64,000 nucleotides of DNA from Pseudomonas mohnii. GTDB taxonomy: Bacteria > Pseudomonadota > Gammaproteobacteria > Pseudomonadales > Pseudomonadaceae. Where the stretch lies: positions 2,414,001 through 2,478,000 of the forward strand of contig NZ_FNRV01000001.1 in assembly GCF_900105115.1 (NCBI RefSeq), written 5' to 3'. Within the stretch, counting starts at the first letter, position 1. Every line of letters starts with the position of its first letter. A program made the position numbers and the translations under genes. Positions 1 to 64,000 of the stretch are shown piece after piece. The notes beneath the pieces were generated by a model. The model worked only from the letters and a program-made list of their open reading frames with translations, was not told where the DNA came from and did no database searches.

Positions 1-535
1 GGGGTACTGGCAGGTTCAAAGGCGCGGGTTGCGACTTGTAGACGCGGCCAGCCAGGTCGTAGTGGGAGCCGTGGCATGGGCAGAAATAGCCACCTACCCA
101 GTCTTTGCCAAGATCCGCGGGAGCGACTTCCGGACGGAAAGTCGGCGAGCAACCGAGGTGCGTGCAGATACCAATCAGCAGCAGAACCTCAGGTTTGATC
201 GAACGGGTTTCCGGATCTACATAGGTCGGTTGAGTCGAGTTCTTGGAGGTAGGGTCAGACAACTGGCCCTCGATCTTCTTCAGATTCCCCAGGATTTCCT
301 GCGTACGGCGGACGATGAATACCGGCTGACCGCGCCACTCAGCAATCATCTGCTGGCCTGGCTCGATTTTGCTGACATTCACTTTCACCGGTGCACCTGC
401 GGCTTTCGCCTTGGCACTGGGAAACCATGACCCCACGAACGGGACCGCAGCCCCCACCGCTCCTGCAGCACCCACCACGGATGTGGCTGCTACCAAGAAG
501 CGACGCCGGCCTGCATTCACGCCGTCATTGCTCAT
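1..535 (-). CDS. petA: Ubiquinol-cytochrome c reductase Rieske iron-sulfur subunit (3' end outside window)
   Basis: This is the Rieske [2Fe-2S] subunit of the cytochrome bc1 complex, which takes electrons from ubiquinol and passes them to cytochrome c1. The minus-strand frame opens at the ATG at 533-535 with MSNDGVNAGRRRFLVAATS. The twin-arginine-like RRRFLVA stretch and the following hydrophobic segment (about residues 10-35) are the membrane anchor that is typical of Rieske proteins and Tat-targeted. The first cluster-binding box, CTHLGC, and the second, CPCHGSHYD, are both readable. About 178 residues are visible. The frame stays open to base 1, so only the C-terminal end is missing. In Pseudomonas petA is followed by petB and petC, which would lie to the left. 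The terminator after rpsI suggests that petA has its own promoter. Confidence 0.96.
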   Translation of the reverse strand, partial: MSNDGVNAGRRRFLVAATSVVGAAGAVGAAVPFVGSWFPSAKAKAAGAPVKVNVSKIEPGQQMIAEWRGQPVFIVRRTQEILGNLKKIEGQLSDPTSKNSTQPTYVDPETRSIKPEVLLLIGICTHLGCSPTFRPEVAPADLGKDWVGGYFCPCHGSHYDLAGRVYKSQPAPLNLPVP

Positions 536-681
536 TCAGTCCTCTCCCATCAGCTTTGTGGCCTGTTAAATCAGGCATCTACTAAGTAAAACTCTGTACT
601 TATAAAAATTTTGCCGAATGGTAATGAAAACCCCCAATTCTGACAAGGTAATTACCTGAGGGCCCCACTCCCAAGCCTTGT

Positions 682-708
682 AGTATAGGGGCTCTGCGCG
701 TGTGGCAA
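682..708 (-). promoter_or_regulatory. Candidate sigma70 promoter for petA
   Basis: Read on the minus strand, TTGCCA (703-708) is followed by TATACT (682-687). The spacing is 15 bases, or 16 if the -35 box is read one base earlier, which is slightly short. It lies between the rpsI terminator and petA and would leave a leader of about 140 bases. The -10 box is good, but the call rests on pattern alone. Confidence 0.35.
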
Positions 709-745
709 GTTGTCACAGAGCAATTCTTTGATAAATCGCACGCAT

Positions 746-789
746 AAAAAAACGCCCAGCTCCGTGAGGAAACTGGGCGTTCTTTTTTT
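746..789 (-). terminator. Rho-independent terminator after rplM-rpsI
   Basis: A GC-rich stem, AACGCCCAG pairing with CTGGGCGTT, is flanked by A and T runs on both sides. On the minus strand it follows the rpsI stop codon by about 15 bases and ends in a T run. It separates the ribosomal protein pair from petA. Confidence 0.9.
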
Positions 790-804
790 GAACGTGGAAG
801 CGAA

Positions 805-1197
805 TTAACGCTTCGAGTACTGCGGACGCTTACGCGCTTTACGCAGACCAACTTTCTTACGTTCAACTTCACGTGCATCGCGGGTTACGAAGCCGGCTTT
901 ACGCAGAGCGCTGCGCAGAGTCTCGTCGTAATCCATCAGAGCGCGAGTGATGCCGTGGCGGATTGCGCCAGCTTGACCACTTACACCACCACCGATCACG
1001 GTGACGTAGATGTCGAACTTCTCGACAGTCTCAGTCAATTCCAGCGGCTGACGAACTACCATGCGGGCAGTTTCGCGGCCGAAGAAATTATCCAGCGAAC
1101 GGTTGTTGATGGAGATGTTACCAGTACCCGGACGCAGGAAAACGCGTGCGGTTGCGGTCTTGCGACGGCCAGTGCCGTAATTTTGAGTCGCCGACAT
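805..1197 (-). CDS. rpsI: 30S ribosomal protein S9
   Basis: S9 is a small-subunit protein whose C-terminal tail reaches toward the P-site tRNA. The 130-residue product has the usual bacterial length. It contains the family pattern [19 protein letters not shown] near the N-terminus, the [15 protein letters not shown] loop in the middle and the basic end [12 protein letters not shown], in which the terminal SKR is the tRNA-contacting tail. The gene lies 14 bases downstream of rplM on the same strand, the standard L13-S9 operon, and is followed by a strong terminator. Confidence 0.99.
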
Positions 1198-1211
1198 AAT
1201 GAACTATTCCG

Positions 1212-1640
1212 TTAAATCTTCAGTTCTTGGGGCTGCTGAGCAGTATGAGGGTGTGCAGCGCCCGCATAGACTTTCAGCTTACGGTACATGTCGCGACCCA
1301 GCGGGTTCTTAGGCAGCATGCCTTTGACCGCGGTCTCGATCACGCGCTCAGGGGCTTTGGCGATCAGCTTTTCAAAGTTGATCGACTTGATGCCGCCCGG
1401 GAAACCGGAGTGGGAGTAGTACATTTTGTCAGTGGTTTTAGCACCGGTAACACGGATCTGCTCAGCGTTGATTACGACGATGTAGTCGCCGGTGTCAACG
1501 TGAGGAGTGTACTCAGGCTTGTGCTTGCCACGCAGACGGCTCGCGATTTCGGTGGCCAGACGACCCAGGGTCTGACCAGCAGCGTCGACGACAAACCAGT
1601 CGCGCTTTACTGTTTCCGGTTTAGCAGTAAAAGTTTTCAT
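1212..1640 (-). CDS. rplM: 50S ribosomal protein L13
   Basis: L13 is an early-assembling large-subunit protein. The product is 142 residues, the normal size. It starts [20 protein letters not shown] and contains the conserved [20 protein letters not shown] block, the [16 protein letters not shown] block and the C-terminal [19 protein letters not shown] signature. It is the first gene of the L13-S9 operon. A candidate promoter lies about 40 bases upstream (1682-1710). Confidence 0.99.
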
Positions 1641-1681
1641 TCTTTATAGCCTCAGGGGCCGCCCTGTAAATTAGACGGCGG

Positions 1682-1710
1682 ATCTTACTGAATAGTGCGT
1701 ACTTTGACAA
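1682..1710 (-). promoter_or_regulatory. Likely sigma70 promoter of rplM-rpsI
   Basis: On the minus strand TTGTCA (1705-1710) and TAAGAT (1682-1687) are separated by exactly 17 bases. The start point would be near 1675, leaving a leader of about 35 bases before the rplM ATG at 1640. The TTGTCA lies within a small inverted repeat, TTGAC...GTCAA (1694-1717 area). Confidence 0.6.
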
Positions 1711-1885
1711 GTCAAAGGCAGCCGGATACAGACGCTTTCGGGGGCTCGGGTCGGCGCGTCCGTTCAACGGCAAGATTCTTCGGCGGCGGCGCATCACTTC
1801 CACTGCAGAAAGAGGTGCGCAATTATGCAGATTGCGAAAAATAATTCAACCTGCTTTTATGATTGTTTTGCCCAAGGAGCACCCG

Positions 1886-2926
<1,041 letters not shown>

Positions 2927-2975
2927 TTGATTCGTAGAACCCATCACGGGCAAGCCTATCCCACCGGCGTCATTG

Positions 2976-3003
2976 AGCCTGTAGGAGCGCTTGCCCGCGA
3001 TGG
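2976..3003. repeat. Single REP-like element
   Basis: The sequence CTGTAGGAGCGCTTGCCCGC followed by GATGG resembles one arm of the Pseudomonas REP repeats found elsewhere in this window (14730, 33805, 37094). A degenerate opposite arm (GGGCAAGCCTATCCCACCGG, from about 2948) lies just before it. It sits between two convergent genes. Confidence 0.6.
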
Positions 3004-3024
3004 CGTCTACCCTGCCAACGCCGA

Positions 3025-4161
3025 TCAAAGCGATCTGGCAATAATCTCCTTCATGATTTCATTGGTCCCGGCATAGATCCGCTGTACCCGCGCATCCGCC
3101 CACGCCCGGGCGATCGGGTATTCCCACATGAAGCCGTAACCGCCATGCAACTGCACGCACTCGTCGAGGACCTTGCATTGCAGGTCAGTGCCCCAGTACT
3201 TGGCCATCGCAGCTGTTGGCACGTCGAGCTTGCCTTGCAGATGCAATTCCAGACAGCGATCCACAAAAACACGACCGATCTGGATTTCTGTCGCCATCTC
3301 CGCCAGTTTGAAGCGGGTGTTCTGGAAGTCCGCAATGGCCTTGCCGAACGCCTTGCGCTCGCGGGTGTACTCCAGCGTCCATTGCAATGCCGCTTCGGCC
3401 GACGCGAGGCCGCCGATGGCCACGGTGAGGCGCTCCTGCGGCAATTCCTGCATCAGGTACGCAAACCCCATCCCGGCCTGGCCCAGCAGGTTTTCCTTGG
3501 GCACCCGCACGTCCTGGAAAAACAATTCCGAGGTGTCCTGGGCCTTCATGCCGACCTTTTCCAGGCGCTTGCCCTTTTCAAAGCCGGGCGTATTGGCTTC
3601 TACCAAGAACAGGCTGGTGCCTTTCGCGCCAGCCTTGGGATCGGTCTTGGCGACGACAATCACCAGATCGGCGAGAAAACCGTTGGTGATAAAGGTCTTC
3701 GAGCCGTTGATCACATATTCGTCGCCGTCCAGCACAGCCGTGGTCTTGACGCCCTGGAGGTCGGAACCGGCGCCAGGTTCGGTCATGGCGATGGCGGTGA
3801 CCAGCTCCCCGGAAACCAGTTTCGGCAGGTATTTGTGTTTCAACATTTCACTGCCGTAATGCAGGATGTAGGGCGCCACGATGTCCGAATGCAGGGAAAA
3901 ACCGATACCGGTCAACCCCAGGCGCCCCACCTCTTCGATCACCACCGCACTGTAGAGAAAGTCTGCGCCCAACCCGCCGTATTCCTCCGGCAGATGCGAG
4001 CACAACATTCCCGCCTCCCCTGCCTTGTTCCACAGTTGACGGTCGATGTAGCCCTGTTTTTCCCATTGTCCGTGGAACGGCACGGCCTCTTTTTCGAGGA
4101 ACGTTCGCACACTGTCACGAAAAAGTTCGTGCTCGGAACTGAACAAGGTTCTGGGAATCAT
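3025..4161 (-). CDS. Acyl-CoA dehydrogenase
   Basis: This FAD enzyme forms the alpha,beta double bond in an acyl-CoA, the first step of fatty acid or branched-chain acyl-CoA oxidation, and passes electrons to ETF. The 378-residue protein has the usual architecture: helical N-terminal domain, central beta domain with AMTEPGAGSDLQGVKTTA and FITNG, and helical C-terminal domain with QLHGGYGFMWEYPIARAWAD. The closing YAGTNEIMKEIIARSL includes the Glu at the catalytic-base position used by most of the family. Chain-length specificity cannot be read from sequence. It is divergent from the GlxA-type regulator at 4306, an arrangement I recall in other pseudomonads (PA4435/PA4436), so that regulator is a plausible controller. 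Confidence 0.95.
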   Translation of the reverse strand: MIPRTLFSSEHELFRDSVRTFLEKEAVPFHGQWEKQGYIDRQLWNKAGEAGMLCSHLPEEYGGLGADFLYSAVVIEEVGRLGLTGIGFSLHSDIVAPYILHYGSEMLKHKYLPKLVSGELVTAIAMTEPGAGSDLQGVKTTAVLDGDEYVINGSKTFITNGFLADLVIVVAKTDPKAGAKGTSLFLVEANTPGFEKGKRLEKVGMKAQDTSELFFQDVRVPKENLLGQAGMGFAYLMQELPQERLTVAIGGLASAEAALQWTLEYTRERKAFGKAIADFQNTRFKLAEMATEIQIGRVFVDRCLELHLQGKLDVPTAAMAKYWGTDLQCKVLDECVQLHGGYGFMWEYPIARAWADARVQRIYAGTNEIMKEIIARSL

Positions 4162-4305
4162 GCGGCACCTTTCTTGGTATTGGCAGGAATGAACCTTCAG
4201 AGACTAAGCCCCGAGTCCGATACAGGACACTGGACACATCCGACAAAAAATAAGACGATCCAGCCGTCTGGTGACCACTTTCCCCTATAAGAATAAAGTT
4301 GAATT

Positions 4306-5301
4306 ATGTCTAACCAAGCCTCCACGCCCCTGCGGCGCGTCAGCATCCTGGCTATCGACCGGGTTTTCGCTTCCACCCTCATGCAAGCCAAGGATTTCTT
4401 CCACCTCGCCAGCCTGCGCTACGGCAAACAGCTGGGCCACGGCCTGACACCGGCGTTCGAAACACGCCTGGTCAGCCCCGACGGCCAGTCGGTCAACACG
4501 TTCAGTGATGTGAAGATCCCGGTAGACGGCGGCCTGGAAAATGCCGACATCATTGTCATTCCGGCCTTCTGGGACGATTTCGACACCCTGAGCAAACGTT
4601 ATCCACAGGTCCTGCCCTGGCTGCGCCAGCAACATGCCCGTGGCGCGGTGCTCTGCGGCGAAGCGACCGGCGTGTTCTGGCTGGCCGAGGCCGGACTGTT
4701 AAACGGCAAGGAAGCAACCACCTACTGGCGCTTCTTCAATGCCTTCGCCGAACGCTTCCCGCAGGTCCAGCTCAACCAGGACAAACATCTGACCGACGCT
4801 GACAACCTGTACTGCGCCGGCGGCACCACATCGGCGTGTGATCTCTATATCTATCTGATCGAGCGTTTCTGCGGCGCCAATGTGTCCCAGGCCGTGGCAC
4901 GGGACATTCTTTATGAAGTCCAGCGCAGCTACTCACCGGGTCGCATCGGCTTTGGCGGACAAAAGCTGCATCAAGACGTGATCATCCTGCAGATCCAGCA
5001 TTGGCTCGAAGAACACTTTGCCGACAAGTTCCGCTTCGAAGATGTCGCCCGCGAACACGGCATGAGCATCCGTAACTTCATGCGCCGCTTCCAGACCGCC
5101 ACCGGCGACAAGCCCCTGCACTACCTGCAACGCCTGCGCATCGAAACCGCCAAGGGGCTGCTGTCCGGGAGCCGCAAGAGCATCAAGACCATCAGCTACG
5201 AAGTCGGCTACGACGATGCGAGCTTCTTCGCACGCCTGTTCCGCCAGCACACTGAGCTGTCGCCGAACCAGTATCGGCAGCAGTTTCAGCAGGCGGCGTA
5301 A
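4306..5301 (+). CDS. GlxA-type AraC-family transcriptional regulator
   Basis: The product is 331 residues. The N-terminal half (about 10-190) is a DJ-1/PfpI, class I amidotransferase-like domain, with VIPAFWDDFDT and VLCGEATGVFWLAEAGLLNGK as landmarks. The C-terminal 110 residues hold two AraC-type helix-turn-helix motifs, with FEDVAREHGMSIRNFMRRF as the first and IKTISYEVGYDDASFFARLF as the second. Family members sense small amines or amino acids (choline, carnitine and arginine regulators belong here), but the ligand is not evident. The gene starts 144 bases from the divergent acyl-CoA dehydrogenase and ends at a terminator, so it is not co-transcribed with the following cassette. Confidence 0.93.
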   Translation: MSNQASTPLRRVSILAIDRVFASTLMQAKDFFHLASLRYGKQLGHGLTPAFETRLVSPDGQSVNTFSDVKIPVDGGLENADIIVIPAFWDDFDTLSKRYPQVLPWLRQQHARGAVLCGEATGVFWLAEAGLLNGKEATTYWRFFNAFAERFPQVQLNQDKHLTDADNLYCAGGTTSACDLYIYLIERFCGANVSQAVARDILYEVQRSYSPGRIGFGGQKLHQDVIILQIQHWLEEHFADKFRFEDVAREHGMSIRNFMRRFQTATGDKPLHYLQRLRIETAKGLLSGSRKSIKTISYEVGYDDASFFARLFRQHTELSPNQYRQQFQQAA

Positions 5302-5307
5302 TTGGAT

Positions 5308-5338
5308 AAAAAAGGGTCTGCATCGCAGACCCTTTTTT
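5308..5338. terminator. Bidirectional terminator
   Basis: AAAAAAGGGTCTG and CAGACCCTTTTTT form an almost perfect palindrome with a small loop, giving T runs on both strands. It lies just after the AraC-family gene and marks the left border of the accessory cassette. Confidence 0.92.
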
Positions 5339-5473
5339 CATTGAACATTCATTGCCTACAAAAAAAGCGGAAAGCGGAGCACCTCAGCACCCGACTTGGC
5401 TGATATACGCTACGCGCTCCAAACTTCAACATCGTCCCTGCAAAAAACATCAGTACTGTCAGGGAAGATCACA

Positions 5474-7420
5474 ATGACTATAGGTTCAAGCTACAACTAC
5501 CCTTCATTCGCAGCCAAGGAAACCACTCGAACAAAGCGCTCGACTGACAACAAATGGGCTGCCCGCTTTCCCAATCCACCAGACTTGTGTTTCGACTATC
5601 GATCACTGGTTGAACAGGCAAACGGAATAGCGAAGGCTACTTCCCTCGATCACCGAATTTGCATCATCGGTGCAGGCGTAACCGGACTAACCGCCGCCCG
5701 TGAACTGTATCGCTGCGGTTTCACCAATATCACCCTCATAGAACAATCCCGCCGCATAGGGGGCAGGCACTTAACCATCCCGGGAAGCCCTAACTCCACG
5801 GAAAGTCATACTCCCTTTGAACTGGGGGCAATGCGCATGCCCTTTTTCAACCGGGCAGACGAGCCACCAACAGATGGCAGGTCTCTAATGGCTTACTACG
5901 CCAAGGCGTTTGAGTTGTCGTTTTCAGACTTTGCCAATCCTGGAAGTCAGTGGGTTCGCTCGACCGGCATCTATCTCAGAGAAGGTAGCGTGGGCAACAG
6001 CGGGACGCCGCAGATGTTGATTTGGAAAAATGCCGATGGCTTGACCCCACCTCCCGGCGAGGATCTGCAGAAGGTCTATGCCAAGTGGAAGGATTTCGCC
6101 GATCGCATGACAAAACATGTTGCAGAAATTTACGCCAGTCAGAAATGGGAAAGCATGTGGGCTGCAATCGTTAAAAAGTACGAGGGCGTCTCATTTCGCG
6201 ATCTGGTCAGTATGCCGGCCCTGACAACCTGGGATGAACGTTCGCCCGGTGACTTTGGCGGAATGGGAATGTCTGCAGAAGAATCCGCGATTTTCTATGC
6301 AATCGGCATCGGTGACGGGAGCTGGGGAGCTTTTTATGACGTCTGCTGCCTTTATCCACTGCGAACTGCCATTTTTGGGTTCAGCAGTCAGTTGCAACTG
6401 ATCCACGGTCGGGTAAACGCTGCCGGAGACCCACTAGCCTCACCCTACCTCCACAGCAACACAGTTTCTGACTCGGCGGGATTGAGCTTCGATGCCCCGC
6501 GCTACATCGGACTCGCCGCTTTGGACGAATCTCTGATGTTCCTGAAAACCGCCGAAACCGGAAAATCCGTTTATGAACACAGTCTCGAAAGAAGCAATGG
6601 CCTCCTCACAGATTCGTCCGTTACAAAACTAAAAAAACTGACTAATCAGAAGATACGCGTCTACTTCAACTGGAAACACAGTCAGGCCGAGCAAACCCAG
6701 GAGCGCTTCGAAGACTTTGATTCGGTCATCATGACCCTACCGTCTTGGTTAATAGAGACTCGAATCGAACTGAAAAACTTCACTCAGGAGATGCTGCCAT
6801 TCGAGATAATCAACGCCTACAAAACGGCACACTGGGAAACCAGCTGCAAAGTCTATGCACCGTTGAAAAAATCATTTCTTTCGAAAAACCACAAAATTCC
6901 GCAAACCATCGTTACCGATAGTTTTATCCACGATGTCTACACCTATCGCTACAACGATCACTACAGCTATGACTGCATCCTGTTGAGTTATACATGGGAG
7001 GATGACGCAACAAAACTTGCCTCATTCACCGACAAGGAATTGGTTACCAAGTGCGCCAAAGAGCTTGATCGCATCCTGATGAACGCCACCAATATTCAGG
7101 AGAAAATTTCCCCTTACATTGGCATTGAGCAGGCAGTGGTTCAACGCTGGATAACGGACAAAAACGCCTTGGGTTGTGCAAAGCTCTACCGGCCCGGGAC
7201 CTATTACGATGCCGTGAGCCTGATGAAGTACAACAGGGACTTTGCGCGTACTTCAGGCCTGTATTTTTCTGGTGAGTCATTTTCAGTCGACGCTGGCTGG
7301 ACGGAACCTTGCTTTCGGACGGCTGTTGATGCGGTTATTCACATCTGTGACAAAACCGCAGCCATTTTCAATGGCGGTTTTTCCATGAGTGACTATCCAC
7401 ACTACAAACTCAAAACCTGA
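5474..7420 (+). CDS. Flavin amine oxidase family, tryptophan/phenylalanine 2-monooxygenase-like
   Basis: The product is 648 residues from the ATG at 5474, chosen because GGGAAG lies about seven bases upstream; the frame is open for 26 more codons. The FAD-binding motif RICIIGAGVTGLTAARELY is at about residues 61-80, preceded by an unusually long 60-residue N-terminal arm. Later marks are GGRH, ELGAMRMPFF, LLSYTWEDDATKL and, near the end, GESFSVDAGWTEPCF. These are typical of bacterial amino acid 2-monooxygenases (IaaM, L-phenylalanine 2-monooxygenase, DavB), which oxidatively decarboxylate an amino acid to its amide. An amidase gene directly downstream fits that reaction. A plain L-amino acid oxidase is the main alternative. 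The substrate is unknown. Base composition is clearly more A/T-rich than the flanking genes, which suggests acquisition. Confidence 0.82.
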   Translation: MTIGSSYNYPSFAAKETTRTKRSTDNKWAARFPNPPDLCFDYRSLVEQANGIAKATSLDHRICIIGAGVTGLTAARELYRCGFTNITLIEQSRRIGGRHLTIPGSPNSTESHTPFELGAMRMPFFNRADEPPTDGRSLMAYYAKAFELSFSDFANPGSQWVRSTGIYLREGSVGNSGTPQMLIWKNADGLTPPPGEDLQKVYAKWKDFADRMTKHVAEIYASQKWESMWAAIVKKYEGVSFRDLVSMPALTTWDERSPGDFGGMGMSAEESAIFYAIGIGDGSWGAFYDVCCLYPLRTAIFGFSSQLQLIHGRVNAAGDPLASPYLHSNTVSDSAGLSFDAPRYIGLAALDESLMFLKTAETGKSVYEHSLERSNGLLTDSSVTKLKKLTNQKIRVYFNWKHSQAEQTQERFEDFDSVIMTLPSWLIETRIELKNFTQEMLPFEIINAYKTAHWETSCKVYAPLKKSFLSKNHKIPQTIVTDSFIHDVYTYRYNDHYSYDCILLSYTWEDDATKLASFTDKELVTKCAKELDRILMNATNIQEKISPYIGIEQAVVQRWITDKNALGCAKLYRPGTYYDAVSLMKYNRDFARTSGLYFSGESFSVDAGWTEPCFRTAVDAVIHICDKTAAIFNGGFSMSDYPHYKLKT

Positions 7421-7432
7421 TCCCCCCCGTTT

Positions 7433-7465
7433 AGAGCCATGCAGGTCTGGCTTGGCTCTGCTTTT
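7433..7465 (+). terminator. Weak hairpin terminator or attenuator inside the cassette
   Basis: AGAGCCA (7433-7439) pairs with TGGCTCT (7453-7459), followed by GCTTTT. The hairpin stands 13 bases after the monooxygenase-like gene and 160 bases before the amidase start. It could reduce read-through or protect the upstream message from 3' decay. Confidence 0.55.
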
Positions 7466-7624
7466 CCCCCTGACCAGGCCGACGAACAAAAACGCCTCGC
7501 TCATACATCTTCGGATAAAGGCTACAGCCATACCGGAAGCATCCGACTTACGCCAGCTGGCTTTTGGACTCTTATAAACACGCAATTAAACAGCGTGAAT
7601 AACAATAAAAAGAGGTCACCCGAA

Positions 7625-8512
7625 ATGAGCGAGCCAACAAGCCCCGTTCGTGTAGCAGTCGTGCAATTCGATCCACAAGTCGGTATCGAGAATTGTGATG
7701 CAAATCTGCGTCGCAGCCAGGAGTTGGCGTTGGAGGCGGTAACCGGCGGTGCGAACCTCATCGTTCTGCCTGAGCTATCCAGCACCGGCTATTTCTTCAG
7801 CAATAGGCAGGATGCCTTTGAACACGCGCAGCTGATTCCCGGCGGGCCATGCGCACAACTCTGGATCGACTTCGCCTCCGAGCACAATGTGTACCTCGTA
7901 GCCGGCTTGGCGGAGCGCGACGGCATGCAGCTCTTTAACACCGCAATGCTGGTCGGCCCTGGCGGCTTTATCGGCAAGTATCGAAAAGCCCATTTATGGA
8001 ATCTGGAGAAACTCTGGTTCACACCGGGCGATCTCGGTTTTCCGGTTTTTGATACACCCATTGGCCGTATCGGAATGTTGATCTGCTGGGATATCTGGTT
8101 CCCCGAGGTGCCGCGCATTCTGAGCCAACAGGGCGCCGACATCATCTGCAGTCTCAACAACTGGGTCTGGACACCTCCGCCGCTGTTCGATGATGCCGGC
8201 AAGTGCATGGCGTCGTACCTCACGATGACAGCAGCCCACGTCAACAATGTGTTTATTGCAGCTGCCAGCCGAATCGGTGAAGAACGAGGTGCCCGCTACT
8301 TGGGCTGCTCACTGATTGCCGGGACCAATGGTTGGCCGATTGGCGCGGTAGCATCGGCAGACCAGCAGGAAATCCTGTTTGCCGATATTGACCTGACAGC
8401 CTCTCGCAGCGCCCCTATTTGGAACAACCTGAACGACTTGCATCGTGATCGTCGAGCCGATCTCTACGATCAAATGCTCGGTTACACCCAACACCCATGC
8501 CTCCCGCGCTGA
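7625..8512 (+). CDS. Nitrilase-superfamily carbon-nitrogen hydrolase (probable amidase)
   Basis: The product is 295 residues with the Glu-Lys-Cys catalytic triad of the nitrilase fold: E50 in VLPELSSTGYF, K121 in GKYRKAHLW and C154 in MLICWDIWFPE. Members hydrolyse amides, carbamoyl groups or nitriles through a thioester. The immediate neighbourhood of an amino acid 2-monooxygenase-like gene suggests it hydrolyses that enzyme's amide product, as DavA does after DavB; this is inference. The start at 7625 (MSEPTSPVRVAVVQFDP) follows AAGAGGT by about eight bases. The frame is open back to 7439, but that extension does not look like protein and covers the hairpin at 7433-7465. The next gene begins 17 bases after the stop, so they are co-transcribed. 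Confidence 0.88.
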   Translation: MSEPTSPVRVAVVQFDPQVGIENCDANLRRSQELALEAVTGGANLIVLPELSSTGYFFSNRQDAFEHAQLIPGGPCAQLWIDFASEHNVYLVAGLAERDGMQLFNTAMLVGPGGFIGKYRKAHLWNLEKLWFTPGDLGFPVFDTPIGRIGMLICWDIWFPEVPRILSQQGADIICSLNNWVWTPPPLFDDAGKCMASYLTMTAAHVNNVFIAAASRIGEERGARYLGCSLIAGTNGWPIGAVASADQQEILFADIDLTASRSAPIWNNLNDLHRDRRADLYDQMLGYTQHPCLPR

Positions 8513-8529
8513 TGAGGGGGACCTGACTC

Positions 8530-9729
8530 ATGGTAACCACAACCGATAAAAACCAGTCTGCCCCCAGATCACCATTTGATGTAGCCGTCCTCCTGCTGAT
8601 GATCGGCACGACACTGCTGATTATCTGGCTTTCACTCACCTATCGTTCGTTCTGGTCCGCCCATTGGCCGAGTTACAGCGATATGGTATCGAGCCTTCCC
8701 CAGCCGAGTGCCTGGCTGCGCTGGCTGATGGGCGACATCAGCGAGGTGGCATTCTATAAACACGAATTCGCCTCAATAGGACTGTTGGCGGGCGCCTATC
8801 TCGCCTACTGGGCGAATCGAACGAGGAGATCTTGGCAAGGCTTCAGCATTTCTTATGGCACAGGGCTATGGCCGTGGCTGATCACCAGTTCGCTACTCGG
8901 GTTACTGCTGAGCAACGCACTGTGGGGGTGGACAGTGACCACCACCAGTTGGCAACCGACATTTGCCGCGTTCGTTTCGCTACCAGCGGCTATGGTGCTG
9001 ATGTTTGGCGGCGGCTGGAAGGTCACGATCAACGGCGCAATCATGGGTGCCGTATTCGTCACACCAATGTGCCTGCTGATCGTCAATTACGTGTGTAACC
9101 CGCTGGGGTTGCCGGCAGTGATCGGAAATGTTCTGGGGATGGCAGTTGCCAGTGTCATGGCATTTCTGCTCTACCGCTACTGGCCGAGCCTGATGAAGTC
9201 CGAACACCCCAAGACACCGCCCTCCTCGCCCCCTGCACCCGCCACCAATGCCCCGGACTACGGGGTCATCTGGAGCATACGCCGGGTCCTGGCAGATTTT
9301 TCCGAAGCGCCATTTTTCGGTAACGAACTGGCTAGCCTCGGCTTGTTACTGGGGGTACTGCTGGCTTACACCATGAACCCGATGAGCCCGGCGTACGGTT
9401 CAGGCCTGTTGCTGCACATTATCGCTGCACAGGCACTGACCTCGGCCATCGGCGTGCTGATCTGGCGTCGACAATGGAAGCTACACGGCTGGTATCCCAC
9501 TTATGTTCCCCTGGTGTCAGTGGTGCCAGCCGCGATCCTGACCCATGGTGGCAGTTGGCTAGTGATCGGTTCAAGTGCATTGCTGGGGGCGTTAATCGCC
9601 CCCCCTCTGGCCAGAGCGATTACCAAGCAACTGCCGACCGACATGCATGCCTACATCGGCAATGTCCTATCCATGGCCATCAGCACGGCGCTGATCGTGC
9701 CGCTGATCGGCGTTCTTATCGCGGAGTAA
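8530..9729 (+). CDS. Polytopic membrane protein with a direct internal duplication
   Basis: I do not recognise this 399-residue protein. It is strongly hydrophobic with perhaps 11-13 membrane segments, a short cytoplasm-like N-terminus and a proline-rich linker at about 225-245 (HPKTPPSSPPAPATNAP). The two halves resemble each other. GDISEVAFYKHEFASIGLLAGAYLAY (68-93, cited by ends GDISE and AYLAY) matches ADFSE...VLLAY (255-280). SWQPTF...GGGWKV (140-164) matches GWYPTY...GGSWLV (320-344). AVIGNVLGMA (196-205) matches AYIGNVLSMA (374-383). Such duplications are common in transporters, so a carrier for the cassette's substrate or product is a fair guess. It starts with ATG at 8530 after a GAGGGGG-type ribosome site and follows the amidase by 17 bases. 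Confidence 0.8.
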   Translation: MVTTTDKNQSAPRSPFDVAVLLLMIGTTLLIIWLSLTYRSFWSAHWPSYSDMVSSLPQPSAWLRWLMGDISEVAFYKHEFASIGLLAGAYLAYWANRTRRSWQGFSISYGTGLWPWLITSSLLGLLLSNALWGWTVTTTSWQPTFAAFVSLPAAMVLMFGGGWKVTINGAIMGAVFVTPMCLLIVNYVCNPLGLPAVIGNVLGMAVASVMAFLLYRYWPSLMKSEHPKTPPSSPPAPATNAPDYGVIWSIRRVLADFSEAPFFGNELASLGLLLGVLLAYTMNPMSPAYGSGLLLHIIAAQALTSAIGVLIWRRQWKLHGWYPTYVPLVSVVPAAILTHGGSWLVIGSSALLGALIAPPLARAITKQLPTDMHAYIGNVLSMAISTALIVPLIGVLIAE

Positions 9730-9805
9730 ATGCTACCCACCTTTCGGCTGTATCCGTCTCGAACCGGGTACAGCCACTTCTCTTCCCGAACACGCGAGGT
9801 ATCAC

Positions 9806-10789
9806 ATGGATCTGCCTGAACTTGCCATCGCGGCGCTCGGCGGCACAGTGAGCATGCAAGCCAGAAATGCCGGCGAAGCCGTTATCCCGACAGTCAGCGG
9901 CGAAACCCTGCTCGCCTCTGTACCAGAGTTGACGACATTGGCCAGGGTGTCAGTTGAAACGCTTGGATTGTTACCAAGCGCATCCTTAAGTTTCGAGTTT
10001 TTGCTGGGCGTCCTTTCCTGGGCGAAAGATCAGATTGCACAAGGCGTCATTGGTGTTGTCATTACCCAAGGCACCGACACCCTCGAAGAAACCGCCCTAT
10101 TTTTCGAGTACTTGTGGGACCACCAGGAACCATTGGTCCTGACAGGCGCCATGCGTTCGGCAAAGCAGGCGGGAGCCGAAGGACCGGCAAACCTGCTCGA
10201 CGCTTGCCGAGTCGCATTGGCTGACAACAGTCGACAACGCGGCGTTCAGGTCGTCATGAACGGAGAGATTCATGAAGCGCGCTACGTACGAAAAACCGAT
10301 TCACTGGCACTGCATGCGTTTTCCTCCCCGGTCTTTGGACCCACAGGTTTGCTCGTCGAAGGCGTCGTTCGCTATCTACGGCAGCCAACGCCGCGCATGC
10401 TTTTGCCGCTGCCACAACACACCACACAAAACGTCGCGATGCTGGAGGCGTCACTTTCTGCCGATACCCTGCTATTGGATAGCATCCTTGAACTGGGCTA
10501 CGACGGGCTCGTGATCGCTGGTTTCGGAGCCGGACATCTCTCGGAGCATTGGGCCTGCGCCATTGAGCGCATCGCTCAAAGAATCCCTGTGATAGTCGCC
10601 ACCCGTACTGGCTCCGGCTCCACCGCGCAATCGTCGTACGGATTTATTGGCGGTGAGGTGGACTTGAGTCGCAAGGGTGCATTGATGGCCGGTTTTCTCT
10701 GCCCGCGCAAAGCCAGGATCCTGCTCTGGTTGCTCCTCGGCTCCCAGCGAGAAAATGAGCTGGCGCGCTACCTCAACAACACTGCATAA
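9806..10789 (+). CDS. Asparaginase-fold amidohydrolase
   Basis: The product is 327 residues, the usual size for bacterial type I/II asparaginases. It has the nucleophile motif LGGTVSM with T14, the second motif TQGTDTLEET with T90-D91, the TGAMRSAKQAGAEGP segment and K163 in RYVRKTDS, so the Thr-Thr-Asp-Lys set appears intact. No signal peptide is visible, so it should be cytoplasmic. Substrate-shaping regions look divergent, for example VGLxx is replaced in the N-terminal flexible loop. Hydrolysis of another amide produced in the same pathway is therefore as plausible as asparagine use. It starts 76 bases after the membrane protein and ends at a bidirectional terminator, closing the cassette. 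Confidence 0.87.
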   Translation: MDLPELAIAALGGTVSMQARNAGEAVIPTVSGETLLASVPELTTLARVSVETLGLLPSASLSFEFLLGVLSWAKDQIAQGVIGVVITQGTDTLEETALFFEYLWDHQEPLVLTGAMRSAKQAGAEGPANLLDACRVALADNSRQRGVQVVMNGEIHEARYVRKTDSLALHAFSSPVFGPTGLLVEGVVRYLRQPTPRMLLPLPQHTTQNVAMLEASLSADTLLLDSILELGYDGLVIAGFGAGHLSEHWACAIERIAQRIPVIVATRTGSGSTAQSSYGFIGGEVDLSRKGALMAGFLCPRKARILLWLLLGSQRENELARYLNNTA

Positions 10790-10824
10790 ACCCTATTCAG
10801 TCCCGCAGGGAATCTCCAGCCGAT

Positions 10825-10857
10825 AAAAAAGGGCCTGCATGTGCAGGCCCTTTTTGT
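10825..10857. terminator. Bidirectional terminator
   Basis: AAAAAAGGGCCTGCA and TGCAGGCCCTTTTT form a long perfect stem between two convergent genes, with a T run on each strand. It marks the right border of the accessory cassette and serves zapE on the minus strand. Confidence 0.93.
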
Positions 10858-10870
10858 ATTCCGAAATATC

Positions 10871-11965
10871 CTACGGCTTGTGCGGACGCGACAGGAATTC
10901 GTGGGACTGCATTTCCAGCAGGCGGCTGAGGGTGCGCTGAAATTCAAAGTTCAGGCGACCGCCGGTGTAGAGATCCTTGAGCTCGACTTCGGCAGAAATG
11001 ATCAGTTTCACGTTACGGTCGTAGAACTCGTCGACCATGTTGATGAAGCGTCGGGCGATGTCGTCGGTGGTGACGCTCATCTGCTCGACACCGCTGAGCA
11101 ACACAGCGTGGAAGATCTTGCCCAGTTCGATGTAGTCGTTCTGGCTGCGCGGGCCGTCGCAGAGTTCGCGGAAGTCGAACCAGGCCACGTCATCGCAGGT
11201 GCGCAGGGCACGGATTTCGCGGTTTTCGATCATCAGCACATCATTCTCGATCGCTGCCGTGCACTCTGGCGTCAGCGCACGGAAGCTTTTGCGCAGGCTT
11301 TCGTGGGACGCTTCGTCGAGCGGATAGTGGAACAGCTCCGCTTGTTCGAGGTGGCGCAGACGGTAATCGACGCCGCTGTCGACGTTGACGATTTCGGTGT
11401 TCTGCTTGATCAGCGCAATGGCCGGCAAGAAGCGAGCGCGCTGCAAGCCGTCCTTGTACAGGCCGTCCGGCACGATGTTCGAGGTCGCGACCAGGGTTAC
11501 GCCGTTCTTGAACAGTTCTTCCATCAAGGTGCCAAGGATCATGGCGTCGGTGATGTCGGAAACGAAGAACTCATCGAAGCAGATCACCCGGGCTTCGGTG
11601 GAGAAACGCTTGGCGATGATGGTCAGCGGGTTTTTCTCGCCGCCCAGGGTCTTCATCTCTTCGTGCACGCGCTTCATGAAGCGGTGGAAGTGAGTGCGGG
11701 ACTTTTCCTTGAACGGCAGCGCCTCGAAGAAGGTGTCGACCAGGTAAGTCTTGCCGCGACCCACGCCACCCCAGAAGTACAGGCCTTTGACCGGGGTCTG
11801 ATCCTTCTTGCCAAACAGTTTGCCCAGCAGGCCCGGTTTGTTCTGCTCGGCTGCGACCAGATCGTCATACAGGCGCTGCAAATGACGCACAGCCGTTTCC
11901 TGCGCAGCGTCATGGAAGAATTCCGGGCGTTTCAGATCAGCTTGATATCGTTCTAGGGGCGTCAT
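10871..11965 (-). CDS. zapE: Cell division protein ZapE (AFG1-like ATPase)
   Basis: ZapE is an AAA-type ATPase associated with the Z ring in Gammaproteobacteria. The 364-residue product starts MTPLERYQADLKRPEF, the usual opening of the family. It has a Walker A motif in WGGVGRGKTYLVDTF, a Walker B motif in VICFDEFFVSD and the sensor-like LVATSNIVPDGLYKDGLQR. The gene is the usual size for the family (about 360-375 residues). It lies next to trpS on the same strand, an arrangement I recall in other pseudomonads. Confidence 0.96.
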   Translation of the reverse strand: MTPLERYQADLKRPEFFHDAAQETAVRHLQRLYDDLVAAEQNKPGLLGKLFGKKDQTPVKGLYFWGGVGRGKTYLVDTFFEALPFKEKSRTHFHRFMKRVHEEMKTLGGEKNPLTIIAKRFSTEARVICFDEFFVSDITDAMILGTLMEELFKNGVTLVATSNIVPDGLYKDGLQRARFLPAIALIKQNTEIVNVDSGVDYRLRHLEQAELFHYPLDEASHESLRKSFRALTPECTAAIENDVLMIENREIRALRTCDDVAWFDFRELCDGPRSQNDYIELGKIFHAVLLSGVEQMSVTTDDIARRFINMVDEFYDRNVKLIISAEVELKDLYTGGRLNFEFQRTLSRLLEMQSHEFLSRPHKP

Positions 11966-12055
11966 AATTCGTTAGCAAGGCAACAAAAACGGGCCGTCAC
12001 TGTAGCGATGGCCCGTGGGAATGGCAATCAGCCCTTGGTCGGGCCGTGCCGTTGA

Positions 12056-13411
12056 TTATTCCTGAACCGGCGTCAGAGCGATCCGCAATGCTTCGATTGC
12101 AGCATCGCGCGCAGCGCTGTCGGCGAAGGCCTGGCTATGGGCGACACAGTCGCCTTCCAGCCAGACGCTGAAGCTCAAGTCTTCATTTCGAACGTCCAGT
12201 GACTGGCCCGATTGCAGCTGCTTGGTCACCTGGCCGGCGGTTTTACCGTCAGCGAAGTTGCGCGACAGCAGCAGTTGCTCACCATCGGCCGCCAGCAGAC
12301 GGAAGCGGAAACTGCCGTCGTCTTCGCGGAAGCTGACAAAACGTGCAGCTTTTGCCGCTTTTTTCTTGGTGGTCGCTGCAACCTGGGTTTGGGCAACGAA
12401 CGAACGCAGACCCACCGCCTCACGCAGTTCGTTGAGGAACGGTGTCGCCACTGAGCGGGCCTTTTTCGCACCATGCTGCAGGATGTCTTCCAGGTCCGCC
12501 GGGCGCTCGATCAACTGGTGATAGCGCTCGCGCGACTCGCCCAATTCATTGTCCAGCAACTGGAACAGGCGGTTCTTCGCCTCGCCCCAACCCAGGCCCT
12601 GCAGCAGTTCGCTGCGGAACTCGTCGGATTGCGCCGGTGTGGCGAACGCCTGGAACAATGTGAACAAGTGCGAATTGTCCGGATCCTTCGCTTCGCCCGG
12701 CGCACGGGAGTCAGTGACGATCCGCGAAATCGCGTCCTTCATCTCTTTGGCGCTGCTGAACAACGGGATGGTGTTGTCGTAGCTTTTCGACATCTTGCGA
12801 CCGTCGAGGCCTGGCAGCGTGGCAACGCTTTCCTCAATCAATGCCTCGGGCATGGTGAAGAACTCTTTGCCCTGGCCGAACAGGTGGTTGAAGCGCTGAC
12901 CGATATCCCGGGCCATTTCCACGTGCTGGATCTGGTCGCGACCGACTGGCACCTTGTGTGCGTTGAACATCAGAATGTCCGCCGCCATCAGCACCGGATA
13001 GCTGTACAGGCCCATGGTGATACCGGCGTCCGGGTCTTCGCCGGTCTCGACATTCTTGTCCACCGATGCCTTGTAGGCGTGGGCACGGTTGAGCAGGCCC
13101 TTGGCGGCAACGCAGGTCAGCAGCCAGGTCAGTTCAGGGATTTCCGGGATGTCGGACTGGCGATAGAAAGTCACGCGATCCACATCCAGGCCACCCGCCA
13201 ACCAGGTCGCGGCGATTTCCAGACGCGAGCGCTGGATGCGCAGCGGGTCATCGCATTTGATCAGGGCGTGGTAGTCCGCCAGGAAGTAGAACGAATCGGC
13301 ATTGCTGTCACGGCTGGCGACGATCGCCGGACGGATGGCGCCGGCGTAGTTGCCCAGGTGCGGCGTGCCGGTGGTGGTGATGCCGGTGAGGATACGGGTA
13401 CGAGTCGTCAT
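12056..13411 (-). CDS. trpS: Tryptophanyl-tRNA synthetase with C-terminal DUF1508-like extension
   Basis: This class I synthetase charges tRNA-Trp. The HIGH-type signature is in TGTPHLGNYAGA near the N-terminus and the KMSKS loop is in GRKMSKSYDNT. The 451-residue protein is about 110 residues longer than ordinary bacterial TrpRS. After a Lys/Ala-rich linker (TTKKKAAKAA, about 347-356) comes a small domain with FVSFREDDGSFRFRLLAADG and a C-terminal half SFSVWLEGDCVAHS, which reads like a YegP/DUF1508 module. I start at the ATG at 13411 (MTTRTRILTG); an in-frame TTG lies eight codons upstream, and neither has a strong ribosome site. It follows the alpha/beta hydrolase gene closely on the same strand. 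Confidence 0.97.
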   Translation of the reverse strand: MTTRTRILTGITTTGTPHLGNYAGAIRPAIVASRDSNADSFYFLADYHALIKCDDPLRIQRSRLEIAATWLAGGLDVDRVTFYRQSDIPEIPELTWLLTCVAAKGLLNRAHAYKASVDKNVETGEDPDAGITMGLYSYPVLMAADILMFNAHKVPVGRDQIQHVEMARDIGQRFNHLFGQGKEFFTMPEALIEESVATLPGLDGRKMSKSYDNTIPLFSSAKEMKDAISRIVTDSRAPGEAKDPDNSHLFTLFQAFATPAQSDEFRSELLQGLGWGEAKNRLFQLLDNELGESRERYHQLIERPADLEDILQHGAKKARSVATPFLNELREAVGLRSFVAQTQVAATTKKKAAKAARFVSFREDDGSFRFRLLAADGEQLLLSRNFADGKTAGQVTKQLQSGQSLDVRNEDLSFSVWLEGDCVAHSQAFADSAARDAAIEALRIALTPVQE

Positions 13412-13435
13412 GGGTAATCGCTTGTCAGACTGCAA

Positions 13436-14065
13436 TCATTTCGAAAGACGCGGCAGGATCAGATCCTTGAGATCGGTCAGCTTGCCATGAAAAAAGTGTC
13501 CGCATTCTGCCACTTTCAGCAGCTCATGGGGACGTTCGAGCTTGTCGGACCATTGGTAAACGAGCTGCGGATCGATGACTTCGTCGGTTTCTGGCTGAAT
13601 CAGGGTCAGTTCGCCGTTCTGCGGCAGCTGATCCTGATCCCCCAGGCGCATGACCGCCGGCGCGACCATGAACAGATGCTTGAGACGCTCGCCTTGCGCT
13701 TCCAGCCGCCCGCCGAGACTGGCGGCGACAAAACCGCCGAAGGAAAAACCGAAGAGGTTCAGTGGCAAATCCGGGTGCCGGGCCCGAAACCACTTGGCCA
13801 CGGCCTGGGCATCATCGACTTCGCCCGTGCCCATGTCGTGGGTGCCTTCGCTGGCACCGACGCCACGGTAATTGAAACGCAGGGTAATCAAACCGGCATC
13901 GCGTGCGGTGCGCTGCAGGGTCGAGACCACTTTGTTGAGCATGGTGCCGCCCTGCACCGGGTTCGGATGGCAGATCAGCGCCAGGCCGCGCGGCTGCTCG
14001 TTATCCAGGTAAAGTGCTTCCAGTTGGCCGACCGGGCCATCAATCACTACAGGGGTTTCACGCAT
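13436..14065 (-). CDS. Alpha/beta hydrolase (CinA-neighbour/KANL3-like small hydrolase)
   Basis: The product is 209 residues. It shows the alpha/beta hydrolase order: ALICHPNPVQGGTMLNKVV (oxyanion region), FRGV-type segment LRFNYRGVGASEGTHD, nucleophile elbow LFGFSFGGFVAA with Ser in GFSFGG, an acidic residue in LIQPETDEVID and a late His in VAECGHFFHGKL. The substrate is unknown. The start is uncertain. The ATG at 14065 gives MRETPVVIDG, while a TTG two codons upstream (14071) has GGAG at a better distance, eight bases. It lies upstream of trpS and is probably transcribed with it. Confidence 0.9.
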   Translation of the reverse strand: MRETPVVIDGPVGQLEALYLDNEQPRGLALICHPNPVQGGTMLNKVVSTLQRTARDAGLITLRFNYRGVGASEGTHDMGTGEVDDAQAVAKWFRARHPDLPLNLFGFSFGGFVAASLGGRLEAQGERLKHLFMVAPAVMRLGDQDQLPQNGELTLIQPETDEVIDPQLVYQWSDKLERPHELLKVAECGHFFHGKLTDLKDLILPRLSK

Positions 14066-14209
14066 AAGCAAGGAAGGAACTCCGTGACCTCGAATCGGGT
14101 CGACTCGTCTAGCAAATTGTCTGTCGCTGTCTATTGCGAGTGAATCGCGGTATACAGCGCAGGTTCGAGCCGTTAACGTAAAGCAAAGCCGTTTATAGAG
14201 GAAGGACTC

Positions 14210-14644
14210 GTGGAACACTCGCTCTTAGTTTGGTTGTTGCCGACTCTTGCCCTGGTTGTGGGTGTCGCCATTGGATTCCTGATCGCTCGCCTTGCGCCGA
14301 ATGCCGCGCCTAGCAGCACGCAACGTCAGCTGGACGATATTCAGGAACGTTTCGACAGTTATCAGAATGAGGTGGTGACCCACTTCAACAGCACTGCAAC
14401 ACTGGTCAAGAAACTGACTCAGAGCTACCAGGAAGTGCAGGATCATCTCGCCGAAGGCGCCAACCGCCTGGCCTTGGACGAGCAGACCCGCCAACGCCTG
14501 CTGGCCTCCCTGCACGCCGACGCGGCGCAGGCTCCACGGGAACGCCTGACGCCGCCGCGCAATCAGGAACCACCGCGTGACTACGCGCCTAAAGCCCCGA
14601 ACGCACCGGGCATGCTCGACGAGCATTACGGCCTGAAGAAGTAA
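14210..14644 (+). CDS. zapG: Z-ring associated protein ZapG (DUF1043/YhcB family)
   Basis: This is a small inner-membrane protein linked to cell division and envelope growth. The 144-residue product has one N-terminal membrane helix (about residues 5-27, LVWLLPTLALVVGVAIGFL). A predicted coiled-coil follows (TQRQLDDIQERFDSYQNEVV), and then a Pro-rich, disordered tail ending YGLKK. Translation starts at a GTG (14210) with GAGGAAGGA upstream. The family is usually 130-145 residues. It is divergent from the hydrolase/trpS/zapE group and ends at a terminator. Confidence 0.9.
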   Translation: MEHSLLVWLLPTLALVVGVAIGFLIARLAPNAAPSSTQRQLDDIQERFDSYQNEVVTHFNSTATLVKKLTQSYQEVQDHLAEGANRLALDEQTRQRLLASLHADAAQAPRERLTPPRNQEPPRDYAPKAPNAPGMLDEHYGLKK

Positions 14645-14660
14645 TCTGGTTTCAGGTATG

Positions 14661-14704
14661 AAAAAGCCCTCGGACGAGTGATTGTCCGAGGGCTTTTTTT
14701 GTTT
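14661..14704 (+). terminator. Rho-independent terminator after zapG
   Basis: AAAAAGCCCTCGGAC pairs with GTCCGAGGGCTTTTTTT across a small loop. It begins 17 bases past the zapG stop and ends in a T run on the plus strand. Confidence 0.92.
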
Positions 14705-14729
14705 TTGAACTCTTCTTTGCCCGGCCTGC

Positions 14730-14801
14730 CCCCATCGCGAGCAGGCTCGCTCCCACAGAAGGGCCGCTTGAACTGTGGGAGCGAGCCTGCTCGCGATGGG
14801 G
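14730..14801. repeat. Inverted pair of Pseudomonas REP elements
   Basis: A 28-base arm (14731-14758, beginning CCCATCGCGAGCAGGCTCGC) is repeated as its exact reverse complement at 14773-14800, with a 14-base centre. Each arm itself contains the GCGAGC...GCTCGC palindrome. It lies between two convergent genes and their terminators. A variant with the same core recurs at 37094-37201. Confidence 0.93.
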
Positions 14802-14813
14802 CCGGATTCAACG

Positions 14814-14856
14814 ACAAAAAAAACCGCCCGATCTTTTCAGGATCGGGCGGCTCTTT
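14814..14856 (-). terminator. Rho-independent terminator of the OmpA-like lipoprotein gene
   Basis: On the minus strand the stem GCCGCCCGATCC/ GGATCGGGCGGC (loop of a few bases) is followed by a run of T, about 25 bases after the stop codon of the lipoprotein gene. Confidence 0.9.
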
Positions 14857-14880
14857 CACGCCTGGGATTCAGTCAGGCGA

Positions 14881-15609
14881 TCAAGGGTATTGCTGGACGG
14901 TGCCTTGTTGCTGGCCGCCATACTGCTGACCCGGAATCGCCTTGAGGTTAACCTCGACACGGCGGTTCTGCGCACGGCCATTGACGTCGCCGTTGCTGGC
15001 AATCGGGTTATCCGGGCCGGCGCCACGGGCGCTCAGGTTGGCACCGCTCACGCCTTGCGACGTCAGGTAGGTCGCCACGCTCTGCGCACGACGCTGGGAC
15101 AGGTCCATGTTGTGCTGACGGCTGCCGGTGCTATCGGTATAACCGACGATCTCGATCTGGTTCTGGTTGAACTCTTTCAGCGAGCCGGCCAGGTTGTTCA
15201 GTGGCTGGTAGAAGCTCGGGGCGATGTTCGCCGAATCGGTGGCGAACGTGATGTTACCCGGCATGATCAGCTTGATCTGATCGCCCTGGCGCTGCACTTC
15301 AACACCGGTGTTGGCCATGCTGGCCCGCAGTTTTTTCTCCTGCTGGTCGGCGTAGTAGCCATAACCGGCAGCGGAGGCACCGCCCAGCGCCGCGCCGATC
15401 AATGCCCCTTTACCACGGTTATCGTGGTTGATGGCCGCACCCGCCACAGCACCTGCCAGAGCGCCGAGACCACCGTATTTGGCGGTTTTGCTCATACCCG
15501 TGGAGCCGCTATCCGCCTGACCCTGGCCGTCGTACGGGTTGGGCGAGGCACAACCGGACAACAGCGCCACGGCTGTAGCAACAATAATCAAACGACGCGT
15601 GGTAAACAT
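14881..15609 (-). CDS. OmpA-family outer-membrane lipoprotein (YiaD/Pal-like)
   Basis: This 242-residue protein is predicted to be lipid-anchored in the outer membrane and to bind peptidoglycan. The signal peptide ends in the lipobox LLSGC with the acylated Cys at residue 20. Residues about 40-100 form a glycine-zipper stretch (GGLGALAGAVAGAAI and GALIGAALGGASAAG). The C-terminal OmpA domain contains ITFATDSANI, the core motif EIVGYTDSTGSRQHNMDLSQRRA and the closing NRRVEVNL. A short Gln/Gly-rich tail ends the protein. It is a single-gene unit with its own terminator. Confidence 0.94.
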   Translation of the reverse strand: MFTTRRLIIVATAVALLSGCASPNPYDGQGQADSGSTGMSKTAKYGGLGALAGAVAGAAINHDNRGKGALIGAALGGASAAGYGYYADQQEKKLRASMANTGVEVQRQGDQIKLIMPGNITFATDSANIAPSFYQPLNNLAGSLKEFNQNQIEIVGYTDSTGSRQHNMDLSQRRAQSVATYLTSQGVSGANLSARGAGPDNPIASNGDVNGRAQNRRVEVNLKAIPGQQYGGQQQGTVQQYP

Positions 15610-15712
15610 GTAGAGCTCCTACTTTTTACATTCTGTGGTGCAACGAACTTAAGCATCGAACCATTGCGGGCGTTGGATCGTCTCGCCGGACAAAAATTCC
15701 GCCCGTTACAAT

Positions 15713-16354
15713 TCAAGCCCGAACAAAAGGATTCTCGCGCATTTCATCGCCGAGTCGGGTGTCGGGACCATGGCCGGCCACCACCGTGGCCTCCTCGTCG
15801 AGGGTGTACAGACGCTGCTTGATCGAGCGCACGATAGTCGCCTGATCGCCGCCCCACAAATCCGTGCGCCCCACTCCGCGGCGAAACAGGGTATCGCCGG
15901 CAATCAACAGCTTCGCGTCGGAAAACCAGAAGCTCATGGATCCCGGCGTATGCCCGGGCGTGTGCAGCGCCACACCGCAACCGCAAGCCAACTCTTCATC
16001 ATCGGCCAGCCAACGGTCCGGTGATGGCACTGGCGTGTAGGGCACGCCGAACATCTGGCACTGCATCTCCAGATTGTCCCAGAGGAATTGATCTTCTTTG
16101 TGCAGGTGCAAGGTGGCGCCGGTTTTCTCCTTCAACTGACCGGAGGCCAGGAAGTGATCGAGATGCGCATGAGTGTGAATGATGCTGACCACTTTGAGGC
16201 CCAATGCATCGAGCCGAGCCAGGATCAACTCATGGTTGCCTCCCGGGTCGACGACAATGGCCTTTTTCGTTACCGGATCGCCGATGATCGTGCAGTTGCA
16301 CTGCAAAGGGCCGACGGGGAAGGTTTCTCGAATGAGGGTGGTTGGCGGGGACAT
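15713..16354 (-). CDS. MBL-fold metallo-hydrolase (glyoxalase II-like)
   Basis: The product is 213 residues, the size of short glyoxalase II-like hydrolases. Metal ligands are visible in THAHLDHFL (HxHxDH), in LHTPGHTPGSMSFW, in LIAGDTLFRRGVGRTDL and in VAGHGPDT. The motif GVGRTDL is typical of the YcbL-type subgroup. The substrate is probably a glutathione or other thioester, but this is not proven. I start at the ATG at 16354 (MSPPTTLIRETF); the frame stays open another 71 codons upstream without family similarity. It is located 88 bases downstream of the LuxR-type gene on the same strand. Confidence 0.92.
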   Translation of the reverse strand: MSPPTTLIRETFPVGPLQCNCTIIGDPVTKKAIVVDPGGNHELILARLDALGLKVVSIIHTHAHLDHFLASGQLKEKTGATLHLHKEDQFLWDNLEMQCQMFGVPYTPVPSPDRWLADDEELACGCGVALHTPGHTPGSMSFWFSDAKLLIAGDTLFRRGVGRTDLWGGDQATIVRSIKQRLYTLDEEATVVAGHGPDTRLGDEMRENPFVRA

Positions 16355-16442
16355 CGCAGAGGGCTCAATCAACAGGGATGGGTAATGTTCGCACAAATCG
16401 GCGCCCGGCAATTTACCGCCCTGTGTAACTTTAGTTTCACCC

Positions 16443-19181
16443 TTAACCCAACACCCCCAACTCCTTCGCCCGTGCAACCGCCTGCGTACGCCGCTCCACC
16501 CCGAGCTTGCTGTTGATGTGGCTGGCGTGGGTCTTGACCGTGTGCAGGGAAATAAACAGCTGATCACTGATTTCCTGGTTCGAACAGCCTTGGGCGATCA
16601 GGCGCAGCACAGACAGTTCCCGCGTACTGAGCTGTTCTGCCGCTGCGGTGGATTCCAGCGCCGGGCGGACCACGGACGTCGGAAGTTTCTCGGCCAGGTC
16701 CTGGCAAACGGTCGTCGGCGCGCAGAGTTGAAGCTGTCCACGCAGCCAGTCCGGGTGCTCGGCCAACAACCTGTCAAACGGTTGCAGCACGCCACCGGCA
16801 GCCGCCTCTAAGGCCTGTCCCAAGGACTTTCGAGCCTCGGGTTCGCGTCCAGTGCTCAGCAACAACGAGGTTATTTGCGTCAGTGCCATCGTACTGAGCA
16901 ACTGCCGACCGGTTTGCTGACCACGTTCGAGCAGAGCATTCAAACGCCCTTCGGCCAGCATCGGTTGGCCCTGAATAACCTCCAGCAAAGCTTGCTGCAG
17001 CTCGATGTGCAGTGGCAGTTGCGGGTGGAATTCAGGAGGCGCCGCCGGGTGTTCGCCGTTGTAGGTCTGACTCAATCTCGTCAGCCATGCTTCGGCCAGA
17101 TCGGTGCGCCCCTGGGCCAGCCAGAGTTCGCATTTGACCAGCGTGATCATCGCCAGATAGTAGATGGGCGGCACATCCCAAATGTGCATCAGCCGTTCGG
17201 CTTCGGCCAGCTCGGCAAAGGCCTTGGCGAACTCGCCACTGCTGCCTTCCAGCCGCGCGATCACGCAGTGGCCGATCAGCACGCTGATGTCGCGGCATGC
17301 ACGTGCCTCGCTCAACCCAACCTGCAATCGCGCCTTCGCCGCTTGTGGTTGCAGGCGCTGCGCCAGCAGAAATCCTTCGTACAAGGCCAGTCTCGCGCGT
17401 ACCGCATAAAGCCGTTGCGCCGATAAACCTTGCAGACGTTGCAACCCTTGACGGACTTCATCCAGTGAACGAAGGATTTCCCCGCGCGCCTGCAGCACTC
17501 GGGCGCGGTCGTAGTGGGCCAGCGCTTCGAACAACGGATTGCCAACCCGCTGTGCCAACTCCAGAGAATCCCGGTTCAACTCGCGTGCACGCCACAAGTC
17601 GCCATCGGCGATGGCGAGATTGGACAGGGTCGAGAGGCACATCAAACGCTGCCCGTAGCGTTTGCACGGAAGGCTTTCCAGCGCCTCGCTGCAATAGAGC
17701 AGCGTTAGCTCGCGGTTGCCGCGCCCGCGAGCGATGATCCCGCTCAGTGCCAGCCACTGCGCCAGCATGGATTTCTGCGCCGTGGCCGACGGGGCCGGCA
17801 GGAAGCGGCTCAAATGGCTCGACAGCTCCTCGGCCGCATCCAGTTGACAGGCCAGCCCCAACGCCCAGCTGTAGAGGACGATCAGGCGCGGCGTGCTGAT
17901 CAGCAAGCTGTCGGGCAAGTCCATTTTCCAGCGCAGCAACATGCCGACGTTCTGCTCGGCCAGCAATTGCTCTTCGGAAAGGTTTTGTACCAGGTTCGCC
18001 GCCACATCCAGGTGTCCGGCGCGCAAGGCCTGCTCCACCGCTTCGTCGAGCAAACCCTGGGCATTGAACCAGCGACAGGCACGCAGGTGCAGGCTCGCGG
18101 CCGGCACCACTGGCTGTGCAGTAGGCCGCGTGCGCAGCAGATCGGAGAACAGATGGTGATAACGATACCAGTGGCCGTGTTCGTCCAGTGGCACCAGAAA
18201 AACCTGGTGTGCAGCCAGAAAACGCAGGATCTCGGCGCTGTCATGCGCGTCGCGAATGGCGTCGCACAGCTCACTGCAAAAACGTTCCTGGGGGGCCGTG
18301 TCGTAAAGGAACGACTGAACCTCGGCGGGCAGGCAATCGATCACTTCTTCAAGCAGGTAATCGCGGATCAGTCCCTCTCCGCCGTGCAGCGCCTGGGGCA
18401 ATGCGCCTTGGCTGCCTGCCTCCGAGGCCGCCAGCAACCAGAAGCGCAACCCGGCCACCCAACCTTCGCTGCGCTGGATCAGGCTCTCCAGGGCCTCACC
18501 GCGCAATGAGCTGCTGTGCCGGTCGAGCAAGGTCAAGGCTTCGTCGTGGGTCAGGCGCAAGTCCTGCTCATTCAGCTCAAGCAGTTGCCGCGACAAGCGC
18601 AGCCGCGCCAGATGCCAGTCAGGGCGCTGGCGACTGGTGACCATGACCAGCAAGCCGTCGGGCAAATGGTTGAGGAAAAACTGCAGGCAGCGATCAAGCA
18701 CCGGCCCCTGGGCCAGATGATAGTCATCGAGCACGAGTAACAGCGGCGTCGCTGTCGAAAGGTGCACCGCCAGTTCGTCGAGCAAGCCGTCCAGCCATTC
18801 CTCAAAAGCAAACGGCTGATGCCGCTGGCGCATCTTCAACAGCCCCAGGGACTGCCTGCCCAGTTGTGGAAAATAGTCCTGAAGGCCTTCGAGCAAGCGT
18901 TCGAGGAATCGACCCGGATCACTGTCTCGCGGGCTCAATCCCAGCCAAAGGCTTTGCCAATGGGCCGGCAGCGACTGACAGAACTCCACCGCCAACGAAC
19001 TTTTCCCGAACCCTGCCGGTGCACTGACCAGTAACAGCCGACCATTGAGCCCTGTACTCAGACGCTCGCAAAGACGAGGCCGCAGCACATGGCCGTCGGG
19101 CAAGGGTGGCCGGAAAAAACGCCCGGCCAGCGTGGCGACGGCAACGCTTGCAGGACCTGGTGGAGGGAACAGATCAGTCAT
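16443..19181 (-). CDS. MalT/AlkS-type ATP-dependent LuxR-family regulator
   Basis: The product is 912 residues, the normal size of the large STAND-type activators. Near the N-terminus SAPAGFGKSSLAVEF is the Walker A loop and LLLVLDDYHLA the Walker B strand. The centre is a long helical, TPR-like region rich in Leu and Ala. The last 65 residues form a LuxR helix-turn-helix (STRELSVLRLIAQGCSNQEI ... SLHTVKTHASHINSKLGV). Such proteins bind an inducer and ATP, oligomerise and activate nearby promoters. The downstream position of the DUF1329/DUF1302/acyl-CoA ligase genes suggests that it controls lipid-related uptake, as AlkS does for alkanes; the inducer is unknown. Confidence 0.93.
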   Translation of the reverse strand: MTDLFPPPGPASVAVATLAGRFFRPPLPDGHVLRPRLCERLSTGLNGRLLLVSAPAGFGKSSLAVEFCQSLPAHWQSLWLGLSPRDSDPGRFLERLLEGLQDYFPQLGRQSLGLLKMRQRHQPFAFEEWLDGLLDELAVHLSTATPLLLVLDDYHLAQGPVLDRCLQFFLNHLPDGLLVMVTSRQRPDWHLARLRLSRQLLELNEQDLRLTHDEALTLLDRHSSSLRGEALESLIQRSEGWVAGLRFWLLAASEAGSQGALPQALHGGEGLIRDYLLEEVIDCLPAEVQSFLYDTAPQERFCSELCDAIRDAHDSAEILRFLAAHQVFLVPLDEHGHWYRYHHLFSDLLRTRPTAQPVVPAASLHLRACRWFNAQGLLDEAVEQALRAGHLDVAANLVQNLSEEQLLAEQNVGMLLRWKMDLPDSLLISTPRLIVLYSWALGLACQLDAAEELSSHLSRFLPAPSATAQKSMLAQWLALSGIIARGRGNRELTLLYCSEALESLPCKRYGQRLMCLSTLSNLAIADGDLWRARELNRDSLELAQRVGNPLFEALAHYDRARVLQARGEILRSLDEVRQGLQRLQGLSAQRLYAVRARLALYEGFLLAQRLQPQAAKARLQVGLSEARACRDISVLIGHCVIARLEGSSGEFAKAFAELAEAERLMHIWDVPPIYYLAMITLVKCELWLAQGRTDLAEAWLTRLSQTYNGEHPAAPPEFHPQLPLHIELQQALLEVIQGQPMLAEGRLNALLERGQQTGRQLLSTMALTQITSLLLSTGREPEARKSLGQALEAAAGGVLQPFDRLLAEHPDWLRGQLQLCAPTTVCQDLAEKLPTSVVRPALESTAAAEQLSTRELSVLRLIAQGCSNQEISDQLFISLHTVKTHASHINSKLGVERRTQAVARAKELGVLG

Positions 19182-19363
19182 GGCCGGCTCTTGTTTGAAT
19201 TGCGGATGGCGGCGTTGCAGATGTCCGCAGACTAGCGGTAAACGAAGTGGTTATGAAGGTTGTTGCTACAAATGACTACAAAAAGTCTACGAACAAAAGA
19301 TCACAGCCTCGTTTCACTCCATGGCGCCGACGTTGAAATGAGGCCGCCAGCTTTATCAACGCA

Positions 19364-19396
19364 CAAAAAAACGCCCCGAACCAGTCGGGGCGTTTC
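19364..19396 (-). terminator. Rho-independent terminator of the DUF1302-DUF1329 operon
   Basis: On the minus strand AAACGCCCCGA pairs with TCGGGGCGTTT, followed by a T run, about 30 bases after the stop of the DUF1329 gene. It separates this operon from the LuxR-type regulator gene. Confidence 0.92.
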
Positions 19397-19425
19397 TAGA
19401 GGATGCGGCCTCTGTTCAGTGCACG

Positions 19426-20790
19426 TTAGCGAACACCATCCTGACGCAAGGCCGCCGGGGTGAAGTCGCTGGTGGTGGCCGTAAAGCCGAAGTCGTACGC
19501 GGACTTTTCTTCGTTCTTCATGCCCAATGCCAGGTAACGGCCCGATTGCAGGTCGTACAAGGCTTCCAGCGCATACCACGGTACTTGCTTGTCGTAGTAG
19601 TTCTCGGCATGAGCCTCGGCGACACGCCACAGTTGGTTACGACCGTCGTAGTGATCGATCACCGCTGCTTGCCAGGTGTCTTCGTCGATGTAGAAGTCAC
19701 GCTTGGCATAGATATGGCGCTGACCTTCCTTCAAGGTGGCGACCACATGCCAGACGCGGCGCAGCTCGTAACGCGCCAGGTCCTGGTTGATGTGACCGGC
19801 CTTGATGATGTCGGTGTACTTCAGATTCGGGTCGTCGAGCTTGTAGGCGTCGGAGGCGATGTACATCTCTTTCTTGCCTTCGAGTTTCCAGTCGTAACGA
19901 TCCGGCGCACCGTTGTACATGTCCAGGTTGTCGGAGGTACGCAGGCCATCGGCTGCGGTACCCGGCCCGTCATAGGACACTTGCGGCGCACGACGCACAC
20001 GGCGCTGACCGGCGTTGTAGACCCAGGCCGAACGCGGCTCCTTAACCTGGTCGAGGGTTTCGTGAACCAGCAGCACACCACCGGCCAGACGTGCCGGAGC
20101 GGTCACTTTCTGCTTGAAGTAGAACAGGATGTTGCCCGGGTTTTTCGGGTCGTAGTCCTTCATCTTGTCGCGGAACACGAACTGGTCCTGGAAGTACACC
20201 AGGCTGAACGAGCCGTTTGGCTGCGGCGTAGCCTGGGTGACCAGGCGGGTTACGCTGCCGCCGCGATAGCGGGTGATGTGGTTCCAGATGACTTCAACGC
20301 CGCTTTTCGGAATCGGGAACGGCACTGCGGTTTCGAAGTTTTCCAGACCGTTGCCGCCGGATACCAGATTGGTATTGGTGGCGTTGCGCTTGATGGCGGC
20401 GAACACGTCATCCGGCACGGTAGCGCCACGATGGGACGGGTAAACCGGCATCTTGAAGGTTTCCGGGTAACGCTTGAACATCGCGTACTGGCCCGGGGCG
20501 AGCTTGTCCTTGTACTGCTCGACGTTCTGCGCCGTGATGATGAACAGCGGTTTTTCGCTGGCGTACGGATTGGACAGGAAACCTTTGCTGTCGACGGAAC
20601 CGGCGTTCTTCGGCATGGGTTTCCAGGCCGGGATCGAACCGTCGGCGTTACCCGCCATTTCGGCCCCCATGGGGGTCAGGCTCTTGCCCAGCTTGTCCGC
20701 CTCGGCTGCCGGGACCGCCGCCATGACACTGGTCGCCAGCAGCGAAAGCCCCAGAACACCGGCGTGGAACAGACTCTTTGTTATTTTCAT
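19426..20790 (-). CDS. DUF1329 family envelope protein
   Basis: This is a 454-residue protein with a Sec signal peptide (MKITKSLFHAGVLGLSLLATSVMA, cleaved near residue 25 at VMAAVPAAEA). The mature part is the DUF1329 family, thought to adopt an outer-membrane lipoprotein-sorting/LolB-like fold. Recognisable parts are GKSLTPMGAEMAGNADGSIP, YPSHRGATVPDDV, the RAWVYNAGQRRVRRAPQVSYD block and the C-terminal AKRDFYIDEDTWQAAVIDHYD. Function is not established; pairs of DUF1329 and DUF1302 proteins often accompany degradation of hydrophobic compounds. It starts 28 bases after the DUF1302 gene, so the two are an operon. Confidence 0.92.
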   Translation of the reverse strand: MKITKSLFHAGVLGLSLLATSVMAAVPAAEADKLGKSLTPMGAEMAGNADGSIPAWKPMPKNAGSVDSKGFLSNPYASEKPLFIITAQNVEQYKDKLAPGQYAMFKRYPETFKMPVYPSHRGATVPDDVFAAIKRNATNTNLVSGGNGLENFETAVPFPIPKSGVEVIWNHITRYRGGSVTRLVTQATPQPNGSFSLVYFQDQFVFRDKMKDYDPKNPGNILFYFKQKVTAPARLAGGVLLVHETLDQVKEPRSAWVYNAGQRRVRRAPQVSYDGPGTAADGLRTSDNLDMYNGAPDRYDWKLEGKKEMYIASDAYKLDDPNLKYTDIIKAGHINQDLARYELRRVWHVVATLKEGQRHIYAKRDFYIDEDTWQAAVIDHYDGRNQLWRVAEAHAENYYDKQVPWYALEALYDLQSGRYLALGMKNEEKSAYDFGFTATTSDFTPAALRQDGVR

Positions 20791-20818
20791 ATGTGCGTTC
20801 GTCCTGAAAATACAGTGC

Positions 20819-22705
20819 TTAGAAGTTCACGCCGAAGCTGAGCGCAACGAAGTCGCGGTCATCCACGGTGGTGTACTTGCCGTCGAAGAAGTTGGTGTAA
20901 GCCAGGCTCGCGGTGTAGGTGTTCTGGTACTCGGCGTCCAGACCCAGGCTGACCGCTTTGCGACCTTCCTCGAAGTTGCCGCCAGGGCCAGGGGAGTAAC
21001 CGCTCACGTCATGGGACCAGGCGACGTTGGGCTTGAGGTTCACGCCGGCGAATACGTCGTTGTATTCCCAGATGGCCCGACCGCGATAACCCCAGGAAGT
21101 GGCGGTAGTGAAGCCGTCATCGTTGCAGTTGCGGCTGCGGTTGTTGGTTGCAGCACCTGGACCTGCACCGTTGATGGTGCTGGTGTTGAGCGCCACGCAG
21201 GTGTTCTGGCCGCCGGTGGCAGGCAGCTCGCCAGGCCCGTAGACCGGATCACGGCCGTAGCGGACGTCGGAGGTGCTTTCCAGGCCGCCGACGTGGGTCA
21301 CGCCCACTTCACCGACCAGGGTCAGACGGCTGGCGCCCATGACCTGATCGAAGAAGTGCGTCAGGGTGGTCTGGAACTGGGTGATTTCCTTACGGCGATA
21401 GCCGTGCAGATCCGTGCCCGGTGGTGCGGAAAGCAGCGAAGCGTTGGCCAGCGCGCCGCCCAAAGGACGTACGCCAGCGAACAGGATGTCGGTGGAGTTG
21501 AGCTGCACCGGTGCGTTCGGACGGTAGCTGACTTCACCGCTCCACGCCGTACCGGTAGGCAGGGTGGTGGAGAAGCTCAAGCCGTACAGGCGAATGTCTT
21601 CCGGGTATTCGACGAAGTAGCTCGAGTTACCCGCGACAATCAGCGGCGCCAGTGCTTGCAACTGCGCCGGCAACGCCCTCACCCCGGCAAAGGTCGACGC
21701 AGGAGCACCGGTGGCGCTGAAGATCGGCGCACGGCTGTGGTAGTTCATGAAATAGGCACCGAATTCGGTGTCCAGCGGATCGAACATGTACTTGAAGGAC
21801 GCGCCCCATTGGCCGCTGTCCCGTGCATCGCGGTCGCCGGCACGACGCACCAGCACACCTTCGTTGTCGACGTCGACGCCCAGTCGGGTCAGCGTAGGCA
21901 AGGCTGCGGCCGGAATGGTCGAACGTTTGTTCAGCACACGCAGGTTGTTGTCGCAGCCGTCGGCAATGATGTCCGGCTGAGAGAAGAAGGTGCCGCAGTT
22001 GTCAACGACGGTCTGGTCCCATTCCAGCTGGTAGAACGCTTCGGCCGACAGGTTTTCGGTGAGGCTCTGGGACACGTAGAACATGTTGACCGGGATCAGG
22101 CCTTCCTTGATCTCGGCACCCGGACGACGGAACGCGGACACGTCGATCGGGTTGATGGAGTTGATGCCGCCGCCGATGAAGGTACTTTCACCCCAGCTCA
22201 CCACCTGCTTGCCCAGACGCACGGAACCTGGCTGATCGGCAATGGAATAGTTGTGATAAACGAAGGCATCGAGGATCTGGCCACCAGCGGACTTGGCGCC
22301 TTCCTTGCGATTGTCGTCGCTGATGTCCTTGAACGGACGGCTCTCGTCCTTGAGCTCGAAGTCGTACCAGTATTTGCCCCGGACGAACACGCCGGTATCG
22401 CCGTACTTCAGTTCCAGGTCATGGATGCCTTTGAAGATCTTCGAGAAGGTTTCACCGCTCTTGAAGTTCAGGTGACCGTCATCGGAAGTCTGGGACAGGC
22501 CATGGCCGCCGTTGTTGACGCCGATGAGGTTCTTGTTCGGCTGCTGGGTAGACCAACTGGCACCAATGGACAGGGACGAGTCGAACTGGCCTTCGATTTC
22601 ACCAACGTTGAAACTGACGCCGAATGCTGGCCCGGCGAGCGTAGAGGCAAGACTGACGGCCAGAGGCAGTTTCGCCCGGCGCCAGAACTGATTTACTGAT
22701 GTCAT
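20819..22705 (-). CDS. DUF1302 family outer-membrane protein
   Basis: This is a 628-residue protein with a signal peptide ending near PAFG (about residue 29). The body consists of alternating aromatic/polar strands (for example VSLGLDAEYQNTYTASLAYTNFF) and ends FVALSFGVNF. A terminal Phe preceded by alternating hydrophobics is the classic outer-membrane beta-barrel insertion signal. DUF1302 proteins are predicted barrels found beside DUF1329 partners and hydrophobic-substrate catabolic genes. Channel or docking function for a lipid or ester is inferred. It is the first gene of the operon; the promoter should lie in 22706-23044. Confidence 0.92.
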   Translation of the reverse strand: MTSVNQFWRRAKLPLAVSLASTLAGPAFGVSFNVGEIEGQFDSSLSIGASWSTQQPNKNLIGVNNGGHGLSQTSDDGHLNFKSGETFSKIFKGIHDLELKYGDTGVFVRGKYWYDFELKDESRPFKDISDDNRKEGAKSAGGQILDAFVYHNYSIADQPGSVRLGKQVVSWGESTFIGGGINSINPIDVSAFRRPGAEIKEGLIPVNMFYVSQSLTENLSAEAFYQLEWDQTVVDNCGTFFSQPDIIADGCDNNLRVLNKRSTIPAAALPTLTRLGVDVDNEGVLVRRAGDRDARDSGQWGASFKYMFDPLDTEFGAYFMNYHSRAPIFSATGAPASTFAGVRALPAQLQALAPLIVAGNSSYFVEYPEDIRLYGLSFSTTLPTGTAWSGEVSYRPNAPVQLNSTDILFAGVRPLGGALANASLLSAPPGTDLHGYRRKEITQFQTTLTHFFDQVMGASRLTLVGEVGVTHVGGLESTSDVRYGRDPVYGPGELPATGGQNTCVALNTSTINGAGPGAATNNRSRNCNDDGFTTATSWGYRGRAIWEYNDVFAGVNLKPNVAWSHDVSGYSPGPGGNFEEGRKAVSLGLDAEYQNTYTASLAYTNFFDGKYTTVDDRDFVALSFGVNF

Positions 22706-23044
22706 CGACGCTACTCCATGTGCATTTTATTGTTATGGCAGTGAGCACTTCTAAAAACGTTGTGGATGACGGGGAGCCAAGGCATCCCGAAGTCATTCCA
22801 AAATTGCATCGCCCCGTTTTGTGCGTTTGCTCCGTTCTTAAAAATCCTTGAGCGGACTATAGCCAGCAGGTAGTAGTGCTTGATCCCTCTAAAGTGTGAT
22901 TTGCACCTGTCAGCCACTCTGGAACAGTCCTTTTGCCAGACCGACGCCCGTCGGCAGGGCAAGGATGGCTTAATTTTCTGATTTGACAAGCCAAGCGCTT
23001 GCTTGGTGGGGCCGGCGTGCCCTTGTGGGCACGCCGGAGCACGC
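22706..23044. other. 339-base intergenic region with a strong hairpin
   Basis: This gap lies between the DUF1302 gene and the acyl-CoA ligase gene, both on the minus strand. It holds the DUF1302 promoter and leader, although I cannot name boxes with confidence. Near its right end CCGGCGTGCCC (23012-23022) and GGGCACGCCGG (23027-23037) form a perfect 11-base stem with a TTGT loop just past the ligase stop. No T run follows on the minus strand, so it is not a textbook terminator. No coding frame with protein character is seen. Confidence 0.6.
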
Positions 23045-24727
23045 TTAAAGCGTGGAAAGGAAGGTACTGTTGTTGGCTTGCCATTCGGTGATATCGACGC
23101 GAATTCGCTTCTTGTCGAGCTTGCCGACGCTGGTCTTGGGAATTTCAGTAACAAGAGCGATCTGACTCGGGATCGCCCACTTGCTCAGGTGCCCCAGTTC
23201 CACGAACGGTTTGAGGTGTTCCTTGAGTTCCCGGGCATCGATAACATGGCCTTCGCGGACCACCAGCAAGGCAAACGGCCGCTCGCCCCACTGCGGATCG
23301 GCAATGCCCACCACTGCTACTTCGCGTACCGCCACATGGCGACTGATCAGGTCTTCCAGGTCCAGGGAGGACACCCACTCGCCGCCGGTCTTGATCACGT
23401 CCTTGATCCGGTCGCGAATGTCGATCACGCCCATGCCGTCCAGGGTCGCCACGTCACCCGTGTGCAGCCAGCCCCCGGCCCAGAGCTCGGCGCCCTTCTG
23501 CGGCTCTTTGAAATACCCCTCGGTGAGCCAGGGCGCACGCAGCACCAGCTCGCCCTGGGTCTCGCCATCGGCGGGCAGGAAATTGCCGTCGGCGTCGATG
23601 ATCGCCGCTTCCACCAGTGGCCCCGGCACGCCAGCCTTGATCCGGTAGGTGGTGCGCTCGTCTTCGGTGCCGGCCATCAACTCGTCGTTGAGGTGCGCGC
23701 AGGAGATCAGCGGCCCGGTTTCCGACATGCCATAAGCGGCCGTCAACTGAATGCCCTTGGCCTTCGCTGCTTCGTACAGGGCACGATTGAGTGCACTGCC
23801 GCCAATGACGATTTTCCAGCCAGCGAAATCGGTGTTCTGCGCTGCCTTGGCATTGAGGACCATTTGCAGGATGGTCGGCACACAATGAGAGAAAGAGACC
23901 TTTTCCTTGCGCCACAGCTCCACCAGAAACTCCGGGTCATAGCGCCCGGGATAAACCTGCTTGAGCCCGAGCATGGTCGCCACATAGGGCAGGCCCCAGG
24001 CATGCACATGGAACATCGGCGTGATCGGCATGTACACGTCGTTGGTGCCCAGCAGGCGCACGCTGTCGATCGCGCCCATGATGGTCGACACGCCCATGGT
24101 GTGCAGCACCAGTTGTCGATGGCTGAAGTAAACGCCTTTGGGATTACCGGTGGTACCGGTGGTGTAGAAAGTCGTTGCGACCGAGTTTTCGTCGAAATCC
24201 TGGAAGTCGTATTGCGGGCTCGCGGCCGCCAGCAGTTGCTCGTACTCGCCGACCAGGTTCGGCAGGTCGGCGGTCTTTTCCGGCAGGTCGGTCAGCAGCA
24301 GGGTTTTCTCGACCGTGGTCAGGTGCCCGGCAATCGCGTTGTACAGCCCCACGAACTCGCTGTTGACCAGTACAAAGCGGTCCACGGCGTGGTTCATGGT
24401 GTAGAGGATCTGTTCCGGCGACAGGCGCACGTTGATGGTGTGGATGACCGCGCCGATCATCGGAATGGCAAACATGCATTCCAGATAACGATGGCTGTCC
24501 CAATCCATCACCGCCACGGTGTCCCCAGGCTTGACCCCGGCCTCTGTCAGCACATTGGCCAACCGAGCGACCCGTTCGATCAAGGTCGGATAGCTGTAGC
24601 GCAACTGGTCGCGGTAAACGATCTCGCGCGTTTTCTCATAGCGCGCCCCGGACATCAGCAGCCGTTTGATCAGCAGCGGATACTGGTAAGCGCCTTCGGC
24701 TGGGGGGATAACGCGAGTCTGCAACAT
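23045..24727 (-). CDS. Medium/long-chain fatty acyl-CoA ligase (AlkK-like)
   Basis: The enzyme activates a fatty acid with ATP to an acyl-AMP and then to acyl-CoA. The 560-residue product contains the P-loop TTFYTTGTTGNPKGVYFSHRQ region, AAYGMSETGPLISCA, GWLHTGDVATLDGMGVIDIRDRIKD and the C-terminal Lys segment PKTSVGKLDKKRIR, so it is an intact ANL-superfamily enzyme. Overall wording is closest to AlkK-type ligases. Start at the ATG at 24727 (MLQTRVIPPAEG) is supported by AAAGGGA upstream; the open frame extends 34 codons further. It lies upstream of the DUF1302/DUF1329 pair, but 339 bases separate them, so it probably has its own promoter. Confidence 0.93.
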   Translation of the reverse strand: MLQTRVIPPAEGAYQYPLLIKRLLMSGARYEKTREIVYRDQLRYSYPTLIERVARLANVLTEAGVKPGDTVAVMDWDSHRYLECMFAIPMIGAVIHTINVRLSPEQILYTMNHAVDRFVLVNSEFVGLYNAIAGHLTTVEKTLLLTDLPEKTADLPNLVGEYEQLLAAASPQYDFQDFDENSVATTFYTTGTTGNPKGVYFSHRQLVLHTMGVSTIMGAIDSVRLLGTNDVYMPITPMFHVHAWGLPYVATMLGLKQVYPGRYDPEFLVELWRKEKVSFSHCVPTILQMVLNAKAAQNTDFAGWKIVIGGSALNRALYEAAKAKGIQLTAAYGMSETGPLISCAHLNDELMAGTEDERTTYRIKAGVPGPLVEAAIIDADGNFLPADGETQGELVLRAPWLTEGYFKEPQKGAELWAGGWLHTGDVATLDGMGVIDIRDRIKDVIKTGGEWVSSLDLEDLISRHVAVREVAVVGIADPQWGERPFALLVVREGHVIDARELKEHLKPFVELGHLSKWAIPSQIALVTEIPKTSVGKLDKKRIRVDITEWQANNSTFLSTL

Positions 24728-24871
24728 AAGAATCCCTTTTCTGACTGCACGGTCGTGGCTGAAAGCAAGCACTTTAGTGCCCTTGATCGCCAGCCAAATC
24801 AGCCAAAGGAATGATTTGCAGAGCCGCACAAATGCTAGCGTTGCGCCAGCATTTGTCGGTATGCACAGCGC

Positions 24872-26056
24872 TCAGGCCGTTTGTCCCGCCAAAGCCTCCG
24901 AGGGCGTCCGCGGGAAGACCAGGGCCGCCATGAAGGTCAATGCCGCGATCGCCGCCAAAATCAGATAGAGCCCGACCAATCCCTGGAGCGGTTCGACGTA
25001 GGCGATCAGAGGAATGGCGGTGGCGCTGGCGCCGAAAGACAGGCAGTAACGCAACGCAAAGACTCGTGACTGCCATTGAGGCGCAACGAAATTGGCAACC
25101 ATCGCATCGTTGACCGTGACTTGGCCGAACACCACGAACATGAACGCCGCCCCCAACGCAATCACGCCCCAGCCTTCACCATAGGCGAGTGCGTAGAGCA
25201 GCGGCGCCTGGCACATCGTCAGCACCACGAACGGCCACTTGAGACTGACTCGATGCAATACCCGGCCAATGCTCAACTGAGCCACGGCGCCAAAGGCGTA
25301 AGCCAGGCTGACCACGACACCCAAGGTTTGCGGCGACGCGAACAACTCGTGCAACCGCTCCTGGAACAATTTCGGATAAGTCATCGTCGTCGCGTTGAAC
25401 ACCACGCCGCCGGTCGCCGTGGCCAATGCCAGCACGCCGAACACCACTGCCATGGAGATTCGCTGACCGCCCGCACCTTTGAGCGGCGTGTGGGGACGCT
25501 GGGGGACAGGCTCCTCATGCACCTGCAAGGCGAACCCGACGCCCAGCACCATCGCCACCACACCCGGCAGAATGAACGCCGCACGCCAGCCGAAATGCGC
25601 CACCAGCAACCCCGTGATCAGCGCTGAAAACGCCACGCCCAGGTTGCCCCACATGCCATTGATGCCGATCTCCCGGCCACGGTTTTGTGCGTAGGCCACC
25701 AGCATCGCGGTGCCCACCGGATGGTAGATCGCTGCAAAAATCCCGATCAGCGTCAGACCCAGCACCAACATTGGTGCGTTGTGGCTCAACCCGGTAAAAA
25801 TCGCTGAAGCGCCAATGCCGAAGAAAAAAACCAGCATCATTCGCCGTCGACTCCAGTGATCCCCCAGCCAACCGGCCGGCAAGGAACAAGCGCCAAAGGC
25901 GATGAATCCGCCCAGGGACAAGCCGATCAGCGCCGCGAAATCGAGGGCAAACGCCTGCGTCATGCCGAGCACCGCGGCGGGAAATATGAGCATGAACATG
26001 TGGTCGATCACATGGGCGGCATTGATGTAGCGGATTACGTTTCTGGACTGGTTCAT
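24872..26056 (-). CDS. Major facilitator superfamily transporter
   Basis: The product is 394 residues with about 12 membrane helices. It has the MFS loop pattern GDHWSRRRMMLVFF between helices 2 and 3 and a repeat-like LPAGWLGDHW. No large soluble domain is seen. The substrate is unknown. The gene is divergent from the AraC-family gene at 26142, with 85 bases between starts, a typical arrangement of an efflux or uptake pump and its regulator. It reads MNQSRNVIRYINAAHVIDHM at the N-terminus, similar to fosmidomycin-resistance-type MFS members, so drug export is one possibility. Confidence 0.9.
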   Translation of the reverse strand: MNQSRNVIRYINAAHVIDHMFMLIFPAAVLGMTQAFALDFAALIGLSLGGFIAFGACSLPAGWLGDHWSRRRMMLVFFFGIGASAIFTGLSHNAPMLVLGLTLIGIFAAIYHPVGTAMLVAYAQNRGREIGINGMWGNLGVAFSALITGLLVAHFGWRAAFILPGVVAMVLGVGFALQVHEEPVPQRPHTPLKGAGGQRISMAVVFGVLALATATGGVVFNATTMTYPKLFQERLHELFASPQTLGVVVSLAYAFGAVAQLSIGRVLHRVSLKWPFVVLTMCQAPLLYALAYGEGWGVIALGAAFMFVVFGQVTVNDAMVANFVAPQWQSRVFALRYCLSFGASATAIPLIAYVEPLQGLVGLYLILAAIAALTFMAALVFPRTPSEALAGQTA

Positions 26057-26141
26057 CGCGGCACGCTTTACGTTGGAGTGAGCGACCTATGCTAAGTTGG
26101 CGAAAAAGCGCATTCCTGACAACAAAGTCATCGGATCTGAC

Positions 26142-26912
26142 ATGTTAATCAGCCATTTCCAGCACGGGCCGGTCAGTGCCTATCCCCGAGATTACGTGGA
26201 TGGCGCACACCAGGAACTTCATCAACATCGCGAAGCGCAGTTACTGTATGCCGTGTGCGGGATGATGCGAGTGGTGACGGCGCAGGGTGCGTGGATCATT
26301 CCACCGACCCGCGCCGTGTGGATTCCGCCAAGGGTGGAACATGAGATTTTCATGTCCGGGGAGGTGCGCATGCGCTCGCTCTTCATCGACGCCGAACTGT
26401 CGCCGGCGAACCTGCAGCAGTGCTGTGTGCTGGCGGTCACGCCGCTGCTGCGCGAGCTGATCGTGCGGGCAGTGCAAGGCCCGCAGTACGCTGAAAATCC
26501 TTTGATTCAGCAACTGATGCTGCAAGAGCTGGCCAGCCTGGAAAACCTTGCGCTGCACATACCCATGCCCGAGGACCGGCGCTTGCAGAGTATCTGTCTG
26601 GCACTGCTGCAAAAACCTGATCACCTCAACACGCTGGAGGACTGGGCACAGCAGGTCGGCGCCAGTTCACGCACTCTGGCACGACTGTTTCAGCAACAGC
26701 TCAAGATGAATTTCAATGACTGGCGCCAGCAGCTGCGCTTGATGGAAGCCCTGCCCCGCCTGCTCGCCGGGGAAAGCGTGCAGAGCGTGGCGCAGGACCT
26801 GGGTTACGGCAGCGCCCGCGCGTTCAGCGCGATGTTCCGTCGTTTGCTGGGAGAAAATCCCCGGCAATACCTGAACACCCTGAACAAGCTGAGCGAACTC
26901 GGCGCCACGTAG
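26142..26912 (+). CDS. AraC-family transcriptional regulator with cupin sensor
   Basis: The product is 256 residues. The N-terminal cupin-like domain contains ELHQHREAQLLYAVCGMMRV and WIIPPTRAVWIPPRVEHEI. The C-terminal AraC domain has LEDWAQQVGASSRTLARLFQ and the second helix-turn-helix with VAQDLGYGSARAFSAMFRR followed by GENPRQYL. I start at the ATG at 26142 (MLISHFQHGP); a TTG 15 codons upstream is the only longer option. It is divergent from the MFS gene and probably controls it. The effector is unknown. Confidence 0.92.
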   Translation: MLISHFQHGPVSAYPRDYVDGAHQELHQHREAQLLYAVCGMMRVVTAQGAWIIPPTRAVWIPPRVEHEIFMSGEVRMRSLFIDAELSPANLQQCCVLAVTPLLRELIVRAVQGPQYAENPLIQQLMLQELASLENLALHIPMPEDRRLQSICLALLQKPDHLNTLEDWAQQVGASSRTLARLFQQQLKMNFNDWRQQLRLMEALPRLLAGESVQSVAQDLGYGSARAFSAMFRRLLGENPRQYLNTLNKLSELGAT

Positions 26913-26914
26913 GA

Positions 26915-27544
26915 TCAGTGCATCTCGGTAAACGCGAGCTTCACACCGATTGCAATCAGTACGGCGCCCATGGTGCGGTCGAACCAGTGCCCCATGCGAG
27001 CAAAACCGGCGCGCACACGTTGCTGGCTGAACAGCATCGCCACCAGGCAGAACCAGGTCGCGGTCGCGGCGGCCAGGTAAATGCCGTAGCCGGCTTGCAC
27101 CATCAGCGGTGTGTGAGGATTGATCACGACGGTGAACAGCGACAGGAAAAACAGCGTGGCTTTCGGATTGAGGCCATTGGTCACGAAACCCGAAGTGAAC
27201 GCGCCACGGGCCGTGCGTTCGCCCGCTTCCTTGTGCAGATCATCCGCCACCGGTTTGGCCGGTTGCGCCCGCAGGGCCTTGAAGCCGATGTAGAGCAAGT
27301 AAGCGGCAGCGGCCCACTTCAAGGCATTGAACAGCACGATCGACTGCGACACGATCAGGCCGATGCCCAGCAGCGAATAGCCGACGTGCAAGAAAATCGC
27401 GGTGCCGACACCGAGCGCCGTCCAGGTGCCGGCACGACGACCGTGGGTCACACTCTCACGCACCACCACGGCAAAGTCCGGGCCGGGGCTGGCCACGGCC
27501 AGCAGGTGAATCAGGGCAACGGTCAAGAACTCTGTCCAGTACAT
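26915..27544 (-). CDS. LysE/RhtB family amino acid exporter
   Basis: The product is 209 residues, the standard length of the family, with six predicted membrane helices. The N-terminal signature LLAVASPGPDFAVVVRESVTHGRRAG and the mid-protein FVTNGLNPKATLFFLSLF are characteristic of LysE/RhtB translocators, which export amino acids or derivatives such as homoserine and threonine. Specificity cannot be assigned. It ends only two bases from the convergent AraC-family gene and is divergent from the hydroxyacid dehydrogenase gene at 27635. Confidence 0.93.
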   Translation of the reverse strand: MYWTEFLTVALIHLLAVASPGPDFAVVVRESVTHGRRAGTWTALGVGTAIFLHVGYSLLGIGLIVSQSIVLFNALKWAAAAYLLYIGFKALRAQPAKPVADDLHKEAGERTARGAFTSGFVTNGLNPKATLFFLSLFTVVINPHTPLMVQAGYGIYLAAATATWFCLVAMLFSQQRVRAGFARMGHWFDRTMGAVLIAIGVKLAFTEMH

Positions 27545-27634
27545 GAAGGCTCCTTTTGGACAAGCGTAACTGGTTGTTTCATCTGGTAGGCTCGCAGATT
27601 ACGCCTTCAGTTCATTGCACAAAAGGTACAGTTG

Positions 27635-28600
27635 ATGACGAACATTCGCCGCGCCGTTTTCCTCGACCACCCGTCCCTGGATCTGGGCGACCTCGACCTC
27701 AGCCCGTTACGCGATTGTTTCAGCGAGTTGCAGCTATACCCCCAGACCCTGCCGGATCAGGTGATCGAGCATCTCAAGGGCGCCACTGTCGCCATCACCA
27801 ATAAAATCCAGATCGACGCCGCCGCCATGGCCGCCAGCCCCGAGCTGAAGCTGATCCTCATCACGGCGACCGGTACCAACAACGTCGATCTCGCTGCCGC
27901 CCGCGCCCACGGGATTACCGTCTGTAACTGCCAGGGCTACGGCACGCCTTCAGTGGCCCAGCACACCCTCATGTTGCTGCTCAATCTGGCAACACGCCTG
28001 GCGGACTATCAGAAAGCTGTCGGCGAAGGTCGCTGGCAACAGGCCAAACAGTTCTGCCTGCTGGACTACCCGATTGTCGAACTGGAGGGCAAAACCCTCG
28101 GTTTGCTCGGTCACGGCGAACTCGGCGGCGCGGTCGCGCGCCTGGCCGAAGCCTTTGGCATGCGCGTGCTGTTGGGTCAGATTCCAGGCCGCCCTGCCCG
28201 CCCTGATCGCTTGCCGCTGGAAGAACTGCTGCCGCAGATCGACGCGCTGACCCTGCACTGCCCGCTCAACGAACACACCCGTCATTTCATCGGCGCCCGC
28301 GAGCTGGCCTCGATGAAACCCGGCGCTTTCGTCGTCAACACGGCCCGAGGCGGCCTGATCGACGAGCAAGCGCTGGCCGATGCGTTGCGTAACGGCCACT
28401 TGGGCGGCGCCGCCACCGATGTACTGAGCGTCGAACCGCCAACCCATGGCAATCCACTGCTGGCCCACGACATCCCGCGACTGATCGTCACCCCGCATAA
28501 CGCCTGGGGCAGTCGCGAAGCGCGGCAACGAATCGTGAGTCAAGTCACGGAAAACGCTCTGGCGTACTTCAGCGGTAAGGCGCTGCGGGTCGTCAGTTGA
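27635..28600 (+). CDS. D-2-hydroxyacid dehydrogenase (glycerate/hydroxypyruvate type)
   Basis: The product is 321 residues and NAD(P)-dependent. The nucleotide-binding motif LGLLGHGELGGAVARLAEAFG is central. The catalytic Arg is in VVNTARGGLIDEQALADAL, the Glu in DVLSVEPPTHGNPLL and the His in VTPHNAWGSREARQR. This pattern is closest to glycerate or hydroxypyruvate reductases. I start at the ATG at 27635 rather than the TTG one codon earlier; AAGG precedes it. It is followed 33 bases later by rsmC on the same strand. Confidence 0.92.
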   Translation: MTNIRRAVFLDHPSLDLGDLDLSPLRDCFSELQLYPQTLPDQVIEHLKGATVAITNKIQIDAAAMAASPELKLILITATGTNNVDLAAARAHGITVCNCQGYGTPSVAQHTLMLLLNLATRLADYQKAVGEGRWQQAKQFCLLDYPIVELEGKTLGLLGHGELGGAVARLAEAFGMRVLLGQIPGRPARPDRLPLEELLPQIDALTLHCPLNEHTRHFIGARELASMKPGAFVVNTARGGLIDEQALADALRNGHLGGAATDVLSVEPPTHGNPLLAHDIPRLIVTPHNAWGSREARQRIVSQVTENALAYFSGKALRVVS

Positions 28601-28633
28601 TAAACTGCGGCACTTTTTTCCACAGGAGCAGTT

Positions 28634-29632
28634 ATGGATCCGCGCAGTGAAGTACTGCTTCGTCAGGCCGACTTATTCCAGGGTTCGGTGCTGCTGGCCG
28701 GTTTGCCCGCCGACGACTTGCTCGGTCGCCTGCCGGCCGCTCACGGCTGGTGCTGGCACGCCGGCGACCAGGCGGCCCTGGATGCGCGCTTTGCCGAGCG
28801 CAGCCATTTTGGCGTGAATGTCCCGCAGCGCGAGTTCGACAGCGCGGTGGTGTTCCTGCCCAAGTCCAAGGACCTGACCGATTACATCCTCAACGCCGTG
28901 GCTTCGCGCCTGGAAGGTCGTGAGGTGTATCTGGTCGGCGAGAAAAAAAGCGGTATCGAGGGGGCGGCCAAGCAACTAAACCCGTTCGGCAAGCCACGCA
29001 AACTCGACAGCGCGCGCCATTGCCAGCTCTGGCAAGTCACCGTGGTCAATGTACCGGCAGCCAAACCGCTGGAAAGCCTGGCCCAGGAATACGAATTGCC
29101 GCTGGCGGAAGGCCCACTCAAGGTCATCAGCCTGCCGGGCGTGTTCAGCCACGGTCGCCTGGATCGCGGCAGCGCGCTGTTGCTGGAGCATCTGGACAAA
29201 CTGCCGAGCGGCCATTTGCTGGATTTCGGCTGCGGCGCCGGTGTGCTGGGGGCGGCGGTCAAACGTCGCTACCCGCACAACCAGGTCACTTTGCTGGACG
29301 TGGATGCGTTCGCCGCCGCCAGCAGTCGCTTGACCCTGGCTGCCAACGGTCTGGAAGCAGACGTCATTACCGGTGACGGCATCGACGCCGCGCCTATGGG
29401 TTTGAGTGCGATTCTGAGTAACCCGCCATTCCACGTCGGCGTCCATACCGACTACTTCGCCACCGAGAACTTGCTGCGAAAAGCCGCAAAACATCTGAAA
29501 AACGGCGGCGAACTGCGCTTGGTGGCGAATAGCTTCCTGAAGTATCAGCCACTGATCGAAGAGCATCTGGGCGTGTGCGCGATCAAGGCCGAGGGACAGG
29601 GCTTCAGAATCTACCGGGCCAAGCGCGGTTAA
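28634..29632 (+). CDS. rsmC: 16S rRNA m2G1207 methyltransferase RsmC
   Basis: RsmC methylates N2 of G1207 in 16S rRNA within the 30S subunit. The 332-residue product has the family's two-domain design: an N-terminal degenerate methyltransferase-like half (1-160) and a catalytic C-terminal half. The SAM-binding motif is [17 protein letters not shown] and the catalytic motif is [14 protein letters not shown], in which NPPFH is diagnostic. The C-terminus keeps [15 protein letters not shown] and FRIYRAKR. The riboswitch promoter begins just after its stop codon. Confidence 0.96.
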
Positions 29633-29643
29633 GAAATTTCTGC

Positions 29644-29672
29644 TTGCCGAAAGGATTTTGCCTAGGCAGAAT
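29644..29672 (+). promoter_or_regulatory. Candidate promoter of the riboswitch transcript
   Basis: TTGCCG (29644-29649) and CAGAAT (29667-29672) are 17 bases apart. Transcription would begin near 29679, just ahead of the aptamer. The -10 box is moderate. Confidence 0.5.
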
Positions 29673-29680
29673 CCGCTCCG

Positions 29681-29878
29681 TCCTAGGGGAGTAGTCTCCC
29701 ACGAGCGCCACGCTCGTCCGGCATACGTCAACATACTTGGTCCTCAGACCATGGCGTATGCGACCCAAGCGTCCACACCAGATGGATCGCCGGGGTTTGA
29801 CAAGACCTATGACACGAACACCTTACCCGGGGCGGGAAGGCTGTACGTGTCATAGCCGTGTCGACCCGCCCCTTAGGA
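29681..29878 (+). promoter_or_regulatory. yybP-ykoY manganese riboswitch
   Basis: This leader carries the landmarks of the yybP-ykoY (Mn2+-sensing) aptamer. GGGGAGTAG is at 29686-29694. A perfect 7-base hairpin, ACGAGCG/CGCTCGT, spans 29701-29717. GTCAACATACTTGG is at 29727-29740, followed by TGGTC/GACCA and CATAC/GTATG stems. The closing GACAAGACCTA is at about 29799-29809. P1 can form from TAGG (29684-29687) and CCTA (29806-29809). Downstream there are two mutually interleaved helices: CTATGACACG (29807-29816) with CGTGTCATAG (29846-29855), and GGGGCGGG (29829-29836) with CCCGCCCC (29865-29872). The 5' P1 strand TCCTAGGGG (29681-29689) is also nearly complementary to the ribosome-site region CCCCTTAGGA (29869-29878). 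No T run is present, so control is probably translational. The downstream gene is a manganese exporter family member, as expected. Confidence 0.9.
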
Positions 29879-29887
29879 AAACCCCTG

Positions 29888-30472
29888 ATGCTGGATTCAC
29901 TACTCGTACCTACCGCAATCGTTGCCTTGGCCGAAATCGGCGACAAGACGCAACTGCTCGCGCTCATTCTCGCCGCTCGCTTCCGCAAACCCTGGCCAAT
30001 CATCGCCGGGATCATCGCCGCGACCTTGGCCAACCACGCGGCAGCCGGCGCGGTAGGCGCCTGGGTGGGAAGTTTCTTCTCGAATACGATGCTGCACTGG
30101 ATCCTCGCGGCGAGCTTCACCGCCACTGCGCTGTGGACCCTCGTGCCGGACAAGATGGATGACGACGAAGCCAGCACCGCACGCAAGTTCGGACCGTTCC
30201 TGACCACGTTGATTGCGTTCTTCCTCGCCGAAATCGGCGACAAGACTCAGATCGCAACGGTGATGCTCGCCGCGCAATATCCGGAGCTGTGGCTGGTGAT
30301 TATCGGCACCACGCTGGGCATGTTGATTGCCAACGTACCCGTGGTTCTGGCGGGTAACTTTGCCGCTGAAAAATTGCCACTGACGCTGATTCGTCGGCTG
30401 GCGGCTTCGGCCTTTTTCATCCTCGCCATCGTGGCGGTGTACAAGGCGATGCAGAGCAGCGGCTGGGTTTGA
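29888..30472 (+). CDS. TMEM165/GDT1 family cation transporter (probable Mn2+ exporter)
   Basis: The product is 194 residues with about six membrane helices in two homologous halves. Each half carries the family signature, ALAEIGDKTQLLALILA at about residues 13-29 and FLAEIGDKTQIATVMLA about 115 residues later. The acidic EIGDKT motifs bind the transported cation. Bacterial members export manganese or related divalent cations. I start at the ATG at 29888 (MLDSLLVPTA), which has AGGA upstream at 29875; a GTG ten codons earlier lies inside the riboswitch helix. Control by the Mn2+ riboswitch fits the function. Confidence 0.94.
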   Translation: MLDSLLVPTAIVALAEIGDKTQLLALILAARFRKPWPIIAGIIAATLANHAAAGAVGAWVGSFFSNTMLHWILAASFTATALWTLVPDKMDDDEASTARKFGPFLTTLIAFFLAEIGDKTQIATVMLAAQYPELWLVIIGTTLGMLIANVPVVLAGNFAAEKLPLTLIRRLAASAFFILAIVAVYKAMQSSGWV

Positions 30473-30496
30473 CGCGTTAGATCGGTACCCAGGAAC

Positions 30497-30526
30497 TGTG
30501 GCGAGGGAGCTTGCTCCCTCGCCACA
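30497..30526. repeat. Palindromic REP-like repeat, type GTGGCGAGGGAGC
   Basis: TGTGGCGAGGGAGC and GCTCCCTCGCCACA form a perfect 14-base stem around a TT centre, between two convergent genes. Close relatives occur at 40551-40580 and 44643-44676. Confidence 0.9.
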
Positions 30527-30560
30527 AAAGCTGAAAACATGCAGCTTTTGTTGAATCCGA

Positions 30561-31379
30561 TCAGGACTTCTTGGCCTGCTCGTAAAGCGGCATGACTTTC
30601 GGGATGGCCGCCTGCAAGGACGCAATACGACTCGACGAAGCCGGGTGGGTGCTCATGAATTCCGGTGGGGCACCTTCCGAAGCCTTGCTCATCTTGTTCC
30701 ACAGGGTGATCGCGGCATTCGGGTTGTAACCGGCGCGCGCGGCCAGTTCGAGACCAATCAAGTCCGCCTCGTTTTCATTGGCGCGGCTGTTGGGCAAGGT
30801 CATGCCGTAGTTGGCCACGGTGTCAGCCAGTGCCAGGCTGTCCTGGCTCAATCCGAGCAAGGCACCGGCGCCCTGCTTGGCCATTTCGATGCCATAGGCC
30901 TTGGACATCGCCTCGCGACCGTGCTCGCGCAGGGCGTGGGCGATTTCATGGCCGAGGATGGCGGCGATTTCGTCGTCGGTCAGTTTCAGGCTGTCCATCA
31001 GGCCCGTGTAGAAAATGATCTTGCCACCCGGCCCGCAGTTGGCGTTGAGCTCATCGCTCTTGATCAGATTGACTTCCCACTTCCACTGGGCCGAATCCGG
31101 ACGAAACACCGGAGCCTGGGCAATCAGTCGATCGGAGATCGCCTGAATCCGCTTGGCATCGCTACTGGTCTTGTCCAGCACACCCTGAGTGCTCGCCTCG
31201 CCTACCGTCTTTTGATAAGACTGGGCGTACATCTGATTAACCTCATCGGTGGACAACATGCTGAACATGTATTGCTTGCGTTCAACACCTACGGCCCCAC
31301 CGCTGGTCGTGTTGACCGACTGACAGCCGGCAAGCAGCAGACTCGCGCTCAGCCCACACAACACCAATGTCTTGTTCAT
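30561..31379 (-). CDS. M48 family metallopeptidase lipoprotein (LoiP/YcaL-like)
   Basis: This is a 272-residue periplasmic zinc protease anchored by a lipid. The signal peptide ends LLLAGC with Cys at residue 19. The zinc site is HEIAH within AAILGHEIAHALREHGREA, and the third ligand lies in NENEADLIGLELAARAGYNP. The C-terminal PPEFMSTHPASSSRI block is typical of the family. Related enzymes degrade misfolded outer-membrane proteins. The start at 31379 (MNKTLVLCGL) follows GGAG; the frame is open seven codons further. Confidence 0.94.
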   Translation of the reverse strand: MNKTLVLCGLSASLLLAGCQSVNTTSGGAVGVERKQYMFSMLSTDEVNQMYAQSYQKTVGEASTQGVLDKTSSDAKRIQAISDRLIAQAPVFRPDSAQWKWEVNLIKSDELNANCGPGGKIIFYTGLMDSLKLTDDEIAAILGHEIAHALREHGREAMSKAYGIEMAKQGAGALLGLSQDSLALADTVANYGMTLPNSRANENEADLIGLELAARAGYNPNAAITLWNKMSKASEGAPPEFMSTHPASSSRIASLQAAIPKVMPLYEQAKKS

Positions 31380-31650
31380 CAAAAAGCTCCGTAAAAACAT
31401 GCCTGTATCCTATGCGCGCAAATGTATCGACGCCAGATACAATGGATATAAGACGCCGATTTCGTGCAAAGCGCTCACCACTGCAGGAAAAAATTCACAA
31501 ACCTGCGCACGCCACGGCCAATAAGGTTTCACCCTTATCCAATTACGACCTCGAACACGCCAAAACAGTCATTTCGGTAACAGCTGCTAATGCCCGCTCC
31601 ACCTCCTGCCGATACACCTCCGCAGTCGTCTTCTCGCGTGCGGAGCCCCC

Positions 31651-33792
31651 ATGAAATTCAAGTCAATCCAGTTTTCCGTGGCAGCCCTTGCCGGTGCCAT
31701 TGTTCTAAGTGTCGTGGCAGCACTGGTTGTTTATGCACTGTTTTCCGGGGCACGGACGCAAGACATGGTCCAGGAGCGGACCCAGGCGCAATTCGAGCAG
31801 GTGATCGAACAACGCCTGACCTCACTGGCGCAGACTCAGGTCAGCCAGATTCAGCGCGAACTCGAAGCGCCACTGCTGATCGCCGGCGGACTGGTGCGGG
31901 TCAATGCACTCATCGGTACGCCGGGTGCTGATGGCCAGCCTTCACTGAGCCTCAGCCGTGAGCAGTTGATCGGTCTGATCAAGGAAAACGTCGCCAGGAA
32001 CCCGAAAATCCTCGGCACCTACATCGGCTGGGAAAAGGACGCACTGGATCATAACGATGCGGCCTACATGGGGACCAAAGTCGTCGGCATCGACCCCGTC
32101 AACGGGCGCTTCCTGCCGTGGTGGTTCCGCAACGAGGACGGCAGCCTCGGCCTCGACAAACTGGTGGATGTCGACGACCAGAAAACCCTGTCCACCGGCG
32201 TGCGCGCCAGCGAGTACTACCTGTGCTCGAAGGAAACCAAAAAATCCTGCGTGATTGATCCGGCGCCCTACAAGGTCGGCGACAAGATCGTCATGCTCGC
32301 CTCCTTTATCGAACCGATCATGCTCAACGGTGCGTTCCAGGGCATCGTCGGCGCTGACCTGTCGGTGAACTTCATTCAGGAGATGCTCCTGGGCGCCAAC
32401 CAGAAGCTCTACAGCGGTGCCGGTGAAATGGCCCTGATCGGCGGCAACGGCCGAATCGTCGCCTATACCAAGGACTCGACCAAGTTCGGCGAAAAGGTCA
32501 GCGACATCCTCGACAGCAAGCAGATCGCCAACATGGCCAATCTCAAGCGCGGCGAAGTCACCTATACCGTCGACAAAAACCAGGGCCGGATCGAGCTGTA
32601 CCTGCCCTTCGGCATCGGCCAGACCGACGCGCGCTGGACCCTGATGCTGCAACTACCGCTGGACGCGGTGATGGCCGATCTGCAAAAGCTTCAGGCTGAC
32701 CTCAATACCCAACGCAAATCCGACACCTTCGGCATGGCCATGGTCGGCCTGTTGATTGCCGGTATCGGTTTGCTGGTGATCTGGCTGGTGGGCCACGGCA
32801 TTGCTCGCCCACTCAAGCAAATGGTCGCCATGCTCGATGACATCGCCCAGGGCGAAGGCGACCTGACCCGCCGCCTGAGCAGCGACCGTGCCGACGAACT
32901 GGGTTCGATCGCCAAAGGCTTCAACACCTTCCTGGCCAAGTTGCAGGCGATGATCACACAGGTGGTGGCGTCGGTGCAGAGCGTCAGCGACTCGTCGGAA
33001 CACACCGCCGACATCGCCATTCGCACCAACACCGGGGTGCACAAGCAGATGGCCGAGATCGACCAGGTTGCCACGGCGGTGCACGAAATGACCGCCACCG
33101 CCCAAGACGTGGCGCGCAATGCGACCCAGGCTGCGCAAGCCGCCAGCCACGCGGATCAGGCTGCCAGCCAGGGCATGCAAATTGTCCGCGACACCTCGAC
33201 CTCCATCGGCGCACTTGCGCTGGAAATCGGGCGCGCGGTCGGTGCCGTACAGACACTGGCCAAGGACAGCGAGAACATCAACGCAATCCTCACCGCCATT
33301 CGCGGGATCGCCGAGCAGACCAACCTGCTGGCCTTGAACGCCGCCATTGAGGCGGCACGGGCCGGTGAACAGGGGCGCGGTTTCGCGGTGGTGGCTGACG
33401 AAGTGCGCAATCTGGCGCAGAAGACCCAGAAAGCCACGGAAGAAATCCAGACCATGATCCAGCAGTTGCAACAAGGCACGCGGGATGTGGTGCGGGTCAT
33501 GGAAGATAGCCAGAATCGCACGGACGAAAGCGTGCAACACGCGGCAAAAGCGGCGGAGGCGCTGGAAACCATCACCAAAGCGGTGTCGGTAATCAATGAC
33601 ATGAACACCCAGATCGCCAGCGCCGCCGAGGAGCAAAGTGCGGTGGCCGACGACATCAACCGGAACGTGATCAACATCGGCCAAGTGGCCAATGAAGTGG
33701 CCGGCGGCGCGGATGAATCGAGCGCGGCCAGTGCGGATCTGACCAAGCTGGCCGAACAGCAGCGGCGGTTGATCAATCAGTTCAGGGTTTGA
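31651..33792 (+). CDS. Methyl-accepting chemotaxis protein with periplasmic dCache domain
   Basis: This is a 713-residue chemoreceptor. An N-terminal membrane helix (about 10-32) is followed by a periplasmic domain of about 325 residues that reads as a double Cache (dCache_1) fold, with [23 protein letters not shown] and [17 protein letters not shown] second membrane helix sits near 365-390 ([20 protein letters not shown]). Next are the HAMP domain ([24 protein letters not shown]) and the signalling tip with [20 protein letters not shown]. No CheR-binding pentapeptide is at the C-terminus. The ligand is unknown; the classical amino-acid dCache motif is not obvious. Confidence 0.95.
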
Positions 33793-33804
33793 TTCGAGGC
33801 CCCT

Positions 33805-33880
33805 CATCGCTGGCAAGCCAGCTCCCACACAGACCTGTGGTGTTCACAAATCCACTGTGGGAGCTGGCTTGCCAGCGATG
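33805..33880. repeat. Inverted pair of REP elements, variant CTGGCAAGCCAGC
   Basis: A 24-base arm at 33805-33828 (CATCGCTGGCAAGCCAGC then TCCCAC) is repeated in reverse complement at 33857-33880, with 28 bases between. It lies in the convergent gap between the chemoreceptor and the SRAP gene. The core differs from the copies at 14730 and 37094. Confidence 0.92.
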
Positions 33881-33904
33881 GGGCCGGTCCAGTCGCCAAA
33901 GAAC

Positions 33905-34528
33905 TCAACCCGGCGTCAAACACTCCGGCCCATTGAGCTTCGGATCATTGACCATGTTCGCCAGTACCCGTTCGCGCAAGGCTGCGGGCTCGCTGGCCAG
34001 CAATGCCTGCAAGGCATGCAACGGCGTTTCGGGATCGAGCCAGATGTCCTGCGCCGCCGCATCGAGAATCAACGGTCGGCGCTGACTGGCGGCCGGCTGG
34101 GTAATCACGGCCGTACTCAACCACACCTGTTCCTGCACCGGATACGCCTCCCAGATGGCCGCGAAAAACAACGATGAGCCCTCCCCTGGCGTCAACCAGT
34201 ACGGGCGCTTGCGCGTGGTGCCGCGCCATTCGTAGAAACCGTTGGCCGGCAACAGGCAGCGGCGTTCGCGCAAGGCCTGGCGAAACATCGGTTGTTCGGC
34301 AACGGTTTCGGCGCGGGCGTGGGCCGGAGTGCGCGACAGATCGGTCAGCCAGGGCGGCGTCAGGCCCCAACGGGCACGGGCCAACTCGCGCTGACCGTCC
34401 GCACCGGCACGCAGCATCAACACCGAATCATTGGGGGAAATGTTCCACTGCGCCTGCTGATCGGCGGGAAAACCGGGCAGGGCCGCGAAGGCGGGATTCC
34501 AGCGAAACAGGGCATAACGTCCACACAT
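33905..34528 (-). CDS. SOS response-associated peptidase (SRAP/YedK-like) with altered active site
   Basis: YedK/HMCES proteins protect abasic sites in single-stranded DNA by forming a thiazolidine crosslink through Cys2. The 207-residue product begins MCGRYALF, so Cys2 is present. It retains WGLTPPW, RAETVAEQPMF, RRCLLPANGFYEWRG (E100) and the late ANMVND block. The usual Asn of the NARSET segment is His here (H70 in AHARAET). The usual HDRMP motif reads SQRRP (148-152), so the catalytic His is missing. It may still bind DNA or crosslink abasic sites but with different reversal chemistry. The gene is downstream of two small genes on the same strand. Confidence 0.88.
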   Translation of the reverse strand: MCGRYALFRWNPAFAALPGFPADQQAQWNISPNDSVLMLRAGADGQRELARARWGLTPPWLTDLSRTPAHARAETVAEQPMFRQALRERRCLLPANGFYEWRGTTRKRPYWLTPGEGSSLFFAAIWEAYPVQEQVWLSTAVITQPAASQRRPLILDAAAQDIWLDPETPLHALQALLASEPAALRERVLANMVNDPKLNGPECLTPG

Positions 34529-34563
34529 GGGGCAACACGACTCTTGATCAAACGAACGCCAGC

Positions 34564-34824
34564 CTAACAGACCAGCGTGCCTGGAAAACTTTCCGGTTCA
34601 TCGCCGGACAGCGGCAGCGCGGCATTGTACGCGGTGATCAGCTCCCGGGCGTATTGCGCCTGATCGTTCTCCACCGCCAATCCCAGCAGGCCGAAGATCG
34701 GCAGTTCGCCGGTGCCGCCCACCAGATCCCGACCGACCAGATGCGCCTCGATGCCCTCACTGGCCAGCATGCTTTGCAGCAACTCGCCTTCCATCAGGTT
34801 TTCCGGTTCGTAGATGCGCTGCAT
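34564..34824 (-). CDS. DUF2007 domain protein (putative signal-transducing protein)
   Basis: The product is an 86-residue soluble protein. It opens MQRIYEPENLMEGELLQSML and contains EGIEAHLVGRDLVGGTGELPI, which matches the DUF2007 pattern, a small ferredoxin-like fold of unknown role. It follows the CPXCG-type gene by nine bases on the same strand and precedes the SRAP gene by 35 bases, so the three probably form one transcript. A ribosome site (GAGAGCCC region) precedes the ATG. Confidence 0.88.
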   Translation of the reverse strand: MQRIYEPENLMEGELLQSMLASEGIEAHLVGRDLVGGTGELPIFGLLGLAVENDQAQYARELITAYNAALPLSGDEPESFPGTLVC

Positions 34825-34833
34825 AAAGGGCTC

Positions 34834-35016
34834 TCACTCGTTTTCGCCATGCACGTCGAGCATCCATTCCTGACCATCGGTTTGCAGCGTGAACACAATC
34901 GGCCGACAACACACGGGACAGTCCTCAATGTACTGCTGATCACCGCCAGACAAGTCCAGAACCGCCTCGCAAACTTCACCACAATACGGACATTGATAAT
35001 GCTCGGTTTCCAGCAT
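34834..35016 (-). CDS. CPXCG motif cysteine-rich small protein
   Basis: This is a 60-residue zinc-ribbon-like protein with cysteines at 9 and 12 (YQCPYCGE) and at 33, 36 and 37 (EDCPVCCRP). The rest is acidic. The family is common in Gammaproteobacteria and has no known role. The start at 35016 ([10 protein letters not shown]) is set by GGGAGA a few bases upstream; the reading frame is open further but that part is not conserved. It is the first gene of the minus-strand group and is divergent from the acyltransferase gene. Confidence 0.88.
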
Positions 35017-35157
35017 CGCGGTCTCCCAGGTGACTTGTGCGTATAATCGCCGGTCTATTTGCAGGGCTATTTTTGTCTGACTACTTTTCAGACCGTGCCC
35101 CGTCGGTTTTCGATCAAAACCTTTACTTACCCTAGCCGTTTCCAACAAGAGAGCATG

Positions 35158-36321
35158 ATGGGCGAATTCGATGCCATCCGACCTTACGACGACAGCGAAG
35201 TCCCAGCGGTGCTGGCACGGTTGCTCGGCGACAAGGCGTTTCTAGATATCCTCACCCACTTCCGCTTCCCGCGTTTCGCTGGCGCTTTAGGCTGGGCGCT
35301 CAAACCTCTTATAGCTCATCGGCTGCGTCGTGAGTTCGCCGGCGTCAATTCGGTCGCCTCGTTGCAGGACAAAGTCGAGGTGTATGTCGACCACACCATC
35401 GAGAGGGCCACGGACGGTGTGACGTACACCGGCGTCGAGCAGTTCAAGTCCGGCAGCGCCTACGTGTTCATCGCCAACCACCGCGACATCGTGATGGACC
35501 CGGCTTTCGTCAACTACGCCGTGTACCACGCCGGCCTGCCGACGCCACGCATCGCCATTGGCGACAACCTGCTGCAAAAGCCCTTCGTCAGCGACCTGAT
35601 GCGCCTGAACAAGAGCTTCATCGTGCACCGCTCGATCAGCGGTCGCCGCGAGAAGATGGCGGCGTACCAACTGCTCTCCGCGTACATCAATCATTCAATC
35701 CGCAACGATTGCGCCTCGATCTGGATCGCCCAGGCCGAAGGCCGGGCCAAGGACGGCGACGACCGTACCGAGTCGGCCATCCTCAAGATGTTCCACATGA
35801 GCCGCAAGGACGAGCCATTTGGCGAAGTCATTCGCTCGCTGAACCTCACTCCGGTGTCGATCAGCTACGAATACGACCCGTGCGACCTGGCCAAGGCCCG
35901 TGAGCTTTATATCCGCGCCACCACCGGCAGCTACACCAAAGTGCCGGGCGAGGACGACGTCAGCATCGCCAAGGGCATTACCGGCTACAAGGGTCGGGTC
36001 CATGTGAACTTTGCCGCACCGATCACCGAGCTGTTCGAAGACACCAAGCAACTGGCCGTCGAAATGGACAAGCAAATCCTCGGCGGCTATCGCCTGTTCC
36101 CGGTGCACTACCTCGCCTATGCGCAATGGAAGGACGCCGACCCGCAATTGCAGGTACCGAGCGCCGCCAAGATGTTCCCGGCCGACGAACTGGCCAAGGC
36201 CCAGGAGCAATGGCAACAGCGCCTGGACGCCTGCCCCGAGGAGCACCGCCCCTTCCTGGTGGTGCAATATGCGACGCCGGTACGCAATCAGTACCGTGTG
36301 AAGGCAGGATTGCCGCTGTAA
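35158..36321 (+). CDS. 1-acyl-sn-glycerol-3-phosphate acyltransferase family protein
   Basis: The product is 387 residues. The PlsC-type active-site block is [16 protein letters not shown] (HX4D equivalent NHRDIVMD). It is followed by [15 protein letters not shown] and [20 protein letters not shown], corresponding to the EGTRS-like substrate region. It is longer than PlsC itself and lacks clear membrane helices, so it may acylate another lipid or polyol. Two adjacent ATG codons exist (35155 and 35158); I chose the second, which is better spaced from AAGAGAG. It is followed by a terminator. Confidence 0.88.
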
Positions 36322-36336
36322 AGCAGTTCGCGGATA

Positions 36337-36370
36337 CGACAACGGCGCCTTTGGGCGCCGTTTGTTTTTT
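36337..36370 (+). terminator. Rho-independent terminator after the acyltransferase gene
   Basis: ACGGCGCC and GGCGCCGT enclose a TTTG loop and are followed by TTGTTTTTT, starting about 16 bases after the stop codon. Confidence 0.88.
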
Positions 36371-36401
36371 CTGATCAACCCACACAGGGTTCAGGTCAAC
36401 T

Positions 36402-36689
36402 TCAGACCCGCGTGCTGATCCACGACACCAGCAACGCCAACCCCAGGCAGGCAAAACCGAAGCTGTAGAAAAACCGGTTCATGCGCACGGTCGCGCCATC
36501 AAGAAACAACATGGGCTCATCGATGCGACGGCTCTGGCTCTGCGCCTCGAGGCTGGCCATCGCGCGCTGCTCGCGGCGGCGGGTCGCGTGCAGCAGCCAT
36601 CCGCCGGGGCAAGCAAAGAGCAAGGCCAGCAGATTGATCAATTTGGCGGGATGGGCGGTAAACAGCGTCATCAAATGCAGCGACATCAT
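36402..36689 (-). CDS. Small membrane protein of unknown function
   Basis: This 95-residue protein has two hydrophobic helices, one near residues 15-32 (LINLLALLFACPGGWLLHA) and one near the C-terminus (FYSFGFACLGLALLVSWI). A polar, Arg- and Gln-rich segment (TRRREQRAMASLEAQSQSRR) lies between them. I do not recognise a family. The start at 36689 (MMSLHLMTLF) has GAGG upstream; the upstream extension of the frame is not protein-like. It is divergent from the small gene at 36878 and convergent with the acyltransferase gene. Confidence 0.7.
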   Translation of the reverse strand: MMSLHLMTLFTAHPAKLINLLALLFACPGGWLLHATRRREQRAMASLEAQSQSRRIDEPMLFLDGATVRMNRFFYSFGFACLGLALLVSWISTRV

Positions 36690-36877
36690 GGGCCTCGGGG
36701 GAAACAGATGTGGCAGACGCCGAACCGACGACCGCGCGCGAATTCTACCGAAAGCCTGGGCGTCTGCCCGCTCTTTCCGACAAATAACAAGCATTTGACC
36801 AACGGTTGTCCTGCGTCACGGCACCGTCATCTGTATCGGTCAGTCTGTCGCCCCTCGAAACCGACAGGGACCGTGTC

Positions 36878-37084
36878 ATGTTGCACGCAGAAAACCAGGA
36901 TCGCCTCTACCTCATCAATCACAGCGACGAACAACAAGCCCTCGTCGGCAGCCTCGCTTTCAACGTTCAGGACCGCCATTGGCTGGTGTATTGCGCGCTG
37001 GGCGGCCATCAACATGCGGACTTGCCCGAAGCGGATTTGCTGACGGGTGTGAGTGTGCTGGACTTTTATTCGCAAGCGGCTTGA
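36878..37084 (+). CDS. Conserved small hypothetical protein
   Basis: This 68-residue soluble protein reads MLHAENQDRLYLINHSDEQQ and ends SVLDFYSQAA. It is mildly acidic and has no membrane segment and no motif that I recognise. AGGGA lies about eight bases before the ATG and codon use is normal for this genome, which supports a real gene. Function unknown. Confidence 0.7.
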   Translation: MLHAENQDRLYLINHSDEQQALVGSLAFNVQDRHWLVYCALGGHQHADLPEADLLTGVSVLDFYSQAA

Positions 37085-37093
37085 TACCAAGCC

Positions 37094-37201
37094 CCCCTGT
37101 AGGAGCGAGCCTGCTCGCGATGGTCGTTAACGATTACGCGGGGTATCTGATGCCCCGCGGCGTCCTCAAGTCCATCGCGAGCGGGCTCGCTCCTACAGGG
37201 G
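37094..37201. repeat. Inverted pair of REP elements flanking a second hairpin
   Basis: A 30-base arm (37094-37123, CCCCTGTAGGAGCGAGCCTG then CTCGCGATGG) is matched almost exactly in reverse complement at 37172-37201. Between them GCGGGG/CCCCGC forms its own hairpin near 37138-37158. It lies between convergent genes. Confidence 0.92.
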
Positions 37202-37207
37202 CTCGCA

Positions 37208-37792
37208 TTACTCGCCGAGAATCTGCCCCACGGTCGGATCCTTGAACAGTCGGGTCAAGGCATCGCTCAACACGTCGCTGACCAGCTTGGTGTTGGTTTC
37301 CTGGTTCGGCGCCATGCCGAAACGCTGGTCCAGGGATGAACCATAACGACCACTGTAGCGACGATTGGCATTCTGTACATCGGAGCGGAAGGTCGCGCCG
37401 ATGGTTGCCTCGGTCACATACATGCCTTCTTTGGGCGACTGATACTTCAGCTCGGTCAGGGTCACGGTCAGTTGTGGCGCATTCATCGCGTTGGTTGTCG
37501 GGGTGAAGCCCAGCAGGCGCACGGCGGCTTCGGCTTGAGCCTGCAACTTCGGCAGGATCTGCTGGCCTTGCACGGTAATCGCGCTGGTTTCCGGGTAAAG
37601 GCCACCACGGGTGCCCAGGGTCGGCGACGGACGGCCGTCCACCACACGCACCACCACCGGCTGACCGTGGCCTACCGGCGCCAGTTGAGCGGTGAGCTTG
37701 GGTTCCGGGCTCAGTTGTTGCGGACTGTGGGCGCAGCCGACCAGCGTCAAGCTGGTCACAGTGATCAAACCGAACAACAGGCGTTGCAACAT
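37208..37792 (-). CDS. YajG family lipoprotein
   Basis: This is a 194-residue predicted outer-membrane or periplasmic lipoprotein. The signal peptide ends LTLVGC with Cys at residue 20. The mature domain has the YajG features VVVRVVDGRPSPTLGTRGG and LTVTLTELKYQSPKEG and ends with the conserved LSDALTRLFKDP. The role is unknown; in many Gammaproteobacteria the gene neighbours ampG. The start at 37792 (MLQRLLFGLI) follows GGAGA; the frame continues 18 codons upstream without support. Confidence 0.9.
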   Translation of the reverse strand: MLQRLLFGLITVTSLTLVGCAHSPQQLSPEPKLTAQLAPVGHGQPVVVRVVDGRPSPTLGTRGGLYPETSAITVQGQQILPKLQAQAEAAVRLLGFTPTTNAMNAPQLTVTLTELKYQSPKEGMYVTEATIGATFRSDVQNANRRYSGRYGSSLDQRFGMAPNQETNTKLVSDVLSDALTRLFKDPTVGQILGE

Positions 37793-37996
37793 GCTCTTCT
37801 CTCCAGAATCAGGCACAAACAGGCCGGCAGTATAGCGGTGCGCCACTGCGGCTAACTAGGGTCATGCAACGATTACTGAAATCTCTGACACACCCTCGCC
37901 CACGCGGTTCCTGTCACACATTTTTCATCCGCCATTCACTTGCGTGTCACGACTGGCTGTCAACTTTGTCGGTAACCACCCAAAAGGTAATCCGCC

Positions 37997-38230
37997 ATGC
38001 GTTTTCTCGTTTCGCTGTTCACCCCACGTCCGCGCCACCGCAGCTTTGCCCTGCTCGACAGCAAGGGCCATTGCCAGGCATTCAAGCAATGCAGCCTTCA
38101 ACCGATGGGCGATGGCTGGGTCGAAATCGAAGAAATTCGCCTCAACTGGTTGCACCGACCTCTGCCCGCTGGCGCCCGCATCAGTCAGCATCAATCCCGT
38201 TCGCGGGTGCAACATCTGCTAACGACCTGA
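37997..38230 (+). CDS. Conserved small hypothetical protein
   Basis: This 77-residue, basic protein opens MRFLVSLFTPRPRHRSFALLD and contains WVEIEEIRLNWLHRPLPAGA. AAAAGG lies about eight bases before the ATG. I do not recognise a family; similar short proteins occur in other pseudomonads as far as I recall. An overlapping longer open frame (37864-38589) is rejected as non-coding. Confidence 0.68.
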   Translation: MRFLVSLFTPRPRHRSFALLDSKGHCQAFKQCSLQPMGDGWVEIEEIRLNWLHRPLPAGARISQHQSRSRVQHLLTT

Positions 38231-38970
38231 CCAGACGCCTAATAAAAGTCATTAAACACGACCATTTCCCTGCATTTCTTAGATACAATCTCCCCCCGAT
38301 TATAAGGACGTCTCCTGATCGGGCCTCGCAGCATCGTCAATGCCCAGGTATTGGCACCCCCGCACCGCCCACAGAGAGCCGCCCACACAGATCGAGTGAA
38401 GCTGGCGCGCTTGCTGTTTTCTTCGGCAAAACCTCCACTTACCGCGAATCTGTAGAGCTGTCATTACGCTCGGTCACTGAGCTGTTTGCCCGTTTTGCCT
38501 GCCATGGTTTCCCTGGCGGCAAGCCATCCGGGCACGGTGCCAGGCTGGGACAGCCCTTTTTTGAGGTTCACGTCTTCAAAAGAGCGTGAAAAAAACGGGT
38601 TTTCACAACTTCACAAGAGTGTGGCGAGCAAATGAATAGTTTTGCGTCTGAACATGCACCATTAGCGTCTACAACAGCCCAACGACACAGGATCGAGTAC
38701 TCCTCGAACACCGGAGCCTGAAGCCTGTCCGCTACGGATTTGGTTGCACAAACGGATGTATCGACCATAAGTCGAATTGCCTCCCGCGCGCTGAAATGAG
38801 TTCATATGGCTCATAGGCCCGGCAGGTAGCGTCCGTCGAAGTTGCGAAAAATTGCGAAGATTCGGACATGGCAATCCTGGCCATGAGTACCTGGGGCATC
38901 ACTGACACGCCCCGGAACGCCTGGCAGCCATGCCGTCAATTTGGTGCTGCAGATTTTGGAGACGCGTTAA
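38231..38970 (+). other. 740-base region upstream of mqo without a clear gene
   Basis: No convincing coding frame is visible. The first part holds TACAAT (38284-38289) and TATAAG-type boxes that could be promoters. A hairpin GTGAAAA/TTTTCAC is at 38586-38606. A second hairpin CATGGC/GCCATG is at 38867-38885, followed by the mqo ribosome site GGAG near 38960. The region is far longer than a simple promoter. It may contain a long leader or a small RNA, but nothing I can name. Confidence 0.5.
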
Positions 38971-40479
38971 ATGGCGCATAACGAAGCAGTCGACGTAGTA
39001 CTGGTTGGGGCCGGCATCATGAGTGCCACCCTCGCGGTACTGCTCAAAGAGCTCGACCCCGCGATCAAGCTGGAAGTCGTCGAGCTGATGGATTCCGGTG
39101 CTGCGGAAAGTTCAAACCCTTGGAACAACGCCGGCACCGGTCACGCTGGCCTGTGCGAGTTGAACTACACGCCGCAGGCTGCCGATGGCACCGTCGACAT
39201 CAAGAAGGCCGTGCACATCAACACCCAGTTCGAGGTGTCGAAGCAATTCTGGTCGTACCTGACCAAGAAAGGCACGTTCGGCTCATGCAAATCATTCATC
39301 AGCCCGGTTCCACACCTGAGCTTCGTGCAGGGTGAAAGTGGCGTGTCGTTCCTCAAGGAACGCTTCAAGGTGCTGAGCAAGCACCACGCCTTCTCCAGCA
39401 TGGAGTACACCGAAGACAAGGCTAAAATGGCAGAGTGGATGCCATTGATGATGCCTGGCCGCGACCCTGGCGAAACCCTCGCCGCCACCCGCGTGATCAA
39501 TGGCACCGACGTCAACTTCGGCGCCCTGACCAACCAGTTGCTCAAGCACCTGACCAGCGCACCCGATGCCCAGGTCAAGTACTGCAAGCGTGTGACCGGC
39601 CTGAAGCGCAATAACGGCGGCTGGACCGTCAGCATCAAGGACGTCAACAGCGGCAGCTCCCGTGATGTCGATGCCAAATTCGTTTTCCTCGGTGCTGGCG
39701 GCGCGGCGTTGCCACTGCTGCAAGCTTCGGGCATCGAAGAGAGCAAAGGCTTCGGCGGCTTCCCGATCAGTGGCCAATGGCTGCGTTGCGACAACCCGGA
39801 AGTGGTCAAGCATCACCAGGCCAAGGTCTACAGCCAGGCTGCCGTGGGTTCGCCACCGATGTCCGTACCGCACCTGGACACCCGGGTCGTCGATGGCAAG
39901 AAGTCCCTGCTGTTCGGACCTTATGCCGGTTTCACCACCAAGTTCCTCAAGCACGGTTCCTTCATGGACCTGCCGATGTCGGTTCGCGCCGGCAACATCG
40001 GCCCGATGCTCGCCGTGGCGAAAAACAACATGGACCTGACCAAGTACCTGGTCAGCGAAGTGATGCAATCGATGGAACAGCGTCTGGAATCCCTGCGCCG
40101 CTTCTACCCGGAGGCGAAAGCCGAAGACTGGCGCCTGGAAGTGGCTGGCCAACGGGTACAGATCATCAAGAAAGACCCGAAGAAAGGTGGCGTCCTGCAA
40201 TTCGGCACCGAACTGGTCGCCGCCAAGGACGGTTCCCTGGCCGCGCTGCTCGGCGCTTCGCCGGGTGCCTCGGTGACCGTTTCGATCATGATCGAGCTGA
40301 TCGAAAAATGCTTCCCGGGCAAAGCCAAGGGCGAATGGGCTGCCAAACTGGCAGAAATCTTCCCGGCCCGTGAGAAAGTCCTGGAAACCGACGCGGCGCT
40401 GTATCGCAAGATCAACGCGCAGAACAACGTCGCGCTGGAACTGGTTGAAGCAAGCAGCGAAACCGAAAGCTACGCTTGA
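38971..40479 (+). CDS. mqo: Malate:quinone oxidoreductase
   Basis: Mqo is a peripheral membrane FAD enzyme that oxidises malate to oxaloacetate and reduces quinone in the TCA cycle. The 502-residue product is the normal length. It has the FAD motif [21 protein letters not shown] at the N-terminus, [21 protein letters not shown] (a family signature) and a C-terminal [20 protein letters not shown] block. TTGGAGACGC precedes the ATG. It is monocistronic and closed by a strong terminator. P. aeruginosa relies on its Mqo for malate oxidation, and this protein looks like that orthologue. Confidence 0.97.
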
Positions 40480-40489
40480 TTGAGCCACA

Positions 40490-40532
40490 CAAAAAACGCC
40501 CCGTTCTCATTGAGAGCGGGGCGTTTTTTTAT
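40490..40532 (+). terminator. Rho-independent terminator after mqo
   Basis: AAAAAACGCCCCG and CGGGGCGTTTTTTT form a strong stem ending in a T run, beginning about 11 bases past the stop codon. Confidence 0.93.
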
Positions 40533-40550
40533 GGGCGGTCAACCTATCGT

Positions 40551-40580
40551 TGTGGCGACGGAGCTTGCTCCCTCGCTACA
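40551..40580. repeat. REP-like palindrome, imperfect copy
   Basis: TGTGGCGACGGAGC and GCTCCCTCGCTACA are the two arms, with two mismatches relative to the perfect copy at 30497-30526. It lies between convergent genes. Confidence 0.85.
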
Positions 40581-40582
40581 AA

Positions 40583-40870
40583 TCAGCCGCGCGCTTTCTC
40601 GATCAGCTCGATGTAATCCGCTGCGTTGCGCTGATCCTTGATCAGGGCGACAAAATCATTGCCGTGCTCGTCCTTGCCGTTCAGGTCCAGACCGGCCTCG
40701 ACGAAGAACGTCAGAAAACGCTCGAAATCATCGATACGCAGGCCACGATAAGCCTTGACCAGTTTGTGCAACGAAGGCGAAGTGGCGTCGACCGGTTCGA
40801 AATCGAGGAACAACTTGATCTGCTCATCGCCGATCTCGTCACCAATCACTTGTTTCTTATCTTTACGCAT
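40583..40870 (-). CDS. PA4642-family protein
   Basis: This 95-residue acidic soluble protein reads MRKDKKQVIGDEIGDEQIKL and contains FLTFFVEAGLDLNGKDEHGND. It matches the small protein that I recall as the PA4642 family in Pseudomonas, function unknown. The charged N-terminus and helical character suggest a compact helical fold. It lies between mqo and a secreted hypothetical, with a ribosome-site-like GGAG upstream. Confidence 0.82.
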   Translation of the reverse strand: MRKDKKQVIGDEIGDEQIKLFLDFEPVDATSPSLHKLVKAYRGLRIDDFERFLTFFVEAGLDLNGKDEHGNDFVALIKDQRNAADYIELIEKARG

Positions 40871-40933
40871 TGCCGACTCCAGCTCGCAGACATTTCACGG
40901 GGCGGGCAGTTTACCCCTGCGCGGGCCCGGCAC

Positions 40934-41419
40934 TCAACGCGGACGAACACTGCCAGTGTGAAGATCGGCCCAGATATGGCCATTGGCATAACTGAGGAAC
41001 TGGCAATACACCGTGTCATTGCGCAGCAAGTCCATCACCACCCGGTAATGAGCCAGGGGGTAATAGAGCGTCAGGGTCTTGCTCTTGTCGTCGTAGGCCG
41101 GTTTTTTCAGGCTTTTGCTTTCGCCGTCGAAGTTGACCAGCACCTGATTGATCGTGGCGCCCTTGTTCAAGGATTTGCCCTTGAGGCGGATCGACAGCGG
41201 CGAGGTGACCGGAATCGGTTGCTGGTTGGACTGGCGTTGCGCACCAACCACCACTGAATAGTCGGTGACCTGCATCAGTTGCTGCTGCTCAGGCGCGGCA
41301 TCGCGCAGGGTCAGGTCATCCGGTGGCAGGAACTGCGCATGCATCGGCGCCGGGGCAGCGGCCAGGGGAAGGCTGAGGGTCAGCAACAGGGCGGCGCAGC
41401 AGCGGATCGAACGGCTCAT
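40934..41419 (-). CDS. Secreted hypothetical protein
   Basis: This is a 161-residue protein with a Sec signal peptide (MSRSIRCCAALLLTLSLPLAAA, cleavage near residue 22). The mature part is rich in beta-strand-like segments such as ITQPLSIRL-type TSPLSIRLKGKSL and KSLKKPAYDDKSKTLTLYYPL. I do not recognise a named family. The start at 41419 has GGAG upstream. It lies 63 bases upstream of the PA4642-family gene on the same strand and may share its transcript. Confidence 0.8.
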   Translation of the reverse strand: MSRSIRCCAALLLTLSLPLAAAPAPMHAQFLPPDDLTLRDAAPEQQQLMQVTDYSVVVGAQRQSNQQPIPVTSPLSIRLKGKSLNKGATINQVLVNFDGESKSLKKPAYDDKSKTLTLYYPLAHYRVVMDLLRNDTVYCQFLSYANGHIWADLHTGSVRPR

Positions 41420-41516
41420 GACAGGCTCCGGAATCGGGGCTGAGCACTCTAGCATGAGCTAACAGGACTGGAGGGGTGAACACATCTCTTGCAGGCTCGC
41501 TCCTGCAGGTCATGGT

Positions 41517-41990
41517 TCAGTCGAACTGCGCGCGCATCCAGGCGTGATACTCCGCGACACCCGGTTCACCTTCACGCGGTGCCCAGTGGGCCTGCTCGCC
41601 CTCACCCACCGGACGGTAAGGACCGGCCTTGCATTCGAACATCAGGCTGTCGGCCTCCAGCGCCACCAGACCATGGAACACGCCAGCTGGCAGGTCCACG
41701 CCAACGCAATCACCACCGGCCTGCAGGACCGACCTGCTCAGCACTGCACCGGATTCGTCGAAGATCAACAAGCCCAGCTTCCCCTTGAGCACCAGCAAGG
41801 TTTCAGCCTTGTTTCCCCCCAGGTGCCGGTGAGGCGGGATATAGGTGGCGGGCTGCAAACCCACCGCCATGCGGTGACAAGCCTCTTCCATCTGGTGGAA
41901 ATTGTGATGTTGACGCCCGCGAGGATTAGCCGCGGCTTTCTCGGCCAGTTCAGCGAACAGCGTTTGATCAAGAAAGCTCGCGTTGGTCAT
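41517..41990 (-). CDS. WbuC-family cupin protein
   Basis: This is a 157-residue cupin. The metal-binding motif is IPPHRHLGGNKAETLLVLKGKLGLL, with the partner His in VDLPAGVFHGLVALE. The closing EYHAWMRAQF is typical of the WbuC family, which was first noted in O-antigen clusters but is also found elsewhere. Its role is unknown; a sugar or nucleotide-linked isomerase-type reaction is one guess. The start at 41990 (MTNASFLDQ) lies four bases after the hpt stop, so the two genes are co-transcribed. Confidence 0.87.
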   Translation of the reverse strand: MTNASFLDQTLFAELAEKAAANPRGRQHHNFHQMEEACHRMAVGLQPATYIPPHRHLGGNKAETLLVLKGKLGLLIFDESGAVLSRSVLQAGGDCVGVDLPAGVFHGLVALEADSLMFECKAGPYRPVGEGEQAHWAPREGEPGVAEYHAWMRAQFD

Positions 41991-41994
41991 GGTC

Positions 41995-42552
41995 TTACAT
42001 ACCTTTAACGGCAAAAATCCCGTTGGCGTTGCGCCAGTAGCCTTTGTAGTCCATGCCGTAGCCGAAGATGTAACGGTCGATGCATGGCAGCCCCACGAAA
42101 TCGGCCTTGAGATCCGGACGCGCCTTGCGGTCATGGTCCTTGTCGATCAGCACGGCGGTGTGCACTTTGCGCGCGCCGGCGTGTTTGCAGAAGTCGATGA
42201 TCGCGCCCAGGGTGTGACCTTCGTCGAGGATGTCATCGATGATCAGCACGTCGCGGTCGATGAACGACACTTCCGGCTTGGCCTTCCAGAACAGGTCGCC
42301 GCCGCTGGTTTCGTTGCGATAGCGGGTGGCGTGCAGGTAGGAGGCTTCCAGCGGGAAATGCAGATGGGTCAGCAGTTTGCCGGCGAAAATCAGCCCGCCG
42401 TTCATCACACAGAACACCACCGGATTGCTGTCCGCCAGTTGTTCGTTGATGTGCGCACCGACGCGAGCGATGGCCGCCTCGACTTCAGCTTCGGTGTACA
42501 GGCAGTCAGCCTCTCGCATGATTTGACGGATATGCTCGAGATCAGCGGACAT
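41995..42552 (-). CDS. hpt: Hypoxanthine-guanine phosphoribosyltransferase
   Basis: The enzyme salvages hypoxanthine and guanine by adding the ribose phosphate from PRPP. The 185-residue product contains the PRPP-binding motif DVLIIDDILDEGHTLGAII and the purine-site loop KARPDLKADFVGL. Start at 42552 (MSADLEHIRQIM) follows TGGAGAG. It is divergent from upp, with 164 bases between starts, so purine and pyrimidine salvage genes share one intergenic control region. Confidence 0.95.
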   Translation of the reverse strand: MSADLEHIRQIMREADCLYTEAEVEAAIARVGAHINEQLADSNPVVFCVMNGGLIFAGKLLTHLHFPLEASYLHATRYRNETSGGDLFWKAKPEVSFIDRDVLIIDDILDEGHTLGAIIDFCKHAGARKVHTAVLIDKDHDRKARPDLKADFVGLPCIDRYIFGYGMDYKGYWRNANGIFAVKGM

Positions 42553-42716
42553 GGTGCTCTCCAGGGGGTGACGGATTCGGGAAAAGCGGGCAAAGGTACG
42601 CATCAAGCGAGGCCAGATCAAGCGTTTGTGGACTAACGTACTGAATGTCTATAGGACAACACCCTCGGATAGATTAATCTAGGCCGGTTTTTTTGCCCGC
42701 CGCCGGAGCCTTTCCC

Positions 42717-43355
42717 ATGCCCATCCTCGAGATCCGCCATCCGCTGATCCGTCATAAACTTGGCCTGATGCGCCGCGCAGACATCAGCACCAAGAATTTC
42801 CGTGAGCTCGCTCAGGAAGTCGGCGCCCTGCTGACCTATGAAGCCACCAAAGACCTGCCGCTGGAAACCTACGATATCGAAGGTTGGTGCGGCACTGTGT
42901 CGGTCGAGAAAATCGCCGGCAAGAAAATCACTGTAGTACCGATCCTGCGCGCCGGCATCGGCATGCTCGAAGGCGTGCTGAGCCTGATCCCGGGCGCCAA
43001 AGTCAGCGCCGTGGGCGTGGCCCGCAACGAGGAAACCCTCGAAGCCCACACCTATCTGGAAAAACTCGTACCTGAAATCGACGAACGGCTCGCGATGATC
43101 ATCGACCCGATGCTCGCCACCGGCGGCTCGATGGTCGCCACCATCGACCTGCTGAAGAAAGCGGGCTGCAAGGACATCCGCGCCATGGTGCTGGTGGCCG
43201 CGCCGGAAGGCATCGCCGTGGTCGAGAAAGCTCACCCGGACGTGACCATCTACACCGCTTCCATCGATGAAAAATTGAACGAGCACGGTTATATCATCCC
43301 GGGCCTGGGCGATGCCGGTGACAAGATCTTCGGCACCAAGCAGAAGGACGCTTGA
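42717..43355 (+). CDS. upp: Uracil phosphoribosyltransferase
   Basis: Upp converts uracil and PRPP to UMP. The 212-residue product has the family opening [20 protein letters not shown]. The PRPP site is [20 protein letters not shown] and the C-terminal uracil-binding segment is [17 protein letters not shown] start at the ATG at 42717; GGAGCC precedes it. uraA begins two bases after its stop, which makes an uptake-and-salvage operon. Confidence 0.97.
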
Positions 43356-43357
43356 CC

Positions 43358-44632
43358 ATGCAGGATGAGTTCAACGATCCGCTCTGGCGCACGGTACTGT
43401 CCGGCGCACAGATGCTGTTCGTGGCCTTCGGCGCCTTGGTGCTGATGCCGCTGATCACCGGCCTGGACCCGAACGTGGCGCTGTTTACCGCCGGCCTGGG
43501 GACGATTCTGTTCCAGATCGTCACCGGGCGTCAGGTGCCGGTGTTCCTGGCCTCGAGCTTTGCCTTCATCACCCCGATCATCCTCGCCAAAGGCCAGTTC
43601 GGCCTGGCCGCGACCATGGGCGGCGTGATGGCAGCCGGTTTCGTCTACACCTTCCTCGGCCTGGCCGTGAAGATCAAAGGCACCGGTTTCATCGACCGTT
43701 TGCTGCCGCCCGTGGTCATCGGCCCGGTGATCATCTCCATTGGCCTGGCCATGGCGCCGATTGCCGCCAACATGGCGATGGGCAAGGCCGGTGACGGCAC
43801 TGAGCTGATTCATTACCAGACGGCGATGATGATCTCGATGCCAGCGTTGCTGACCACGCTGATCGTCGCGGTGTTCGGCAAAGGCATTTTCCGCCTGGTG
43901 CCGATCATTTCCGGCGTGCTGGTGGGGTTTGCCATGGCGTTCTACTTTGGCGTGGTCGATACCGCGAAAATTGCCGCCGCACCCTGGTTCGCCATCCCGC
44001 ACTTCACTGCGCCGGAATTCAACTGGCAGGCGATCCTGTTCATCGTTCCGGTGGCCCTGGCTCCGGCCATCGAGCACATTGGCGGTGTGATTGCCGTGGG
44101 TAGCGTGACCGGTCGCGATTACCTGAAAAAACCCGGCCTGCACCGCACCCTGCTCGGCGATGGCATTGCCACCACTGCTGCCGGCCTGTTCGGCGGTCCG
44201 CCGAACACCACCTACGCCGAAGTCACCGGCGCCGTGATGCTGACCAAGAACTACAACCCGAAAATCATGACCTGGGCGGCAATCTTCGCCATCAGCCTGG
44301 CGTTCATCGGCAAGTTCGGCGCACTGCTGCAAAGCATTCCGGTGCCGGTGATGGGCGGGATTCTCTGCCTGTTGTTCGGCTCGATCGCGGCCGTGGGCAT
44401 GAACACGCTGATTCGCCACAAGATCGACCTGGGCGAAGCACGCAACCTGGTGATCGTGTCGGTGACCCTGGTGTTCGGGATTGGCGGCGTACTGGTCGGC
44501 ACCGGCACTGGCCCCGATGACTTCGGCCTCAAAGGCATCGCGCTGTGCGCGGTGGTGGCGATTGCGCTGAACCTGATTCTGCCGGGCAATGACAGCTGGA
44601 AGCACAAGAAGGCGGATGAGCCGCTGCTGTAA
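43358..44632 (+). CDS. uraA: Uracil permease (nucleobase:cation symporter-2)
   Basis: UraA is a proton-coupled uracil importer with 14 membrane spans. The 424-residue product has LFVAFGALVLMPLITGLDP at the N-terminus, the ALAPAIEHIGGVIAVGSVTGRD motif (with the substrate-binding Glu) and the PPNTTYAEVTGAVMLTKNYNP motif (second key Glu). The ATG at 43358 directly follows the upp stop; an in-frame TTG two codons upstream is possible but unneeded. It ends convergent with hemH across a REP-like palindrome. Confidence 0.96.
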   Translation: MQDEFNDPLWRTVLSGAQMLFVAFGALVLMPLITGLDPNVALFTAGLGTILFQIVTGRQVPVFLASSFAFITPIILAKGQFGLAATMGGVMAAGFVYTFLGLAVKIKGTGFIDRLLPPVVIGPVIISIGLAMAPIAANMAMGKAGDGTELIHYQTAMMISMPALLTTLIVAVFGKGIFRLVPIISGVLVGFAMAFYFGVVDTAKIAAAPWFAIPHFTAPEFNWQAILFIVPVALAPAIEHIGGVIAVGSVTGRDYLKKPGLHRTLLGDGIATTAAGLFGGPPNTTYAEVTGAVMLTKNYNPKIMTWAAIFAISLAFIGKFGALLQSIPVPVMGGILCLLFGSIAAVGMNTLIRHKIDLGEARNLVIVSVTLVFGIGGVLVGTGTGPDDFGLKGIALCAVVAIALNLILPGNDSWKHKKADEPLL

Positions 44633-44642
44633 CAGATGATCC

Positions 44643-44676
44643 CCTGTGGCGAGGGCGCTCGCTCCCTCGCCACAGG
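44643..44676. repeat. REP-like palindrome between uraA and hemH
   Basis: CCTGTGGCGAGGG and CCCTCGCCACAGG flank a CGCTCGCT centre. It is the same family as 30497-30526 and 40551-40580 and may also act as a bidirectional transcript end. Confidence 0.9.
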
Positions 44677-44684
44677 TTGTATTC

Positions 44685-45710
44685 CTACAGCGCCAACGGC
44701 GCTCGCTCGCACAACGTACTCAACGCCCGCGCCCACTGCGGGTCATCGTTGAGGCACGGCACCAGCACCAACTCCTCGCCGCCCGCTTCGAGGAATTGCT
44801 CCCGTCCGCGATCACCGATCTCCTCCAGTGTCTCGATGCAGTCAGCGACGAACGCCGGGCACATCACCAGCACCTTTTTCACGCCACTCTTGGCCAGTTC
44901 GTCGAGGCGCGCTTCGGTGTAGGGTTCAATCCATTTCGCACGGCCCAGTCGCGATTGAAATGACACCGACCACTTGCCGTCCGGCAAGCCCATGCGCTTG
45001 GCAAATTCAGCCGCGCTGCGCAGGCATTGGGCGCGGTAACAGGTCGTCAGGGAGGCCGGCGAAGCATTCCTGCAGCAATCGTCATTCTTGAAGCAATGCT
45101 GGCCGGTCGGATCGAGCTTGGTCAGGTGGCGCTCAGGCAATCCGTGAAAGCTCAACAACAGGTGATCGTAGTCCTGTTGCAGATAAGGTTTGGCGCTGGC
45201 CACCAGGGCGTCGAGGTATTCCGGCTGATCGTAAAACGGCTGGAGCACCGACAGTTGCACGTCGAGTTTCTTCTCGCGCACCACCCGCCTGGCTTCTTCA
45301 ATCACAGTGGTGGTGGTGCTGTCGGCGAACTGTGGATAAAGCGGCGCCAGGGTGATTCGCTTGATTCCCGCCGCCACCAGACGCAGCAGCGACGACTCAA
45401 TGGACGGTTCGCCATAACGCATCGCCAGCTCCACCGGGCCATGCTTCCAGTGGGCAGTCACGGCCTGTTGCAGGCGACGGCTGAACACCACCAGTGGCGA
45501 GCCCTCCTCCCACCAGATCGAGGCATAGGCATGGGCCGATTGCTCGGGGCGCTTGATCAGGATCAGCGACACCAACAAGCGCCGAACCGGCCATGGCAGG
45601 TCGATCACATACGGGTCCATCAAAAACTGATTGAGGTAGCTGCGTACATCCGCCACCGAGGTGGAGGCTGGCGAGCCCAGGTTGACCAGAAGCAATGCGT
45701 GATCCGTCAT
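44685..45710 (-). CDS. hemH: Ferrochelatase
   Basis: HemH inserts Fe2+ into protoporphyrin IX as the last step of heme synthesis. The 341-residue product has [12 protein letters not shown] at the start, the catalytic His189 in [12 protein letters not shown] and the acidic [11 protein letters not shown] helix. A Cys-rich insertion at 206-229 (C206, C212, C213, C224, C229) may hold an iron-sulfur cluster, as in some bacterial ferrochelatases. It follows the TIGR01777 gene by 13 bases on the same strand and lies next to the light-response operon. This makes sense physiologically because porphyrins are photosensitisers. Confidence 0.96.
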
Positions 45711-45723
45711 GCAACATCCTATT

Positions 45724-46626
45724 TCAGAGGCGGCCGGACAGATCGTCCAGGGCCGCGCGCAAATCAGTGAACTGGAAAGTGAAACCCGCCTGTAGCAAAC
45801 GAACCGGAGTGGCTCGCTGACCGCCCAGCAGTAACAATGACAACTCGCCCAGGCCGATCTTCAATACAAAGGCCGGCAACGGCATGAACGCCGGGCGGTG
45901 GAGGACGCTGCCCAACGTTTTGGCAAATTCGCGATTGCGCACCGGCTTCGGTGCGCAGGCATTATATGGACCGCTGGCTTCATTGCGATGCAGAAGAAAA
46001 TCAATCAGGGCGATTTGGTCGTTGATATGGATCCATGGCATCCACTGGCGACCATTGCCAATCGGGCCGCCCAACCCTGATTTGAATGGCAACAACAGCC
46101 GCGACAAAAAGCCGCCTTCGGCCGACAACACCAGCCCGGTGCGTATCAGGATCACACGAATCCCCAAAGCCTCGGCGCGCTGCGCGGTTTCCTCCCAGGC
46201 GATGCACAACTGACTGGCGAAATCTTCGTTGACCGGTGGCGATTCCTCGGTCAGCTCGCGCTCGCCACCATCACCGTACCAACCGACCGCCGACCCGGAA
46301 ATCAATACCTGTGGCTTGTGCTCACGGCCTTCAAGCCAGGTCAGCAAGGTTTCAGTCAGGGTGATACGGCTGCTCCACAACAAGGCTTTGCGTTTGTGAG
46401 TCCATGGACGGTCCGCGATCGGTGCGCCGGCGAGGTTCACCACAGCATCGACGGGGGCGGCGCCCAGGTCTTCGAGCCGCGCGATTCCACGCACTTGATC
46501 GCCACAGATTTTCGCGACTTTTTCAGGCGTCCGGCTCCAGACTGTCAGGCGATGCCCCTGACTCGACCAGTGTCGGCAGAGCTGACGTCCTATCAAACCA
46601 GTACCGCCGGTCAGCAATATGTGCAT
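45724..46626 (-). CDS. TIGR01777 family epimerase (DUF1731-containing SDR)
   Basis: This is a 300-residue extended short-chain dehydrogenase-like protein. The Rossmann motif is [20 protein letters not shown], followed by [30 protein letters not shown] (in place of the usual SSxxvYG segment) and the C-terminal DUF1731 domain with [18 protein letters not shown]. The E. coli relative is YfcH. The substrate is unknown. It is transcribed with hemH and is divergent from the renalase gene. Confidence 0.92.
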
Positions 46627-46749
46627 GACATCTTCCTCACGTGGCGTTTTACCCTGATCACTAGTCTATTTTTATAAGCAAGGGATCTTTTGGTATCGGG
46701 CAGGCTCTGTGTTTAACAATAGGCCAAGCTGTCAGAACGAGAACGCTAA

Positions 46750-48023
<1,274 letters not shown>

Positions 48024-48041
48024 GCACTCCTCGGAAAAACT

Positions 48042-48065
48042 TGTGCAAATTGTTTGACTTGTACA
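48042..48065 (+). promoter_or_regulatory. PplR-type operator, distal copy, overlapping the -35 box
   Basis: TGTGCA (48042-48047), 12 bases, then TGTACA (48060-48065) fits T(G/A)TACA-N12-TGTA(C/T)A with one mismatch. Its right half begins immediately after the TTGACT -35 hexamer, which lies within the spacer, so a bound regulator would block RNA polymerase. Confidence 0.68.
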
Positions 48066-48081
48066 CCTTTGAATCTATGAT
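48054..48081 (+). promoter_or_regulatory. Sigma70 promoter of the light-response operon
   Basis: TTGACT (48054-48059) and TATGAT (48076-48081) are 16 bases apart. Transcription would start near 48088, between the two operator copies, leaving a leader of about 50 bases before the ATG at 48139. Confidence 0.65.
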
Positions 48082-48091
48082 GAACCTATGT

Positions 48092-48115
48092 TGTACAGAT
48101 CGTGACGTCTGTATA
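48092..48115 (+). promoter_or_regulatory. PplR-type operator, proximal copy, exact match
   Basis: TGTACA (48092-48097), 12 bases, then TGTATA (48110-48115) agrees in every defined position with the PplR1 direct repeat T(G/A)TACA-N12-TGTA(C/T)A reported for P. putida. It lies just downstream of the predicted start point. Confidence 0.82.
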
Positions 48116-48138
48116 GGTTTTGATTTTGAGGTGCTCCA

Positions 48139-49098
48139 ATGCTCCCATCTCCTGCCAAACCAAAAATCGCCATCAGCGCCTGCCTGATGGGCGCAGAAGT
48201 GCGCTACAACGGCGGGCACAAGGAATCGCGACTGTGCAGCCGTGTCCTCACCGACTACTTCGATTTCGTGCCGGTCTGCCCGGAAGTCGCGATTGGCCTG
48301 GGCATTCCCCGGGAGCCGATCCGGCTGGTGGGTGATCCGAATCAACCCGAAGCCGTCGGCACGATCAACCGCGAGATCAATGTCACCCGACCGCTGGCCG
48401 ATTACGGCCGGACGATGGCAGCAGAGCTGAGCGATATCTGTGGCTACATTTTTATGCAGAAATCGCCGTCCTGCGGACTGGAGCGGGTCAAGGTCTACCG
48501 CGCCAATGGCGCACCGCAGGACGGTGGCGGCCAAGGCATCTATGCCCAGGCATTTTGCGCTTTGCATCCGGATTTGCCGGTGGAAGAAGACGGCCGACTC
48601 AACGACCCGGTGCTGCGCGAAAACTTTCTCACCCGTGTATTCGCCTACAGCGAATGGCAGCAATTGCTGAAAGAAGGCCTGACTCGACGCGGTCTCACAG
48701 ACTTCCACTCGCGCTACAAATACCTGCTGATGGCCCACAACCCGGTGCAATACAAAACCCTGGGCAATCTGCTGGGCAGCATGGGCCGCACCGACCCGAA
48801 GGTGCTTGGCCCGCGCTATTTCAGCGAGTTGATGGCGGCCCTGAAAAAATGCGCGACCCGCCGCACCCACACCAACGTTCTGCATCACATCAGCGGTTAC
48901 TTGAAACAGGCAATCAGCGCTGAGGATAAACAGGAAGTGCAACACGTCATTGGCCAGTACCGCCACGGCATCGTGCCATTGGTGGTGCCGCTGACGCTGC
49001 TCAAGCACTACTTTCGCCAGCACCCGGACCCGTACATCGCGCAGCAGGTTTACCTGCAACCGCACCCGGAAAACCTCAGCCTGCGAAACGCCATCTGA
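48139..49098 (+). CDS. rudS: RudS-like tRNA 4-thiouridine desulfidase (DUF523-DUF1722)
   Basis: The 319-residue protein fuses an N-terminal DUF523 (TudS-type) domain with a C-terminal DUF1722 (YbgA) domain. DUF523 carries the iron-sulfur ligand cysteines, C15 in ISACLMGAEVRYNGG, C47 in VPVCPEVAIGLGIPR and C112 in KSPSCGLERVKVY. As I recall, this fusion from P. putida was shown to remove sulfur from 4-thiouridine in tRNA and was named RudS. DUF1722 spans about 190-319 with YKYLLMAHNPVQYKTLGN. GAGGTG precedes the ATG. It is the first gene of the operon and its stop overlaps the regulator start (TGATG). In E. coli ybgA also precedes phr. Confidence 0.88.
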   Translation: MLPSPAKPKIAISACLMGAEVRYNGGHKESRLCSRVLTDYFDFVPVCPEVAIGLGIPREPIRLVGDPNQPEAVGTINREINVTRPLADYGRTMAAELSDICGYIFMQKSPSCGLERVKVYRANGAPQDGGGQGIYAQAFCALHPDLPVEEDGRLNDPVLRENFLTRVFAYSEWQQLLKEGLTRRGLTDFHSRYKYLLMAHNPVQYKTLGNLLGSMGRTDPKVLGPRYFSELMAALKKCATRRTHTNVLHHISGYLKQAISAEDKQEVQHVIGQYRHGIVPLVVPLTLLKHYFRQHPDPYIAQQVYLQPHPENLSLRNAI

Positions 49099-50039
49099 TG
49101 AAAGCCCCACTCGACAGTAGCGCCAGCGAAGACCTTGGCGCCGATTTCAAGAAAGCCCTGGATGAGGGCTGGCTGCCGATCCGCGAAGTGGCCCGGCAAA
49201 CCGGGGTCAACGCCATCACCTTGCGCGCCTGGGAGCGACGCTATGGCCTGATCGTGCCGCAACGCACGCCCAAGGGGCATCGACTGTTCTCGACCGAACA
49301 TGTGCAACGCATCCTGACCATCCTCACCTGGCTCAATCGCGGCGTAGCCGTCAGCCAGGTCAAGCAATTGCTCGACACCCCGCAAGACTTCAGCGAGTCC
49401 GCGGAGAACGATTGGCAGCGTCTTCGCCAGACCTTGTTGCAAGCCGTTGCGACGTTGTCCGAGCGCACACTGGATGACACCGTCAACCAGGTCATGGCCC
49501 TGTATCCACCGCGGACCTTGTGCGAGCAACTGCTGATGCCATTGCTCACCGAGCTGGAGCAACGCTGGCAAGGCCAGTTCGGTGCGCAAATGGAGCGAGT
49601 GTTTGTTTATTCCTGGCTGCGCAGCAAATTCGGCGCGCGCATCTACCATAACAATCGTCAGCTACACACCGCGCCGTTGATGTTGATCAACCACTCTGAC
49701 CTGCCCCTGGAACCTCACCTGTGGCTGACCGCGTGGCTGATCAGCAGTGCCGATTGCCCGGTGGAAGTGTTCGACTGGCCCCTACCCGCCGGCGAACTGG
49801 CGCTGGCGGTCGATCATCTGCAACCCCGTGGCGTCCTGCTGTATTCCAGCAAAGCCATAAACCCTTCGCAGTTGCCGAAACTTTTCAATGGCGTCAGTTG
49901 CCCAAAAATAATCGCCGGACCAACGGTATGCATCCACCACGCCGAGTTGTCCGTAAAAACATCAGAGATCGCTGATCTGTACGTGGCTGAAGATCCTTTG
50001 GCAGCTCATCAAGTACTGGTTCAGCGCGGGCTTATTTAA
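49098..50039 (+). CDS. pplR1: MerR-family class II LitR/PplR-type light-response regulator
   Basis: The product is 313 residues. The N-terminal MerR helix-turn-helix is PIREVARQTGVNAITLRAWERRYGL, followed by RTPKGHRLFSTEHV. The remainder corresponds to the cobalamin-binding region of LitR/CarH. The CarH Wx9EH motif reads W...MERV here, without the His, and no DxHxxG is found, so it should not bind B12. Such class II proteins in P. putida (PplR1-3) act with LOV photoreceptors. The operon is preceded by two PplR-type operators, which suggests autoregulation. No LOV protein is encoded in the window. Confidence 0.85.
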   Translation: MKAPLDSSASEDLGADFKKALDEGWLPIREVARQTGVNAITLRAWERRYGLIVPQRTPKGHRLFSTEHVQRILTILTWLNRGVAVSQVKQLLDTPQDFSESAENDWQRLRQTLLQAVATLSERTLDDTVNQVMALYPPRTLCEQLLMPLLTELEQRWQGQFGAQMERVFVYSWLRSKFGARIYHNNRQLHTAPLMLINHSDLPLEPHLWLTAWLISSADCPVEVFDWPLPAGELALAVDHLQPRGVLLYSSKAINPSQLPKLFNGVSCPKIIAGPTVCIHHAELSVKTSEIADLYVAEDPLAAHQVLVQRGLI

Positions 50040-50052
50040 TGCGGGCACTCCC

Positions 50053-51498
50053 ATGCAATTGATCTGGTTGCGCAGTGACTTGCGCGTGAACGACAACACC
50101 GCACTTTCGGCCGCCGCTGCCGCTGGCCCCTGCGTGGCGGTGTATCTGCCGAGCCCGGAGCAATGGCTGGAACACGATGACGCGCCGTGCAAAGTCGACT
50201 TCTGGTTACGTAACCTGAAGACGCTGAGCCAGGCTTTGGGCGAACTGAACATTCCACTGCTGATCCGCAACGCCCCGCGCTGGGACGATGCACCCCAGGT
50301 GCTGCTGGACCTGTGCCGGCAGTTGAACGTCGACGCCGTGCACTTCAACGAAGAGTACGGCCTGCATGAAACCCGCCGCGATGCCGCGGTGGCCGATCGG
50401 CTCAAGGCCCAAGGCATCGACGCCCGCCGTTACCTGGATCAACTGCTGTTCAAGCCAGGCAGCGTACTGACCAAGACGGGCAGCTACTTCCAGGTCTTCA
50501 GCCAATTCCGCAAGGTGTGCTACGAACGCCTGCATCAATCATTGCCCCGCCTGGTCAGCGCACCAATGGCCCAAGCGCCGCTGAACATCATCAGCGACGC
50601 GATCCCGGCACAGATCCAGGGTTTCGATACACCCGGCGAACGCCTGCGCGCACTGTGGCCGGCCGGTGAAATCGAAGCCCGCCGCCGCCTCGACACCTTC
50701 GCCGATGCCCAGATCGACTACTACCAGAGCGAGCGTGACTTCCCGGCAAAACCCGGCACCAGCCAACTCTCGGCGTACCTCGCCGCCGGGGTGATTTCCC
50801 CTCGCCAGTGCTTGCACGCGGCGCTGCAAAGCAATCAGGGCGAATTCGAAAGCGGCAAGGTCGGCGCTGTCACCTGGATCAATGAGCTGCTGTGGCGCGA
50901 GTTCTACAAACACATTCTGGTGGGCTACCCACGGGTCTCCCGTCACCGCGCCTTCCGCCCGGAAACCGAAGCCCTGGCCTGGCGCGACGCTCCAGAAGAA
51001 CTGGCGGCCTGGCAAGAAGCGCGTACCGGCGTACCCATCATCGACGCGGCCATGCGCCAATTGCTGGAAACCGGATGGATGCACAACCGCCTGCGCATGG
51101 TGGTGGCGATGTTCCTGACCAAGAACCTGTTGATCGACTGGCGCGAGGGCGAACGCTTTTTCATGCGTCACCTGATCGATGGTGACCTGGCCGCGAACAA
51201 CGGCGGCTGGCAATGGAGTTCATCGACCGGCACCGATTCGGCGCCCTACTTCCGGATTTTCAACCCGCTGAGCCAGTCGGAAAAATTCGACGCCGAAGGC
51301 GTGTTCATCAAGCACTGGTTGCCGGAACTGGCCGGGCTGAACAAAAAGGAAGTGCACAACCCGGCGAAACTCGGCGGCTTGTTCGGCGTGGCGGATTATC
51401 CGTCCCCGATCGTCGACCTGAGCGCGTCCCGTGCTCGCGCACTGGCGGCATTCAAGAACCTGCCGTCGCGCCAGAACGCCGGAGGTCAGGATGAGTAG
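50053..51498 (+). CDS. phrB: Deoxyribodipyrimidine photolyase (class I CPD photolyase)
   Basis: PhrB uses blue light and FADH- to split cyclobutane pyrimidine dimers. The 481-residue product has the antenna domain at the start (MQLIWLRSDLRVNDNTALSAA) and the FAD domain with WINELLWREFYKHIL and TGVPIIDAAMRQLLETGWMHN. It also has MRHLIDGDLAANNGGWQWSSSTGTDS and APYFRIFNPLSQSEKFD. Trp residues for electron transfer are present. It begins 13 bases after the regulator stop, and the following gene starts inside its last codons, so expression is coupled. Confidence 0.97.
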   Translation: MQLIWLRSDLRVNDNTALSAAAAAGPCVAVYLPSPEQWLEHDDAPCKVDFWLRNLKTLSQALGELNIPLLIRNAPRWDDAPQVLLDLCRQLNVDAVHFNEEYGLHETRRDAAVADRLKAQGIDARRYLDQLLFKPGSVLTKTGSYFQVFSQFRKVCYERLHQSLPRLVSAPMAQAPLNIISDAIPAQIQGFDTPGERLRALWPAGEIEARRRLDTFADAQIDYYQSERDFPAKPGTSQLSAYLAAGVISPRQCLHAALQSNQGEFESGKVGAVTWINELLWREFYKHILVGYPRVSRHRAFRPETEALAWRDAPEELAAWQEARTGVPIIDAAMRQLLETGWMHNRLRMVVAMFLTKNLLIDWREGERFFMRHLIDGDLAANNGGWQWSSSTGTDSAPYFRIFNPLSQSEKFDAEGVFIKHWLPELAGLNKKEVHNPAKLGGLFGVADYPSPIVDLSASRARALAAFKNLPSRQNAGGQDE

Positions 51499-51913
51499 CT
51501 TCCTGCGCCAGTTCGCCCAGCGGTTTGCGCAATTGGATAAAGACAATCTGCAACGCCTCGGCGAGTTGTACACCGACGACGTGCGCTTCACCGATCCGCT
51601 GCACGAAGTGCAGGGTCTCGGGCAACTGCGCGGCTACTTCGCCGAGCTTTACGCCAACGTCAACGAGCTGCGCTTCGACTTTCATGGTTTCGACCAGATC
51701 GCTGAAGGCGAAGGCTATTTACGCTGGGTCATGAGTTACCGCCATCCGCGCCTGGCGGGCGGCCGGCTGATCCGGGTCGACGGTTGTTCGCACCTGCGCT
51801 GGCGCGACAAGGTTTATTGCCACCGGGATTACTTCGATGCCGGGGCACTGCTTTATGAACATCTACCGGTATTGGGCCGGGCGATTGCCTGGCTGAAAAG
51901 GAGAATGGGATGA
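51491..51913 (+). CDS. NTF2/SnoaL-like small protein
   Basis: The product is 140 residues with the NTF2-like pattern: an N-terminal helix (FLRQFAQRFAQLDKDNLQRL), then YTDDVRFTDPLHEVQG and FHGFDQIAEGEGYLRWVM. Family members are enzymes or small-molecule binders. The ATG at 51491 follows GGAGG within the end of phrB and overlaps its stop. Its role is unknown, but the same gene set occurs with photolyase in other bacteria. Confidence 0.9.
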   Translation: MSSFLRQFAQRFAQLDKDNLQRLGELYTDDVRFTDPLHEVQGLGQLRGYFAELYANVNELRFDFHGFDQIAEGEGYLRWVMSYRHPRLAGGRLIRVDGCSHLRWRDKVYCHRDYFDAGALLYEHLPVLGRAIAWLKRRMG

Positions 51914-52692
51914 GCATTACACCTCCACGAAGATACTGGCTGACCGGCGCCAGCAGCGGTATTGGCGCCGCGTTGGCCGAAGAAATCCTCAAGACCGGCG
52001 CCCACCTGGCGGTCAGCTCACGCTCGGTGGCACCGTTGAAAGTCTTGTCCCAACGTTATCCGGGACAAGTGCTGGTGGTGGCGGGAGACCTGACCAACAG
52101 CCAGACCGTGCGTGAAATCGGCGAACAGATTGCCAAGGACTGGGGCTCGCTGGATACGGTGATCCTCAACGCCGGCACCTGCGAGTACGTGGATGCCCGG
52201 CAGTTCGATGCCTCGATCATCGAACATGTGGTGCGCACCAACCTGCTTGCCAGCAGCTATTGCATCGAAGCCGCGCTGCCACTATTGCGGGCAGGCACTG
52301 CGCCGCACCTGGTGGGCGTGGCCAGTTCCGTGACCTACCTGCCGTTGCCCCGGGCCGAAGCCTACGGCGCCTCAAAGGCCGGGATGCGTTATTTGTTCGA
52401 ATCGCTGCGTATCGATCTGGCACCGGAAGGCATCGCAGTCACCGTGGTCAGCCCCGGATTCGTCGACACCCCCCTGACCGCAAAAAACGATTTTCCCATG
52501 CCCCTCAGCTGGCCGGCGGATAAAGCCGCGCGGCACATCTTCGCCAAACTCAAGGATCGACCGCTGGAAATCGCGTTTCCAGGGTTGTTCATGGCCGCCC
52601 TCTGGCCCTTGTCGAAGTTGCCCGGCCGAGTGAAGTTGGCGATCGGCAAACGCATGGTTCGCAGCCATCCACCGATCAAGGACGAGCCGTGA
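51910..52692 (+). CDS. Short-chain dehydrogenase/reductase
   Basis: The product is 260 residues. The cofactor motif is WLTGASSGIGAALAEEIL and the catalytic set is the Ser in VASSVTYLPL and Tyr/Lys in AYGASKAGMRYLFES. It overlaps the upstream gene by ATGA. Its substrate is unknown; a lipid aldehyde or keto intermediate is possible given the neighbouring lipid-modification genes. Confidence 0.93.
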   Translation: MSITPPRRYWLTGASSGIGAALAEEILKTGAHLAVSSRSVAPLKVLSQRYPGQVLVVAGDLTNSQTVREIGEQIAKDWGSLDTVILNAGTCEYVDARQFDASIIEHVVRTNLLASSYCIEAALPLLRAGTAPHLVGVASSVTYLPLPRAEAYGASKAGMRYLFESLRIDLAPEGIAVTVVSPGFVDTPLTAKNDFPMPLSWPADKAARHIFAKLKDRPLEIAFPGLFMAALWPLSKLPGRVKLAIGKRMVRSHPPIKDEP

Positions 52693-53936
52693 ACATTGCC
52701 ATTATCGGCAGCGGTATCTCGGGGCTGACCTGTGCGTATCTACTCAATCGCAGTCACGAGATCACCCTGTTCGAGGCCAGCGACTGGATCGGCGGCCACA
52801 CCCACACGGTGGACGTGACCGTCGATGGCCACCGCTATGCCGTGGACACCGGTTTCATCGTCTTCAATGACTGGACCTATCCGAATTTCATTCGTCTGCT
52901 GGGCCAGATCGGCGTGGGCTTCAAGCCCACCGAAATGAGCTTCTCGGTCACTGACCCCGACAGCGGCCTGGAATACAACGGCAACAACCTCAACAGCCTG
53001 TTCGCCCAGCGCCGCAACCTGCTGTCGCCGGGGTTCTGGGGCATGCTGCGGGACATCCTGCGCTTCAACAAACAAGCCCTGCGTGACCTGGAAGAACAGC
53101 GGATCAAGCCCGATACCACGCTGGACGACTACTTGAAAGCCGGCGGCTACGGCGAGCGTTTCATCCTGCACTACATCGTGCCGATGGGCTCGGCGATCTG
53201 GTCGATGCCCATGGCTGACATGCTGGCCTTCCCGCTGCAATCGTTCGTCAGGTTTTTCAAGAATCACGGCTTGCTGTCCGTGAGCAATCGCCCGCAATGG
53301 CAGGTCATCGAAGGCGGTTCAAGCGCCTACATCGCGCCATTGACCGCCAGTTTCCGCGAGAAAATCCGCCTCAACTGCCCAGTGACACGGGTCGAACGCG
53401 ATGCGGATGGTGTCGTTATCCACAGTCACGCCGGGAGCGAGCGCTTTGACAAGGTGGTGTTCGCCTGCCACAGCGATCAGGCCTTGCACCTGCTGGCAGC
53501 GCCCAGCGAAGCCGAACAATCGATCCTCGGCGCCCTGCCCTACGCCGACAATGAGGTGGTGTTGCACACGGACTCGCGCCTGCTTCCACAGCGAAAACTC
53601 GCCTGGGCCAGCTGGAACTTTCGTCTCGGCGGCCCTGGCCATACACCTGCCGCCGTCACCTATGACATGAATATCCTGCAAGGCATCCAGAGCGACACGA
53701 CGTTCTGCGTCAGCCTCAACCAGAGCGCCGCCATCAACCCGTTCAAAGTGCTCGCCAAATACACCTACGCCCACCCGCAATACAGCCTGGCGGCGGTGGC
53801 GGCACAGGCGCGCCGGGGAGAATTGGACGGGCAGCAGCACACCTGGTACTGCGGCGCGTACTGGGCCAACGGTTTCCATGAAGACGGCGTGGTCAGCGCC
53901 CTGCATGTGGCCCGCGCCTTTGGAGAACACCTGTGA
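52689..53936 (+). CDS. NAD(P)/FAD-dependent oxidoreductase (amine-oxidase fold, possible UfaD-type desaturase)
   Basis: The product is 415 residues. The FAD motif is IAIIGSGISGLTCAYLLNRS at the N-terminus, followed by DWIGGHTHTVDV and VDTGFIVFNDWTYPNF. It starts at a GTG overlapping the SDR stop. Related genes sit beside Cfa-like methyltransferases in photooxidative-stress clusters. A lipid desaturase role like that of UfaD in furan fatty acid synthesis is a reasonable inference. Confidence 0.88.
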   Translation: MNIAIIGSGISGLTCAYLLNRSHEITLFEASDWIGGHTHTVDVTVDGHRYAVDTGFIVFNDWTYPNFIRLLGQIGVGFKPTEMSFSVTDPDSGLEYNGNNLNSLFAQRRNLLSPGFWGMLRDILRFNKQALRDLEEQRIKPDTTLDDYLKAGGYGERFILHYIVPMGSAIWSMPMADMLAFPLQSFVRFFKNHGLLSVSNRPQWQVIEGGSSAYIAPLTASFREKIRLNCPVTRVERDADGVVIHSHAGSERFDKVVFACHSDQALHLLAAPSEAEQSILGALPYADNEVVLHTDSRLLPQRKLAWASWNFRLGGPGHTPAAVTYDMNILQGIQSDTTFCVSLNQSAAINPFKVLAKYTYAHPQYSLAAVAAQARRGELDGQQHTWYCGAYWANGFHEDGVVSALHVARAFGEHL

Positions 53937-54748
53937 ACAGCGCCCTTTACAGCGGCTGGATCGCCCATCGGCGCTTTGCCCCTCGGCACCACGCCTTCCG
54001 CTATCGGATCGGCCTGCTGTACCTGGACCTCGATGAACAGGATGCGGTGCTCGGCCTGTCAGGATTGGCGGGGGTCAGCCGCTTTGCGCCGTTTTCATTT
54101 CGTGAACGCGATTACCTCAAGGCGTACACCGGGAACGGCATGCGCCTGATCGACGCCGTACGCCAACTGGTCAGCGAAGCCATTGGCCATGTGCCGCAAG
54201 GCTCGATCTGCCTGCTGACCCAACCGCGCAGTTGGGGCTTGTCGTTCAATCCGGTGAGTTTTTTCTATTGCCATGAAGCCGATGGGCAACTGGCGGCAAT
54301 CGTCTGCGAAGTCAGTAACACGCCTTGGCGCGAGCGCTATCACTACGTGTTGCCTGCCAGGGCACCGCAGGACCTGTCGGATTTCCATCAACACTTTGCC
54401 GTGCCCAAGGCTTTTCACGTATCGCCCTTCCTGCCGCGCGATATCCAGTACCGCATGAGCTTCAGTCCGGTGGCCAAACGCATTGGCGTGCACTTGGCCG
54501 ACTGGCAGGGCGAAGAAAAACTGTTCGACGCCACGCTCACGCTCGAACGCGAACCCCTCGATCGCGCCAGCCTGCACCGTTACTTGCGGCGCTTTCCATG
54601 GATGACCGCGAAAACTGCCCTGGCCATCTATTGGCAAGCCCTGCGCCTGTTGCTCAAGCGCGTACCGTTGTTTGCTCATCAGAAGGCCGACGGCAACGTT
54701 CAGATCGCCACCACCCTGCCCAAGGATCGCCACCATGAAAGCCTCTAG
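53933..54748 (+). CDS. DUF1365 family protein
   Basis: This 271-residue protein starts at a GTG overlapping the upstream stop. Family marks are SGWIAHRRFAPRHHAFRYRIG, SFNPVSFFYCHEADG, VEVSNTPWRERYHYV-like CEVSNTPWRERYHYVLP, and PFLPRDIQYRMSFSP. DUF1365 proteins accompany Cfa-type methyltransferases in several bacteria and are required in the singlet-oxygen response of Rhodobacter, as I recall. The biochemical role is not known. Confidence 0.92.
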   Translation: MNSALYSGWIAHRRFAPRHHAFRYRIGLLYLDLDEQDAVLGLSGLAGVSRFAPFSFRERDYLKAYTGNGMRLIDAVRQLVSEAIGHVPQGSICLLTQPRSWGLSFNPVSFFYCHEADGQLAAIVCEVSNTPWRERYHYVLPARAPQDLSDFHQHFAVPKAFHVSPFLPRDIQYRMSFSPVAKRIGVHLADWQGEEKLFDATLTLEREPLDRASLHRYLRRFPWMTAKTALAIYWQALRLLLKRVPLFAHQKADGNVQIATTLPKDRHHESL

Positions 54749-56006
54749 CTTCTCGGCCAAAGCTAACTTGTTAAACACCCAGGGCCTGACCGGATCGCTG
54801 CTGCGTCGCGGCGTGCTTCGGCAATTGACGCAACTCAAACACGGACAGTTGGTGCTGATCGAAGACGGCGTACGCCATGTGTTCGGCAGTTCCAGCCATG
54901 AATTGCTGGGGGAGATCCATATCCTCGATGCCGCGGCCTGGGGAATGGTGGCGAGCAACGGTTCGATTGGCGCGGGCGAAGCGTTTATCCATGGCTACTG
55001 GAGTTCGCCGGACCTGACCTCGGTGGTGCGGGTGTTCGTCAGCAATCTTGAAGTGCTCGATGGCCTCGAAGGTGGCCTGGCGAAACTTGGTCGGCCGCTG
55101 ATTCAGGGCCTGCACTGGCTTAATCGAAACACACGCAAGGGCTCGCAGAAAAACATCGCCGCCCATTACGACCTGGGTAATGACCTGTTTGAGCAGTTTC
55201 TCGACCCGACAATGATGTATTCGGCGGCGCAGTTTTTGACCGATGAAGACAGCCTTGAACAGGCGCAGTTGAACAAACTGCAGCGGATTTGCCAGAAGCT
55301 TGCCCTCAAACCAACGGATCACTTGCTGGAGATCGGCACCGGCTGGGGCAGCATGGCGCTGTACGCGGCCCAACACTACGGCTGCAAAGTCACCACCACC
55401 ACCTTGTCCAAAGAGCAATATGCCTTCACCGCACAACGTATCGATGCCCTCGGACTGCAAGATCAGGTCACGTTGCTGCTCAAGGACTACCGCGACCTCA
55501 CCGGCCAATACGACAAACTGGTGTCGATCGAGATGATCGAGGCTGTCGGCCATCGCTTCCTGCCGACCTACTTCAAGCAGTGCGCTCAGCTGCTCAAGAG
55601 CAACGGTCTGATGCTGTTGCAAGCCATCACCATCCGCGAGCAGCGCTATGAACAGGCCAAGAACAGCGTCGATTTCATTCAACGCTACATCTTCCCCGGC
55701 GGCGCCTTGCCCTGTGTCCAGAAGATGCTGGAGATCGTGAGTCGCGACACCGACATGAACCTGCTGCACATGGAGGACTTCGGCCTGCATTACGCCCGGA
55801 CCCTACGCATGTGGCGTGAGAATTTTCGCCGCGCCCAGGGTCGCTTGAGTGAGCTGGGTTACGACGACTATTTCCTGCGACTGTGGGAGTTTTACCTGTG
55901 CTACTGCGAAGGCGGCTTTATGGAGCGCACCATTGGTACCGCGCAACTGCTGCTGGCCAAGCCTTCGGCAATCACGGCGCCACTGTTGGGTCGCTTCGAT
56001 GCTTGA
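54735..56006 (+). CDS. ufaM: Cyclopropane-fatty-acid synthase family methyltransferase (UfaM-like)
   Basis: The product is 423 residues, a SAM-dependent phospholipid methyltransferase. SAM motif I is LLEIGTGWGSMALYAAQHYG. The lipid-binding part includes NLGNDLF-like HYDLGNDLFEQFLDPTMMYS, KLVSIEMIEAVGHRF and QRYIFPGGALPC, with the late YFLRLWEFYLCYCEGGF. The family includes Cfa and UfaM, which methylates the acyl chain in furan fatty acid synthesis. P. putida light-inducible ufaM is the closest known context. Start at the ATG at 54735 has AAGGA upstream and overlaps DUF1365 by 14 bases. It is the last gene of the operon. Confidence 0.9.
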   Translation: MKASSFSAKANLLNTQGLTGSLLRRGVLRQLTQLKHGQLVLIEDGVRHVFGSSSHELLGEIHILDAAAWGMVASNGSIGAGEAFIHGYWSSPDLTSVVRVFVSNLEVLDGLEGGLAKLGRPLIQGLHWLNRNTRKGSQKNIAAHYDLGNDLFEQFLDPTMMYSAAQFLTDEDSLEQAQLNKLQRICQKLALKPTDHLLEIGTGWGSMALYAAQHYGCKVTTTTLSKEQYAFTAQRIDALGLQDQVTLLLKDYRDLTGQYDKLVSIEMIEAVGHRFLPTYFKQCAQLLKSNGLMLLQAITIREQRYEQAKNSVDFIQRYIFPGGALPCVQKMLEIVSRDTDMNLLHMEDFGLHYARTLRMWRENFRRAQGRLSELGYDDYFLRLWEFYLCYCEGGFMERTIGTAQLLLAKPSAITAPLLGRFDA

Positions 56007-56067
56007 TGACTAGGCGTCCCGTCTGAGTGTTCACACAGCGGCGGGCGACTGACTTACACTGCGCGCC

Positions 56068-56373
56068 ATGAAAACCATACCTCACACGCAAATCGCCGAA
56101 CCGGCCGTCACGTGCTCGACCTGTGCAGCCTGCTGCTGCCAGCTCGAAGTCATGCTGATCACCGACACAGGTGTGCCCGAGCGGTTTATCGATACCGATG
56201 ACTGGGGTGGGGAAGTCATGCTGCGCCTGGACGACGGCTGGTGCGCCGCGCTGGATCGCAACACGATGATGTGCACCATCTACGAAAAGCGCCCGCTGAT
56301 CTGCCGGGAATTCGAGATGGGAGCGCCTGAATGCATCGATGAGCGCCAGGGCATTTCCACGGCGTATCGCTGA
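56068..56373 (+). CDS. YkgJ-family cysteine cluster protein
   Basis: The product is 101 residues. The N-terminal CSTCAACCCQLEV and the later CAALDRNTMMCTIYEKRPLICREFEMG make the YkgJ-type metal-binding cluster (Zn or Fe-S). Function is unknown. It lies 61 bases after the light operon and could be co-transcribed. Confidence 0.88.
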   Translation: MKTIPHTQIAEPAVTCSTCAACCCQLEVMLITDTGVPERFIDTDDWGGEVMLRLDDGWCAALDRNTMMCTIYEKRPLICREFEMGAPECIDERQGISTAYR

Positions 56374-56380
56374 ATGTGCG

Positions 56381-56410
56381 CTCTGTGGGGGCCAGTTGGC
56401 TCCCACAGAG
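56381..56410. repeat. Palindromic repeat between convergent genes
   Basis: CTCTGTGGGGGCCA and TGGCTCCCACAGAG form a long stem with a small interruption, resembling one REP arm family. It lies after the YkgJ-type gene and before the end of pagL, and could act as a bidirectional terminator. Confidence 0.75.
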
Positions 56411-56440
56411 GGCCACGACAAATTGTCCAGGCCGTGATCG

Positions 56441-56959
56441 TTACAACGGCATCGTATAGTGCAACGCGTAACTCTCTGTGCCGTCGTTCGGGTTGGTCAT
56501 CCCTGCGTTGGAATAATGCGTGGCCCGAATACCGACTTCATGCCCGCCGGCAAAACGCAGACCAAAACCCAAGCGGTCCTCAAACTGGAAGGCGCTGCCC
56601 AGGTGATTGTCTTCGACCTGGGTGTTGGAGAACAACGCCACGCCTACCCCCAGTTCCACGTACGGTTTGACGCTCTGGCCGGCAAACTCGTAAACGAACA
56701 CTGGCGAGAACGAAAGACTGTTGTTACTGGCACTCTTGTCGCCTTCCCAGTAGGTGTAGGCGCCACTCCAGTAACCGGTCAGGCGGCCGACATCGCTCTG
56801 CCACCAACTCTTGTCCCAATCGAACTGCATCCCCAATCGATAAGTCATGGTCGAGTCGCTGGTCTGGCCGATCCCGAATTCCACACCTGCCGCTTGTGCG
56901 GTAAAACTGTGCCCCATCAGTGCGGCCGCAATCGCGGCCAAGCAGAATAGTCGCTTCAT
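56441..56959 (-). CDS. pagL: Lipid A 3-O-deacylase PagL
   Basis: PagL is an outer-membrane beta-barrel enzyme that removes the 3-O-acyl chain of lipid A. The 172-residue product has a signal peptide (MKRLFCLAAIAAALMGHSFT, cleaved after AQAA). The catalytic triad is visible as H148 and S150 in ATHYSNAGM and E162 in DGTESYA, with the 14-residue His-Glu spacing seen in PagL of P. aeruginosa. Strand-like alternation is present throughout, ending MPL. The ATG at 56959 follows AAGGAAG. Confidence 0.93.
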   Translation of the reverse strand: MKRLFCLAAIAAALMGHSFTAQAAGVEFGIGQTSDSTMTYRLGMQFDWDKSWWQSDVGRLTGYWSGAYTYWEGDKSASNNSLSFSPVFVYEFAGQSVKPYVELGVGVALFSNTQVEDNHLGSAFQFEDRLGFGLRFAGGHEVGIRATHYSNAGMTNPNDGTESYALHYTMPL

Positions 56960-57079
56960 TAGAAACTTCCTTTTCCGAACGATTACGTTTGGTTTTTTTT
57001 GTTGCTCGACACGCACAGCTATAGAAGTCGGCGATTTATCAGAAGTTCACCCCAATTATTCGCTTGCCCCACAACCTTC

Positions 57080-57871
57080 TTACTCGTTGAAGCTTTGCAC
57101 AACGCCAGCGGTATTCCACAGTATCGGCAAAATATTTGCGAAGTGTAGGGGATCGGCACTGGTCCAGAATTGCGCCGCACGAGCAGGGCCTCGAGCGAGC
57201 AAATTGCGCTCGGCCAGCAGACGCTGAAGTTGGCGCGCAACAGCCGCGCCGGTGTCAATCAAGCTGATGTCATCGGGGATCATCTGCTTGAGCATCGGCT
57301 TGAGGAAAGGGTAATGGGTGCAGCCCAGGATGATGGTGTCAGCACCTTCGGCAAGCAGGGGCTCGACGTAACCGGCCAACAACTGACGCAGTGCGGGACT
57401 GTGCAGATCACCCTTTTCAATCAGCTCCACCAGCCCTGGACAAGGCTGGGTGATCACGCGCACATCCGTGGCGAAACGATCGAGCAATGCCGCGAACTTG
57501 GCACTCTGCAATGTACCCGTCGTGGCCAGCACGCCAACCACGCCACTGCGGGTCGCGGCAGCGGCCGGCTTGACCGCCGGCTCCATGCCGACGATAGGCC
57601 ATTGCGGATAATCGCGTCGCAGGTCGGCAACGCCCGCTACGGTGGCAGTGTTGCAGGCCAGCACCAGGGCCTTGGCGCCCTGCCGTTGAAAGAAACCGGC
57701 CATGACGCTACAACGCTGCCGGATGAATTCCGGGGTTTTCTCGCCGTAGGGAATATTGCCGCAATCGGCGACGTACAGCAGTGACTCGTTGGGCAACAAA
57801 CGCTGGATCTCGGCCAGCACCGACAGCCCACCGACGCCAGAGTCGAACACGCCAATCGGCGCTTCACGCAT
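57080..57871 (-). CDS. murI: Glutamate racemase
   Basis: MurI makes D-glutamate for peptidoglycan. The 263-residue product has both catalytic cysteines, in [12 protein letters not shown] and in [11 protein letters not shown], and the opening [18 protein letters not shown]. The start at 57871 overlaps the end of moeB by eight bases. It is the last gene of the hemA-prfA-prmC-moeB-murI operon. Confidence 0.97.
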
Positions 57872-58619
57872 GCTTTGGCCCACAAACGCTGCAACCCGGG
57901 TCCCGCTTGACTCGCAATTCACGAAAGCGTGAGCCCAAGGCGTCGATCAACAACAGGCGCCCCACCAGCGGCTCGCCGAAACCCGCCAGCAGCTTCAGCG
58001 CTTCAAGGGCTTGCAGGCTGCCGACCAGGCCCACCAGCGGACCGACCACCCCGGCCTCGCTGCAGGTCAGTTCGGCCTCGCTGCCGTGTCCGTATAAACA
58101 GTGGTAGCACGGACTTTCAGGACGACGCGGGTCGAACACCGACAACTGCCCTTCAAGGCGAATCGCCGCGCCACTGACCAGAGGCTTTGCGGCGGCTACG
58201 CAAGCGGCATTGACCGCTTCACGGGTGGAGAAATTGTCCGAACAGTCGAGAACCAGGTCCACACCCGCCACCGCAGCCGCCAGGGAATCTTCATCCAGCG
58301 CCGTGCGGTGGGCGACCAGTTGAACCTCGGGATTGAGTGCCGTCAGACGCTGGATCGCAGAATCGACCTTGCTCATGCCGACACTGTCGGTGTCATGAAT
58401 GATCTGGCGCTGCAGGTTGGTCAGGTCGACTGTATCGAAGTCCGCCAGATGCAACTCGCCGACACCCGCCGCGGCCAGATACAACGCCACCGGCGCACCC
58501 AACCCACCGAGGCCGACAATCAGCACGCGGCTTTCTTTCAAGCGCAACTGGCCGTCGATATCGATGTGGTGCAACAGAATTTGCCGGCTGTAGCGCAGCA
58601 ATTCCTGATCATTCAGCAT
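57864..58619 (-). CDS. moeB: Molybdopterin-synthase adenylyltransferase MoeB
   Basis: MoeB adenylates the C-terminal Gly of MoaD for molybdopterin synthesis; the ThiF fold is shared. The 251-residue product has the ATP motif [20 protein letters not shown]. Zinc cysteines occur in CYHCLYG and CSVCGPKH. It overlaps prmC by seven bases and murI by eight bases. Confidence 0.94.
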
Positions 58620-59443
58620 GGCAGGCGCCCCAGACTGATGCGTTGATGACCGCCCAGATCGGTGCGGCTGTGGACCTCTTCAAAGCCACGGGTCAGCAGC
58701 AAATCACGCACCGCCTCGGCCTGGTCGTAACCGTGTTCAAGCATCAGCCAGCCACCGGCGTCCAGATGCTCCGGCGCCTGGGCGACGATCAAACGCAGAT
58801 CGTCGAGCCCGTCGACACCGGCCACCAGGGCACTGGCCGGCTCGAAGCGCACATCGCCTTCCACCAGGTGCGGATCGGCTGCCGCGATGTAGGGCGGATT
58901 GCTGATGATCAACTGAAAACGCTGACCTTCCAGAGCGCTGAACCAATGACTGCTCAACACTGTGGCGTTGTTCAGGTTCAGACGCTGGCGATTGCGTTCG
59001 GCCAGAGCCACGGCCTCCGGCACGCGATCGACGGCAGTGACCTTCCACACCGGACGCTCACTGGCCAGGGCCAGGGCAATGGCACCGCTGCCGGTGCCAA
59101 GGTCGAGGACTGTGCACGGTGTGGCCGGCAACAGTTCGAGCGCGGCTTCCACCAACAGCTCGGTGTCCGGACGCGGGATCAGCGTGTGCGGCGCCACTTC
59201 CAGGTCGAGCTTCCAGAAACCCTGCTGACCCAGAATGTAGGCCACCGGCTCACCGCTGCGGCGGCGCTGAAGGTATTCAGTGAACGTCAGCACCGCTTCG
59301 CTCGGAACGATGCGCTCCGGCCAGGTGTGCAGAAAACTGCGGGACTTGCCCAACGCCGCCGCCAGCAACAATTCGGCATCCAAACGCGCCGTGGGCGAAT
59401 CGGGCAGATCGGCAGCGCGCAACAAACTGGCGATGATCGTCAT
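58613..59443 (-). CDS. prmC: Peptide chain release factor N5-glutamine methyltransferase
   Basis: PrmC methylates the Gln of the GGQ motif of RF1 and RF2. The 276-residue product has the SAM motif VLDLGTGSGAIALALA and the catalytic NPPY in LIISNPPYIAA. The N-terminal helical domain is intact (EYLQRRRSGEPVAYILGQQGF). It starts directly after prfA, its substrate, on the same strand. Confidence 0.97.
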   Translation of the reverse strand: MTIIASLLRAADLPDSPTARLDAELLLAAALGKSRSFLHTWPERIVPSEAVLTFTEYLQRRRSGEPVAYILGQQGFWKLDLEVAPHTLIPRPDTELLVEAALELLPATPCTVLDLGTGSGAIALALASERPVWKVTAVDRVPEAVALAERNRQRLNLNNATVLSSHWFSALEGQRFQLIISNPPYIAAADPHLVEGDVRFEPASALVAGVDGLDDLRLIVAQAPEHLDAGGWLMLEHGYDQAEAVRDLLLTRGFEEVHSRTDLGGHQRISLGRLPC

Positions 59444-60526
59444 TTACTCACCTATCGCCGCCAGTTGATCGGCCTGATACTCGGCCAGCAACGGCTCGAT
59501 CACCGCATCGACGCCGCCGGCGAGGATTTCGTCGAGGGAATACAGCGTCAGGTTGACCCGGTGATCGGTGACCCGGCCCTGGGCGAAGTTGTAGGTGCGA
59601 ATGCGTTCGGAGCGATCACCCGAGCCCACCAGCAATTTACGTTCGCTGGCAATGGCATTGGCGGCGGCACTGGTCTGCTGATCGTTGAGCTTGGCCGACA
59701 GCCAGGACATCGCCCGCGCACGGTTCTTGTGCTGGGAACGTTCTTCCTGGCACTCGACCACGATGCCCGACGGCAAGTGGGTGATACGGATCGCCGAGTC
59801 GGTCTTGTTGACGTGCTGACCGCCGGCACCGGAGGAACGATAAGTGTCGATCCGCAGGTCCGCCGGGTTGATCTCGATCGCTTCCTGCTCATCCGGCTCG
59901 GGCAATACGGCCACTGTGCAGGCCGAGGTATGGATGCGCCCTTGGGATTCGGTGGCCGGAACCCGCTGCACGCGGTGCGCACCGGACTCGAATTTCAGCT
60001 TGCCGTAGACGTTGTCGCCTTCCACGCGCGCAATGACTTCTTTATAGCCGCCGTGCTCACCCTCGTTCTCGGAGAGGATTTCCACCCGCCAGCCGCGACG
60101 CTCGGCGTAACGCGAATACATGCGGAACAGGTCGCCGGAGAAAATCGCCGCCTCGTCACCGCCCGTACCCGCCCGGATTTCCAGAAACACGTTACGCCCG
60201 TCATTCGGGTCCTTGGGCAGCAGCATGCGTTGCAGGCTGGCTTCCAGTTCGACCAGGCGCTCCTTGGCTTCGCGGACTTCTTCCACGGCCATTTCGCGCA
60301 TGTCCGGGTCGCTGTCCTTGAGTAATGCCTGTGCGCCTTCCAGGTCGCCCTGCACTTTGAGCAACTGTTTATAGGTCTCGACGATCGGCTCGACTTCCGC
60401 GTATTCCTTGGAATAGGTGCGGAATTTGTTCTGATCGGAAATGACCTCGCCATCGCCAAGCAAGGCGGTCAATTCCTCGAAACGGTCCTGGAGGATGTCC
60501 AGCTTATTGAGCAGTGACGCTTTCAT
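59444..60526 (-). CDS. prfA: Peptide chain release factor 1
   Basis: RF1 ends translation at UAA and UAG. The 360-residue product has the GGQ motif in [17 protein letters not shown], the PxT codon-recognition region within [19 protein letters not shown], and the conserved [21 protein letters not shown] block. It overlaps hemA by ATGA. prmC follows directly. Confidence 0.98.
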
Positions 60527-61812
60527 TGCGGTTTCTTATCCGAAAAGCTTTCCGATGAGCCCTCACCGAGGGCAAAGAGTTCCTGGGCCATCGCCAGCGC
60601 ATCGAGGCGACCTTCGGCAGAGAGCTTTTTCAACTGCACGCTGGGTGCGTGCATCAATTTGTTGGTCAGGCCACGGGCCAGTTGCAGCAGCACATCTTCG
60701 GCACTGGCACCGTTGGCCAGCAGACGCTGGGCTTTTTGCAATTCTTCGTCGCGCAAGCGTTCGCTTTGTTGACGATAGGCCTTGAGCACGTCCACCGCCG
60801 CCAATTCGCGCAGGCGGACCATGAAATCTTCGGCACCGACCGACACCATCTCTTCAGCCGCTTGCGCAGCGCCTTGCCGGCTCTTGAGGTTCTCGGCGAC
60901 CACCTCATGCAGATCGTCGACGCTATACAGGTAAACGTCGTCCAACTCGCCGACTTCTGGTTCGATATCCCGCGGAACGGCGATATCCACCATGAAAATG
61001 GGTTTGTGCTTGCGCAGTTTCAGGGCACTTTCCACGGCGCCCTTGCCGAGGATCGGCAATTGGCTGGCGGTGGAACTGATGACGATGTCGCTGCGCACCA
61101 GTTCCGCGGGGATGTCCGACAGCAACACCGCATGGGCACCGAACTGCTCGGCCAGCAGGCTCGCCCGCTCCAGCGTGCGATTGGCGACCACGATTCGCTT
61201 TACGCCGAGGTCATGCAGATGGCGGGCGACCAGGGTGATGGTCTCGCCAGCGCCGATCAGCAAGGCCTGACTGCGTTGCAAGTCGCTGAAAATCTGTTTC
61301 GCCAGGCTGACCGCGGCGAACGCCACGGACACCGGGTTTTCACCGATGGCGGTGTCGGTGCGCACCTGTTTGGCGGCATTGAACGTGGCCTGGAACAGGC
61401 GTCCGAGCAACGGGCCGATGGTGCCGGCCTCCCGAGCCACGGCGTAGGCCGATTTCATCTGGCCGAGAATCTGCGGTTCGCCCAACACCAGCGAATCGAG
61501 CCCGGAGGCCACCCGCATCATGTGACGAACTGCCGCATCATCTTCGTGCACATAGGCGCTCGCGCGCAGTTCCTCGAGGCTCAAATGATGGTATTCGGCC
61601 AGCCAGCGCAGGACGATATCCGCCGACAGGTGATCCTGTTCTATATAGAGCTCACTGCGATTGCAGGTGGAGAGGATCGCAGCTTCGCGGCTGTCGGTGA
61701 GTCGGCAGAGCTGCTGCAAGGCCTCCACCAGCTGCTCAGGGGTAAAGGCCACGCGCTCGCGGACGTCTACTGAAGCAGTCTTATGGTTAATACCGAGTGC
61801 AAGGAAGGCCAT
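60523..61812 (-). CDS. hemA: Glutamyl-tRNA reductase
   Basis: HemA reduces glutamyl-tRNA to glutamate-1-semialdehyde, the first committed step of heme synthesis. The 429-residue product starts [20 protein letters not shown]. The catalytic Cys is in [14 protein letters not shown] and the NADPH site in [16 protein letters not shown]. It heads the operon with prfA. The promoter lies in the 214-base divergent gap with the TPR lipoprotein gene. Confidence 0.98.
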
Positions 61813-62026
61813 TCAAAGTCGCTGATGGTGACGTGAAGCCGGCAATTGTCCTACTTCGACGGAATCAGAACAACTATTCGATATCTATTGCCATGGCGGG
61901 CATCTGTCCGTACTGCGAGACATTCTCGTTTACAGGCGTGCGCATGCGAAAATGGCAGGCCGGTTATGTTTGACCCAAGGCTTGTGTCATGATGATCCGA
62001 CCGCAGGTTAGTCGTCCTCTTCCTAT

Positions 62027-63751
62027 ATGAATAGATCCTCCGCGTTGCTCCTCGCTTTTGTCTTCCTCAGCGGCTGCCAGGCCTTGGCACCCGTATCGTC
62101 GGACAGTACGTCGCCGGCCGAAGACAGCACTCCGGCACCTGAAAAGCCCAAGGTTTACAGCTCATTCAGCGAAGACACGGTCTTCAGCCTGCTGAGCGCC
62201 GAACTGGCTGGCCAGCGCAATCGTTTCGACATTGCCCTGGACAACTATGTGACCCAGGCCATCAATACCCAGGATCCGGGCATTTCCGAGCGGGCATTCC
62301 GCATCGCCGAGTACCTGGGCGCCGATCAGGCCGCCCTGGACACCGCACTGATCTGGGCCAGGAACGCCCCGGACGACCTCGAGGCGCAACGGGCCGCTGC
62401 CGTACAACTGGCCCGCGCCGGGCGCTACGACGACTCCATGGTCTATATGGAGAAAGTCCTGCAAGGCAAGGGCGACACCCACTTCGACTTCCTGGCCTTG
62501 TCCGCGTCCGACACCGACCAGGATACGCGTAACGGTTTGATGAAGAGTTTCGACCGTTTATTGCAGCGCCATCCGCACAATAGTCAGCTGATTTTCGGCA
62601 AGGCCTTGCTGATGCAACAGGACGGCGACGCCAAAGGTGCGCTGACCCTGCTCGAAGACAATCCGCCCGACGATGGCGAAATTGCCCCGATTCTGCTGCG
62701 CGCACGCCTGCTGCAAACCCTCGATCGCGGTGACGAGGCCTTGCCGCTGCTACAAAAAAGCATCAAGAAATATCCGGACGACAAACGCCTGCGCCTGACT
62801 TATGCGCGCATGCTGGTTGAACAGGACCGGATGGACGACGCCAAAGCCGAGTTCTCGAGCCTGGTCCAGCAATATCCCGAAGACGACGAATTGCGTTACT
62901 CCCTGGCGCTGGTTTGCCTGGAAGCCAAGGCCTGGAACGAGGCCAAGGGCTATCTGGAAGACTTGATCGCCCGGGAAAGCCATGTCGATTCGGCACACCT
63001 GAACCTCGGCCGGATCGCCGAAGAACGCAATGACCCGCAGGGCGCGTTGATCGAGTACGCCCAGGTGGGTCCGGGCAACGATTACCTGCCGGCACAATTG
63101 CGTCAGGCCGATATTCTGATGAACAACGGCAGGACCGCCGAAGCCCAATCCCGCCTGGCGACGGAACGCGACGAGCAACCGGACTACGCGATCCAGCTGT
63201 ACCTGATCGAGGCGGAAACCCTGTCCGCCAACAAACAGGGCGACAAAGCCTGGAATGTGCTGGAAAAAGCCCTGCAGCAATACCCCGACGACCTGAACCT
63301 GCTTTACACCCGTGCCATGCTGGCGGAAAAACGCAATGACCTGGCGCAGATGGAAAAAGACCTGCGACTGATCATCAAGCACGACCCGGCCAATGCCATG
63401 GCGCTCAACGCCCTGGGCTACACCCTGTCCGACCGCACGACACGTTACGCCGAAGCCAAGGCCCTGATCGAACAGGCTCACCAGATCAATCCGGAAGACC
63501 CGGCGGTGCTCGACAGCCTCGGCTGGGTGAATTTCCGCATGGGCAACCTCGACGAAGCCGAACGCCTGCTGCGCCAGGCATTGCAACGCTTCCCAGATCA
63601 GGAAGTCGCCGCACACCTGGGTGAAGTCCTGTGGGCCAATGGCAAACAGCGCGAAGCCAGGCAAATATGGGGCAAGTTCCTCAAGGAACAGCCTGACAGC
63701 CCAACGCTGCGCGGTACCATCAAGCGCCTGACCGGATCAGAGACTCTTTAA
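62027..63751 (+). CDS. TPR-repeat outer-membrane lipoprotein
   Basis: This is a 574-residue protein with a lipoprotein signal (lipobox FLSGC, Cys17) and then many tetratricopeptide-like repeats such as [25 protein letters not shown] and [25 protein letters not shown]. It is the counterpart of PA4667, as far as I recall, next to lolB. The role is probably envelope assembly or protein scaffolding, but is not established. It is divergent from hemA and is followed by lolB four bases later. Confidence 0.93.
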
Positions 63752-63755
63752 GATT

Positions 63756-64000
63756 ATGTTTTTGCGCCACATCATCGTTTTCAGTTTCATCGCCCTGCTC
63801 GCCGGTTGCGCGGGCTTCGGTGCCCGCGAATCCGTCGAGGGCCACGGTAACCCCGCCCAATGGCGCGAGCACAAACAGCAGCTTGCCGCCCTGGATGGCT
63901 GGCAGATCGACGGCAAGATCGGCATTCGCGCGCCAAAAGATTCGGGTAGCGGCACGCTGTTCTGGCTGCAGCGCCAGGACTATTACGACATCCGCCTTTC
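63756..64000 (+). CDS. lolB: Outer-membrane lipoprotein localization factor LolB (3' end outside window)
   Basis: LolB receives lipoproteins from LolA and inserts them in the outer membrane. The first 81 residues are visible: [20 protein letters not shown] with the acylated Cys at 18, then [21 protein letters not shown], the usual family opening. The frame is open to the window's end. It directly follows the TPR lipoprotein gene, an order known from other pseudomonads. Confidence 0.93.

Follow-up and report, generated by a model that had tools for sequence, protein, structure and literature searches.

A Pseudomonas gene cassette combining a nitrilase-fold amidase and a membrane protein with a dispensable amino acid 2-monooxygenase/oxidase-like flavoprotein

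Gene content and borders of the cassette

Four genes, designated here FMO, NIT, MEM and ASN, lie together in a 64,000-nucleotide stretch of the 6.59 Mb genome of Pseudomonas mohnii; the whole of this stretch is referred to as the window. The features of the locus are given in Table 1. A preliminary description of this DNA had proposed four genes in one direction between two terminators. This arrangement was confirmed, as all four genes are on the + strand and both terminators fold far better than shuffled sequences (RNA fold of -21.3 kcal/mol and z -6.5 for positions 5300-5345 on the left, z -5.5 for positions 10818-10862 on the right). A left terminator resembling the right one occurs at only a few other loci of this insertion site (site A), and terminators like that of the right border adjoin the ZapE gene in several empty sites. 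The names of neighboring genes (ZapE, TrpS, etc.) were given by eye, AraC excepted. The start chosen for FMO, ATG 5474, gives the commonest length among the listed homologues, and the mechanical open reading frame call begins at TTG 5396; for NIT, ATG 7625 is preceded by AAGAGG, and the open reading frame list offers 7439.

Table 1. Genes, neighbors and RNA features of the cassette locus (positions in the window)
Feature	Position	Strand	Description
Upstream neighbor	4306-5301		AraC/GlxA-type regulator gene
Left terminator	5308..5338	+	Behind the AraC/GlxA-type regulator gene; left border of cassette
FMO	5474-7420	+	648 aa, ATG; FAD amine-oxidase-family L-amino acid 2-monooxygenase/oxidase-like flavoprotein
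NIT	7625-8512	+	295 aa; nitrilase-fold (CN_hydrolase) amidase
MEM	8530-9729	+	399 aa; internally duplicated membrane protein, predicted urea-transporter (UT/SLC14) fold
Hairpin between MEM and ASN	9746..9775	+	Followed by a weak T-rich tail; z -3.5
ASN	9806-10789	+	327 aa; asparaginase-fold amidohydrolase
Right terminator	10825..10857	+	Right border of cassette
Downstream neighbor	10871-11965	-	ZapE-type ATPase gene

Distribution, insertion sites and history

The same 298 Pseudomonas genomes were searched for all four genes. FMO was matched in 78 genomes at E 1e-30 (judged by eye, 63 of the matches are near full length and 15 are fragments), NIT in 111 at E 1e-80 (107 once four of about 50% identity were set aside), MEM in 103 at E 1e-40 and ASN in 71 at E 1e-60. 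NIT and MEM accompany near-full-length FMO in 63 of 63 genomes, i.e., no such FMO without NIT-MEM was found among the genomes searched. The co-occurrence of the four families elsewhere, which the preliminary description had proposed to check, was borne out by 47 of the 298 genomes (47 of the 63), mostly with the same gene order; ASN was not found at E 1e-60 in the other 16 of the 63. Genomes with FMO fragments also carry NIT (14 of 15) and MEM (14 of 15). In a further 30 genomes, NIT is present but FMO gave no match at E 1e-30, a count that does not prove FMO absence genome by genome, because in some drafts (e.g., L135) a contig end cuts the stretch that precedes NIT. MEM is present in 24 and ASN in 12 of these thirty, and in two of them (G199 and G225) short FMO remnants persist at L148 and L159. 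Overall, NIT and MEM occur together in 101 genomes, NIT only in 6, MEM only in 2 and neither in 189 (Fisher p 2e-69, uncorrected for kinship).

FMO may be cleanly missing from the same sites (e.g., L133, L145, L146 and L158) or survive there as remnants (e.g., L148, L161 and L166-L172). Since NIT-MEM occurs also without FMO or beside FMO remnants, the core of the cassette is NIT-MEM, and FMO is the dependent partner. The recurrence of the unit elsewhere argues against a chance arrangement; the cassette is real and conserved, and in these searches it was found solely in Pseudomonas. Thus, the four-gene module of the preliminary description holds as one unit, but its partners are unequal, with NIT-MEM persisting in the absence of FMO in many genomes and ASN not found in those 16 FMO-positive ones.

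That description had also suggested that the cassette was inserted between genes otherwise adjacent to each other. Among 16 cassette-free genomes, hand-picked from the no-match list, the AraC gene was present in all 16 and the ZapE gene lay beside it in 15, with a spacing of approximately 69-277 bp versus 5.6 kb in the window; in the remaining locus (L177), no ZapE gene was seen within the fetched stretch. An insertion is supported for the Pseudomonas genomes picked. The preliminary description had named PA4436 and PA4438 as presumed close neighbors in PAO1; the corresponding adjacency was checked here in these 16 genomes. AraC, FMO and ZapE occur together in 50 loci among L033-L132, which are not independent strains, because two fetch routes may yield the same genome. 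At another site, which is typical of P. putida-named strains and their kin, 16S rRNA (motif in five loci) and an acetolactate-synthase-like gene (named by eye) precede the cassette, and further sites exist too.

Several loci depart from the common layout. In L046, L047, L048 and L050, an rRNA operon is located a few kb upstream of FMO. A contig end lies 0.2-2.5 kb upstream of FMO in L103, L104, L106, L113, L119, L120, L125-L129 and L131, several of which are assemblies named P. putida or kin, and an rRNA operon in this position is a likely cause of these breaks. MEM is found upstream of FMO, rather than after NIT, in L045, L108 and L111, and two MEM genes are present in each of L051 and L116. 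In P. fluorescens FW300-N2E3 (record NZ_CP012830; L066:7764-10001), about 2.2 kb separate the AraC gene and FMO, and this interval contains another AraC-type gene, which is divergent and lies on the opposite strand. Fitness work including FW300-N2E3 pools is reported in PMC9007349, whose main text contains neither the term amidase nor the term asparaginase.

Trees of FMO and NIT (32 rows) agree on the main groups, with many weak branches in the NIT tree, where 13 of 28 have good support. Distances between pairs correlate across the four genes (r 0.85-0.91). From these shared groups and correlated distances, the simplest history is that of one inherited unit with repeated loss of FMO, which is a dispensable part of the cassette. 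The median dN/dS at loci with absent or remnant FMO is 0.108 for NIT (0.064 with FMO), 0.189 for MEM (0.131 with FMO) and 0.129 for ASN (0.134 with FMO, just 5 usable pairs), the pairs being non-independent and including time that preceded FMO loss, with L162 and L163 left out. The higher values of NIT and MEM without FMO indicate that constraint is somewhat relaxed, yet both remain lower than neutral.

The preliminary description had regarded the cassette as more A/T-rich than its surroundings. This applies mainly to FMO (GC 0.503, GC3 0.573, versus 0.594 for the window); NIT, MEM and ASN have a GC of 0.568-0.577. The GC of the gene falls below that of its own locus for FMO in 94 of 100 loci, for NIT in 39 of 99, for MEM in 16 of 99 and for ASN in 7 of 77. 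Low GC is a family-wide trait of FMO and not of the whole cassette.

Sequence and structural relationships of the four proteins

Assignment of FMO to the amino acid 2-monooxygenase/oxidase family is supported by its sequence, i.e., a match to Pfam Amino_oxidase (PF01593, E 2.6e-28) and a family-membership score of 99.9 bits versus 19.8. Its top PDB match is tryptophan 2-monooxygenase (TMO; 4iv9, E 4e-29). The proposed pairing of such a flavoprotein with an adjoining nitrilase-fold amidase is upheld by the PF01593 and PF00795 matches of FMO and NIT, as in DavB-DavA. A davB-davA pair is also present elsewhere in the same genome, on the - strand at about 3.878-3.881 Mb of G000:C1 (L222, G000:C1:3874000-3885000); these names are our own assignment, based on a motif. 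FMO is 21% identical to this DavB over 613 columns, and NIT is 34% identical to DavA over 282 columns.

The own-genome DavB has the plug-loop motif described in PMC5832979, so positions of l-AAO/MOG transfer to it directly. As reported there, R102 and Y416 of l-AAO/MOG bind the alpha-carboxylate, W516 belongs to the aromatic cage, and W235 and D238 shape specificity (equivalents are F244 and V247 in TMO, and F316 and L319 in PAO); a D238F variant is active on Leu, Met and Phe. By alignment, W284, F287, F303 and G608 of FMO correspond to positions 235, 238, 254 and 515. R121, Y506, W508 and W609 are conserved at the mapped positions, and the carboxylate and cage residues R121, Y506 and W609, mapped through the own-genome DavB, are kept in 98 of 98 loci. 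Together with W284, F287, K459, W508 and G608, they are invariant in all 98 copies. By homology at 21% identity, these pocket residues favor a hydrophobic side chain and argue against both lysine and tryptophan. A lysine 2-monooxygenase (DavB) identity was rejected, as it requires an acidic residue at 238, where FMO has F287. The wide pocket of a tryptophan 2-monooxygenase (IaaM; F244, V247 and G518 in TMO) was rejected as well, with W284 and F287 differing and G608 agreeing. The choice between oxidase and monooxygenase cannot be read from FMO, because the controlling residue of l-AAO/MOG, C254, is F303 here.

NIT belongs to the nitrilase superfamily, with a CN_hydrolase match (PF00795, E 3.9e-50) and a Glu-Lys-Cys triad (E50/K121/C154). 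Among 135 loci with an identity of 60% or more, 132 keep this triad intact. The exceptions are L144, a partial hit, and L162 and L163 (genomes G091 and G141), in which the catalytic Cys is replaced by Gly and both FMO and MEM are missing; these two copies are probably decaying remnants. The best PDB matches of NIT are 3ivz (E 3e-61), 1j31 (PH0642), 6ypa and 7ovg, which are Pyrococcus enzymes; the P. horikoshii relative is reportedly an amidase whose structure was determined with acetamide and glutaramide. NIT scored below the cut-off as an N-carbamoylputrescine amidase (TIGR03381, 155.0 of 410.25 bits), and this equivalog was rejected.

ASN is a member of the asparaginase/glutaminase superfamily, as judged from matches to Asparaginase PF00710 (E 4.1e-50) and PF17763 (E 5.4e-23) and from the catalytic Thr, Thr, Asp and Lys, which are intact in 95 of 96 loci (the remaining one is a partial hit). 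It was rejected as a type II asparaginase (TIGR00520, 190.6 of 314.3 bits), and no signal peptide is evident by eye.

As the preliminary description had noted, MEM is internally duplicated, and its halves are 33% identical over 148 columns (E 1e-14). Its sole Pfam hit is to the threonine/serine exporter ThrE (PF06738; E 2.5e-4), which was rejected with 21.0 bits against a gathering score of 26.3; ThrE is matched by 36 of 59 family members at E up to 10, 2.5e-4 being the best. One AlphaFold2 model predicts a urea-transporter (UT/SLC14) fold. A Foldseek search with this model gave no match at E <=0.001 (best 0.018, query TM 0.41-0.54), PF03253 was not one of the families that the 59 members match at E up to 10 (with filters that drop most weak matches), and hhalign of MEM against the UT profile gave a probability of 0.4 for the full length and at most 10.6 for the halves. 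For the putative carrier of the preliminary description, a urea-transporter fold is thereby predicted from the model. A canonical urea transporter (PF03253) is encoded elsewhere in the same genome (L209, G000:C1:1731563-1732351).

Candidate function and relation to known systems

On balance, we lean toward an amide-handling module with an optional amino acid feeder. FMO would oxidatively decarboxylate an L-amino acid, probably a hydrophobic one such as Leu, Met or Phe, to CO2 and an amide one carbon shorter, rather than to a keto acid, and NIT would split this amide into the acid and ammonia. MEM may serve as a UT-fold channel that passes small neutral amides, or else urea or ammonia, across the inner membrane, and ASN might cleave a second, carboxylate-bearing amide, although it fits poorly with a simple monoamide. 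The NIT-MEM core could also handle amides from outside, with FMO adding an in-cell supply.

Other readings were weighed against the same evidence. FMO could be a plain L-amino acid oxidase, producing keto acid, ammonia and H2O2, with NIT as an omega-amidase for a keto-acid amide, e.g., 2-oxoglutaramate from glutamine. Among the PDB matches of FMO, 4iv9 is indeed followed by L-amino acid oxidases (from E 6e-22) and by L-glutamate oxidase (E 2e-12), and NIT resembles nitrilase homolog 2 (2w1v, E 7e-24) and the model for deaminated-glutathione amidase (E 3e-16) to some degree. However, a 2-monooxygenase is the best match, the gene pairing mirrors davBA and the predicted hydrophobic ceiling F287 disfavors Gln; we consider this reading unlikely. 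The same pocket speaks against a very unlikely diamide route, in which FMO converts Gln or Asn to succinamide or malonamide, NIT takes one amide and ASN, adapted to a substrate lacking an alpha-amino group, takes the other. Such a route would account for two amidohydrolases. In its favor, the Ser-Ala and GAG of ASN align with Ser-Gln and GNG of the asparaginase 5k4g, at places that presumably face the alpha-amino group, and one of the closest solved relatives of NIT is reportedly bound to glutaramide. Yet ASN is not found in those 16 of 63 FMO genomes. Moreover, 9d91, the solved protein that ASN matches best, also goes by the name asparaginase and shows Ser-Pro and GAG at the same places; as 9d91 lacks this Gln too, the changes in ASN alone do not exclude asparagine.

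It is highly improbable that NIT is a nitrilase converting 3-cyanoalanine or a similar nitrile to asparagine for hydrolysis by ASN: plant NIT4 (6i00, E 2e-18) is a much weaker match than 3ivz, and FMO and the UT-fold MEM would be left unexplained. A route through NIT4 nitrilase and asparaginase is described in PMC8567248, and the best NCBIfam model of NIT is named nitrilase (NF040852), an equivalog rejected at 224.3 bits against a cut-off of 500. Least probable of all is an auxin route from Trp through indole-3-acetamide to indole-3-acetate, which the preliminary description had offered as an example. Pseudomonas tryptophan 2-monooxygenase genes are mentioned in PMC3596284, PMC3390384 and PMC8719888, and both the best PDB match and some database names of FMO homologues are 'tryptophan 2-monooxygenase'. 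This route is unsupported because the predicted pocket differs (F244/V247 in TMO versus W284/F287; the TMO alignment is weak there, and the DavB alignment gives the same register) and because NIT lies outside the amidase-signature family. In PMC12462448, Lys and Trp monooxygenases are told apart by PF00795 or PF01425 neighbors of PF01593, the Trp type being tied to PF01425, and NIT is a PF00795 protein.

If the amide-handling module is right, Pseudomonas has a second route from amino acid to amide to acid beside DavBA for lysine, with its own small-amide channel. Current naming of FMO homologues after tryptophan would then mislead, and the synteny rule of PMC12462448 would type the cassette as lysine catabolism. 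With MEM, the urea-channel fold would also include a family that escapes sequence profiles. Repeated oxidase loss beside a kept amidase and channel raises a question of amide makers and eaters that is testable between strains. We regard as distinctly unlikely the further idea that the amide is a shared metabolite, produced from an amino acid by FMO-positive strains and consumed by neighboring FMO-less NIT-MEM strains with the cassette at the same site, a producer/consumer polymorphism in which MEM, as a UT-fold amide channel so far known from Pseudomonas only and missed by profiles, passes the small neutral amide through membranes.

Four Pseudomonas genomes (L164, L165, L223 and L224) contain an operon with a NIT relative of 51-52% identity, in the order NIT, binding protein, LivH, LivM/G, LivF, ASN relative (35-38%) and AmiC-like protein, with the full set in 4 of 4; in L165, the structures matched by the two binding proteins are of the urea type and of AmiC. 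Like the cassette, these AmiC-sensor/urea-amide ABC operons include NIT and ASN relatives, but FMO and MEM had no match in the four fetched stretches. The pairing of NIT/ASN-type enzymes with a urea/amide-type importer without FMO fits MEM as a small-amide channel.

Among single-protein systems, UT/SLC14 transporters (PF03253) have no detectable sequence relationship to MEM. Type II asparaginases share with ASN the fold and the catalytic residues, but differ in the TIGR00520 score and the Ser-Gln of 5k4g. The archaeal nitrilase/amidase structures are the closest solved relatives of NIT, which carries an extra stretch near WTPPPLFD. IaaM-IaaH (tryptophan 2-monooxygenase and indoleacetamide hydrolase) has in TMO the best PDB match of FMO and shares the SYTWEDDA stretch, but its pocket residues differ and its amidase is of another superfamily. 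The l-AAO/MOG of Pseudomonas sp. AIU 813 has the alpha-carboxylate residues and aromatic cage Trp of FMO, with changes in FMO of D238 to F, C254 to F and A515 to G. In DavB-DavA (lysine 2-monooxygenase and 5-aminovaleramide amidase), the families of FMO and NIT are likewise adjacent and in this order; the cassette differs in that the D238-type specificity residue is Phe in FMO, that MEM and ASN are extra, that the genome has davBA in addition to it and that FMO-less versions of the cassette persist. Most likely, the cassette is a counterpart of DavBA for another amino acid, supplemented by a membrane protein of predicted UT fold and an extra amidohydrolase.
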